Shown piece after piece: positions 1-40,742 of a DNA stretch of 40,742 nucleotides (the stretch's first letter is position 1; each line of letters opens with the position of its first letter). A program made the position numbers and the translations under genes. The notes beneath the pieces are model-generated. The model saw only the letters and a list, made by a program, of their open reading frames with translations. It made no database searches and was not told where the DNA came from. Source of the stretch: Lysobacterales bacterium (lineage in GTDB: Bacteria > Pseudomonadota > Gammaproteobacteria > Xanthomonadales > Marinicellaceae); the NCBI GenBank assembly GCA_026988115.1, contig JALSLV010000098.1:1-40742 (forward strand), written 5' to 3'.

Positions 1-9
1 GGATTTAAT

Positions 10-1893
10 ATGAACCAATATCCACTATGGAAAAATCTACTAATTGTTTTTGTTTTAGCAATTGGTGTGTTTTATGCCTTACCTAATATTTATGGGCGAA
101 GTGCTGTGGTGCAAACCAGTGCGCTCAAAGAACAAGCCGTTAATGAAGATTTGTTAAAAAAAATAAGTGATAAACTTCAAGCGGCAGGTATTGAAAAATT
201 TTCAACTACTATCGAAAACAACACCGTTATCACCAAGTTTGAAACTTTGGATGATCAGTTTAAAGCCAAAGAAATCCTTGATGGATTAACAGGTTATAAA
301 TCTGCGTTAAATCTAAAACCTGACGTGCCTAAATGGTTAAGTGATGCCGGTGGCAAAGCCATGACTTTAGGTTTGGATTTACGTGGCGGTGTTTATTTTT
401 TGATGGAAGTAGACATGAAGGAAGCACTAGCTAATAAGAGTAATCAAATTCGTGGTGATGTGACACAAATTTTGAAAAAAGCTAAAATTTCAAAGAAAAG
501 TTTAAAGTGGAATAAAGACAGGTTAACAATTAAGTTTAAATCCAAAGAGATGTCCGATAAAGCTTTTGATTTATTGCGCAAACAAGTCAATGAAGTCAAC
601 TTTAAGCAACGTACAGTTGATGGTGTAGAAGCTATCGTTGGTACAATTCGTCAAAAAGCCATTGATGACATAAAAACCAACGCTTTAGAGCAAAATATCT
701 CAACTATTCGTAGCCGTGTTAATGAGTATGGTGTTGCTGAACCCATCGTTCAACGACAAGGTTCTGAGCGTATTGTTGTGCAATTACCAGGTGTGCAAGA
801 TTCTACTGAAATTAAAGAAACTTTGGGCTCTGTAGCAACCTTAGAATACCGTGCGGTTGATATGGATCCTGCTCATAATGCTTATGAAATTATGCAAACA
901 GGAAAGCACCCTCCATTAGGTTACAAACTCTATAAAGATCAAGATGGTCGCCCCGTTCTCTTAAGTAAAAGAACCATTGTTACCGGAGATCAGTTGATTG
1001 GAGCAACCTCAGGAAATGACCAACAATCAGGTCGTCCTATGGTATCTGTGCGTTTGAATAATATTGGTGCCAAGCGCATGTTGGATTTTACTAAGGATAA
1101 TGTTGGCAATAACATGGCTGTTGTCTTTAAAGACCGCGTTTTGGTTGGTAAAGAAAAGATTGTGGATGAAGACACGGGAGTTGTCACCACTCGCAACATT
1201 TATAAACCGCGTGAAACCGTGATTAGTAATGCCGTTATAAATGATGTATTTAGTGATCGGTTTCAAACTACAGGTCTAGAATCACCAAAGTTTGCATCAA
1301 AACTGGCTTTGCAATTGCGTTCCGGTTCATTGGCAGCACCTGTGGATATTGTTCATGAGAAAACCATTGGTCCATCTTTAGGTAAAGAAAATATCGAAAA
1401 AGGTTTCTTGTCTGTTTTGGTAGGCTTTGTTGCCGTTTTATTATTTATGTTAGTTTATTACAAAATGTTTGGTCTTGTGGCTAATATTGCACTGGGCTTT
1501 AATGTTGTATTGATTGTTGCGCTGTTATCCATGCTCGGAGCAACCTTAACCTTGCCGGGTATTGCTGGTATCGTATTAACCGTTGGTATGGCAGTGGATG
1601 CCAATGTTTTGATATTTGAGCGGATTAAAGAAGAAATGCGGGCAGGGACGCCACCTAAACTAGCAATCAATGCCGGTTATGAAAAAGCCTTATCAACCAT
1701 TGCAGATGCCAATATAACCACATTTATTGCTGCCATTGTCTTGTTTGCTTTCGGAACAGGGCCAATTAAGGGTTTTGCAGTCACCTTAAGTATCGGTATT
1801 ATGACTTCAATGTTTACTGCTATCATGGTTTCACGAGCAATTGTGAATAAAATCTATGGTGGTAAAGCTAAACTTAAATCACTTTCAATATAA
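10..1893 (+). CDS. secD: Protein translocase subunit SecD
   Basis: SecD works with SecF and YajC as the proton-driven accessory complex of SecYEG, helping pull exported proteins through the inner membrane. The 627-residue product has an N-terminal membrane segment (about residues 9-26), a long periplasmic part beginning with the family motif LGLDLRGGVYFLMEVDM (about 119-135), and a C-terminal RND-type bundle of five membrane helices from about residue 465. That bundle includes the conserved GMAVDANVLIFERIKEE segment. Length is normal for proteobacterial SecD. The ATG at 10 is the first usable start, but the window begins just upstream, so its ribosome site is mostly unseen. secF follows after 10 bases, so the two are co-transcribed. 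Confidence 0.97.
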   Translation: MNQYPLWKNLLIVFVLAIGVFYALPNIYGRSAVVQTSALKEQAVNEDLLKKISDKLQAAGIEKFSTTIENNTVITKFETLDDQFKAKEILDGLTGYKSALNLKPDVPKWLSDAGGKAMTLGLDLRGGVYFLMEVDMKEALANKSNQIRGDVTQILKKAKISKKSLKWNKDRLTIKFKSKEMSDKAFDLLRKQVNEVNFKQRTVDGVEAIVGTIRQKAIDDIKTNALEQNISTIRSRVNEYGVAEPIVQRQGSERIVVQLPGVQDSTEIKETLGSVATLEYRAVDMDPAHNAYEIMQTGKHPPLGYKLYKDQDGRPVLLSKRTIVTGDQLIGATSGNDQQSGRPMVSVRLNNIGAKRMLDFTKDNVGNNMAVVFKDRVLVGKEKIVDEDTGVVTTRNIYKPRETVISNAVINDVFSDRFQTTGLESPKFASKLALQLRSGSLAAPVDIVHEKTIGPSLGKENIEKGFLSVLVGFVAVLLFMLVYYKMFGLVANIALGFNVVLIVALLSMLGATLTLPGIAGIVLTVGMAVDANVLIFERIKEEMRAGTPPKLAINAGYEKALSTIADANITTFIAAIVLFAFGTGPIKGFAVTLSIGIMTSMFTAIMVSRAIVNKIYGGKAKLKSLSI

Positions 1894-1903
1894 GGAGAAG
1901 AAC

Positions 1904-2836
1904 ATGAATTTATTAGGAAATGTAAAATTTGATTTCATGGGCAAAAGAAGGTTTGCCTTAATCTTTTCACTTGTATTAATTGCTATTTCAATCGGTTCGA
2001 TTGTAACGCGCGGTTTAAACTTTGGCTTGGATTTTACTGGTGGAACCTCGGTAGTGGTTAATTTTGATAAAATTGTTGAGCTTGATGCTATTCGTGATGC
2101 ATTAAAGAGCAATGATTTTATTGATGCCTCGGTGCAAAATTTTGGCTCAGCCAAATCCGTGCAAATAAAATTCCAAACAGCCAATGGGGACGAATCCACT
2201 AAATTAGTAAAGCAATTAAAGCATATTGTCACGTCACTTGATGCTAAGGCCTTGGTTGGAAAAGGAGATTTTATTGGTTCACAAGTTGGTGATGAGTTGG
2301 TTGAGCAAGGTTCTTTGGCTATTTTATATGCCATTATTGGTATTTTGTTATACGTTACCATGCGATTTGAGTGGCGTTTTTCATTGGGTTCAGTCATCGC
2401 TTTGGTGCACGATGTTATTATTACTGTTGGCGTCTTTTCGATTACTCAGATGGAATTCGATTTAACTATTTTAGCTGCTTTGTTAGCAGTGATTGGTTAT
2501 TCGCTGAATGATACGATTGTGGTGTTTGATCGGGTAAGGGAAAACTTTCTTGGGTTGCGTAAAAAAACACCTACCGAAGTTTTTAATGTATCCATTAATC
2601 AAACTTTATCACGTACAATTATTACCTCAATGACCACTATTATAGTGTTAGTTGCTTTATTTGTCCTTGGTGGAGCGATGATACATGGTTTTGCCTTTGC
2701 CTTGATTGTTGGTATTGTTATTGGAACTTACTCCTCCATATTTGTAGCCAGTACAGCAACATTAACTTTAGGTATTACGCGTAAAGATTTGATGCCTGTT
2801 GAGAAAGAAGGCGCTAATTTGGATCACATTCCTTAG
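1904..2836 (+). CDS. secF: Protein translocase subunit SecF
   Basis: SecF is the partner of SecD in the accessory translocase. The 310-residue product opens with one membrane helix, then the SecD/SecF signature GLNFGLDFTGGTSVVV, a periplasmic domain, and five C-terminal helices containing GYSLNDTIVVFDRVREN, which carries the conserved Asp-Arg pair. The reading frame is open upstream to 1856 inside secD. I place the start at the ATG at 1904 because a strong AAGGAG lies seven bases before it and the protein then begins at the usual family position. An intrinsic terminator follows the stop codon, so secD-secF ends a transcription unit. Confidence 0.97.
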   Translation: MNLLGNVKFDFMGKRRFALIFSLVLIAISIGSIVTRGLNFGLDFTGGTSVVVNFDKIVELDAIRDALKSNDFIDASVQNFGSAKSVQIKFQTANGDESTKLVKQLKHIVTSLDAKALVGKGDFIGSQVGDELVEQGSLAILYAIIGILLYVTMRFEWRFSLGSVIALVHDVIITVGVFSITQMEFDLTILAALLAVIGYSLNDTIVVFDRVRENFLGLRKKTPTEVFNVSINQTLSRTIITSMTTIIVLVALFVLGGAMIHGFAFALIVGIVIGTYSSIFVASTATLTLGITRKDLMPVEKEGANLDHIP

Positions 2837-2862
2837 AAATTTAGATAATATTTGAGATTATT

Positions 2863-2897
2863 AAGGGCAATTAGCATGTGTGAGTTGCCCTTTTTTT
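2863..2897 (+). terminator. Intrinsic terminator after secF
   Basis: An 8-bp stem (AAGGGCAA pairing with TTGCCCTT) is followed by a run of seven T. It lies 27 bases after the secF stop codon and separates secDF from the next plus-strand gene. Confidence 0.9.
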
Positions 2898-2919
2898 ATT
2901 GCTCATTAAACTGTTTACT

Positions 2920-3843
2920 ATGAAAATTTGGTCAAAAGCTCAATCCTTATTACAAAGCAATCAAAAGCTCTACTTGCTGAGTGTTGTGCAATCTAAAGGC
3001 AGTGCGCCAGGGCGTGTTGGATTTAAGATGATTGTCAGTGAAGATTATCAGTTATTTGGTTCAATTGGTGGTGGCTTAATGGAATATAATATGGTTGAAA
3101 AAGCAAAACAAATGCTCAAAGATGGCATTGTTAAGCATTTTATCATTGCACAAATCCATAAAGGAGGCACTTCGGCAAGTTCAGGCATGATTTGTTCTGG
3201 TTCGCAAGTTATTGCATTTAATTATCTTTGCCCAAATGATTTGCCATTAGTTAACTCAATCCTACAGACAGAGCAGAATATAGAATTCTCTAGTAATGGA
3301 ATTACCTTAGTATCACCCAATAACGAGAGTGGTTTCAAGCAAATGAGTGCTACTAATTGGTCGTATACTGAATCGATTATAAACAAGCCTATCGCCCATA
3401 TATTTGGAGCAGGGCATGTAAGCGTCCCCACTTCTCAATTATTAACACAAGTGGGATTTGATGTGTTTTTGTATGATAATCGTGATGATATAAATACTTT
3501 TGAAAGCAATAACATCGTTTGTTCAAAGCGAATTATTGATTATAAAAAGGTATTAAAAGAAGTGGTGATTGATTCTACAGATTATATTTTGTTAATGACT
3601 CACAAATTTACCGAAGATAAGCTTCTTTTATCTCAATTACTCACGATAAATCATCAATACCTTGGTGTTTTGGGTAGTGAGCATAAAATTAAAGTGATGT
3701 TTGAGGCTTTACATGTTCAAGGGATTAGTATGGATAAACTCAATAAAATTCATGCACCAATAGGCCTAAATATTAACAGTCAAACGCCTGATGAAATAGC
3801 CGTGAGTATAGTAGCTGAAGTGATAAAATTTAAAAATCGTTAA
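2920..3843 (+). CDS. XdhC/CoxI family protein
   Basis: XdhC and CoxI-type proteins help mature molybdenum hydroxylases such as xanthine dehydrogenase or CO dehydrogenase by handling or sulfurating the molybdenum cofactor. The 307-residue product has the N-terminal signature (SKGSAPGRVGFKM, then GSIGGGLMEYNMV). It also has a C-terminal Rossmann-like domain starting at IAHIFGAGHVSVPT and the closing family motif APIGLNINSQTPDEIAVSI. The frame is open from a TTG at 2899, inside the secF terminator, so the ATG at 2920 is the better start. No molybdenum hydroxylase gene is visible nearby, so its client is unknown. It converges on the kinase gene, with 21 bases between the stop codons. Confidence 0.85.
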   Translation: MKIWSKAQSLLQSNQKLYLLSVVQSKGSAPGRVGFKMIVSEDYQLFGSIGGGLMEYNMVEKAKQMLKDGIVKHFIIAQIHKGGTSASSGMICSGSQVIAFNYLCPNDLPLVNSILQTEQNIEFSSNGITLVSPNNESGFKQMSATNWSYTESIINKPIAHIFGAGHVSVPTSQLLTQVGFDVFLYDNRDDINTFESNNIVCSKRIIDYKKVLKEVVIDSTDYILLMTHKFTEDKLLLSQLLTINHQYLGVLGSEHKIKVMFEALHVQGISMDKLNKIHAPIGLNINSQTPDEIAVSIVAEVIKFKNR

Positions 3844-3864
3844 CTACTTGTTTTGGGTCAAGCA

Positions 3865-5055
3865 CTAACCATCACATTTTGCAATAATTTCGTTTAAAGC
3901 ATTTTTGTTTAACTCACCTAAATATTGTCTAGATTCTTTATTATTGCAATCAAATTTTGTTAACACTATTTTATATAATTCCTCTGCATTATTATACATG
4001 CCGCGTTTTCTGAAAACATTGGCAGCTGCCAACTTGTCAGCCATTTCAAATTTTTGTTCTTGCGTTAATTGTTCATTTGTGACTTCAATTTTTTCTTGCA
4101 TAGACCACCAAACACCAATACCAACAACCCCAAAGACGATAATGGCCGATAACACATAAATCAATACTTTATTGGATTTTGATCGTGCTTGTGAAATGGG
4201 TATGAAACCTTGGGTAGTATGCGAATGACTTCTGTCTAAACGCTGTATCCATTTTTTTATAATGGCATTGAGTTGCTCGGCATTTTGGAAACGATCATCG
4301 GGATTTTTGGCTAATAATTTGTCTAAAATAGGCTGCAATGCGGATTTTTCTTCTGGGAGCTTTGGTGGTGGTTCGTGGACGTGTGCATAACTCACAGCAA
4401 AAGTATCTTCGCCTTCAAAGAGTTTTTTCCCCATAAGCATTTCATACATGACCACGCCTAACGCATAAAGGTCAGAGCGTTCATCAATATCTTGACCCAA
4501 TGCGCGTTCTGGACTCATGTAGTGAGGCGTGCCGACTACGGCTCCTATGCGAGTGAACTCGCTAATTTGTCCTTGGGCTTTAGCAATACCAAAGTCGAGT
4601 AACACGGCTTGTCCTTCTTCATTAAACATGATGTTTTCAGGCTTAATGTCTCGGTGCAGGGTTTTTCTTTTATGTGAATGTGCCAGAGCACTACTCATTT
4701 CATCCATGATTTTTAAGACCTCTCGATCTTCAAGTGTGTGGTTGCTGAGTTTTTCTTTTAAATCACCACCGGGGAGTATTTCCATTGCCAAAAAGTAATT
4801 TTTATCGACAACACCACAGGCGTAAACAGTAACTATGTTGGGGTGGTTAAATTGAGCAACCGTGTCGCCTTCTCGTTTTAAATCTTCAAGAATTTTTGGG
4901 TCAGTGCTGCTAGGGGAAACAATTTTAATAGCGACTTGTCGTTTTGGTTGGAGTTGTTCACCTAAGTAAACAACCGCCATACCGCCTTGTCCTATTTTTT
5001 TAATGACTGTGAAATTTGGTATTTGCAATAATTGTTCTGGCACTTTTTTACTCAT
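3865..5055 (-). CDS. Membrane-anchored Ser/Thr protein kinase (PknB-like)
   Basis: This is a Hanks-type protein kinase. Residues about 14-275 carry all the landmarks: glycine loop GQGGMAVVYLG, catalytic lysine in VAIK (K44), HRDIKPEN (134-141), DFG (154-156) and an SPE in place of APE. A single membrane helix lies at about 300-322 (IYVLSAIIVFGVVGIGVWW). It is followed by about 70 residues, probably periplasmic, that look helical and TPR-like rather than PASTA. ATG at 5055 is preferred over the TTG at 5058. It is divergent from the WS/DGAT gene, and no phosphatase or FHA partner is visible. The substrate cannot be inferred. The two cysteines near the C-terminus could form an extracytoplasmic disulfide; that is a guess. 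Confidence 0.9.
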   Translation of the reverse strand: MSKKVPEQLLQIPNFTVIKKIGQGGMAVVYLGEQLQPKRQVAIKIVSPSSTDPKILEDLKREGDTVAQFNHPNIVTVYACGVVDKNYFLAMEILPGGDLKEKLSNHTLEDREVLKIMDEMSSALAHSHKRKTLHRDIKPENIMFNEEGQAVLLDFGIAKAQGQISEFTRIGAVVGTPHYMSPERALGQDIDERSDLYALGVVMYEMLMGKKLFEGEDTFAVSYAHVHEPPPKLPEEKSALQPILDKLLAKNPDDRFQNAEQLNAIIKKWIQRLDRSHSHTTQGFIPISQARSKSNKVLIYVLSAIIVFGVVGIGVWWSMQEKIEVTNEQLTQEQKFEMADKLAAANVFRKRGMYNNAEELYKIVLTKFDCNNKESRQYLGELNKNALNEIIAKCDG

Positions 5056-5216
5056 CAATCCCGATAATTTATTCTAACCTGAAAAATGGCTAAATGAAAA
5101 ATTTGATAGAGATAATATTGATATTTTATGGTTTTTTGTTTCTGCATCAGAATTATTATCAAAATCACCAAACGCATGCTAAGATTGTTGCACTATGAGT
5201 TTATATTTAAAAATAC

Positions 5217-6662
5217 ATGTTTAACTACTTTGACAACGATAAAGAAACCATGCGTAAGGTCGATACGGCATGGTTGCGAATGGAGTCTCCTTCAAACTTA
5301 ATGATGATTACCGGTTTGATGTTTCTTGATAACTTACCAGATTATGCTGTCTTTTTAGATATGATTGAAAAAAACTTCTTGAGTTACCGACGTTTTAAAC
5401 AAAAAGCGGTTATCTCAACTGCGGGCACCTATTGGCAAGACGATGAGTTTTTTGATATTAAGGGACATGTCAGGCGGGTTGCTTTGCCAGGAAAGGCTGA
5501 TTATGCCGAGTTACAAGATTTTGTTAGTGACCTTGCATCAACGCCACTGGATAAAGCCAAACCCTTGTGGCAATTTCATATTGTTGAAAATTATGACAAA
5601 GGACCTGTGTTGGTCAGTCGTATTCACCATTGTTATGCGGATGGCATTGCCTTGATTCAAGTTTTGCTTTCCATGACCAGTTCGAGTCGTAAAAACAGCT
5701 TGAATTTATCACCCGATAGTAATAATAAAGAATACCATCGCAAACTTGGCGTGCTCAAGTCAGTGATAAATCCCGCTAAGAAGCAATTTGCTAACTCACT
5801 GAAAATGGCAAACCAAATAAAGTCTATTGGCTTTGAAGCACTGCAAAACCCCGCATTATTGGAAAAAGGCGTCAGCGAAATTGCAGATATTGGTTTAGAG
5901 TTATTTAATGCCTTAACCTTGCCTGATGATCCCGAAACCGTATTTAAATCCAAACTAAGTGTTAGAAAAAATGCAGCTTGGGCTGATTCAATAGAATTAT
6001 CTGATGTAAAAGCCATTGCTTATGCCACAGGCACGACGGTCAATGATGTGCTTATTTCTAATTTAGCAGGGGCTTTGCGCGAGTACATGCTCAAAGTGGG
6101 AGAGAATCCCGATGAAATTATTATAAATGCTACGGTTCCTGTTAATTTACGTCCCTTAGAACACGCTAAAAACCTTGGAAATCATTTTGGATTGGTTTTT
6201 TTGAAGTTACCAATATTTGAAAGCAATCCACTCAAAAGATTGGAATTTATTCATCAAGAAATGAATGAATTGAAAAAATCCAAACAAGCCATTGTCTCAT
6301 TTGGATTATTAAGTGCCATAGGTATGGCTCCTGCAAAAGTGCAAAACCTGTTGTTAGACCAGTTTTCAAAGAAAGCAACAACGGTATTAACCAATGTCCC
6401 AGGTCCGCAAGTGCCACTTTATATAACTGGGGCGGAGGTTAAGAAAATTATGTTTTGGGTTCCGCAAAATGGCACCATCGGAATGGGAATTAGTATTTTA
6501 TCCTACAATGGCAAGGTGGAGTTTGGTTTGATTGTAGATAAAAATCTAATTTCTGATCCTCAAAACGTGATTAAAGAGTTTCCTAATCAGTTTGAGGTTT
6601 TGACCGAGTGCATGATGATGCATCCTTGGGATGGACAAGTGCATGCAGATATACTTGAATAA
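5217..6662 (+). CDS. Wax ester synthase/diacylglycerol acyltransferase (WS/DGAT)
   Basis: WS/DGAT enzymes join acyl-CoA to fatty alcohols or diacylglycerol to make storage lipid. The 481-residue protein is full length. It carries the catalytic HHxxxDG motif (HHCYADG, residues 137-143), the N-terminal VDTAWLRMESPSNLMMI block, NDVLISNLAGALR, the PVNLRP segment followed by NHFGLVFLKLP, and a C-terminal TNVPGPQVPLY motif. The start at 5217 adds 11 residues before the first family-like block, and the internal ATG at residue 12 is an alternative. It stands alone, divergent from the kinase gene, and is followed by the nested repeat region. Substrate preference cannot be told from the sequence. Confidence 0.93.
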   Translation: MFNYFDNDKETMRKVDTAWLRMESPSNLMMITGLMFLDNLPDYAVFLDMIEKNFLSYRRFKQKAVISTAGTYWQDDEFFDIKGHVRRVALPGKADYAELQDFVSDLASTPLDKAKPLWQFHIVENYDKGPVLVSRIHHCYADGIALIQVLLSMTSSSRKNSLNLSPDSNNKEYHRKLGVLKSVINPAKKQFANSLKMANQIKSIGFEALQNPALLEKGVSEIADIGLELFNALTLPDDPETVFKSKLSVRKNAAWADSIELSDVKAIAYATGTTVNDVLISNLAGALREYMLKVGENPDEIIINATVPVNLRPLEHAKNLGNHFGLVFLKLPIFESNPLKRLEFIHQEMNELKKSKQAIVSFGLLSAIGMAPAKVQNLLLDQFSKKATTVLTNVPGPQVPLYITGAEVKKIMFWVPQNGTIGMGISILSYNGKVEFGLIVDKNLISDPQNVIKEFPNQFEVLTECMMMHPWDGQVHADILE

Positions 6663-6665
6663 CCG

Positions 6666-7036
6666 AAATCCCGATAGTGAAAACACGATTATAGTACAAG
6701 CCCTTAGCATGTCTAGGAGCTTGTCCGAGAATAGATAATCTATTACAGAAAAGCTGGATTTGTGCTATTTTCCGCTTTTTTTCGGTAAATAGCGGTGCTA
6801 TTCTTCTCAAAAAACTGAAAAATAGCCCTAAATCCAACTTTCCTTCACTACGATTTCTATTCTCGGACAAACTCCTAGCAAACCAAGAAAATATCTTATC
6901 ACCAATGAAGTGACGATGAATTTTATTGATTTGCTATACGTACCAAAAATACTTCTGGAAAGTATTTTCACGCAAGCCCACATGGATGATACGAATAATT
7001 GATTGCACTCTAATTCGCGTTTCACTATCGGGATTT
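6666..7036 (+). repeat. Outer inverted-repeat element interrupted by a second element
   Basis: The ends at 6666-6682 and 7020-7036 are 17-bp perfect inverted repeats (AAATCCCGATAGTGAAA). The similarity continues imperfectly inward for at least 20 more bases on each side. The interior has no credible gene. A separate element at 6713-6878 lies inside the left arm. Without it the outer element is about 205 bp with long inverted arms, like a MITE or the remnant of an insertion sequence. The whole interval from the WS/DGAT stop to the fabI terminator holds nothing else that I can see. Confidence 0.75.
6713..6878 (+). mobile_element. MITE-like element nested in the outer repeat
   Basis: The terminal inverted repeats at 6713-6735 and 6856-6878 match at 22 of 23 positions (core TTGTCCGAGAATAGA). 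The first and last four bases are both CTAG, which may be a palindromic target duplication. Inner sequence is also imperfectly self-complementary (TGGATTT and GCTATTTT blocks on one side, AAATAGC and AAATCCA on the other), so the transcript would form a long hairpin. There is no transposase gene. It is a non-autonomous element, probably moved by a transposase elsewhere in the genome. Confidence 0.75.
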
Positions 7037-7042
7037 GGGAAT

Positions 7043-7072
7043 AAAAAAACCGTTAAAGTTAACGGTTTTTTT
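7043..7072 (-). terminator. Bidirectional intrinsic terminator downstream of fabI
   Basis: A stem of up to 9 bp (AACCGTTAA with TTAACGGTT) has A-runs on the left and T-runs on the right, so it can act on both strands. It lies 24 bases past the fabI stop codon. Confidence 0.85.
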
Positions 7073-7095
7073 GGTTTGACAACGGTAACATAAAT

Positions 7096-7887
7096 TTAAT
7101 CGGCATCTAAGCCTGTCATGCCCATGATGTTATAACCGGCATCCACATAAGTAATTTCACCTGTAATACCTTTTGCCCAATCAGAACACATAAAAGTGGC
7201 TGCATTGGCAACATCTTCCTGCGAGACGGTTGTGCGAAGTGGTGATTTCTCGGCAACATGGTCGAGCATTTTCTTAAAGTTTCCAATGCCTGATGCGGCT
7301 AAAGTTTTAATCGGTCCTGCTGATATGCCATTAACACGCGTGCCTTCTGCGCCTAATGAATAAGCCATGTAACGAACATTGGCTTCTAATGCGGCTTTAG
7401 CCACACCCATCACATTGTAATTGCTCATGGCTTTAACCGCACCAAGATAGCTTAAAGTCAGCATTGAGCCTTTGCGTCCTTTCATCATAGAACGTCCTGC
7501 TTTGGCAAGTGCTGCAAAGGAATAGGAACTAATATCCATGGCAATATGATAACCTTCACGCGTTAAATTTTGTAAATAATCGCCCTGCAATAACTCGCGT
7601 GGAGCAAAACCCACAGAGTGAACAATAATATCTATTCCATCCCAATGTTTGCCTAGTTCAGTAAAGACATTTTGAATCTCTTCATCACTGGCAACATCGC
7701 ACGGCAACATAATGCTCGAACCTGTAATAGCTGCAATTTTTTCTACGCGTTTGAGTAGTTTTTCGTTTTGATAAGTGTAAGCAATTTCTGCGCCTTCACG
7801 GTGAAAGGCTTCAGCAATTGACCATGCAATTGAACGGTTGCTGGCAACGCCAACAATTAAGGCTTTTTTGCCTGATAGTAAACCCAT
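7096..7887 (-). CDS. fabI: Enoyl-[acyl-carrier-protein] reductase FabI
   Basis: FabI catalyses the NAD(P)H-dependent last step of each round of fatty acid elongation in the cytoplasm. The 263-residue protein has the FabI form of the nucleotide-binding start ([20 protein letters not shown]) and the active-site pair Y157-x6-K164 in YNVMGVAK, with a further tyrosine at 147. It ends with [16 protein letters not shown] and [12 protein letters not shown]. An AGGGGA ribosome site precedes the ATG at 7887. It lies downstream of the sugar-nucleotide operon on the same strand but 93 bases away, so it may have its own promoter. It is the only fatty acid synthesis gene here. Confidence 0.97.
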
Positions 7888-7979
7888 AGTTGTCCCCTAA
7901 TAAGTTCGGATTATTAAAGAGTGTAATAATACGTTAGTTGCGAATGAATTTCATTAAAAAAATCTTTTGTAATGAAATA

Positions 7980-8780
7980 TTAATCCGCATTGTTAACATT
8001 TGACATTAGCCACTCTCTGTTTTCATCACCATAAACCATAAAATAAGGGTTTAATAGGTCTTCTTTGGTATTATACATTAATGTTTGGTTGTTTAAAGTG
8101 ACCACTCGACCGCCGGCTTGTTCAACAATGCATTGAGCGGCTGCCGTATCCCACTCACTGGTTAATCCAAGTCTTGGGTATAAATCGGCTTTGCCTTCAG
8201 CCACTAAGCAAAACTTGAGTGAACTTCCCATCGAGACTAATTCATGTTTCCCTAGTTTTTTTAAATAATCAATCACATCTTGTGACATGTGCGAGCGAGA
8301 ACCCACGATAATTGGTTTTTTCCGAGCTGGTTTTTGTGTGTGAATTTGAGTTCTTTTTTCTTTATCTTTTTTAAAAGCACCATACCCTTTAACGGCACTG
8401 TAGGTTATGTCTTGCACGGGAACATAAACAACCGAAAGAATAGAGTGACCCTTTTCAATTAAAGCAATATTGACGGTAAATTCACCATTGCGCTTGATAA
8501 ACTCTTTGGTGCCGTCCAAGGGGTCGACCAACCAGTATTTATTCCATTGTTTGCGGGTGGAATAGGGAATATCTGCCGATTCTTCGGATAAAATAGGCAC
8601 ATCTGGTGTGATTTTCTGTAACGCCGACACAATGATGTTGTGAGCGGCAAGATCGGCTTTGGTTAATGGAGAGTTATCCGATTTAATTTCGACACCAAAA
8701 TCAGTTGATTGGTAAATTTCTAAAATTGCATGCCCTGCATCTACCGCAGTTTGCTCAATTTTTGCTAATAAATCAATCAC
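7980..8780 (-). CDS. cysQ: 3'(2'),5'-bisphosphate nucleotidase CysQ
   Basis: CysQ removes the 3'-phosphate from PAP/PAPS, the by-product of sulfate assimilation. The 266-residue protein has the metal-binding motifs of the inositol monophosphatase superfamily: SEES (around residue 66), WLVDPLDGTKEF (D86, D89, T91) and the C-terminal EWDTAAAQCIVEQAGG. LTKADLAAHNII near residue 40 is typical of CysQ. The start is a GTG whose last bases form the TGA of the upstream gene (GTGA overlap), so translation is coupled. It is the last gene of the rml-manC run. An 8-bp inverted repeat lies just past the stop, but I see no clear T-run terminator there. Confidence 0.92.
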   Translation of the reverse strand: MIDLLAKIEQTAVDAGHAILEIYQSTDFGVEIKSDNSPLTKADLAAHNIIVSALQKITPDVPILSEESADIPYSTRKQWNKYWLVDPLDGTKEFIKRNGEFTVNIALIEKGHSILSVVYVPVQDITYSAVKGYGAFKKDKEKRTQIHTQKPARKKPIIVGSRSHMSQDVIDYLKKLGKHELVSMGSSLKFCLVAEGKADLYPRLGLTSEWDTAAAQCIVEQAGGRVVTLNNQTLMYNTKEDLLNPYFMVYGDENREWLMSNVNNAD

Positions 8781-9580
8781 TTCAATAATGCCAATGCTTG
8801 GTTATAGGAAGCAAGGTTTCCTGCCAATACAGATGAGGTTTCTAGGTCAATGTCTTTGCCTGAGATATCCGTCATCATGCCACCGGCTTCCTTGACGATA
8901 ACGCTTAAGGCGGCAATATCTAAAATATTTAAGTCAGACTCAATGACAAGTTCTAACTTGCCAGCCGCTAATAAATGGTAATGGTAAAAATCGCCATAAC
9001 CACGTGTTTTATGGCAAAGGCTCATGACTTGACGTAATTTTTCCCAGTTTTCAGCCGATTGTGCAAAAGATTTTAAATTCCCAGTTGAATAACAACTATC
9101 CTCAGGTTTAATAAATTCACTAATTTGGATGGCTTTATCATCAATAAAGGCCCCTAAACCTTTAGCAGCCCAAGCGGTTTCATTAAAAAGTGGAGCATGT
9201 GAAACACCAACAATAATTTCACCGTTGTGCATTAATGCAATTTGAGTGGAGAAAAATCCATATTCGCGCACAAAGCTTTTGGTGCCATCAATAGGGTCAA
9301 CCAACCACATATACTCTGAATCTGTATTGGATTTACCTGTTTCTTCACCATAAAAGCCAAAATCAGGAAATTGCGCAGCCAAAACTTGCTTGATGACTTG
9401 TTCACACTCAATATCAGCTTGAGTGACGGGAGTTAAATCTTCTTTTATCGTTGTGGCAGGTGAGCATTTGTAATAACGTTTAATTATTTGTTCTGCTGAT
9501 TTTGCTGCGCGTTTGGCTGTTGTAATACAGCTTGTTAAAAAGGCTTGGTTTATTTCTCTAGTCATTCGTTGTTCTGCCAT
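8777..9580 (-). CDS. Inositol monophosphatase family phosphatase, histidinol-phosphatase-like (HisN type)
   Basis: This is a second, different member of the inositol monophosphatase superfamily directly before cysQ. It has the lithium-sensitive phosphatase motifs: GEETG, then WLVDPIDGTKSFVREYGFFSTQIAL, and a late LDIAALSVIVKEAGG. The REYGFFSTQIAL block resembles HisN-type histidinol-phosphate phosphatases more than SuhB or CysQ, but substrate assignment is inference. The frame is open to 9640 inside manC. The ATG at 9580 (after a weak GAAGAT) or the ATG at 9565 (overlapping the manC stop by eight bases) are the realistic starts. No other histidine genes are present. Within a sugar-nucleotide operon it might act on a sugar phosphate. 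Confidence 0.8.
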   Translation of the reverse strand: MAEQRMTREINQAFLTSCITTAKRAAKSAEQIIKRYYKCSPATTIKEDLTPVTQADIECEQVIKQVLAAQFPDFGFYGEETGKSNTDSEYMWLVDPIDGTKSFVREYGFFSTQIALMHNGEIIVGVSHAPLFNETAWAAKGLGAFIDDKAIQISEFIKPEDSCYSTGNLKSFAQSAENWEKLRQVMSLCHKTRGYGDFYHYHLLAAGKLELVIESDLNILDIAALSVIVKEAGGMMTDISGKDIDLETSSVLAGNLASYNQALALLK

Positions 9581-10994
9581 AAATATCTTCAAATCTTTCG
9601 ATATCGTCTTCACCAAAATAATCTCCGCATTGGACTTCAATTAAGGCAATGTCGTTATCTGTTGGATTCTCTAAACGGTGTAAAGTGTCTTTGGGGATGT
9701 AGGTGGATTGGTTGTTTTTTAAAATAAATTCATCATCGCCAACACGTACTTTTGCCTCGCCATTGACCATCGTCCAATGTTCTGAGCGTCTTTGGTGTTT
9801 CTGCAAGGATAAAACTTGTCCAGGTTTGACCGTTAGTCGTTTGACTTTGCAATCGGGTTCGTCTTCTAAAATAGTATAACTTCCCCAAGGACGGTGAACA
9901 GTTTGGTGGTAAATAGCGGCATCGTGGTTGTTGGATTTCAAAAATTGCACCACGTCTTTTACCCCTTGTGAGCGGTCTTTGTGTGCCACAAGAACAGCAT
10001 CTTTTGTATCTACTATCATCAAATTGTCAACACCAACAGCGGCAACGATTCGATCACCACTGCGGATATAACAATCATTGGATTCGATGGCAATGGCTTT
10101 GCCCTCAATGCGATTGCCGTATTCGTCAGGATCAGCCAATCCAGCCATAGAATTCCATGAGCCAATATCATTCCAATCAAATTTTGAGTCCACCACAGCG
10201 CGTTTTTTAGCGTGTTCCATAACAGCATAATCTATGGAAATGTCAGGCATGGCAGCAAAACTATTGGTATCAAACTCTATGGCTGATTGTTGGATGTTTT
10301 TTGTTGCAAAACATTCTTGAGCAGCCTTTAAAACCTCAGGAGAAGTGGCTTGCATTTCATCGATTAAGGTTTTTGCACTTAAGGCAAACATGCCTGAGTT
10401 CCAAGTGTAATTTCCTGAAGCGACATAATCTTTTGCCGTTTGCAGGTCGGGTTTTTCCTTAAACTCATCAATAAGTGCGGCATCATATCCTTCAATGCGT
10501 TGACCAGCTTTGATGTAACCGTAACCTGTTTCTGGTGAGGTTGGGTGGATACCAAAAGTGGCAATAAATCCTTGCTCGGCAAGTTTTGCCCCTTCTTTTA
10601 CGGCTGTTTTAAAGGCTTGTTTGTCTTTAATCAAGTGGTCTGATGGCATAACAAGCATAACCGCATCTTCGCCAAAACGTTGTTTTACCTCAAGAGCAGC
10701 CAAGGCAATGGCTGGAGCGGTATTTCTTCCCATTGGTTCAAGCATAAAAATTTGTTTGTGCATTTCACTCATTGCCACATTGCTGTACATATCGCGGCAG
10801 ATAAAATAATAATCACGCGATGTCACTGTCATAACAGTGCCATCATCAGAAACATCCAAAGCACGCTCAAAGGTGAGTTCGGCTAAGGTGCTGCCGTTGG
10901 CGAGTTTCATAAAAGGTTTTGGGTAAGCTCTACGTGAAACAGGCCACAAACGCGTGCCTGCTCCTCCAGATAAAATGACTGGAATTAATTTCAA
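9558..10994 (-). CDS. manC: Mannose-1-phosphate guanylyltransferase / mannose-6-phosphate isomerase
   Basis: This 478-residue bifunctional enzyme makes GDP-mannose from mannose-1-phosphate and GTP, and its C-terminal cupin can interconvert fructose-6- and mannose-6-phosphate. The N-terminal nucleotidyltransferase signature is GGAGTRLWPVSRRAYPKPF (residues 10-28). FKEKPD and the WNSGMF motif follow. The C-terminal domain has RPWGSYTILEDE, the metal-binding run LSLQKHQRRSEHWTMVNG, and YIPKDTLHRLENP. Length matches the ManC/AlgA/CpsB family. Its start overlaps the end of rmlD by four bases. With the rml genes it supplies nucleotide sugars for surface polysaccharide. No phosphomannomutase or glycosyltransferase is in the window. 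Confidence 0.95.
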   Translation of the reverse strand: MKLIPVILSGGAGTRLWPVSRRAYPKPFMKLANGSTLAELTFERALDVSDDGTVMTVTSRDYYFICRDMYSNVAMSEMHKQIFMLEPMGRNTAPAIALAALEVKQRFGEDAVMLVMPSDHLIKDKQAFKTAVKEGAKLAEQGFIATFGIHPTSPETGYGYIKAGQRIEGYDAALIDEFKEKPDLQTAKDYVASGNYTWNSGMFALSAKTLIDEMQATSPEVLKAAQECFATKNIQQSAIEFDTNSFAAMPDISIDYAVMEHAKKRAVVDSKFDWNDIGSWNSMAGLADPDEYGNRIEGKAIAIESNDCYIRSGDRIVAAVGVDNLMIVDTKDAVLVAHKDRSQGVKDVVQFLKSNNHDAAIYHQTVHRPWGSYTILEDEPDCKVKRLTVKPGQVLSLQKHQRRSEHWTMVNGEAKVRVGDDEFILKNNQSTYIPKDTLHRLENPTDNDIALIEVQCGDYFGEDDIERFEDIYGRTTND

Positions 10995-11887
10995 TTTAAT
11001 CTCCTAAGATTTTGCATGCAAAGTTGTAAAGAAGTTTGCCAATTTGGCATTTTGATGCCAAGTGTTTGCTTGAGTTTTGAACAATCTAACACCGAATAAC
11101 TTGGGCGTTTTGCCCGTGTTGGGTATTTATCCGTGGTAATGCCATGAACCATAGGCTTGTTGTCAATAAGCGACATGTGCTCGGCATTTGAAAATATCTT
11201 TCGAGCAAAATTACACCACGTTGTTTTGCCAGAAGATGTCATGTGATAAAGACCATCTTGAGGGTTTTTCATGGCTAATGCGGTGGCTAGTGCAATCGAA
11301 CTGGCAGAAGTTGGGGAGCCGTATTGATCGTCAACAACATTAAGTTCTTGGTGTTCTTTAGCTAGTTTCAACATGGTTTTCATAAAGTTTTTGCCACGAT
11401 AAGAATAAACCCAAGCGGTTCTAAAAATCATGTGTTGGCAGCCAGAATCTAAAATAGCCAACTCACCTAAAAGCTTGGTGTTGGCATAAATGCCTTGTGG
11501 GTCACATTCATCTTCTTCAATCCATGGACTTTCTTTTTTTCCCGAAAAAACATAATCGGTTGAATAATGCACCAATAACCCATCATTAATAACAGAATAT
11601 TTGGCAAAAATGGCAGGTGCATCGGCGTTGATGCGTTGCGCTAGACTGTGATTACCTTCTGCGTCATCTACAGCGGTATAAGCCGCGGCATTAACGATTA
11701 TATCTGGATTTATGGCATTGAGTTTCTTTTCAATGTCACTCGAATCGGCAATATTTAATGCCAAAGTTGGCATACCATTGACTTCATAACCTTTACTGGT
11801 GGTGGGAATGACTTCTCCGATAAATTGCAGCGTACGCCACAATTCATAACCCACTTGTCCGCTTGCACCTGTTAATAATATTTTCAT
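10991..11887 (-). CDS. rmlD: dTDP-4-dehydrorhamnose reductase RmlD
   Basis: RmlD performs the final NAD(P)H-dependent reduction giving dTDP-L-rhamnose. The 298-residue short-chain dehydrogenase has the nucleotide-binding loop TGASGQVG (6-13), NAAAYTAVDDAE (66-77), STDYVFSG and the catalytic Y-x3-K in IYANTKLLGE. Family-typical FRTAWVYS and VVDDQYGSPTSA are also present. It overlaps rmlC upstream and manC downstream by four bases each, so the operon is translationally coupled. Confidence 0.95.
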   Translation of the reverse strand: MKILLTGASGQVGYELWRTLQFIGEVIPTTSKGYEVNGMPTLALNIADSSDIEKKLNAINPDIIVNAAAYTAVDDAEGNHSLAQRINADAPAIFAKYSVINDGLLVHYSTDYVFSGKKESPWIEEDECDPQGIYANTKLLGELAILDSGCQHMIFRTAWVYSYRGKNFMKTMLKLAKEHQELNVVDDQYGSPTSASSIALATALAMKNPQDGLYHMTSSGKTTWCNFARKIFSNAEHMSLIDNKPMVHGITTDKYPTRAKRPSYSVLDCSKLKQTLGIKMPNWQTSLQLCMQNLRRLN

Positions 11888-12441
11888 GGTATAAATACAG
11901 GTAGCTTGTTGCTTGGAATATCGCTTAGTCTTAGTGCATTTGCATCTTTTTCAGATAAAGACGGACGGCTAATTGGCCACTCAATGCCGATGCTTGTATC
12001 ATTCCAAATCAAGGAGGTTTCATCTTTTGGTGAATAAAGGTTGGTGCACATATAAGAAAATATAGCCGTTTCGGATAAAACACAAAAACCATGGGCAAAA
12101 CCTTCGGGAATATAAAATTGCTTGTGGTTATCGCCAGTTAATATTTCACCATGCCACTGCCCAAAAGTAGGGGAGCCTTGGCGAATATCAACAGCCACAT
12201 CAAAGACTTCACCTGTTAAAATTTGCACAAGTTTGCCCTGTGGATTTGGGTTTTGAAAATGCAAACCCCGCAAAACCCCTTTGGCAGATTTAGAAAGGTT
12301 GGATTGAACGAAATTTACATCAAGTCCCGCCTCTTTGTAACGTTGTTGATTCCATGTTTCCATAAAAAAACCGCGTTCATCACCAAAAACTTTAGGCTCA
12401 AACACCATGGCTCCAGAGAGTTTTGTTTGGGTTACTTTCAT
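11884..12441 (-). CDS. rmlC: dTDP-4-dehydrorhamnose 3,5-epimerase RmlC
   Basis: RmlC epimerises dTDP-4-keto-6-deoxyglucose at C3 and C5, the third step to dTDP-rhamnose. The 185-residue cupin carries [12 protein letters not shown], the catalytic histidine in GVLRGLHFQ (H61), IPEGFAHGF, and the tyrosine-containing [11 protein letters not shown] (Y130). The frame runs two codons further upstream, but the ATG at 12441 overlaps the rmlA stop as ATGA, like the other junctions in this operon, so I use that start. Confidence 0.95.
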
Positions 12442-13316
12442 GAACACTCTTCAACTAAGCGTAATAAATACTGACCATAGCCATTTTTACTGATGGGTTG
12501 GGCTAGTCGTGACACATCATCTGCGGCAATCCAATCCGCTTTAAATGCAATCTCTTCTGGGCAAGCAATTTTAATGCCCTGACGTTTCTCGATGGTGGCA
12601 ATAAAATTACTGGCATCGGTCAATGAATCATGCGTGCCTGTATCCAGCCAAGCATAACCACGACCCATTAATTCCACCATTAATTCATCTTGTTGCAGAT
12701 AGACTTTGTTCAAATCGGTAATTTCTAGTTCTCCACGAGGAGAGGGTTTGAGGTTTTTGGCAATATCACAGGCTTGGTTATCGTAAAAATATAAACCCGT
12801 TACAGCATAATTAGAACGAGGATTTTTAGGTTTTTCTTCTAAATCTATGACTTTGCCTGACTCATCAAATTCTGCCACGCCATAACGTTCAGGGTCTGTG
12901 ACTCGATAGCCAAAGACGGTTGCGCCAGTTGTTCGAACATCGGCTTTGTTTAATAAATCAACCATACCCGAACCATGGTAAATATTGTCACCTAGGATTA
13001 AGCACGAAGGGTGGTTGTCGACAAATTTTTCACCGATTAAATAAGCTTGCGCCAAACCACCTGGATCTGGTTGCGCTGCATAGGTGATATTGATTCCCCA
13101 TTGCGAGCCATCACCGAGCAACTTTTGAAACAAGGCTTGTTCATGCGGTGTATTAATGATTAAAATGTCACGAATACCAGCCAGCATGAGTGTTGTTAGC
13201 GGATAATAAATCATCGGCTTGTCGTAAATCGGTAATAATTGCTTACTGATGGAATGCGTTAATGGGTACAAACGCGTGCCAGAACCACCAGCTAAAATAA
13301 TGCCTTTTCTTTTCAT
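12438..13316 (-). CDS. rmlA: Glucose-1-phosphate thymidylyltransferase RmlA
   Basis: RmlA makes dTDP-glucose from glucose-1-phosphate and dTTP and is the feedback-controlled entry step of the rhamnose pathway. The 292-residue protein begins [20 protein letters not shown] and has the family runs [24 protein letters not shown] and [20 protein letters not shown], and a [10 protein letters not shown] block. The open frame extends to 13379, but the ATG at 13316 overlaps the rmlB stop (ATGA) and places the signature at the normal distance from the N-terminus. Confidence 0.96.
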
Positions 13317-14377
13317 TGTACTTTCTCTTGACCTAATCGTTGACCTGCATAAGAACCATCTAAAACCCGATCGCTCCATTTTTTGTTATCCAAGTACCAT
13401 TCTACCGTTTTACGAATGCCACTTGCAAACGATTCCGAAGGAGTCCACCCCAATTGATTCTGTAATTTGGAAGAATCAATGGCATAACGCTGGTCATGTC
13501 CAGGTCTATCGGTGACATAAGTGACTAAATCCCGTCGGCATTTGCCTGCAACAGGTCGTAATTCATCCAAAATATCGCACAAAGCATGCACCACTTGGAT
13601 GTTTTGTTTTTCTTCATTACCACCGACATTATAAACTTCGCCAACTTTTCCTTTAAGAATGACTGTTTCAATGGCGCTGCAATGGTCTTGGACATAAAGC
13701 CAATCGCGAATATTTTTACCATCACCATAAACGGGTAAGGGTTCAAAATTTAAAGCCTTGGTAATAATTAATGGAATAAGCTTTTCAGGAAACTGAAAAG
13801 GACCGTAATTATTGGAACAATTTGTGGTTAAAACAGGCAGACCATAAGTGTGGTAATAAGCCCGCACCAAATGATCCGATGAGGCTTTTGAGGCAGAATA
13901 GGGCGAATTCGGTGAATAGGGCGTAGTTTCGGTAAATAAGCCAGTCTCACCAAGTGAGCCATAGACCTCATCAGTGGAAACGTGTAAAAACCTAAAGTTG
14001 TCTTTTTTGTCATCGACTAAAGTTTGGTAATAATTCAAAGCCTGTTTGAGTAAGTTAAATGTTCCCACAATATTGGTGGTAATAAAATCATCAGGGGCAT
14101 CAATCGAACGATCAACATGACTCTCAGCGGCAAAATTAACAATAAAATCGGGTTGGTGCTTTTTTATAATCTCAGCAACCAAGTCATTATCGCCAATATC
14201 ACCTTGAATAAAAGTGTAATTATCATTGCCATCAAGCTGTGCAAGGGTATCAAGATTTCCCGCATAGGTTAACTTGTCTAAGTTGATGATTTTGCGTTTT
14301 TTATCAAGCACTTGCTGCAAAATAAAATTTCCACCGATAAAGCCAGCACCACCTGTAACTAACCACGTTTGAGTCAT
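13313..14377 (-). CDS. rmlB: dTDP-glucose 4,6-dehydratase RmlB
   Basis: RmlB converts dTDP-glucose to dTDP-4-keto-6-deoxyglucose using bound NAD. The 354-residue protein has the nucleotide-binding TGGAGFIG (8-15), the ESHVDRSID run, the catalytic STDEVYG (T135, D136, E137) and Y160-x3-K164 in [12 protein letters not shown]. The substrate-binding [18 protein letters not shown] follows. It is the first gene of the minus-strand operon rmlB-A-C-D-manC-phosphatase-cysQ. An extended -10 lies about 30 bases upstream of its start. Confidence 0.96.
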
Positions 14378-14406
14378 TGAAATACCAAAAATTTAAAAGG
14401 GTCGTG

Positions 14407-14415
14407 ATTATATCA
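14407..14415 (-). promoter_or_regulatory. Extended -10 promoter for the rml operon
   Basis: On the minus strand the bases read TG-A-TATAAT, a perfect extended -10. It lies about 30 bases before the rmlB ATG, so the leader would be short. I see no good -35. The MITE-like element ends 17 bases upstream, so the -35 region comes from or abuts that insertion. Confidence 0.55.
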
Positions 14416-14431
14416 TAAAACAGGCTCATAT

Positions 14432-14678
14432 TTAGCCCGCATATTTCATAGGAATGCAGAATTTTAGGACACAACAGTGAGTCAGTTTGTTCTATTCACC
14501 GAAAAACCTAGTTATTCTTACGTTTGCAGGTGAATCGGGCAAAATGACCGCTGTTGTTTTCTAAAAACTGCATAGCTAACTTGGTTGCAAAGTGTGTTTT
14601 TTTAATATCTTAATAATATTATTTAATATCAATATGTTAAGCCTGTAATATAGCAATCCAATGAAATATGCGGGTTAA
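14432..14678 (+). mobile_element. MITE-like or relic insertion sequence
   Basis: The ends at 14432-14452 and 14658-14678 are inverted repeats matching at 19 of 21 positions (core CCCGCATATTTCAT, perfect). A second inverted pair lies inside: ATGCAG...ACAACAG around 14455-14477, and CTGTTGTTTTCTAAAAACTGCAT around 14550-14573. There is no transposase frame in the 247 bp. It looks like a non-autonomous element or a deleted IS. No long target duplication is obvious. Confidence 0.65.
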
Positions 14679-14723
14679 TTATCAGTTGAATGAACCCGTG
14701 ATGTTTTATGATGAACTTTATAC

Positions 14724-14864
14724 TTATAGAATACCTAACTGTTTAAGAGCCTTTAAATCAACACGAATTTGCTTAGCTTTAGTGTAGTTATCTATTTTTA
14801 TTTGATGACATGAAGTTAAAAAAAGCATAAAACCAAGGAGTAAGAAAAGTATTTTTGTTTGCAT
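14724..14864 (-). CDS. Small predicted lipoprotein (46 residues)
   Basis: A short minus-strand frame encodes MQTKILFLLLGFMLFLTSC followed by 27 residues ending KALKQLGIL. A lysine near the N-terminus, a hydrophobic stretch at about 5-16 and the lipobox L-T-S-C (cysteine at 19) fit lipoprotein signal peptidase cleavage and lipid attachment. The mature part is short, basic and probably helical. The upstream region has only a weak ribosome site (AGCAAG), and no relative is recognised. The well-formed lipobox argues that it is real, although a frame this short can arise by chance. Function unknown; it might be inner-membrane or periplasm facing. Confidence 0.55.
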   Translation of the reverse strand: MQTKILFLLLGFMLFLTSCHQIKIDNYTKAKQIRVDLKALKQLGIL

Positions 14865-14957
14865 GCTTGCTATTATAAATAAATAGAACAACAACTCAAA
14901 ACATAAACTTTTTATGGCAATTATTTGATTAAATTTGTTCTTTTTTTATCAACGAAG

Positions 14958-15000
14958 TTCTGTTATATTGGGACTTTATCAACAACCACATCAATTATTA
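14958..15000 (+). repeat. 43-bp promoter-like repeat, copy A (upstream of hsdR)
   Basis: This segment matches 24667-24709 at about 34 of 43 aligned positions without gaps. The first 14 bases (TTCTGTTATATTGG) and last 10 (TCAATTATTA) are identical. It contains an extended -10 (TG-T-TATATT at 14961-14969), so it may drive hsdR with a leader of about 150 bases. Alternatively it marks one side of an inserted block. Between it and hsdR I see only the short motifs shared with the region behind hsdM. Confidence 0.55.
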
Positions 15001-15126
15001 TGACTAAACACCGCACGTTAAACTGTAAATTCAATAGATATCTGTGCAATGAATAGCTTAATAATTGTTACAGCCTAAAAATTAATACAGTATAATGTTA
15101 CAAAAAAATAAAATAATGGACAGGCA

Positions 15127-18060
15127 ATGCCAATAAAAGAAAACAAAATAGAAAATGATTTCATCAAAAAACTCCAAGAGCTAAAATACAAATATCGTCC
15201 TAATATTCGTGACAGAAGCTCTTTAGAGCAAAATTTTCGTCAAAAGTTCCAAGAACTAAATAGAGTAAACTTAACAGATAATGAGTTTACTCGACTATTA
15301 GAAGAAATCATTAGCCCCAACGTTTTTAACTCCTCTAAGCTACTACGAGAGACAAACACTTTTGAAAGAGAAGATGGTACACCTTTACACTATACGCTTG
15401 TCAATATCAAAGATTGGTGTAAAAACTCTTTTGAGGTGATAAATCAACTGCGTATCAATACAAAAGATAGTTTTCATAGATATGATGTGATTTTGCTTAT
15501 CAATGGTCTGCCATTGGTGCAAATTGAGCTTAAGACTTTGCAGATAAGCCCAAGACGAGCGATGCAACAGATTATTGATTATAAAAATGATGCAGGTAAT
15601 GGCTATGCCAATACACTGCTTAGTTTTATGCAACTTTTTATTGTCTCAAATCAGAGCAATACCTACTACTTTGCCAACAACGACAACAAACATTTTGCTT
15701 TTGATGCTGATGAGAGATTCCTACCTATCTATCAATTTGCAGATACTAAAAATAAAAAAATTATAAATCTTGATGATTTTAGTGATGCTTTTTTAGCTAA
15801 ATGTAAACTTGCTGAAACCATCAACAGATATATGGTACTAGTCCAAAGTGAGCAAAAACTTATGATGATGCGACCTTATCAAATCTATGCCGTTGAAGCG
15901 ATAGTAGAGTGCATAGAGGACAACAGAGGCAATGGATACATTTGGCACACAACAGGAAGTGGAAAAACGCTCACTTCTTTTAAAGCCTCTACACTCTTAA
16001 AAGACAACGATACCATTAAAAAAGTGCTTTTTGTAGTCGATAGAAAAGACCTTGATAGACAAACAAGAGAAGAGTTTAACCGATTTCAAGAGAATTGTGT
16101 AGAGGAGAATACCAACACCCAAACCCTTGTAGATAGACTGCTCTCAACAGATTATGCCGACAAAGTAATAGTAACAACTATTCAAAAGCTAGGACTTGCC
16201 CTTGATGGAACAAACAGAAACAATTATAAAGAGGCTTTAGCACCACTTAGCCAAGAACGAATTGTGTTTATTTTCGACGAGTGTCACAGAAGTCAATTTG
16301 GTAAAAACAACAAAGCCATCAAAGATTTTTTTCCTAACTCTCAACTCTTTGGCTTTACAGGTACGCCCATCTTTGAAGAGAATGCCAAGAGTTTTATGAT
16401 AGAAGATGATACAGCCACACTCAAAACCACCAAAGATATATTTGAAAAAGAGCTACACAACTACACCATTACCCACGCCATTGATGATGGAAATGTCTTG
16501 CGTTTTCATATAGACTATTTTAAACCAGAGAGTAAAGAGGCACAAAAAGCGACTATCTCAAAAAAGGCAGTAGCCAAAGCCATACTAGAAAAGCACAACA
16601 AAACCACAGCCGATAAAAAATTCAATGCCGTTTTTGCTACCTCTAGCATCAACGATGCCATAGAGTATTTTAGAGTTTTTAAAGAGCTTGAACACGATTT
16701 AAATATCGCTTGTGTCTTCTCTCCACCTGCTGAGGGCAACAAAGATGTAGCCCAACTTCAAGAGGATTTACCAACAGAGAAAGAGGATAACAAAGTAGAG
16801 CCAAACCTTAAAAAAGAGGCGTTAAAAGAGATTATAAACGATTATAATAAACAATTTAATACTAACCATACGCTAAATAACTTTGATGTTTACTACCAAG
16901 ATGTGCAAACTCGTATTAAAAATCAAAAATACCCAAATAGCGATTTGCCACATAAAGAGAAAATAGACATCACCATAGTGGTCGATATGCTCTTAACAGG
17001 TTTTGACTCTAAGTTTTTAAATACCCTCTATGTAGATAAAAATCTACAATACCACGGACTTATTCAAGCTTTTTCAAGAACCAACAGAGTCTTAAACGAC
17101 GCCAAACCCTACGGTAATATCTTAGATTTTCGCTCACAACAAAATGCAGTAGATGAGGCAATAGCACTCTTTTCTGGTGAAGATATAGGCAAACCAAAAG
17201 AGATATGGCTTGTTGATTCTGCTCCTAAAACCATAGAGAAGTTTAAAGAGGCAACAAAAAAACTTGAAACTTTTATGAGCAATTACGGCTTAGAGAACAA
17301 CCCAAGCGAAGTAGCCAATCTAAAAGGCGATGAGGCAAGAGCGGAGTTTATCAATACTTTTAAAGAGATACAACGCCTAAAAACCCAACTAGACCAATAC
17401 ACAGAGCTAAAAAATGAAGAGCTAGAAGCCATAGAAGAGGCGATGCCAAATGATACGCTAAGAGCCTTTAAATCTATGTATCTTGAAACGGCCAAACAGC
17501 TACAAAACAAACGAGACAAAGGCGATGAGGTAAGTGATGAAGTAGAGCAACTTGATTTTGAATTTGTCTTATTTGCTTCGGCTCTTATAGATTATGACTA
17601 CATCATGAACCTTGTGAGTCAGTACGCAAGTGCTGAGCCTAAAAAGCAAGAGAGTAGAAAAGAGCAACTCATAAACCTACTTAAATCAAACGCCAATCTG
17701 CTTGACGAAAAAGAGGATATAATCGATTATATCAACTCACTAGAAGTAGGCAAAGCTTCAGATGAGCAGAGCATCAAAAAAGGGTATGAGGCATTTAGAA
17801 GTGCTAAAAATACCAAGGAGCTCAATGCCATAGCTGAAAAAAATAGCCTTAAACCCGTTGAACTTCAAAAGTTTGTAGATGCCATTTTAGACAGATATAT
17901 ATTTGACGGTGAAAAACTAACCGACCTGTTAGCTCCTTTAAATCTTGGATGGAAACAAAGGCGGCTTAAAGAGCTAGAGCTAATGGAAGAGCTTAGCCCA
18001 CTGCTTAGAAAGATGGCAAAAGGCAAAGAGATTTCAGGCTTGGAGGTGTATGATGACTAA
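15127..18060 (+). CDS. hsdR: Type I restriction enzyme R subunit HsdR
   Basis: HsdR is the motor and nuclease subunit of a type I restriction-modification complex; it translocates DNA using ATP and cuts unmodified DNA. The 977-residue protein has the N-terminal PD-(D/E)xK nuclease (D120, then ELK at 134-136). A superfamily 2 helicase follows, with Walker A TTGSGKT (275-281), DECH (384-387) and FGFTGTP motif III, and a second RecA lobe with DMLLTGFDSKFLNTLYVDK and QAFSRTNR. The helical C-terminus ends LSPLLRKMAKGKEISG. Arginine is mostly AGA and isoleucine often ATA, unlike the flanking gammaproteobacterial genes and reminiscent of Campylobacterota, which suggests transfer. The stop overlaps the hsdS start. 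Confidence 0.96.
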   Translation: MPIKENKIENDFIKKLQELKYKYRPNIRDRSSLEQNFRQKFQELNRVNLTDNEFTRLLEEIISPNVFNSSKLLRETNTFEREDGTPLHYTLVNIKDWCKNSFEVINQLRINTKDSFHRYDVILLINGLPLVQIELKTLQISPRRAMQQIIDYKNDAGNGYANTLLSFMQLFIVSNQSNTYYFANNDNKHFAFDADERFLPIYQFADTKNKKIINLDDFSDAFLAKCKLAETINRYMVLVQSEQKLMMMRPYQIYAVEAIVECIEDNRGNGYIWHTTGSGKTLTSFKASTLLKDNDTIKKVLFVVDRKDLDRQTREEFNRFQENCVEENTNTQTLVDRLLSTDYADKVIVTTIQKLGLALDGTNRNNYKEALAPLSQERIVFIFDECHRSQFGKNNKAIKDFFPNSQLFGFTGTPIFEENAKSFMIEDDTATLKTTKDIFEKELHNYTITHAIDDGNVLRFHIDYFKPESKEAQKATISKKAVAKAILEKHNKTTADKKFNAVFATSSINDAIEYFRVFKELEHDLNIACVFSPPAEGNKDVAQLQEDLPTEKEDNKVEPNLKKEALKEIINDYNKQFNTNHTLNNFDVYYQDVQTRIKNQKYPNSDLPHKEKIDITIVVDMLLTGFDSKFLNTLYVDKNLQYHGLIQAFSRTNRVLNDAKPYGNILDFRSQQNAVDEAIALFSGEDIGKPKEIWLVDSAPKTIEKFKEATKKLETFMSNYGLENNPSEVANLKGDEARAEFINTFKEIQRLKTQLDQYTELKNEELEAIEEAMPNDTLRAFKSMYLETAKQLQNKRDKGDEVSDEVEQLDFEFVLFASALIDYDYIMNLVSQYASAEPKKQESRKEQLINLLKSNANLLDEKEDIIDYINSLEVGKASDEQSIKKGYEAFRSAKNTKELNAIAEKNSLKPVELQKFVDAILDRYIFDGEKLTDLLAPLNLGWKQRRLKELELMEELSPLLRKMAKGKEISGLEVYDD

Positions 18061-19258
18061 ATTAGTACCAAAGCTTAGATTTAAGGAGTTTAGTGGGGAG
18101 TGGGAGGAAGACATACTCGGTAAAGTTGTTAAATTTTTAGATGGAAAAAGAAAACCTATTAAAGAATCAGATAGAGCTAGTATGCAAGGAGAATATCCAT
18201 ATTATGGTGCTTCAGGAATTATTGATTATGTTAATGATTATATATTTGATGAAGATTTGATTTTACTTGGAGAAGATGGTGAAAATATTGTTTCAAGAAA
18301 TTTACCACTTGTTTTTAAAGTTTCAGGCAAATCATGGGTTAATAATCATGCACATGTATTAAAACCATTGAAAGAGCATAAGTTAGATTTTTTAGTACAA
18401 TATTTAGAAAATTTGTCTTATGCTAAATATAATTCTGGTGGGGCTCAACCGAAGTTAAATCAGGCTGTATGCAAAACTATTCCATTAATAATACCTAAAC
18501 CAAAAGAACAACAAAAAATCGCCTCGACTTTTCTCTCACTTGACAATCTCATAGAGGCAACCAAGCAAAAAGTAGAGGCTTTGCAAAAGCATAAAAAGGG
18601 CTTGATGCAACAACTCTTCCCCTCTGATGGCGAAAAAGTGCCAAAGCTTAGATTTAAGGAGTTTAGTGGGGAGTGGGAGGAGAAGAAGTTGGGGGATATA
18701 TTTACCATATTTCAAGGACATGCTTTCTCAAGCCATGATAGTAGAGATACTGGAACAAGATGGGTTAAAATTGCAGATGTCGGCATTCAAAAGATGGATA
18801 CAAAGTCAGCATCATATCTTCCTATAGAATATAAAAATAAATATGAAAAATATTTGCTAAAGAATGGTGACTATGTTATAGCTTTAACTCGTCCAATATT
18901 AAATAAAAAATTAAAAATTGCCCCCATCAATAAGACCTATCATAATTCACTTTTAAATCAAAGAGTTGGAAAAATAATTACATCTCAAAATAAAACTTTT
19001 GTATATTATTTTCTACAGACACAAGAATTAATAAATAGTATTGAAAGAAATATTGCAGGTAACGAGCCACCTAATTTATCAATGAAACAAATTAATAAAA
19101 TAAAAATATATATCCCAACCCCAATAGAACAACAAAAAATCGCCTCCACCCTCTCATCACTTGACAATCTCATAGAGGCAACCAAGCAAAAAGTAGAGGC
19201 TTTGCAAAAGCATAAAAAGGGTTTAATGCAACAGATGTTTGTGAGTGGGGAGGGTTGA
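18050..19258 (+). CDS. hsdS: Type I restriction-modification specificity subunit HsdS
   Basis: HsdS chooses the bipartite DNA target for methylation and cutting. The 402-residue protein is two tandem halves. Each half begins with the same block (KLRFKEFSGEWEE, residues about 8-20 and 201-213). A target recognition domain follows, then the same helical conserved region beginning EQQKIAS (about 153-190 and 360-397). The two recognition domains differ, so the site should be asymmetric. At DNA level 41 bases are identical between 18068-18108 and 18641-18681, and the conserved-region copies are nearly identical. This gives ready substrate for recombination. Two ATGs (18050, 18053) overlap the end of hsdR. 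Confidence 0.95.
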   Translation: MMTKLVPKLRFKEFSGEWEEDILGKVVKFLDGKRKPIKESDRASMQGEYPYYGASGIIDYVNDYIFDEDLILLGEDGENIVSRNLPLVFKVSGKSWVNNHAHVLKPLKEHKLDFLVQYLENLSYAKYNSGGAQPKLNQAVCKTIPLIIPKPKEQQKIASTFLSLDNLIEATKQKVEALQKHKKGLMQQLFPSDGEKVPKLRFKEFSGEWEEKKLGDIFTIFQGHAFSSHDSRDTGTRWVKIADVGIQKMDTKSASYLPIEYKNKYEKYLLKNGDYVIALTRPILNKKLKIAPINKTYHNSLLNQRVGKIITSQNKTFVYYFLQTQELINSIERNIAGNEPPNLSMKQINKIKIYIPTPIEQQKIASTLSSLDNLIEATKQKVEALQKHKKGLMQQMFVSGEG

Positions 19259-19262
19259 GATG
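19127..19262 (+). repeat. 136-bp direct repeat, left copy (end of hsdS to prrC start)
   Basis: This copy covers the last 44 codons of hsdS, its stop, one base and the ATG of prrC. It matches 20405-20540 at 131 of 136 positions by direct comparison. A related but shorter copy lies within hsdS at 18506-18614. The repeat ends exactly on the start codon of the following gene. Confidence 0.95.
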
Positions 19263-20399
19263 GCAACGCAGAAAAAACTACATACCTACAAAACACTAAA
19301 AGGATTGGTTACAAGATTAAGAGATGATTTAAACAATAAAGATTTTGTTTTACTATATGCCTATAATGGAACTGGTAAAACTCGTATATCTATGGAGTTT
19401 AAAGAAAAAGGCAAAAGAAAAGGAAATAGAGACACGCTCTATTTTAATGCTTTTACAGAAGATTTATTTCATTGGAATAATGACCTAGAAAACGATACAG
19501 AACGCCATTTAATTATTAATCAAGAGTCAAAATTTTTTGATGGCTTGAAAGAGTTGGAGCTAGAAGACAGAATCTTTAATTATTTACAAAGATATTCAGA
19601 TTTTGAATTTAATATTGATTATGATGATTGGAAAATAACCTTTTCTAAAAATGTTATAAAGAGAGTAAGAGGTGGAGATGATAGAACTGAAAGAGTTGAT
19701 AATATTAAGATTTCAAGAGGAGAAGAAAATACCTTTATATGGTGTATTTTTCTTGCTATCTGTGAAGTAACACTTGATGATTCAGAATCTTATAATTGGG
19801 TGAAATATTTTTATATAGATGACCCTATCTCTTCATTAGATGATAATAGAGCTATTGCCATAGCAAGTGACCTTGCTAAAATACTCAAAAATACTAAAAA
19901 TACAAAAAGAATTAAAACTATTATATCATCTCATCATGGGCTATTTTTTAATGTAATGGTAAATGAACTCAAACAGCATAGCCATAAAAAATATTTTTTA
20001 CACAGAGATAAAGAGAGTGACATATATACACTTCAAGCTACAGATGAAACACCATTTTTTCATCATGTAGCCACACTTAGTGAACTTCAACAAGCCGTGC
20101 AATCAAATAAAATCTATACACATCATTTTAATATGTTGCGAAGTGTTTTAGAAAAGACTGCAACCTTTTTTGGTTCAGATGATTTTTCTTTTTGCATTCA
20201 TGGCATAGAAGATGAAGCTTTGTATGCAAGAGCTTTAAATCTGTTGAGTCATGGGAAGCATTCAGTATATGAACCAAGAGAGATGGTTGAAGATAATAAA
20301 GAGCTATTCAAAGAGATTTTATCAAATTTTCGTAGTGCCTATAAGTTTGATTTACCAAATATATTTGCAGAACAAACAACACAAGAGGGACAATCATGA
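19260..20399 (+). CDS. prrC: PrrC-family anticodon nuclease (AAA/ABC ATPase)
   Basis: PrrC is a latent ribonuclease that cuts a tRNA anticodon loop when phage interferes with its partner type I enzyme, so it guards the restriction system. The 379-residue protein (E. coli PrrC is 396) has Walker A YNGTGKT (35-41), the family block YFNAFTEDLFHWNNDL, and the ABC-like signature ISRGEENTFIW (151-161). It also has Walker B YFYIDDPISSLDDN (183-196) and the H-loop IISSHH. The C-terminal nuclease residues R294-x3-E298 (MLRSVLEKT) and H331 (LLSH) align with R320, E324 and H356 of E. coli PrrC as I recall them. ATG 19260 follows the hsdS stop by one base, and the GTG at 19245 lies inside hsdS. Position inside the hsd locus supports the call. 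Confidence 0.88.
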   Translation: MATQKKLHTYKTLKGLVTRLRDDLNNKDFVLLYAYNGTGKTRISMEFKEKGKRKGNRDTLYFNAFTEDLFHWNNDLENDTERHLIINQESKFFDGLKELELEDRIFNYLQRYSDFEFNIDYDDWKITFSKNVIKRVRGGDDRTERVDNIKISRGEENTFIWCIFLAICEVTLDDSESYNWVKYFYIDDPISSLDDNRAIAIASDLAKILKNTKNTKRIKTIISSHHGLFFNVMVNELKQHSHKKYFLHRDKESDIYTLQATDETPFFHHVATLSELQQAVQSNKIYTHHFNMLRSVLEKTATFFGSDDFSFCIHGIEDEALYARALNLLSHGKHSVYEPREMVEDNKELFKEILSNFRSAYKFDLPNIFAEQTTQEGQS

Positions 20400-20536
20400 G
20401 CGAAGAACAACAAAAAATCGCCTCGACCCTCTCATCACTTGACAATCTCATAGAGGCAACTAAGCAAAAAGTAGAGGCTTTACAAAAGCACAAAAAGGGT
20501 TTGATGCAACAGATGTTTGTGAGTGGGGAGGGTTGA
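20396..20536 (+). CDS. Orphan HsdS distal conserved region (46 codons)
   Basis: This short frame starts with an ATG overlapping the prrC stop (ATGA), preceded by GAGGGA at good spacing. It encodes MSEEQQKIASTL followed by the same helical conserved region that ends HsdS, finishing QQMFVSGEG. It is a duplicated hsdS tail left by the event that placed prrC here. hsdS itself is intact, so this is not its broken end. If translated it would be a 46-residue amphipathic helix like the HsdS segment that contacts HsdM and the other conserved region, so it might bind the complex; that is inference. Its first codons (ATGAGCGAA) equal those of hsdM. Confidence 0.6.
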   Translation: MSEEQQKIASTLSSLDNLIEATKQKVEALQKHKKGLMQQMFVSGEG

Positions 20537-20540
20537 GATG
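20405..20540 (+). repeat. 136-bp direct repeat, right copy (orphan tail to rhuM start)
   Basis: This is the second copy of the hsdS-tail repeat, with five substitutions against 19127-19262, and it ends on the ATG of rhuM. The distance between the copies is 1278 bp, which is prrC and nothing more. Homologous exchange between them would delete prrC and join hsdS directly to rhuM. Confidence 0.95.
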
Positions 20541-21539
20541 CAAGATAGAAAAGATATCATCATCTACACAGACCAAAATCAAAATATCAAGTTAGATGTC
20601 ATCATCAAAGGTGAGACTCTGTGGGCTACCCAAAAGCAGATGGCTGAGCTTTTTGAAGTGAGAGTCCCTGCTATATCGAAACATCTGAAAAATATCTTTG
20701 AGAGTGGAGAGCTTGATGAAGATTCAGTTGTTTCCATTTTGGAAATAACTGCCAATGATGGTAAAAAGTATAAAACAAGTCTCTACAATCTTGATGCAAT
20801 CATAGCCGTAGGATACAGAGTCAATAGCCTTAAAGCGACAAAGTTTAGAATTTGGGCTACAGGTATATTAAAAGAGTTTATCATTAAGGGGTTTGTGCTT
20901 GATGATGAGAGATTAAAACAGAGTAAAAACTTTGGCAAGGACTATTTTGATGAGCTTCTTGAGAGAGTTCGCTCAATTCGAGCAAGTGAGAGGCGAATAT
21001 ATCAAAAGATTACAGATATTTTTAGAGAGTGTAGCATAGACTATGATGCAGACTCTCAAGTAACAAAAGATTTTTATGCAACAGTGCAAAACAAATTTCA
21101 CTATGCCATCACAGGTGAAACAGCCGCAGAGATAATCTACAACAGAGCAGATAAAAACAAGCCTTATATGGGACTTACTACTTGGAAACATTCACCAAAT
21201 GGCAGAGTGCTAAAAAGCGATACACACATAGCCAAAAACTATCTTCTGCCAAAAGAGATAAAAAGACTGGAGCGAACGGTATCGAGCTATTTTGATTATA
21301 TTGAAAATCAAATAGAGATACGAAAAGAGCAAGAGTCACCTTTGACAATGCAAGAGCTAAGTAGCAGTATAGATAAATTTCTAAGCTTTAACGACTTTAA
21401 AGTTTTGCAAGATAAGGGTAAAGCCTCAAACAAGATGGCACTAAACAAGGCAGATAAAGAGTATGAAGAGTTTAATAAATTTCAAAAAATAGAGTCAGAT
21501 TTTGATAAATTGGTAAAAAAGACAAAAGGGCAACAATGA
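20538..21539 (+). CDS. RhuM family protein
   Basis: RhuM proteins are named after a gene on Salmonella pathogenicity island 3 and are common inside type I restriction loci, but their function is unknown. The 333-residue product has the family N-terminus (IIIYTDQNQNIKLDVIIKGETLWATQKQMAELF), a predicted DNA-binding-like helical segment (VPAISKHLKNIFESGEL), and the conserved LYNLDAIIAVGYRVNSLKAT. The region QNKFHYAITGETAAEIIYNR continues through GLTTWK, and the C-terminus is coiled and lysine-rich. The frame is open from a GTG at 20523, inside the hsdS-tail repeat. ATG 20538 is favoured because it follows the orphan-tail stop in the same way prrC follows hsdS. It overlaps hsdM by four bases. Confidence 0.88.
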   Translation: MQDRKDIIIYTDQNQNIKLDVIIKGETLWATQKQMAELFEVRVPAISKHLKNIFESGELDEDSVVSILEITANDGKKYKTSLYNLDAIIAVGYRVNSLKATKFRIWATGILKEFIIKGFVLDDERLKQSKNFGKDYFDELLERVRSIRASERRIYQKITDIFRECSIDYDADSQVTKDFYATVQNKFHYAITGETAAEIIYNRADKNKPYMGLTTWKHSPNGRVLKSDTHIAKNYLLPKEIKRLERTVSSYFDYIENQIEIRKEQESPLTMQELSSSIDKFLSFNDFKVLQDKGKASNKMALNKADKEYEEFNKFQKIESDFDKLVKKTKGQQ

Positions 21540-23143
21540 GCGAAACAAAACAAAAAGAGTTAGGTAAAATCCTCTGGGCGATAGCCGATGATTTACGAGG
21601 GGCGATGAATGCCGATGATTTTAGAGACTATATGCTCTCATTTCTGTTTTTAAGATACCTTAGTGACAACTATGAAGAGGCAGTCAAAAAAGAGTTGGGG
21701 TCTGATTATCCAACAGTAGATGAGAGTGAAAAGCGAACACCTTTAGAGGTGTGGTATGAGCAAAATAAGCAAGATGTAGCATTTTTTGAGGACTTGATGC
21801 GTAAAAAAGTCCATTATGTCATCAAGCCAAATTTTTTATGGAATAGTATCGCAGAACTGGCACGGACACAAAGCCAAGAGCTTCACAAAACTTTAGAAGA
21901 GGCATTTAAATATATAGAAAACGAGTCATTCTCAACAGCTTTTGATGGACTCTTTTCAGAGATAAACCTAAACTCTGAAAAGCTAGGAAAAAACTACAGC
22001 CAAAGAAATGAAAAACTTTGTAAAATCATCACTAAAATAGCCGAGGGCATAGCAGAGTTTTCAAATGATTCTGATGTGCTAGGCGATGCCTATGAGTACC
22101 TCATAGGGCAGTTTGCAGCAGGTGGAGGGAAAAAAGCAGGAGAGTTTTACACCCCGCAACAAGCCTCTACAATACTCTCTCGTATTGTCTCACTCGATAG
22201 TCAAGACCCAAGTATGGGTAAAAAGAAAAAGTTAAATTCTGTTTTTGACTTTGCTTGCGGTTCAGGCTCTCTGCTTTTAAATGTCCGAAAACAGATGGGA
22301 AAAGATGGCATAGGCAAAATTTACGGACAAGAGAAAAACATCACCACCTTTAACCTTGCACGAATGAATATGCTACTTCATGGGGTAAAAGATAATGAGT
22401 TTGAGATACACCACGGCGATAGTCTAAGCAATGATTGGGATATATTAGCAGAGGAGAATCCCTCTAAAAAGATACACTTTGATGCTATTGTGGCAAATCC
22501 TCCTTTCTCTTTGCGTTGGGAGCCAAACGATGAAATAGCCAAAGATTTTAGATTTAAAAACCACGGATTAGCCCCTATAAGTGCAGCCGATTTTGCTTTT
22601 TTACTGCATGGATTTCACTTTTTGAATAAAGAGGGGACAATGGCTATTATCTTACCTCATGGAGTGCTATTTCGCGGTGGAGCAGAATCTCGTATAAGAA
22701 CCAAACTACTTCAAGATGGACACATAGATACTGTGATAGGACTGCCACCTAAGCTTTTTTTCTCTACAGGCATACCTGTTTGTATCTTGGTACTTAAAAA
22801 GTGTAAAAAGAGTGATGATGTGCTATTTATCAATGCAAGTGAGCATTTTGAAAAAGGAAAACGACAAAATCACCTTACAGAGGATAACATAGCAAAAATT
22901 GTCGATACCTATCAGTATAGAAAAGAGGAGGAACGCTACTCTCGCCGTGTAAGCTTGGAAGAGATAGAGAAAAATGATTTTAATCTAAATATTTCACGAT
23001 ATGTTAGTACGGCAAAGCCTGAGCCTATTATTGACTTGGGTGAGGTTAATGGCGATATAAAACAAGCGACGCAAGATATTGAAAAATACATGAAGGAGCA
23101 TAATGCATATTTGGAAGAGTTGGGTGTTGAGTTGTTGGGTTAA
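21536..23143 (+). CDS. hsdM: Type I restriction-modification methyltransferase HsdM
   Basis: HsdM transfers a methyl group from S-adenosylmethionine to the N6 of adenine at sites chosen by HsdS. The 535-residue protein has the N-terminal HsdM domain (LGKILWAIADDLRGAMNADD, DYMLSFLFLRYLSDNYE), then GEFYTPQQAS (about 202-211). Motif I is FDFACGSGSLLLN (237-249) and motif IV is NPPF (321-324). The C-terminal helical tail would pair with HsdS. It is the last gene of the locus, which is unusual because hsdM normally comes before hsdS. The codon style matches hsdR. An attC-like structure begins four bases after the stop codon. Confidence 0.96.
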   Translation: MSETKQKELGKILWAIADDLRGAMNADDFRDYMLSFLFLRYLSDNYEEAVKKELGSDYPTVDESEKRTPLEVWYEQNKQDVAFFEDLMRKKVHYVIKPNFLWNSIAELARTQSQELHKTLEEAFKYIENESFSTAFDGLFSEINLNSEKLGKNYSQRNEKLCKIITKIAEGIAEFSNDSDVLGDAYEYLIGQFAAGGGKKAGEFYTPQQASTILSRIVSLDSQDPSMGKKKKLNSVFDFACGSGSLLLNVRKQMGKDGIGKIYGQEKNITTFNLARMNMLLHGVKDNEFEIHHGDSLSNDWDILAEENPSKKIHFDAIVANPPFSLRWEPNDEIAKDFRFKNHGLAPISAADFAFLLHGFHFLNKEGTMAIILPHGVLFRGGAESRIRTKLLQDGHIDTVIGLPPKLFFSTGIPVCILVLKKCKKSDDVLFINASEHFEKGKRQNHLTEDNIAKIVDTYQYRKEEERYSRRVSLEEIEKNDFNLNISRYVSTAKPEPIIDLGEVNGDIKQATQDIEKYMKEHNAYLEELGVELLG

Positions 23144-23146
23144 AAC

Positions 23147-23273
23147 GATAACAAATCGTTGCACCTGATTTTTTCTATATCGAATTTGGGTATTATGAAA
23201 CTTTAGCAACCACTTAAGCATATACCTCATTTATATAGATATATTCAATTGTGCAGTTTAATAATTGTTAGGC
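23147..23273 (+). other. attC-like inverted structure downstream of hsdM
   Basis: Just past the hsdM stop lies ATAACAAATCGTTGCACCTG, which resembles the left boxes of an integron attC site. At 23250-23273 lies TGTGCAG followed by ATTGTTAGGC, resembling the right boxes with a GTTAGGC core. TAACAAAT pairs with ATTGTTA and GCAC pairs with GTGC. The next ORF begins 14 bases later, as in gene cassettes. No integrase is in the window and the left core is imperfect, so this is a suggestion only. Confidence 0.35.
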
Positions 23274-23286
23274 ACACAAGATAATC

Positions 23287-23526
23287 ATGCATAGAACTAT
23301 TTCCCTGTCTGAGTATGTAAAAAAGCGTAATGGCGTAGCCCTTGGCGCACCTGGGTCAATGAGTAATATGTTTAAACGTTCACTAGGAGCGAGTTCATTT
23401 TATTTGTTTTGGCAATATTGGAACCCTATATGGGGATATTATCTTTCTCGTAAAATAATGAAACCATTGAGTCAATTGTCAAATGATGAAATTCAAGAAG
23501 ACCAAGTGACTGCCAATGGGATTTAA
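23287..23526 (+). CDS. Hypothetical protein, probably truncated
   Basis: A 79-residue frame starts MHRTISLSEYVKKRNGVALG and continues through SLGASSFYLFWQYWNPIWGYYLSRKIMKPL. This segment is well formed, aromatic and amphipathic, and resembles the N-terminus of longer small membrane proteins that I associate with gene cassettes. That association is from memory and unverified. After about residue 62 the sequence turns polar (NDEIQEDQVTANGI) and stops with no membrane helices, so the gene is probably broken or recombined. Function unknown. The 190 bases between it and the toxin gene hold nothing that I can identify. Confidence 0.45.
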   Translation: MHRTISLSEYVKKRNGVALGAPGSMSNMFKRSLGASSFYLFWQYWNPIWGYYLSRKIMKPLSQLSNDEIQEDQVTANGI

Positions 23527-23717
23527 AAGGCATGTGGTACTTGAAATATTATACGAAATTCAATATAATTATGTGAAAATACATATAATGAGATTAACGA
23601 GGTATATGCATAACTAGGGTCGGATGGGATGGAGATGTACATTGAGCTAGGTTTTTCTATAAAAATTGAACCAATAGTTGTTCTACAGGTTGATTTTTAT
23701 AGGGAAAGATAGCCAAT

Positions 23718-23734
23718 GTGGGATACATTCCCAC
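23718..23734 (+). repeat. Short hairpin, copy 1 (before the toxin gene)
   Basis: GTGGGA and TCCCAC flank a five-base loop. A near-identical hairpin lies at 24474-24489 behind the antitoxin gene, so the pair brackets the toxin-antitoxin module. It overlaps a possible GTG start for the toxin. Confidence 0.55.
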
Positions 23735-23762
23735 CGATTTTAGTTATGTATATACCTCTAAC

Positions 23763-24077
23763 GTGGATAAAAAGGATATATGTTTTCTAGGCAGTTCAAA
23801 AGATGACATAGTTTCTTTTCCTCATGATGCGAGACGAGAGTCTGGTTATCAGTTAGGGCTTCTTCAAGCTGGAGAAGAACCTGATGATTGGAAGCCTTTT
23901 CCTAGTATCGGTGCAGGTGTTAAAGAAATCCGTATTCACAAAGATAACGAATATAGAATCATTTACGTTACTAAATTTGAAGAATGTATTTACATTTTAC
24001 ATGCCTTTGTGAAGAAACAGCAAAAGACAAGAAAGAGTGATATTAATCTAGCTAAACAGCGCTATAAAGATATTTAA
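23763..24077 (+). CDS. HigB-like toxin (RelE superfamily, phage Gp49-like)
   Basis: Toxins of this group are ribosome-dependent mRNA interferases. The product reads MDKKDICFLGSSKDDIVSFP and contains ARRESGYQLGLLQAGEEPDDWKPFPSIGAGVKEIRIH, YRIIYVTKFEECIYILHAFVKK and a terminal KSDINLAKQRYKDI. All are hallmarks of the family. The frame is open from a GTG at 23718, but that codon sits in a repeated hairpin and would add 15 residues not usual for the family. I prefer the GTG at 23763, giving 104 residues, although no ribosome site is clear there. It precedes its antitoxin by 18 bases, the reverse of classic TA order but normal for HigBA. Whether toxicity is retained is unknown. Confidence 0.85.
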   Translation: MDKKDICFLGSSKDDIVSFPHDARRESGYQLGLLQAGEEPDDWKPFPSIGAGVKEIRIHKDNEYRIIYVTKFEECIYILHAFVKKQQKTRKSDINLAKQRYKDI

Positions 24078-24095
24078 TAAATAGCAGGAGTTATT

Positions 24096-24380
24096 ATGAA
24101 AAAACAAGTATTAAAATCAGATGAAAATATTTTTGAAGCCTTAGAGGTTGCTAACTCTGGCTATGAAAAAATACGTCTAGACCTTATACTAGTTATTCGA
24201 AAATGGTTTAAAAATTCTGGACTTACTCAACAGGATGCTGCAAAAGCACTTTGTTGCACACAACCGCAAATTAGTGCTGTTTTAAATACAAAGTACGAAG
24301 AATTTACAATAGATCGTTTAATAAAAATGGTGTCTTGTATAGGAAGAAACGTTGAAATTAAGGTGTTGGAAGCGGCTTAA
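24096..24380 (+). CDS. HigA-like antitoxin (XRE/HTH)
   Basis: This 94-residue protein is the antitoxin partner of the preceding HigB-like gene. It has a helix-turn-helix of the Cro/C1 type at about residues 43-68 (LTQQDAAKALCCTQPQISAVL) and the C-terminal DRLIKMVSCIGRNVEIKV typical of this antitoxin group. A good ribosome site (CAGGAG) precedes the ATG. It should neutralise the toxin and repress the operon. Confidence 0.88.
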   Translation: MKKQVLKSDENIFEALEVANSGYEKIRLDLILVIRKWFKNSGLTQQDAAKALCCTQPQISAVLNTKYEEFTIDRLIKMVSCIGRNVEIKVLEAA

Positions 24381-24404
24381 AACTTAGTGCCATGCCGCAT
24401 CAAA

Positions 24405-24445
24405 GGGATCGGAGGAATTGATTTCATCTTGTCGGTTTTAATCGG
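24405..24445 (+). repeat. Dispersed repeat, copy 1
   Basis: This sequence resembles 25809-25852: a GG(A/G)TCG(G/A)AGGA..TTGATTT start and a TTGTCGGTTTTAA end. The end contains a short self-complementary segment (ATCGGTTAAAACCGAC in the other copy). Both copies lie in intergenic DNA, one on each side of the acidic orphan gene. Confidence 0.55.
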
Positions 24446-24473
24446 TTTTTTTCAACTTTGATTTTAGTTTTGA

Positions 24474-24489
24474 GTGGGATAAATCCCAC
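24474..24489 (+). repeat. Short hairpin, copy 2 (behind the antitoxin gene)
   Basis: A perfect GTGGGA-TAAA-TCCCAC hairpin, the partner of 23718-23734. It has no T-run, so it is not a classic terminator. Confidence 0.55.
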
Positions 24490-24666
24490 TATCCATTATG
24501 TGTTACTGTAGATAATTTAAAAAAGATTGGGATGAAACCTACTATTCAGTGTGGCTTACTTAAATATTTATTTAAAGGCAAGTTGAGCTTTAATTTGAAT
24601 AATTAAATTAGCAAATAAATAATAGTTCTTTTTGAATGTGCGTCTATTGTATTCCGTAAACTTAGA

Positions 24667-24709
24667 TTCTGTTATATTGGTGCATCACAAACCACAGCAT
24701 CAATTATTA
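24667..24709 (+). repeat. 43-bp promoter-like repeat, copy B (upstream of acidic orphan gene)
   Basis: This is the partner of 14958-15000, about 34 of 43 identical without gaps. The extended -10 TG-T-TATATT is kept (24670-24678). It lies 32 bases before the ATG of the acidic orphan gene, so as a promoter it would give a short leader. Confidence 0.55.
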
Positions 24710-24740
24710 GCAAAACCTAAGATAAAATAAGAGTAAAAAA

Positions 24741-25673
24741 ATGGAATACTGGATTGATTTAAAAATAAAACCAAAAAATAAATACTTTCAACCAATTAAT
24801 AGATTTGTTGAATCTGCCATCAATGGCGAGGTTGATAGTATTGAAGAAATATTTTCAGAAATAAGTGATGTGGCGATAGAAAAATATATAAAGATTAAAA
24901 CGCATGAATATTACGGCTCTTATATTAATGATTTACAGGGTTGTCCAACCAACAAAAAATCAAATAAAATAAGCATTGATATTACAACAGGTGGCATGGG
25001 TCCAGAATTTTCTGTTGCTTTAGTCGATTTACTTGGTGAATACTGTGAAGAAATTAGTGCTTATGTGACTCACGATGAAGATTTTGGACACATACCTGTT
25101 AAGTTAACTTATGCACAAGGAAAAGTGTATGAAGACGGCAAAGAAATCGCATTAAGAACATTTGAAGAAGAAGAGATAGATTCTTGGGCACAAGAGCCAA
25201 TAGTTGACAAAGATATTCTAAAACCCATACAGGATATTTGTAAAAAAGCCACAGCAGATACAAGTTTTTTAGAATTAACAAAAATTTATATCGAGCTTTA
25301 TACTCCAATCACAACAGTGGCAAGAAAATATGATTTACTTACAGCCCTATTAGATGGTGATGATAAAGAGGAGTATTTAGAATACATTGATGGGGTTTTG
25401 AATTTGAGTTATTACAAAGAAAAACACCCTGTCTTTACGTTTTTTAAAAATAAAATGCATGAAAATTTGCAAGAAATGTCTAAGACTGAATACTTAGGAT
25501 CTCTATTTAACGAGTACAAAAAAACGCTTGTCACATTTTATGTTTTTTGTGATGCAGTCAATGATGAGACAGAAGGAACTTTTGAAGAACTTTTTGAAGA
25601 AGTTGATGATCAAGATGACTTTGATGTAGTCTATGAAATGACTGCTTTGTTTGATTTGGGCGAAGAAGAGTAA
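24741..25673 (+). CDS. Hypothetical acidic protein, function unknown
   Basis: I do not recognise this 310-residue protein. It has no signal peptide or membrane segment and should be cytoplasmic. It is strongly acidic, especially at the C-terminus (EELFEEVDDQDDFDVVYEM) and around residue 140-150 (FEEEEIDSW). The middle (residues about 75-95) has ISIDITTGGMGPEFSVALVD, a plausible beta-strand and glycine turn. The C-terminal half looks helical. The ATG follows an AAGAGTAAAAAA run. It stands alone beside the restriction and toxin-antitoxin genes and shares the hsdR-type promoter repeat, so a link to defence, immunity or DNA mimicry is possible but unsupported by any motif. Confidence 0.8.
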   Translation: MEYWIDLKIKPKNKYFQPINRFVESAINGEVDSIEEIFSEISDVAIEKYIKIKTHEYYGSYINDLQGCPTNKKSNKISIDITTGGMGPEFSVALVDLLGEYCEEISAYVTHDEDFGHIPVKLTYAQGKVYEDGKEIALRTFEEEEIDSWAQEPIVDKDILKPIQDICKKATADTSFLELTKIYIELYTPITTVARKYDLLTALLDGDDKEEYLEYIDGVLNLSYYKEKHPVFTFFKNKMHENLQEMSKTEYLGSLFNEYKKTLVTFYVFCDAVNDETEGTFEELFEEVDDQDDFDVVYEMTALFDLGEEE

Positions 25674-25808
25674 TTATTAGTATGCATCAAAGGCATTGTA
25701 TCAAAGGAGAACACTAGAAATGTGAGCGAAATGTGAGGACATCCACATTATTTTCTTAGGTTGGTTTGAGAATACAAAACAGATTTCCACAGAGTACAAA
25801 TAATCGAT

Positions 25809-25852
25809 GGGGTCGAAGGATTTGATTTTTTTGGATTGTCGGTTTTAACCGA
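25809..25852 (+). repeat. Dispersed repeat, copy 2
   Basis: Related to 24405-24445. It ends in a small palindrome (GTCGGTTTTAACCGAT) that could fold. Confidence 0.55.
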
Positions 25853-25889
25853 TGTTTTTCGGGTTTAAGTATAAATTAAACACCCTTTG

Positions 25890-25920
25890 TCATTCCAGCT
25901 GAGCCAAAGCAGGAATCTAG
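25890..25920 (+). repeat. REP-like hairpin
   Basis: ATTCC-A-GC and GC-A-GGAAT flank a short loop in TCATTCCAGC...GCAGGAATC. This resembles the widespread TCATTCC...GGAATC intergenic palindromes of proteobacteria. Single copy in this window. Confidence 0.5.
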
Positions 25921-26242
25921 TTACTCGATAATAATCGGGAAACTTATGCTGAAAATAATGAGCTTTAAGACAGTATCTACAACTCGTGAAGTGTTTAACG
26001 TGTATTAACGCAGCTACGCATATATAAAACGAAAAATACGTAAATTATGGCGTAATTTTAATGCTTTTATTCAGAAAATAACTGTGATACGATAAAAACC
26101 ATGAAAAACACTAATATTAAACACGAATTAACAACGATATATGGTGCTAATGCATATATATTAAGTGTTAAATCAAAATAAGGGTCTTCTAAATAATAAA
26201 ATCATCCCTCATAACTCCAAGAATGAAATCCAAGAGTATTAT

Positions 26243-26866
26243 TTAAGCACTCATCGCTTTATTGGGCAAGCTTATGCCTTTTACTACTGCTTTTCTTTTG
26301 CTGATTTGTTGATACCAACGCCATAGGTGAGGGTGTTGATTAAACTTAAAATCAATGACTTGGCAGATATGCATCCAGCCGAATGCGGATATGTCGGCTA
26401 TCGAGTAATCTTTTCCTGCAAAATAATCCTGTGTGGCTAAGTGTTTATCCATTGTGGTGAAGGCTTCATTGCTTAGTTTTTGGTAGCGTTGGATGGCGAG
26501 TTGGATTTTTTCGTCTTCAAACAGTTCGTAGTTGACTCTTTGCCCTAATAACGGTGCTAAGGTTGCGGAGTTAAACATCAACCATTGCAAGGTTTGTGTG
26601 CGAGTTTTGAGATTTTTAGAAAGGAGTTTGCCTGTTTTTTCGGCTAAATATTGCAATATGGCTGCCGATTCAAATACGGTTATTTCTGCCTCCGTGTCTT
26701 TAATGACAGGTATTCTTCCGTGTGGGCTGATTTTTAAAAAGTCTTTGGTTTTGTTGTCGCCGTTGCTGATTTTTATGTGGTTTAAGTTGTAAGGAATTTG
26801 TATTTCTTCCAGCATGATGGTTATTTTAAAGCCATTGGGTGATGCGGTGGTGTAGAGTTCAATCAT
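26243..26866 (-). CDS. Glutathione S-transferase family protein (YfcG/Ure2-like)
   Basis: This is a 207-residue cytosolic glutathione transferase. The thioredoxin-fold N-terminal domain has YTTASPNGFKITIMLEE, where the ASPNG run is typical of the nu-class YfcG/YghU/Ure2-like group. It also has GRIPVI with the cis-proline and the ESAAILQYLAEK glutathione-binding motif. The helical C-terminal domain has DYFAGKDYSIADISAFGW. The gene overlaps the end of the PLP decarboxylase gene by eight bases, so they form an operon. Substrate unknown; related enzymes show disulfide reductase or peroxidase activity. Confidence 0.92.
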   Translation of the reverse strand: MIELYTTASPNGFKITIMLEEIQIPYNLNHIKISNGDNKTKDFLKISPHGRIPVIKDTEAEITVFESAAILQYLAEKTGKLLSKNLKTRTQTLQWLMFNSATLAPLLGQRVNYELFEDEKIQLAIQRYQKLSNEAFTTMDKHLATQDYFAGKDYSIADISAFGWMHICQVIDFKFNQHPHLWRWYQQISKRKAVVKGISLPNKAMSA

Positions 26867-28277
26867 TGTTTGTGCTCTCCAATAGGTTGTTGATTAAATC
26901 ATCGATATGTTTTTGTGTGGTCATGCCATTGGTGATGCAGATGCGAATGACATATTGGTTTTCAAATTTGGTTACTGATATCCATTGTTCACCTTTTTGA
27001 ATGATTTTTTCGACGATTTGGCTTGGTGTTAGCCTTGAATTTTCAGGGGGTAAGACACAAGCAATTGCCATATCTGAGTGGTTGACTAATTGCCAGCCTT
27101 TTTGGCTGAGTTTTTTGGCTAAATAGGCAATCAAATCGATGCCGTGTTCAATATGTTGGGCATAACCGTTCCATCCGACGGTTGCCAATGACATAAACAA
27201 GGGCAAGCCGATAAATCGACGGGACCATAGCATTGAATTGACATACAAATCTTGTTCGATGTCATTGGAGGGCATGTAATCGGTCGAGACGCTAAACAGT
27301 GAGGACAATACTTTTTTATGTTGGGTGAAAAACATACCAGCACCCATGCTGGTGGCAAACCATTTGTGCGCATCTATGGTAATCGAATCGGCTGATTCAA
27401 TGCCTGCCAAGCGGTTTTTGTACTTCTCTGAAACAATTAAAGCGCCACCCCAAGCGGCATCAACATGCAACCACATTTCATGCTCATCACAAACTTTTCT
27501 ACAGGCATTAATTGGGTCAATTTTTCCGGCATTAGTTGTGCCGGCGGTGGCAACCACCATGATGGGGATATGCCCCGATTTTATATCTGTTTGTATCGTT
27601 TTTTGTAAAGCCTTTGCATCCATTTGACCTTGCCCATCGGTAGCAATTAAACGAATGGATTTTCGCCCAACTCCTGCGGTGGCAGCAATTTTCAACCACG
27701 CCAGATGGCTTTCTTTGGAAACATAAATACAGGGTTGCCCTGCAAATGAAGTCACCCCATTTTCAGCATAATCACTATTTTTATAGTGCAGCGCACAAAC
27801 AAAAGCAGTGGCATTTGCCTCAGAGCCACCGCTGGTAAAATGCCCCGTTGCAGTTGTGGGCATGCCTATGCGTGCTATCATGTGGTTTAGCACATGCGAT
27901 TCAATTTCTACTGCAACCGGAGCGTGAGACCATACGCAGTTTTGAGGATTAAATGCGTTGCAGATAATATTCGCCACTTGCGCAGGGAAGGTTGGTGCAG
28001 GATTAAACAATCCCATATAACCAGGATGGGTCATTTGCACCAAGCCGTGTTGCAGTTGATGAATCGTCCAGTTTGAAATTTCAGTTAATTCTATTGATTG
28101 GTTGAAATCAATGGCGTTAAGTTGTTGTCTAAAAGTGCTTATATCCGCATTGGGCGTCACCTTATGATTGGCTGTTTGGTTTTTTACCTTTTGTAATACA
28201 TGGTGAAGGTTTGTTAAGGTTTTGCTCTTTTCGGTGTTGTTTGGGAATAGGGCGTTAGGTGAGTTTGAGTGCTTCAT
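26859..28277 (-). CDS. PLP-dependent group II amino acid decarboxylase
   Basis: The enzyme removes the carboxyl group of an amino acid using pyridoxal phosphate. The 472-residue protein has the group II pattern: GHFTSGGSEANATAFVCAL (about 150-168), the VATAGTTNAGKIDPI run, VDAAWGGALIVSEKY, and the lysine that binds the cofactor in SITIDAHKWF. The C-terminal domain ends with RICITNGMTTQKHIDDLI. Aromatic-L-amino-acid, glutamate and diaminobutyrate decarboxylases share these motifs, so the substrate is open. It is divergent from an Lrp/AsnC gene and co-transcribed with a glutathione transferase. This suggests amino-acid-responsive control. Confidence 0.9.
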   Translation of the reverse strand: MKHSNSPNALFPNNTEKSKTLTNLHHVLQKVKNQTANHKVTPNADISTFRQQLNAIDFNQSIELTEISNWTIHQLQHGLVQMTHPGYMGLFNPAPTFPAQVANIICNAFNPQNCVWSHAPVAVEIESHVLNHMIARIGMPTTATGHFTSGGSEANATAFVCALHYKNSDYAENGVTSFAGQPCIYVSKESHLAWLKIAATAGVGRKSIRLIATDGQGQMDAKALQKTIQTDIKSGHIPIMVVATAGTTNAGKIDPINACRKVCDEHEMWLHVDAAWGGALIVSEKYKNRLAGIESADSITIDAHKWFATSMGAGMFFTQHKKVLSSLFSVSTDYMPSNDIEQDLYVNSMLWSRRFIGLPLFMSLATVGWNGYAQHIEHGIDLIAYLAKKLSQKGWQLVNHSDMAIACVLPPENSRLTPSQIVEKIIQKGEQWISVTKFENQYVIRICITNGMTTQKHIDDLINNLLESTNND

Positions 28278-28324
28278 AGTTAATGGTTATGATTAAGATG
28301 CGTTGTATTTTAAAGAATTTATCA

Positions 28325-28371
28325 GACGGTTACTACCGACAAATTGACGGTATTAACGGATAAATGACGGT
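28325..28371 (+). promoter_or_regulatory. Three phased GACGGT repeats between decarboxylase and regulator
   Basis: GACGGT occurs at 28325, 28346 and 28366, spaced 21 and 20 bases, about two helical turns each. All lie in the divergent control region 50-95 bases upstream of the decarboxylase start. This arrangement suits an oligomeric DNA-wrapping regulator such as the neighbouring Lrp/AsnC protein, which is inference. Confidence 0.5.
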
Positions 28372-28400
28372 TTATCAACATCTGCTGTTTAAATTTTAAC

Positions 28401-28424
28401 CTAGAGGTGTCCTAGAGGTATAAT
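28401..28424 (+). promoter_or_regulatory. Promoter with tandem CTAGAGGT for the Lrp/AsnC gene
   Basis: CTAGAGGT is repeated at 28401 and 28412, one helical turn apart. The second copy runs into a perfect -10 (TATAAT, 28419-28424). The regulator gene starts 27 bases after the -10. The repeats could be an autoregulatory operator. Confidence 0.5.
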
Positions 28425-28450
28425 ATCGGTTTAACAAGAAAATACATACC

Positions 28451-28879
28451 ATGCAGGTTCTAGACAAAAAAGACAGGCTGTTATTAGCAGCCTTAAAAAA
28501 GAATGCCCGAAAATCTTTGGTGGCTTTAGCCAAAGATATTGGCTTATCTCGCAGTGCTACGCATGATAGAATCATCAAGTTAGAAGCCAATGGCACGATA
28601 AAGGGTTATACCGTATTGGTCAGTGCTGAGGCTCAAGCAAGCACCAAAGCGGTTTTGCAAATTAAGTTTAAAAATGGCTACAACAATATCCATTTGCAAA
28701 AGAAAATCAGCCAAATGCACCCAGTGATTCATTCTCAATGTTTGTCGGGTGAAATAGACATGTTTGCTCATGTGGCATGCAATAATACCGATGAGCTTTC
28801 TGAATTAAGAGAGTTGATTTCATCTATTGAGGGTGTGGATACGGTTAAAACATACTTGGTTTTGAAATCGAGTTTTTAA
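28451..28879 (+). CDS. Lrp/AsnC family transcriptional regulator
   Basis: The 142-residue protein has the family start (LDKKDRLLLAALKKNARKSL), a helix-turn-helix at about residues 25-47 (ALAKDIGLSRSATHDRIIKLE), and a C-terminal RAM/ligand domain ending in GVDTVKTYLVL. This C-terminal domain starts near residue 66 (TKAVLQIKF) and includes VIHSQCLSGEIDMFAHVA. Regulators of this family respond to amino acids and bind as octamers. It is divergent from the decarboxylase-glutathione transferase operon, its likely target, with phased repeats between them. Confidence 0.93.
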   Translation: MQVLDKKDRLLLAALKKNARKSLVALAKDIGLSRSATHDRIIKLEANGTIKGYTVLVSAEAQASTKAVLQIKFKNGYNNIHLQKKISQMHPVIHSQCLSGEIDMFAHVACNNTDELSELRELISSIEGVDTVKTYLVLKSSF

Positions 28880-28966
28880 AGGTATATTAATTATTTATTC
28901 ACTGTTTGTGTAATACGCATGTATTTATGAAATAATAAGCCTTTCATCATAAAAATCAATAGCACC

Positions 28967-29743
28967 ATGAAAACAGAAAAAATACTCTTTTTATTAATAT
29001 CAATAATTTTAAGCTTTCAAGCTCTTAGCTGGGGTCAAACGGGTCATCGAGTCACTGCGGCGATTGCAGAGCACTACCTTACACCGCAAGCGCAAAAGGC
29101 GGTTAATGATTTATTGGTGAATGAGGATATGGCTGAGGCTTCCACTTATTTTGATGAAATGAAATCGAATCAAAGCGAGTTTTGGCAAAAAACCGCATCG
29201 CCTTGGCATTATGTCAATGTGCATAAGGGCAAAACCTATGAGCAAGAGGGCGCACCATCCGAAGGTGATGCAGTGACTGCGTTAAAGATGTATTCAAAGC
29301 TGATAAAAGACCCTAAAAGTAGTTTTGAAGATAAGCAACTCGCACTTAAATTTATTATTCATATTATTGGTGATTTGCATCAACCCTTTCATACAGGAGT
29401 CAGTGAAGATCATGGCGGCAACAAAATAAAGGTTAATTTTTTCTGGAAAGATTCCACTTTGCATCGGGTTTGGGATGAAGATTTGATTGACCGACAGCTT
29501 TTGTCCTACAGCGAGTGGACGGATTGGTTGTGCAAAAAGATAACCGATAAACAAATAAAACAATGGCAAACAACCGACCCTACCGTATGGATAGCTGAGG
29601 GCGTTAAGTTGCGATTAGGGCTTTATCCTGAAAAAGATAAGTTGTCGTGGAATTTTCAGTATAAAAACTTACCCATTGTTAAGCAAAGATTGGAGCAAGC
29701 AGGCGTTAGAATTTCCTTTTATTTAAATGAATTGTTTAAATGA
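28967..29743 (+). CDS. S1/P1-type nuclease, secreted
   Basis: S1/P1 nucleases are zinc enzymes that degrade RNA and single-stranded DNA. The 258-residue protein has a signal peptide (residues 1-21). Cleavage would leave the N-terminal tryptophan needed as a zinc ligand, followed by WGQTGHR. Further ligand motifs are SPWHYVNVH, FIIHIIGDLHQPFHTG, EDHGGNKIKVNFF and LHRVWDEDLID, together giving the usual three-zinc set. It should act in the periplasm or outside the cell, perhaps scavenging nucleotides or phosphate. It is a single gene with no close neighbours. Confidence 0.93.
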   Translation: MKTEKILFLLISIILSFQALSWGQTGHRVTAAIAEHYLTPQAQKAVNDLLVNEDMAEASTYFDEMKSNQSEFWQKTASPWHYVNVHKGKTYEQEGAPSEGDAVTALKMYSKLIKDPKSSFEDKQLALKFIIHIIGDLHQPFHTGVSEDHGGNKIKVNFFWKDSTLHRVWDEDLIDRQLLSYSEWTDWLCKKITDKQIKQWQTTDPTVWIAEGVKLRLGLYPEKDKLSWNFQYKNLPIVKQRLEQAGVRISFYLNELFK

Positions 29744-30154
29744 TTTTGTTATTTTTTTTAGGCTCTATGTAAAATGAAGTGGGTAAAGTATAATTATTAG
29801 CCCATGAATAGTGAAGCATTAATAGGCATGGCTCTTGGGTTAAAACTCACCATCTATTTCAGATTCAACGATGTGAATCAAGAAGAAAAGTTGCTTGACT
29901 AACATTCTTGAAATCTGCCGACTTCAGACTAGTAATAGCCTTTACAATACCTATCAGGTAGCCATTAGGGGCAGGGACTTTAGTCCCGTTGTTTAAAAGA
30001 CGGACTAAAAGTCCGAACCCCACCAACTCTTGAGCAGTGATTTTTGTAATGGTCATTCTTTTTTGATGGGTGTTGCCTATCGAAATAATGAAAAATTCAA
30101 GAATATGATTTACGTTATTATGCGGAAAATTGAAATTTTATTATCCACTGTATT
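29744..30154 (+). other. Intergenic region between nuclease and trpF-like genes
   Basis: No convincing gene is present. The notable content is the paired-hairpin element at 29957-30023. A 63-codon minus-strand frame across that element has no recognisable product and follows the palindromes, so I did not call it. Confidence 0.6.
29957..30023 (+). repeat. Paired palindromes of REP/BIME type
   Basis: Two similar hairpins face each other: GGGACT-TT-AGTCCC (29974-29987) and CGGACT-AAA-AGTCCG (30001-30015). They are enclosed by GGGG and CCCC arms and by a GGTAG on the left. This matches the layout of repetitive extragenic palindrome pairs mobilised by RAYT transposases, although no such gene is in the window. 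Confidence 0.6.
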
Positions 30155-30817
30155 TCACATAGGGCCTTCTTTAATTGCCTCAAAAAGCATAATAAGTTTG
30201 TCTTTATCCAGCTTACCATCTGTTCGCACACTGCTGCATAAATCAATGCCAAATGGTTTAACATGCTCATAAGCTTGTTTAATGTTTTGCGGTGTAATGC
30301 CTCCTGCTAAAAATAGTGGAACAGCAATTTGTTGTCGGATTTTTTTGCTTAAATCCCAATTGTGGGTTCTGCCTGTGCCACCTAACTCTTTTACTTTTAA
30401 GTTTGGATTGCCACTGTCTAATAAAATGGCATCCACATGCTGCGATACGTTAATCGCTTGTTGAACCGAATCATCATCAATAACATGAATAACTTGGACC
30501 AATTTGACGTGCGGCAAAGCTTTACGAATCTGATGATAAGCATTATCAGTTAGTTCATCAACAATTTGAATGGTTGTTGTTTGTGCTTTTTTATAATGGG
30601 CAATTATATTTGCAGCTTTAGTTTGACTAGTTAGTAAGAAAGTAGCAATTGGAGGCGGTGTTTTTTTGGCTATTTGCTGGATTAATTCATCGCTAATGAT
30701 TCCTGGCCCACTTGGCATTGCGCCAACAAGTCCTAAAGCATCAGCTCCGCACGCTATAGCCATTTGGGCTTCTTGCAGAGAACTAATGCAGCAAATTTTA
30801 ATACGTGGTTGCGCCAT
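30155..30817 (-). CDS. Phosphoribosylanthranilate isomerase-like protein
   Basis: TrpF isomerises N-(5-phosphoribosyl)anthranilate in tryptophan synthesis. The 220-residue (beta/alpha)8 protein has the N-terminal catalytic cysteine segment, written KICCISSLQEAQMAI here instead of the usual KICG. It also has GADALGLVGAMPSGPG, the aspartate in AILLDSG, GGTGRTHNWDLS and the phosphate-binding LAGGITPQNIKQA with GIDLCSSVRT. The MPSGPG loop and the KICC start differ from the common TrpF pattern. It could be a variant subfamily with an altered substrate, so I give no symbol. Its ATG overlaps the pheA stop by one base (TAATG), forming a serC-pheA-trpF-like operon. Confidence 0.8.
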   Translation of the reverse strand: MAQPRIKICCISSLQEAQMAIACGADALGLVGAMPSGPGIISDELIQQIAKKTPPPIATFLLTSQTKAANIIAHYKKAQTTTIQIVDELTDNAYHQIRKALPHVKLVQVIHVIDDDSVQQAINVSQHVDAILLDSGNPNLKVKELGGTGRTHNWDLSKKIRQQIAVPLFLAGGITPQNIKQAYEHVKPFGIDLCSSVRTDGKLDKDKLIMLFEAIKEGPM

Positions 30818-31902
30818 TAGGTCACCGATTTTGGGTATGAACCTAGCACTTTAAGCTTTGTGGTAATTCTTTCCAGCATTCTAAGTGCTTTTGCCATGTT
30901 TTCGTCGTCTTTGTGTCCATCGACATCGATAAAAAATACATAATCCCATTTGCCGCGTTTGGAGGGACGTGATTCGATGCGTTTCATGCTAACACCGCAA
31001 TCATTAAGGGGTTGCAAAATATGGAATAGGGCACCTGGCTGATCTTTTGCAGCGACTAATAATGAGGTCTTATCGTCACCACTTGGCACTAACACTTGTT
31101 TGCCGATAACGAGGAAACGTGTAGAATTATCACTGCGGTCTTCAATTTCTTGGTGTAAAACCTCTAAACCGTACATGGTTGCCGCACTTAAACCAGCAAT
31201 GGCGGCTGCATGATCAGTAAACTGAGCGCGTTTTGCTGCCTCAGCATTGGAACTAACAGGTATACATTCAGCATGAGGTATATTTTCTTTAAGCCAACCA
31301 CGGCATTGAGCCAGCGATTGACGGTGAGAAAAAACCGTGGTAATTTCGTTAACATCAACGGTTCGGCTCATCAAGTTGTGGTGAATGGGTAAGTCTAATT
31401 CTCCACATATTTTTAAAGGCGAAGATAAAAACATATCTAAAGTGTTATTAACAGCACCTTCGGTTGAATTTTCTACTGGAACCATGCCAAAATCAGCAAT
31501 ACCTGCTTCCACTTCGGCAAAGACAGAATCAATTGAAGTCACTGGCATAGCGGATACAGAATGACCAAAATATTTGTAGGTTGCCATTTCTGAAAACGTT
31601 CCTGCAGGACCAAGATAGGCAATATTAAGTGGTTTTTGCTGTGCCAAACAGGCAGACATGATTTCACGAAATAATCGCACCAAGGTTTCATCTTTAAGCG
31701 GGCCTTCATTGCGCGCTTTAACGGCACGCAGGACTTGAGCCTCGCGCTCGGGGCGATAAAAAGCACCACCTGATTTACTTTTAGCTTTGGCTTGAGCGAC
31801 CGATGAGGCAATGCCTGCACGTTCTGATATTAACTCTTGAATGGTCGCATCAATTGTGTCTATTTTGTCACGTAACTTAGATAAGTCTATTTTGTTATCC
31901 AT
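30817..31902 (-). CDS. pheA: Chorismate mutase / prephenate dehydratase (P-protein)
   Basis: This bifunctional enzyme turns chorismate to prephenate and then phenylpyruvate. The 361-residue protein has an N-terminal AroQ chorismate mutase (LRDKIDTIDATIQELI, with the YRPEREAQVL segment). A prephenate dehydratase domain begins IAYLGPAGTFSE, with VPVENSTEGAVNNTLD and the catalytic NSTRFLVIG. The C-terminal ACT domain has the phenylalanine-binding ESRPSK motif, so feedback inhibition is expected. The frame runs four codons upstream, but the ATG at 31902 overlaps the serC stop (ATGGATAA) and fits the family start. Confidence 0.96.
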   Translation of the reverse strand: MDNKIDLSKLRDKIDTIDATIQELISERAGIASSVAQAKAKSKSGGAFYRPEREAQVLRAVKARNEGPLKDETLVRLFREIMSACLAQQKPLNIAYLGPAGTFSEMATYKYFGHSVSAMPVTSIDSVFAEVEAGIADFGMVPVENSTEGAVNNTLDMFLSSPLKICGELDLPIHHNLMSRTVDVNEITTVFSHRQSLAQCRGWLKENIPHAECIPVSSNAEAAKRAQFTDHAAAIAGLSAATMYGLEVLHQEIEDRSDNSTRFLVIGKQVLVPSGDDKTSLLVAAKDQPGALFHILQPLNDCGVSMKRIESRPSKRGKWDYVFFIDVDGHKDDENMAKALRMLERITTKLKVLGSYPKSVT

Positions 31903-32992
31903 GGTCTTTCTCAAAGTCTTTCATGTATTGAATCAAAGCATCAACCCCTGCAATCGGCATAGCGTTGTATAAACTGGCACGCATACCGCCAACAGCACGA
32001 TGACCCTTTATCGCTTTGATACCGACTTTATCTGCGCCCGCAATAAAATCATCATTCAGTTTTTCATCTTTTAGTAAAAAAGTGACGTTGACTTTAGAGC
32101 GACTTTTAACTTCGACTTCATTTCGGTAAAAGTTACTGTTATCAATAAAGTCATAAAGTTTACTTGATTTGGCATTATTTCGAGTTGCAACCGCCTCAAG
32201 CCCACCGGTGTTCTTAATCCAATTTAATACCAAATTCATCACATACCATGGAAATGTTGGCGGTGTATTCCATAAAGAATCGTGTTTGGAATAAGTGCGG
32301 TAATCCAACATTAAGGGTAAGTTGTTGGGTGCTTTGAGCTGTAATTCTTTTTTGATAATAACAACAGTGATGCCTGCGATACCCAAGTTTTTTTGCGCAC
32401 TGGCGTAGATTAAATCGTATTTGGATACATCAATTGGGCGTGTCATGAGGTTAGATGTCATGTCACACAACATTGGAACACCATTGTTTTCAGGCACTTC
32501 TTGCCACTCAACCCCTTCGAGTGTTTCATTAGTGGTGTAATGAAAATAATCAAAACTATCATCCAATTGCGACATGTCGTAGTTGGGGATATGGGTGTAA
32601 ATTTCATCTTGTTTGTAAGGCACAAGTGGTCTAGCATTGCAGAATTTTTGTGCTTCTAAAATAGCAGATTTCCCCCAATGTCCGTGGACAAAATACATGG
32701 CTTTGCCTGTAAGACTGGAAAAATTCATCGGCATCATCGAATACTGCAGACGCGCACCACCTGGCGTCATCAATACATCGTAATCATCGGGAATAGATAA
32801 GATTTCACGAAGTAACTCTTCGGTTTCTTTAACTAATTTTCTAAACACAGGTCCACGGTGTGAAACTTCCATAACCGATGAACCCGTACCACGCCAGTTT
32901 GGCATGTCATCAATGATTTGTTGTTTGACAGAATCTGGTAACATGGCAGGACCAGGGGCGAAATTGTATATTTTTTTTGTGCTATTTGTCAT
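31895..32992 (-). CDS. serC: Phosphoserine aminotransferase SerC
   Basis: SerC is a PLP enzyme that makes phosphoserine, and also acts in pyridoxine synthesis. The 365-residue protein starts YNFAPGPAMLP, has the SVMEVSHRGPVF run, and GGARLQYSMMPMN for phosphate binding. The cofactor lysine is K201 in ASAQKNLGIAG. It ends with GGMRASLYNAMP. It is the first gene of the minus-strand serC-pheA-trpF-like operon and divergent from msrP. Confidence 0.96.
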   Translation of the reverse strand: MTNSTKKIYNFAPGPAMLPDSVKQQIIDDMPNWRGTGSSVMEVSHRGPVFRKLVKETEELLREILSIPDDYDVLMTPGGARLQYSMMPMNFSSLTGKAMYFVHGHWGKSAILEAQKFCNARPLVPYKQDEIYTHIPNYDMSQLDDSFDYFHYTTNETLEGVEWQEVPENNGVPMLCDMTSNLMTRPIDVSKYDLIYASAQKNLGIAGITVVIIKKELQLKAPNNLPLMLDYRTYSKHDSLWNTPPTFPWYVMNLVLNWIKNTGGLEAVATRNNAKSSKLYDFIDNSNFYRNEVEVKSRSKVNVTFLLKDEKLNDDFIAGADKVGIKAIKGHRAVGGMRASLYNAMPIAGVDALIQYMKDFEKDHG

Positions 32993-33062
32993 AATGTTAT
33001 AAATATGTGAAAACTAATTTAAAAAATTGTGTTCTAATGTACTTAATTAATAGGATAATACC

Positions 33063-34010
33063 ATGAAATTTAAAAATATCATTAAAGAGAATGAAGTTAC
33101 TGACGAAAGTTTATATAAATCACGCCGCAACTTTATTAAATCTGCTTCAATCCTAACTGCCAGCACATTAATTGGCTCAACAACAGCGAATTCTTTTGAA
33201 ATTGGTAAACACGAGAGCACCAATAAATACAATATCAAAAATGAAGCCATAACTGCCAAAAAATACGCAAGCAGCTATAATAATTTTTATGAATTTGCTA
33301 CCTCGAAAGATGCGCCAGCAGAGTTGGCACACACGCTCAAGCCAGAGCCTTGGCAAGTTGAAATAACAGGCCATTGCAAAAACACAGGAGTTTTGGATTT
33401 AGACGATATTGTTAAAAAACAAACACTTGAAGAAAGAATTTACCGTTTTAGGTGCGTAGAGGCATGGTCAATGGTGATACCGTGGCTAGGTTTTAGGCTC
33501 TCTGATTTAATCAAACAACTCGAGCCGACCTCAAAGGCTAAGTACATTTATTTTGAGACACTAAAAGACACCGAACAAATGCCAGGGCAATACCGCCAAA
33601 CCATTCCTTGGCCTTACCGTGAAGGCCTGCGTATGGATGAAGCCATGAATGAATTGAGCTTTATGGCGGTGGGCATGTACGGTGAAAAATTGCCCAACCA
33701 AAATGGTGCACCACTACGTTTAGTAGTTCCGTGGAAATATGGTTTTAAAAACATTAAATCCATTGTCAAAATTTCATTTCTTGAAAAGCAACCTGTCAAT
33801 TCATGGAATCAAATAGCTGATGATGAATACGGATTTTATGCCAATGTCAACCCTGAGGTCGATCATCCGCGGTGGTCACAAGCCAGTGAACGCAGAATCG
33901 GTGCAGGTTTTTCATTATTCAATCCTCGCATTGATACCTTGAAATTTAATGGTTATGGGGATTACGTTTCGGATATGTATAAAGGCATGGATTTGCGGAA
34001 ATATTTTTAA
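33063..34010 (+). CDS. msrP: Protein-methionine-sulfoxide reductase catalytic subunit MsrP (YedY)
   Basis: MsrP is a periplasmic molybdopterin enzyme that repairs oxidised methionine in envelope proteins. The 315-residue precursor carries a perfect twin-arginine motif (SRRNFIK, residues 20-26) before a hydrophobic stretch, then the molybdenum ligand cysteine C131 in FRCVEAWSMVIPW. The C-terminal NVNPEVDHPRWSQASERRIG is typical. The usual partner gene for the haem membrane subunit MsrQ is not adjacent; the next gene is a YafK-like protein instead. MsrQ may be encoded elsewhere. Confidence 0.94.
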   Translation: MKFKNIIKENEVTDESLYKSRRNFIKSASILTASTLIGSTTANSFEIGKHESTNKYNIKNEAITAKKYASSYNNFYEFATSKDAPAELAHTLKPEPWQVEITGHCKNTGVLDLDDIVKKQTLEERIYRFRCVEAWSMVIPWLGFRLSDLIKQLEPTSKAKYIYFETLKDTEQMPGQYRQTIPWPYREGLRMDEAMNELSFMAVGMYGEKLPNQNGAPLRLVVPWKYGFKNIKSIVKISFLEKQPVNSWNQIADDEYGFYANVNPEVDHPRWSQASERRIGAGFSLFNPRIDTLKFNGYGDYVSDMYKGMDLRKYF

Positions 34011-34021
34011 AGACAGTTAAT

Positions 34022-34732
34022 ATGCGTCTATTATTTTTTTCTCTATCAATAATCTTAATAGCGCTATTTGTCTTTAAGGTTTTTTCGTCGTCTTCCAGTG
34101 CCAAAGAGATTATCAATGAGCAAAAACCGCTGCTAGAAACCGAGCTAAGAAAAAATGGTTTAAAACTTGGTTCTGAAGTATTTATTCGGATATTTAAACA
34201 GGAAGAGGTGTTAGAGCTGTGGATTAAAAAAGATTCACAATTTCAACTGTTTAAATCCTATAAAATATGCACTTACGGCTCAGAAGGCTTGGGTCCAAAG
34301 CTCAAAGAGGGTGATGGCAAAGCACCAGAAGGATTTTATTACGTTAAAAATGAGCAACTTAACCCAAATAGTTTATACCATTTGTCCTTTAATCTAGGGT
34401 TTCCTAATAAATACGACCGAGCACACGGCCGCACAGGTTCAGCCTTAATGGTGCATGGCAATTGTGTTTCTGTTGGTTGTTATGCCATGACCGATAATAA
34501 AATCGAAGAAATCTATACTTTGGTTCATGAGGCATTAAATAATGGCCAAAATTTTTTCCGTGTGCATATTTTCCCTTTTAGAATGACAGCTAGGAATATG
34601 TTAAAATACAAAGATTCTCAGTGGATTGATTTTTGGCGAAACTTAAAATACGGTTATGATTTTTTTGAGAACAACTCTCAAAAAAGACCACCTAATGTCG
34701 AAGTCATCAACACTCTCTATGTTTTTGATTAA
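34022..34732 (+). CDS. L,D-transpeptidase-fold protein, YafK/DpaA-like
   Basis: The 236-residue protein has an N-terminal membrane anchor or signal (residues about 2-21) and a YkuD-type catalytic domain. The active site is MVHGNCVSVGCYAMTD, with H145 and nucleophile C153. The preceding SFNLGFPNKYDRAHGRTGS and DGKAPEGFYYV runs match the YafK/DpaA group. DpaA in E. coli cuts the peptidoglycan-Braun lipoprotein bond. Family members therefore may link or release proteins from the wall, and I cannot say which here. It follows msrP by 11 bases and is probably co-transcribed. Confidence 0.88.
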   Translation: MRLLFFSLSIILIALFVFKVFSSSSSAKEIINEQKPLLETELRKNGLKLGSEVFIRIFKQEEVLELWIKKDSQFQLFKSYKICTYGSEGLGPKLKEGDGKAPEGFYYVKNEQLNPNSLYHLSFNLGFPNKYDRAHGRTGSALMVHGNCVSVGCYAMTDNKIEEIYTLVHEALNNGQNFFRVHIFPFRMTARNMLKYKDSQWIDFWRNLKYGYDFFENNSQKRPPNVEVINTLYVFD

Positions 34733-34904
34733 ACTTTTCTGATACACAATTTCCAACATTTTCCTGACTTTTAATCGACAAACGCCTTTGTTTTTTTAAA
34801 TTATTTATTACCTCAAACTCTATTGTGACGACTGTATTTGGGTATTGGTTTTGTCATGTGGAGACTAAATTTTATAGTAATTACGCCTAAAACAATATTT
34901 ATAC

Positions 34905-34934
34905 TTGCATTAACGATAGTAATACTATTATAAT
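34905..34934 (+). promoter_or_regulatory. Promoter with palindromic operator for the tetR-sulP group
   Basis: TTGCAT (34905-34910) and a perfect TATAAT (34929-34934) are 18 bases apart. The spacer includes a 13-base palindrome, ATAGTA-A-TACTAT (34916-34928), which abuts the -10. A regulator bound there would block RNA polymerase, so this is the likely autoregulatory operator of the TetR gene starting 29 bases downstream. Confidence 0.6.
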
Positions 34935-34963
34935 TGCGAGCATAACTTAATGATGGCTACGAA

Positions 34964-35644
34964 ATGAAAAATTTACACATACAAATTGATATAAATTCAG
35001 CTTTGTATTCTAAAAATCCAAATTCATCTGAATTGGGAAGAAAGATTATTAATAAAAGTATTGAATTAATCTATGAAATTGGCTTTGAGGCTTTTACCTT
35101 TAAAAAATTAGGAGCCTTAATTCAATCTCCTGAGAGTTCGATATACCGATATTTTGATAATAAACACACCTTGTTGCTTTATTTAACCAGTTGGTATTGG
35201 ACATGGGTTGAGTATCAAATGGTTTTTGTTACAACTAACGTTGTCTCAGCTCATGAACGCTTAAAAAAGTCTATAGAAATATTAACTAAGCCTGTTGTTG
35301 AGGATAACGAAATTTCTTATGTTAACGAGGTGTTGTTATCAGAAATCATTTTTTCTGAGTCAATAAAGGGTTACCACACCAAAAGTGTTGATGAAGAAAA
35401 CAAAAAAGGGTGCTTTAAAGCTTATAAGCGGGTTGTACGGCGCGTAAGTGAAATTGTCTCGGAGATTGATGAAGATTTCAAATACCCGCATATGTTGATT
35501 TCAACAGTGATAGAAGGGGCTCACCACCAGAAATACTTTACTGAGCATTTGCCGGCATTAACTGATGTAAGCAACGAAGAAGATTCCATTACACAATTTT
35601 ATACCAAACTGGTATTTAACTTTTTACCAAGAGAAAAAACATGA
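34964..35644 (+). CDS. TetR/AcrR family transcriptional regulator
   Basis: The 226-residue protein has a TetR-type N-terminal DNA-binding domain at about residues 24-70 (GRKIINKSIELIYEIGFEAF, FKKLGALIQSPESSIYRYF, DNKHTLLLYLTSWYW). A helical ligand and dimer domain follows. Its stop overlaps the start of sulP (ATGA), so it is co-expressed with the transport genes and most likely controls them and itself. The inducer is unknown; a carbon or pH signal would fit the neighbours, which is inference. Confidence 0.88.
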   Translation: MKNLHIQIDINSALYSKNPNSSELGRKIINKSIELIYEIGFEAFTFKKLGALIQSPESSIYRYFDNKHTLLLYLTSWYWTWVEYQMVFVTTNVVSAHERLKKSIEILTKPVVEDNEISYVNEVLLSEIIFSESIKGYHTKSVDEENKKGCFKAYKRVVRRVSEIVSEIDEDFKYPHMLISTVIEGAHHQKYFTEHLPALTDVSNEEDSITQFYTKLVFNFLPREKT

Positions 35645-37491
35645 AAAATTATTTTGATTTCAGCCATTTAAAAGGCGATTTATTTGGCGGTGTAACCGCT
35701 GGTATTGTGGCATTGCCCTTAGCGCTTGCTTTCGGAGTTAGTTCTGGGCTAGGTCCCAGTGCGGGTTTGTATGGGGCTATTTTTGTTGGTTTTTTTGCTG
35801 CCCTTTTTGGTGGTACAAACACCCAGATTTCTGGACCAACGGCACCCATGACTGCAATCAGTATGGTGGTTATTGCGGGGATTTTAGCCGGTTTTGAGGG
35901 CGATGTTTCCAAAGCTTTACCCGTCATATTAACCGTGTTTTTATTGGCTGGAATTATGCAAATTGGTTTGGGCTTTTTGGGTTTAGGAAAATACATCAAG
36001 TACATCCCATATCCAGTGGTCTCTGGATTTATGACTGCCATAGGGGTGATTATTTTGGTGACGCAAATATTGCCATCGGTTGGATATTATCCAAAGGAGG
36101 ACATGCAATTTGTTGAGAAATTTAAACCTTATGCAGAAGAATCTTTGCTTGATGGTATTTTAAAAGACGAAGCAGGCGAGGGCATCATGGTGCTTGAAAC
36201 CTTTCAGGAAACCATCAAAAGAGCGGCAGAAATTACGCCAGATCAAATTTTACAAGAGTCACAATCTTTAGCAAATACAGCTTCCTCAGGAGTACTTGGA
36301 GCTTTAAAAGTAATGCCTAATGCTTTAGCTAATATTAATTGGATAGAGTTATCTTTGGCACTTGCAACCATATTGATTGTGTTTGGATTTAAACGCATTA
36401 CTAATAAAATCCCCAGTGAACTTGTTGCCTTACTAGTGGTATCGGGTGTCGCCTATGGTTTTGGTATGAATTATCGTTCGATAGAACAAATCCCAAGTGG
36501 TCTCCCTGTTCCACACATGGATATATTTACCGAATTCAGTTTGGGCAGCGTGACGCCTTATATCTTTACCGCACTAACCTTGGCATTATTGGGGGCAATT
36601 GACTCCTTATTAACCGCAGTGGTTGCCGATAACATGACCAAAACCAAACACAAACCCAATAAAGAACTCATCGGTCAAGGCATTGGTAATTCAATTGGCG
36701 CGGTCTTTGGAGGTATTCCAGGAGCTGGTGCAACCATCAGAACGGTTGTTAATATTAATGCTGGAGGAGTTACGCGAATCTCAGGTATGATTGCTGGTTT
36801 GTTGTTATTAGTTATTTTATTAGCTCTCGGACCTGTTGCATCACAAATTCCTGCCGCTGTTTTAGCGGGATTATTAGTCACTGTTGGTATTGGTGTGATG
36901 GATTATAAAGGGCTTAAAGCCATTCCTTATATGCCAAAACCAGAAGTCATCATAATGATTGTGGTGTTGATTTTATCATCGGTTTGGAATTTAGTTTACG
37001 CCGTAGGCATCGGTTTAGTCTTTGCTTCATTAATGTTTATGAAAAAAATTGGTGATTTAACGGCTAAACAATCGGATGTTAAGAACATACGTGAAGAAAA
37101 ATCATGGGATGATGAAGCCGACTTCCCTGATGAACTGGCTGAAACTGTCTTTATTAAGCACATTAAAGGACCTTTGTTTTTTGGCTCAACTAGTGATTTT
37201 CAAGTACTAGCAAAACAAATTCCTGAAACTGCATCAACGATTATTATCCGTATGGATAAAATGCCCTACATGGATCAATCGGGTTTGTATGCGATGGAAG
37301 ATGTACTGATTGATTTAGCTAAGCAAAACAAAACGGTATTGCTTGTGCATATTGATGAGCAACCCAAATACATGATGGAACGTATTGATATAATTCCTGA
37401 TTTAATACCCAGCGAGCAGATTTTTGATGATTTTAAAGCCTGTTTAAACTGGATAAAAACTAATAAACTAAGCAATAGTGAGAAAAAATAA
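35641..37491 (+). CDS. SulP family anion transporter with STAS domain
   Basis: SulP proteins carry sulfate, bicarbonate or other anions across the inner membrane. The 616-residue protein has a 14-helix-type transport core from residue 8 (GDLFGGVTAGIVALPLALAF) through QISGPTAPMTAIS and the conserved GAIDSLLTAVVAD. A cytoplasmic STAS domain starts near residue 500 (VFIKHIKGPLFFGSTSDFQ, then YMDQSGLYAMEDVL). A polar insert of about 75 residues lies near 155-230, longer than in many relatives. The carbonic anhydrase gene begins within its stop codon (TAATG), which argues for bicarbonate as substrate. The evidence is context only. Confidence 0.92.
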   Translation: MKNYFDFSHLKGDLFGGVTAGIVALPLALAFGVSSGLGPSAGLYGAIFVGFFAALFGGTNTQISGPTAPMTAISMVVIAGILAGFEGDVSKALPVILTVFLLAGIMQIGLGFLGLGKYIKYIPYPVVSGFMTAIGVIILVTQILPSVGYYPKEDMQFVEKFKPYAEESLLDGILKDEAGEGIMVLETFQETIKRAAEITPDQILQESQSLANTASSGVLGALKVMPNALANINWIELSLALATILIVFGFKRITNKIPSELVALLVVSGVAYGFGMNYRSIEQIPSGLPVPHMDIFTEFSLGSVTPYIFTALTLALLGAIDSLLTAVVADNMTKTKHKPNKELIGQGIGNSIGAVFGGIPGAGATIRTVVNINAGGVTRISGMIAGLLLLVILLALGPVASQIPAAVLAGLLVTVGIGVMDYKGLKAIPYMPKPEVIIMIVVLILSSVWNLVYAVGIGLVFASLMFMKKIGDLTAKQSDVKNIREEKSWDDEADFPDELAETVFIKHIKGPLFFGSTSDFQVLAKQIPETASTIIIRMDKMPYMDQSGLYAMEDVLIDLAKQNKTVLLVHIDEQPKYMMERIDIIPDLIPSEQIFDDFKACLNWIKTNKLSNSEKK

Positions 37492-38102
37492 TGAAAACAC
37501 AAACTAAAGAAATTCAAGAAAATTTAACACCAAAATGCGCCCATGATATTTTAGTTCAAGGAAACAAACGCTTTGTTATGAACCTAAAGGCTCAAAGAAA
37601 CCTACAAGAACAAGTTTTTGAAACCAGTCAAGGGCAATTCCCCTTTGCTGTAATTTTGAGCTGTATTGACTCACGAGCACCTGCTGAATTGGTGTTTGAC
37701 CAAGGCATTGGAGATATATTCAGTGTCAGGGTTGCAGGCAATATTATCAATGAAGATATTTTAGGTTCAATGGAGTATGCTTGCAAAGTAGCCGGTTCTA
37801 AAATTGTAGTGGTGATGGGGCACTCTAAGTGTGGTGCTGTTACTGCGGCGTGCAATCATGTCGAGTTGGGAAACATTACTGCCTTGTTAGGTAAAATACA
37901 ACCAGTGGTTGAAGCGGTTAATGTTGATACCAGTGATATGCATGATGATGTCATTGAAGAAGTAGCGCATTTGAATGTTGAGCACTCTATTAATCGCATT
38001 CGAAAAGAAAGTGAAATTTTAGCCGAAATGGAAGAAAAAGGTGAAATTGAAATAGTAGGCGCGATGTACGATGTTAGTACTGGGTTGGTGGAATTTTTAT
38101 AA
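37491..38102 (+). CDS. Beta-carbonic anhydrase
   Basis: The enzyme interconverts CO2 and bicarbonate with a zinc ion. The 203-residue beta-class protein has the ligand set C58, D60 and R62 in SCIDSRAP, then H111 and C114 in GHSKCGAV, with FSVRVAGNI between. It ends GAMYDVSTGLVEFL, typical of the family. No signal peptide is evident, so it acts in the cytoplasm. Its ATG shares a base with the stop of the SulP gene, indicating tight coupling and supporting a bicarbonate uptake and conversion unit. A terminator follows before the second sulP. Confidence 0.95.
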   Translation: MKTQTKEIQENLTPKCAHDILVQGNKRFVMNLKAQRNLQEQVFETSQGQFPFAVILSCIDSRAPAELVFDQGIGDIFSVRVAGNIINEDILGSMEYACKVAGSKIVVVMGHSKCGAVTAACNHVELGNITALLGKIQPVVEAVNVDTSDMHDDVIEEVAHLNVEHSINRIRKESEILAEMEEKGEIEIVGAMYDVSTGLVEFL

Positions 38103-38193
38103 GTAAATCCACAACTCACTGGAGCAGGAACTTGAGTCTTGATTATAAAGTCTTTACAACATAAATCTGCTTTATTTAAACCTAGCACTCTAG

Positions 38194-38244
38194 CCTCATG
38201 CTGACCCTTTCCTCTCTTCTTTTTGGGTCGGTGTGGGGTTTTTT
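38194..38244 (+). terminator. Intrinsic terminator after carbonic anhydrase
   Basis: CCTCATGCTGACCC (38194-38207) can pair along all 14 positions with GGGTCGGTGTGGGG (38225-38238), counting four G-U pairs. TTTTTT follows. It would reduce read-through from the tetR-sulP-carbonic anhydrase genes into the second sulP. Confidence 0.65.
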
Positions 38245-38322
38245 AAGGCACGGGGTTCTAATAAAATTAATCAATTGAAAACCTACAAATGCCCATTGGC
38301 ATTTATATAGAATTATAAAATC

Positions 38323-39912
38323 ATGAAAATATTTAAGAATTGGAAAGACGATATTCCTGCAAGTATCGTTGTTTTTTTAGTTGCAGTTCCCTTATGTTTG
38401 GGTATTGCAATGGCGTCAGGTGCACCACTTTTTGCTGGTCTTATTAGTGGTGTAATCGGTGGTATAGTCGTTGGCATTCTCAGTGGTTCTTCATTGGGAG
38501 TTAGTGGTCCTGCGGCGGGATTAGCGGTGATTGTATTAAATGCAATTACGGACTTAGGTAGTTTTGAAGTTTTCTTAGTGGCAGTTATGTTGGCTGGAAT
38601 TATTCAAATTATTATGGGTTTTGCCAAAGCGGGAATCATTGCTTACTTCTTTCCTTCTTCTGTTATTCATGGCATGTTGGCTGGTATTGGAGTGATTATA
38701 TTTTTGAAGCAAATTCCACATGCCTTTGGATACGATAATAATCCAGAAGGTGAGTTAGCTTTCCAACAAACCGATGGAACTAACACCTTTGAAAGTTTAA
38801 TGTTGATGTTTAATTACATCAGTCCTGGCGTCGTTATTATTTCTTTTGTTTCTTTAGTGATTCTAATGCTGTGGGACACTAAGTTTATAAAAAGTTTTAA
38901 ATTAACAAAGGTGCTTCAAGGACCTTTAGTTGCAGTGGTTGTTGGCATAGTTCTTAATCAATTATTTAAAGCTTTTCCTGCATTAACCGTACAAAATAGT
39001 CAGCTTGTTAATATTCCTATTCCTGAGAATTTCACAAACTTCTTATCGAATTTCACACGACCTGATTTTAGTGCTTTATTGAACACAGAAGTTTATATTG
39101 TCGCTGTTATTATAGCTGTTGTGGCAAGCTTAGAAACATTGCTTTGTGTAGAAGCATCAGACAAGCAGGATACTTTAAAACGGGTAACACCCACCAATAG
39201 AGAGTTAAAGGCTCAAGGAGTGGGAAATATTATCGCTGGTTTTGTTGGAGGGTTGCCTTTAACTCAAGTAATAGTTAGAAGCTCTGCCAATCAACAATCG
39301 GGAGGCAAAACAAAACTCTCAACAATACTACATGGTGTTTTTTTATTAATTAGTATTGTTGCTATTCCCAGTATTTTAAACATGATTCCACTAGGTGTTC
39401 TTGCCGCAATCTTATTGATGGTGGGTTATAAACTGTCAAATATTGCTTTATATAAAAGGTTATACAATGAAGGACGCGGGCAGTTTATTCCATTTATAAT
39501 CACTATTTTGGGTATCGTATTTACGGACTTACTTACAGGCATTGCCATGGGTATGTTTGTGGCTACTTTTATTATTTTAAGAAATAATTTCAGAATTCCT
39601 TTTAATCTTCAAAGAGAACAACTCGAAGGAAAAGACAACATAAAGATTGTACTCTCAGAAGATGTGACCTTCTTAAATAAAGCAACTATTTTAAAGACAC
39701 TGGAACAAATTCCACGAAACTCTCGTGTGGAAATTGATGCCAGCAACACACGATTTATTCATTTTGATGTATTTGAGATAATTGAAAACTTTATCAGCAG
39801 TGCTAAACATCGAAATATTTCGGTAAAAACAACTAACCTCTATAAGAATAAACAAAAAATGCCGATACAGCACCTTAAATTAGCTCCACAAGACTCACAA
39901 GGAGGAACATGA
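38323..39912 (+). CDS. SulP family anion transporter (second copy)
   Basis: A second, diverged SulP transporter of 529 residues. The membrane core begins DIPASIVVFLVAVPLCLGIA, with SLGVSGPAAGLAVIV. It contains ASLETLLCVEASDKQDTLKR and TPTNRELKAQGVGNIIAGFVGG, matching bicarbonate-type SulP proteins as I know them. The C-terminal STAS-like domain is short (about residues 440-515, NIKIVLSEDVTFLNKATI and DASNTRFIHFDVFEII). It lies after the terminator, so it may have its own promoter in the 220-base gap, which also has a small AAATGCC/GGCATTT hairpin. Its stop overlaps the DUF2490 gene. Substrate inferred from context. Confidence 0.92.
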   Translation: MKIFKNWKDDIPASIVVFLVAVPLCLGIAMASGAPLFAGLISGVIGGIVVGILSGSSLGVSGPAAGLAVIVLNAITDLGSFEVFLVAVMLAGIIQIIMGFAKAGIIAYFFPSSVIHGMLAGIGVIIFLKQIPHAFGYDNNPEGELAFQQTDGTNTFESLMLMFNYISPGVVIISFVSLVILMLWDTKFIKSFKLTKVLQGPLVAVVVGIVLNQLFKAFPALTVQNSQLVNIPIPENFTNFLSNFTRPDFSALLNTEVYIVAVIIAVVASLETLLCVEASDKQDTLKRVTPTNRELKAQGVGNIIAGFVGGLPLTQVIVRSSANQQSGGKTKLSTILHGVFLLISIVAIPSILNMIPLGVLAAILLMVGYKLSNIALYKRLYNEGRGQFIPFIITILGIVFTDLLTGIAMGMFVATFIILRNNFRIPFNLQREQLEGKDNIKIVLSEDVTFLNKATILKTLEQIPRNSRVEIDASNTRFIHFDVFEIIENFISSAKHRNISVKTTNLYKNKQKMPIQHLKLAPQDSQGGT

Positions 39913-40592
39913 TGATGCCTTCTAAGTTTTGGTTGTTAGTCAGTGTTTTATTTTTGAATGCTCCTGTTTTTGCGGCAAAAGATGATGTAGGGAATTGGTT
40001 AATGTATTTTGGCAGCAATAAAATTAATGAAAAATTTAGTTTGCATACGGAATTTCAATTTAGGAATCACACGCTAATACCTAATAATACCGAGCAACTT
40101 TTAATGAGAACAGGACTAAACTACCATTTTGCAGAGGACAAGTTCGTTACTGCAGGATATGCCTATATTCCTTCATATGAATTTGAATCGCCTCAAGACG
40201 CACCTGAAGTTGAGGAACACAGAATATGGCAACAGTTTATTGCCAATCAAAAGTACTCACGAGTCAAGTTAGAACACCGGTTTAGGCTTGAACAACGTTG
40301 GATTGATGGCGATTATAAAAATAGAGTGCGTTACCGAATGATGATGTTTGTTCCACTAAATAAACAACAGGTGCTATCACAAGGCAGTGTATTTTTAGGT
40401 ATTTATGACGAACTGTTTCTCAATACGAAAGACACGATATTTGATAGAAATAGGCTTTACGGTGCAATTGGCTATCAGTACAAGAAAAATATTGGTTTTC
40501 AAATGGGTGTTTTACACCAACGCGTAGAAAATTTTGGTAAATGGTACTTGCAATTTGGTATGGTATTTAATACAGATTTTCTATCTCAATAA
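39912..40592 (+). CDS. DUF2490 family protein, probable outer-membrane barrel
   Basis: The 226-residue product has a signal peptide (cut near VFAAKDD). Alternating beta-strand segments end in aromatic residues (LHTEFQFRNH, KLEHRFRLEQRWIDGDYKNRVRYRMM, KNIGFQMGVLHQR). It closes with a strand rich in aromatics, as in outer-membrane barrels, and the pattern fits DUF2490. Three ATGs in a row (39909, 39912, 39915) follow GGAGGA; the second or third is best spaced. It overlaps the end of the second sulP, so it may be a porin-like partner for its substrate, which is inference. The remaining 150 bases of the window hold nothing recognised. Confidence 0.82.
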   Translation: MMPSKFWLLVSVLFLNAPVFAAKDDVGNWLMYFGSNKINEKFSLHTEFQFRNHTLIPNNTEQLLMRTGLNYHFAEDKFVTAGYAYIPSYEFESPQDAPEVEEHRIWQQFIANQKYSRVKLEHRFRLEQRWIDGDYKNRVRYRMMMFVPLNKQQVLSQGSVFLGIYDELFLNTKDTIFDRNRLYGAIGYQYKKNIGFQMGVLHQRVENFGKWYLQFGMVFNTDFLSQ

Positions 40593-40742
40593 GCTAGATA
40601 ATACCTATATCGGAACTTGGATAATGTGGCATTAATAAGTTATTACCTGTCAGGTTTCACAACGTTGTTGATGTAAACCCATCTTGTTAGAAGACTTTAA
40701 TCTTAACAACCTTTGTTTAAATTGGCTAGGATTTTGTTTAAA

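Follow-up and report, generated by a model that had tools for sequence, protein, structure and literature searches.

The second copy of the hsdS 3' end that lies between prrC and rhuM in the window (the whole stretch of 40,742 nucleotides that was analysed), together with the codons immediately upstream of it, is probably a recombination joint. As judged from comparison of the sequence with other loci, an operon of the order hsdS-prrC-hsdM would have crossed with one of the order hsdS-rhuM-hsdM such that prrC was stacked before rhuM. The partners would have been two hsdR-hsdS-cargo-hsdM operons, presumably of different strains, with prrC as the cargo of one and rhuM as the cargo of the other. 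Crossing would have occurred where the first codons of hsdM (MSEEQQ type) resemble the conserved stretch at the 3' end of hsdS (EQQK), and the product would have been hsdS, prrC, an hsdM start joined to an hsdS tail, rhuM and hsdM, in which two effectors are stacked behind a single hsdS and the tail remains as a bridge ORF of 46 codons. The operon has the following features.

15127..18060, + strand: hsdR, type I restriction subunit, 977 aa (Pfam HSDR_N and EcoR124_C; PADLOC REase_I; NCBIfam hsdR)
18050..19258, + strand: hsdS, two-TRD specificity subunit, 402 aa (Pfam Methylase_S in two stretches; PADLOC Specificity_I)
18505..18641, + strand: central conserved region of hsdS (repeat search, 79% like tail copy A)
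19127..19262, + strand: tail copy A, the hsdS 3' end plus the prrC start codon (136 bp, 5 mismatches to copy B)
19260..20399, + strand: prrC, PrrC-family anticodon nuclease gene, 379 aa (PADLOC PrrC; Pfam AAA_13)
20396..20536, + strand: bridge ORF, 46 codons, hsdM-like start (MSEEQQ) plus in-frame hsdS tail (sequence, HsdM-start score, DNA comparison)
20405..20540, + strand: tail copy B, the hsdS 3' end plus the rhuM start codon (repeat search, pairwise comparison)
20538..21539, + strand: rhuM, second cargo gene, 333 aa (Pfam Virulence_RhuM; PADLOC PDC-S05)
21536..23143, + strand: hsdM, 535 aa (Pfam N6_Mtase and HsdM_N; NCBIfam hsdM)

prrC thus sits inside a type I restriction-modification operon, of which hsdR and hsdM were above the Pfam and NCBIfam cut-offs and hsdS was identified by Pfam. 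PrrC matched the PADLOC PrrC profile across residues 6-370 (2.9e-138, 458.9 bits) and Pfam AAA_13 with 43.3 bits against a cut-off of 36; RhuM matched Pfam Virulence_RhuM (2.4e-102, 342 bits). The nuclease triad of the E. coli PrrC protein is Arg-x3-Glu ... His, and inspection of the translation by eye, without alignment, gave LRSVLEKT and LLSH as candidates, with a spacing that is about one residue off. In PrrC-type systems the nuclease is kept silent by the restriction-modification complex and released once the complex is inhibited; prrC and rhuM of the window presumably act as defence effectors. Searches of solved structures returned no match to PrrC or RhuM. An integron-type gene cassette would be expected to come with an integrase gene and to end in a recombination site; no recombinase family was found among the nine scanned proteins of 15127-25673. 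The stop codon of rhuM overlaps the start of hsdM (ATGA).

Pairwise comparison bore out the two tail copies that the preliminary description had reported: 131 of 136 bases are identical (about 96%), and the five mismatches, at 19147, 19183, 19204, 19213 and 19225, are all in third codon positions of hsdS. The encoded tail peptide is identical across 43 residues, all five base changes being silent. The edges of the repeat are sharp, with identities of 25% and 35% in the 60 nt that flank it on the left and right, respectively. Each copy ends, as claimed, on the start codon of the gene that follows, the prrC ATG at 19260-19262 and the rhuM ATG at 20538-20540. The more distant third copy in the middle of hsdS is the central second copy of the conserved region that is usual in two-TRD HsdS proteins. 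A scripted deletion between copies A and B confirmed that recombination would drop prrC and join hsdS to rhuM with all reading frames kept; the HsdS protein is unchanged and is followed by TGAG and the ATG of rhuM. The interval between the copies was said to be exactly one gene; it does contain prrC, but also a few additional bases that belong to the ORF at 20396-20536. An assembly artefact at the repeat, conceivable since the window is a single contig of a 121-contig assembly, is extremely unlikely given the five differences between the copies and the occurrence of the same architecture in other assemblies.

The bridge ORF links the second tail to prrC. Its ATG overlaps the prrC stop (ATGA), the frame upstream of the joint is open across 384 codons, and its first codons, MSEEQQ, look HsdM-like and are fused in frame to an HsdS tail that is open to the hsdS stop. 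The HsdM-start score of 9.93 reflects a short similarity only and is reached by about 1% of other ORF starts (6 of 621). At the DNA level, 19 of the first 21 bases match the hsdM start of locus L110, and bases 9 to 29 match hsdS; the hsdM start of the window itself has only the first nine bases in common with the bridge. Copy B scored 76 bits on a profile of hsdS tails, and the rhuM ATG lies one base past the hsdS stop. Pfam Methylase_S covers copy B only at profile positions 140-166 of 168, below the cut-off. Shortly 5' of the rhuM ATG, copy B holds GGGGAGGG; the bridge carries a purine-rich, ribosome-binding-like sequence ahead of rhuM. The bridge ORF is presumably translated, and since it is in frame and followed by rhuM behind such a sequence, prrC and rhuM can both stay translated.

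The scan covered 104 loci, and in 81 of them the slot between hsdS and hsdM is complete. A joint was defined here as an ATG on the stop of a cargo gene, followed by hsdM-like codons, an hsdS tail up to the stop and a further cargo gene. Eight joints were found in 7 of the 81 complete slots (the window, L128, L129, L141, L149 with two, L150 and L177). Because the window was chosen for its repeat, the fair measure of recurrence is 6 of the 80 other complete slots, in which hsdS-tail copies lie behind other cargo genes, a form for which the preliminary description had proposed a search. Tail-profile scores of the eight joints ranged from 13 to 76 bits, and four of the loci (L141, L149, L150 and L177) were retrieved only once that profile existed. 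Short-ORF matches outside the slots reached at most 11.5 bits in 1.4 Mb once presumed hsdS pieces had been set aside, namely those of L009, L025, L130, L175, L176 (two) and one of three in L135, the latter judged by look only. L029 (its own terminal tail, missed by the filter) and L143 (10 bits) were dropped from the slot count. An hsdR fused to an hsdS tail in L161 is a different, destructive fusion and was not counted.

In all eight joints the stop codon of the preceding ORF overlaps the ATG, as is also the case at the start of hsdM itself in 32 of the 81 slots. Among 621 other ORF starts, none scored as high on HsdM likeness as the joints of L141 and L177, 3 as high as L150, 6 as high as the second joint of L149, 9 as high as its first, 29 as high as L128 and 132 as high as L129; L128 is weak, and the L129 joint does not begin like HsdM and is left unexplained. 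On the tail profile the second L149 joint (14 bits) and the L177 joint (13 bits) are near chance, and they were accepted because of their ATGA overlap, their HsdM-like start and their upstream parents. As L149, L150 and L177 are related, the eight joints may represent four or five events. Beyond these loci, five with another operon order (L133-L137) had no second tail in the slot, a sample too small to judge, and a search of viral contigs for HsdM, PrrC and a degenerate joint pattern yielded no relative. In E. coli, part of prrC was matched in 42 of 5426 genomes, in none above 80% of the query. A joint-like peptide matched 45 plasmid records, and no joint was present among the 18 examined; L196 proved to be an ordinary full hsdS ahead of prrC and L197 a decayed R-S-prrC-M operon.

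Parent forms of the joints were found within one related group: both parents for the first L149 joint and for L150, and the upstream parent for the second L149 joint and for L177. The small ORF that precedes the joints in L149 and L150 continues into a true hsdM in L156, with 92.5% identity over 226 aligned positions across the ATG, and after the joint an hsdS tail and a zeta-toxin-like gene follow as in L151 and L177. Upstream of the second L149 joint lies sequence that leads into hsdM in L155, and the sequence upstream of the L177 joint does so in L151. The left side of the second tail is thus an hsdM start, according to relatives, in four of the eight joints and resembles one in two or three more. 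For the window no parent pair was found at high DNA identity; at the protein level only, candidate parents are S-prrC-M in L009 (PrrC 76%) and L018, in which rhuM comes first behind hsdS (58%). By analogy, the joint of the window would have arisen like those of the related group.

The register of the joints is in part consistent with this origin. Six (L141, both in L149, L150, L177 and L128) have the ATG at tail position 16, the position at which more hsdM starts of the same operons find their best fit to the tail than at any other (16.4 of 81, compared with 6.1 for scaled controls), although position 16 is the commonest for controls too, partly since the tail has ATC there. The overall fit of hsdM starts to the tail was 13.54 of 24 versus 11.79 for controls (p 4e-19); exact shared words of at least 10 are rare (3/81 versus 8/531 for controls). 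The window joint lies at tail position -2, which is not favoured (1.5 of 81 hsdM starts versus 2.3 for controls) and which requires an MSEEQQ-type hsdM, as is present in L110 and nearly so in L146.

Two other origins of the bridge ORF were weighed. It could be a small protein under selection, such as a free HsdS helix that tunes the system by binding HsdM or PrrC, and the joint would have been retained for this function. The identity of the 43 residues despite five base changes has a chance of about 0.001 if the changes arose after duplication without constraint, and six of the eight bridge ORFs are open to the hsdS stop. Silent changes are, however, equally expected from two hsdS tails that diverged under selection before they were joined; moreover, the bridges of the second L149 joint and of L177 have decayed and start and length vary among the eight, such that this explanation is hardly probable. 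Alternatively, an array hsdS1-prrC-hsdS2-rhuM-hsdM might have lost the interior of hsdS2, from the start to the tail, in frame, as the in-frame bridge that ends like hsdS would allow; PMC7394358 reports duplication of hsdS genes in many type I systems. Such a remnant is very improbable: two full hsdS genes were present in none of the 81 complete slots, the start of the window HsdS (MMTKLVPKLRF, the one HsdS start compared) is unlike the bridge, and for the L149/L150/L177 group, relatives show that the sequence upstream of the joint leads into hsdM.

The preliminary description had interpreted the locus as an active exchange slot, in which the 136-bp copies serve as homology arms, recombination removes prrC, and incoming tail-ended DNA adds or swaps effectors. 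In favour of this are the close similarity and common frame of the copies, a deletion product that leaves hsdS intact with rhuM behind it, and the cargo itself. The genes between hsdS and hsdM are highly varied across loci; other species have prrC without rhuM, rhuM without prrC, or both without a second tail. Directly behind hsdS is rhuM in L018 and L141 and prrC in L009 and many others, so that the predicted hsdS-rhuM forms lacking prrC do exist in other species. Yet no deleted or swapped form of this locus was present at the DNA level in 200 related genomes, a weak test as none of them has the locus with high DNA identity. In four other prrC-rhuM-hsdM loci that were compared, prrC and rhuM lie too close together to accommodate a tail, and a fifth, L167, has no tail match there. 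Nor does exchange predict the hsdM-like left edge of copy B. Of the earlier interpretation, varied cargo and recurring tails are supported, whereas the crossing of an hsdM start with an hsdS tail in the joints argues for stacking and not for exchange through matched arms, which we consider unlikely.

The genes of EcoprrI are arranged M-S-prrC-R, and in phase-variable type I loci the conserved regions of hsdS act as recombination sites. The window resembles EcoprrI in that prrC is embedded in a type I operon (PMC3874165, PMC12707154) but differs in its order, R-S-prrC-rhuM-M, and in its second hsdS tail. Phase-variable loci, for which PMC7394358 and PMC6265443 describe duplicated hsdS genes, shuffle TRDs, whereas the second copy in the window, within the 46-codon ORF, is without a TRD and yields a change of cargo; neither a second hsdS nor a silent TRD cassette, by which shuffling loci are recognized, is present. 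The claim that no slot of this kind had been described does not hold, as a varied-cargo slot between hsdS and hsdM is already known. Varied ORFs are in print both for the gap between hsdS and hsdM (mlo) and for that between hsdR and hsdS (rlo) (2005 work cited in PMC5183652), and the excerpt of that source mentions neither tail copies nor hsdM/hsdS joints. Defence genes that lie inside other defence operons, including type I hsd operons as here, have likewise been described (Payne et al. 2024, cited in PMC12255303, PMC11411939 and PMC12629846), with no recombination scar or partner sequences given in the excerpts; that of the RptR paper (PMC12255303) names the hsdS-hsdR gap as a potential recombination hotspot. 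A literature search found no description of hsdM-start/hsdS-tail joints.

It is possible, and we propose it tentatively, that the hsdS 3' end and the hsdM 5' end form a natural, reusable pair of cassette ends by which toxin-like defence genes are stacked, each unit with its own ribosome-binding site in the hsdS-tail scar. Because parts of the HsdS helix (for example I-T-A-Q-T-Q-K) resemble the HsdM N-terminus (for example M-T-E-Q-N-Q-K) in DNA, R-S-cargo-M operons could stack cargo in series without a dedicated recombinase. If this is true, the two scars in a row in L149 would represent an array that has grown twice.

That defence genes reside within type I operons is known; much less so is how they enter and accumulate there. 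The joints are countable scars that record one route of gene gain and its direction, and they make this route testable both in databases and experimentally. They are useful for annotation as well: a lone hsdS tail of 30 to 46 codons found between two genes is a possible joint, and the genes beside it are possible stacked defence effectors. The occurrence of comparable scars in other bacteria points to one route by which such operons may gather extra defence genes.

The window carries a type I restriction-modification operon with the gene order hsdR-hsdS-prrC-rhuM-hsdM, all on the plus strand:

15127-18060, plus strand, hsdR
18050-19258, plus strand, hsdS
19260-20399, plus strand, prrC
20538-21539, plus strand, rhuM
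21536-23143, plus strand, hsdM

The preliminary description placed prrC between two copies of the hsdS tail, and correctly so: copy A (19127-19262) and copy B (20405-20540, adjoining rhuM) are 136 bp long and differ by five mismatches, all at third codon positions. Identity drops at once beyond the repeat edges (25% and 35% in the flanks). In its central conserved region (18505-18641, 79%) hsdS holds a third copy, which is more distant. Downstream of hsdM, at a distance of about 0.6 kb, lie a Gp49-like (DUF891) gene and one for HTH_37 (23718-24380), which together resemble a toxin-antitoxin pair.

Copy B sits inside a 46-codon ORF (20396-20536) that the preliminary description did not mention and that is here called the bridge ORF. 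Its ATG overlaps the prrC stop (ATGA), and the rhuM ATG lies one base after its own stop. The product reads MSEEQQKIASTL...SGEG, in which M-S-E precedes a 43-residue stretch that matches the HsdS tail at every position. Found by eye shortly before the rhuM ATG, GGGGAGGG within the bridge ORF is a plausible candidate for a ribosome-binding sequence. HsdM proteins of these operons begin with MTEQNQKQMG, MTEQDQKQLG, MSEEQQQELG and similar sequences. The bridge ORF is read here as a joint, a short ORF in which an hsdM-like start is fused to an hsdS tail. Its first 21 nt show two differences from the hsdM start of L110, a locus of the phylum to which a MAG titled Sulfurovaceae belongs, and its bases 9 to 29 are the same as in hsdS. 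The window's own hsdM start is common to the joint over the first nine bases only, so that, if the ORF is read as a joint, its hsdM codons would come from another operon.

The type I loci for comparison are a selection of the matches, those most similar in HsdM or PrrC. PrrC similarity in GTDB species genomes gave 25 loci; HsdM similarity was used in 200 host relatives, 397 genomes of the Sulfurovaceae MAG's phylum, 369 of the host's class and 395 of the phylum of a Pedobacter record. Further loci came from PrrC similarity within the host's class and from tail DNA similarity, and 16 plasmid loci were examined among the 40 matches listed, of 3344 matching records. No pair among the 95 hsdM genes compared reaches 97% identity over 700 bases. 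A profile of 103 hsdS tails from the loci then collected was run on 104 oriented loci, window included; 81 of these have a complete slot, meaning that hsdS is full, the start of hsdM is recognised and the region between them is present.

Extra tail matches of at least 8 bits occur inside the slots of 9 of the 81 loci; those of L029 and L143 were removed from the joint count. Eight joints in seven loci remain: the window, L128, L129, L141, L149 (two), L150 and L177. In all eight the joint ATG is overlapped by the stop of the preceding ORF, and six remain in frame up to the hsdS stop; the second L149 joint has a stop codon after five codons, and the L177 joint diverges from the tail after LKTHK. 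Four joints have 31 residues (L141, MTEQTQKLDHLKTHKKGLM...; L149, MTAQTKKLATLKTHKKGLM...; L150, MTAQTQKLATLKTHKKGLM...; L128, MTKQTLQFTVLKTHKKGLM...), and the L177 and second L149 joints share their register, the place in the tail where the joint ATG aligns. At L129:3235-3531, a joint-like 98-codon ORF after a Fic gene ends as an hsdS tail and has a start unlike HsdM. In L149 (7680-10495) hsdS is followed by a PIN-domain pair, a joint, a zeta-toxin-like pair, a decayed joint, a PDDEXK transposase-family gene and hsdM, which looks like an array grown twice. The eight joints represent perhaps four or five independent events. In L161 (8500-8680, oriented) a cut hsdR continues in frame into the tail of an hsdS whose remainder is missing, and an alignment matches the downstream region to the zeta-toxin-like part of both L149 and L150.

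To trace the first codons, the joint ORFs were scored against a position table compiled from 66 distinct HsdM starts; these come from the same loci and include that of the window's hsdM. Of 621 control ORF starts, the number equalling the joint's score was 0 for L141 and L177, 3 for L150, 6 for the window, 6 for the second L149 joint (whose start holds one unread position), 9 for the first, 29 for L128 and 132 for L129. Parent forms were found in one related group, whose hsdM genes are 84 to 95% identical in DNA. The small ORF preceding the L149 and L150 joints continues in L156 into a true hsdM (92.5% each over 226 positions in a BLAST alignment; only 53-55% in an ungapped 60-nt comparison because of a one-base shift). 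The zeta-toxin-like gene found after these joints follows a full hsdS tail in L151 and L177. The upstream parents of the second L149 joint and the L177 joint are L155 and L151, respectively.

Within an operon, the opening 24 nt of hsdM resemble the hsdS tail more closely than other ORF starts do (best in-frame fit 13.54/24 against 11.79/24; p 4e-19; 81 hsdM against 531 other starts; 13.07 against 11.60 in a narrower-range run). With ties split and controls scaled to 81, the commonest best fit is tail position 16, the register of six joints (16.4 of 81 hsdM; controls 6.1), followed by -3 (11.4; 3.1), 15 (8.5; 3.4) and -1 (8.2; 4.3). Controls also peak at position 16, in part owing to the ATC that the tail carries at this place. 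The window joint's register, -2, is not favoured (1.5; 2.3). This joint needs an MSEEQQ-type hsdM, a start present in L110, with the near form MTEEQQK in L146. Exact shared words of at least 10 are rare (3/81 hsdM, 8/531 controls), so that similarity, not long identity, marks the joint spot.

A PrrC relative is present in 60 of the 81 slots, 47 of them short slots without rhuM; rhuM is present in 12, 8 of which also hold prrC. These counts are not natural frequencies, since many loci were collected through PrrC. The order is prrC then rhuM in the window, L015, L029, L065, L131 and L167, and the reverse in L018 and L105. The rhuM gene without prrC, a further form to be sought according to the preliminary description, was found in L102, L104, L141 and L160, each with other genes.

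Other slot genes, by locus (Pfam matches unless stated)
L129, L141: Fic
L149: zeta-toxin-like kinase and PIN-domain gene
L149: PDDEXK transposase-family gene
L101: Polbeta nucleotidyltransferase
L102: Schlafen AlbA_2 with RecG-like C-terminus
L104: weak PHP match, under the Pfam cut-off
L160: SIR2-like and HerA-like
L140: YhcG
L110: Abi_2
L105: DUF4917
L155: DUF559
L128: Bro-N
L169: UvrD-type helicase
L064: Fic, named by eye

Four of the 20 slot proteins scanned have no Pfam family. Many of these other slot genes belong to types known as toxins or abortive-infection genes. The plasmids L190 and L194 have two slots per operon: hsdR and hsdS enclose two genes, and prrC lies between hsdS and hsdM. 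In L194 the two genes carry the annotations TrlF family ATPase and RNA-binding protein. L195, with unannotated ORFs of the same size between hsdR and hsdS, probably shares this layout. An E. coli IncC plasmid (L197, 1-9430) holds a decayed, fragmented R-S-prrC-M operon annotated only as hypothetical proteins, and in a Methylomonas plasmid (L180:7631-9989) an IS3-family element interrupts prrC. Behind the L105 operon (13131-13501, oriented) a partial ORF resembles, by eye, the beginning of a class D beta-lactamase.

The preliminary description knew of no account of such a slot, but slots of this kind have been described. A type I locus with an embedded PrrC (PMC3874165, PMC12707154), type I loci of Pseudomonas islands that contain PrrC, the Campylobacter mlo and rlo genes (PMC5183652), and TgvAB and DarTG2 inside type I operons have been published, and the RptR paper names the hsdS-hsdR gap as a potential recombination hotspot (PMC12255303). 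No description of hsdS-tail scars or hsdM/hsdS joints was found in the open-access literature, a scope outside which most subscription papers and all bioRxiv preprints fall.

The closest kin seen of the window operon come from the Sulfurovaceae MAG's phylum: L009 (HsdM 85%, PrrC 76%, order S-prrC-M) and L101 in genome G488 (HsdM 82%, HsdR 79%). Among the genomes and plasmid records compared, none carries a locus closely related to that of the window. Since the nearest operon kin belong to that phylum and the host to the order of a Lysobacterales MAG, horizontal transfer of the operon (15127-23143) is likely.

We think that the window joint is a cross of an S-prrC-M and an S-rhuM-M operon at the hsdM start and the hsdS tail. 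The two operons would have come together in one cell and recombined, the hsdM start of one with the hsdS tail of the other. Such a cross would explain why the joint shows the ATGA overlap and codons like those of hsdM. It would also explain why the tails have identical 3' ends, each being a true hsdS end that its own cargo follows, and why five silent differences separate them, the two hsdS genes having already diverged. If instead the tail had been copied in place without selection, the chance that all five changes are silent would be about 0.001. By ordinary recombination the direct repeat could, after its formation, delete prrC, as the preliminary description proposed; no sign of this was seen in the genomes compared, one per species, which are a poor sample for seeing it. 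Recombination between copies A and B would leave the HsdS protein unaltered, and rhuM would take the place of prrC.
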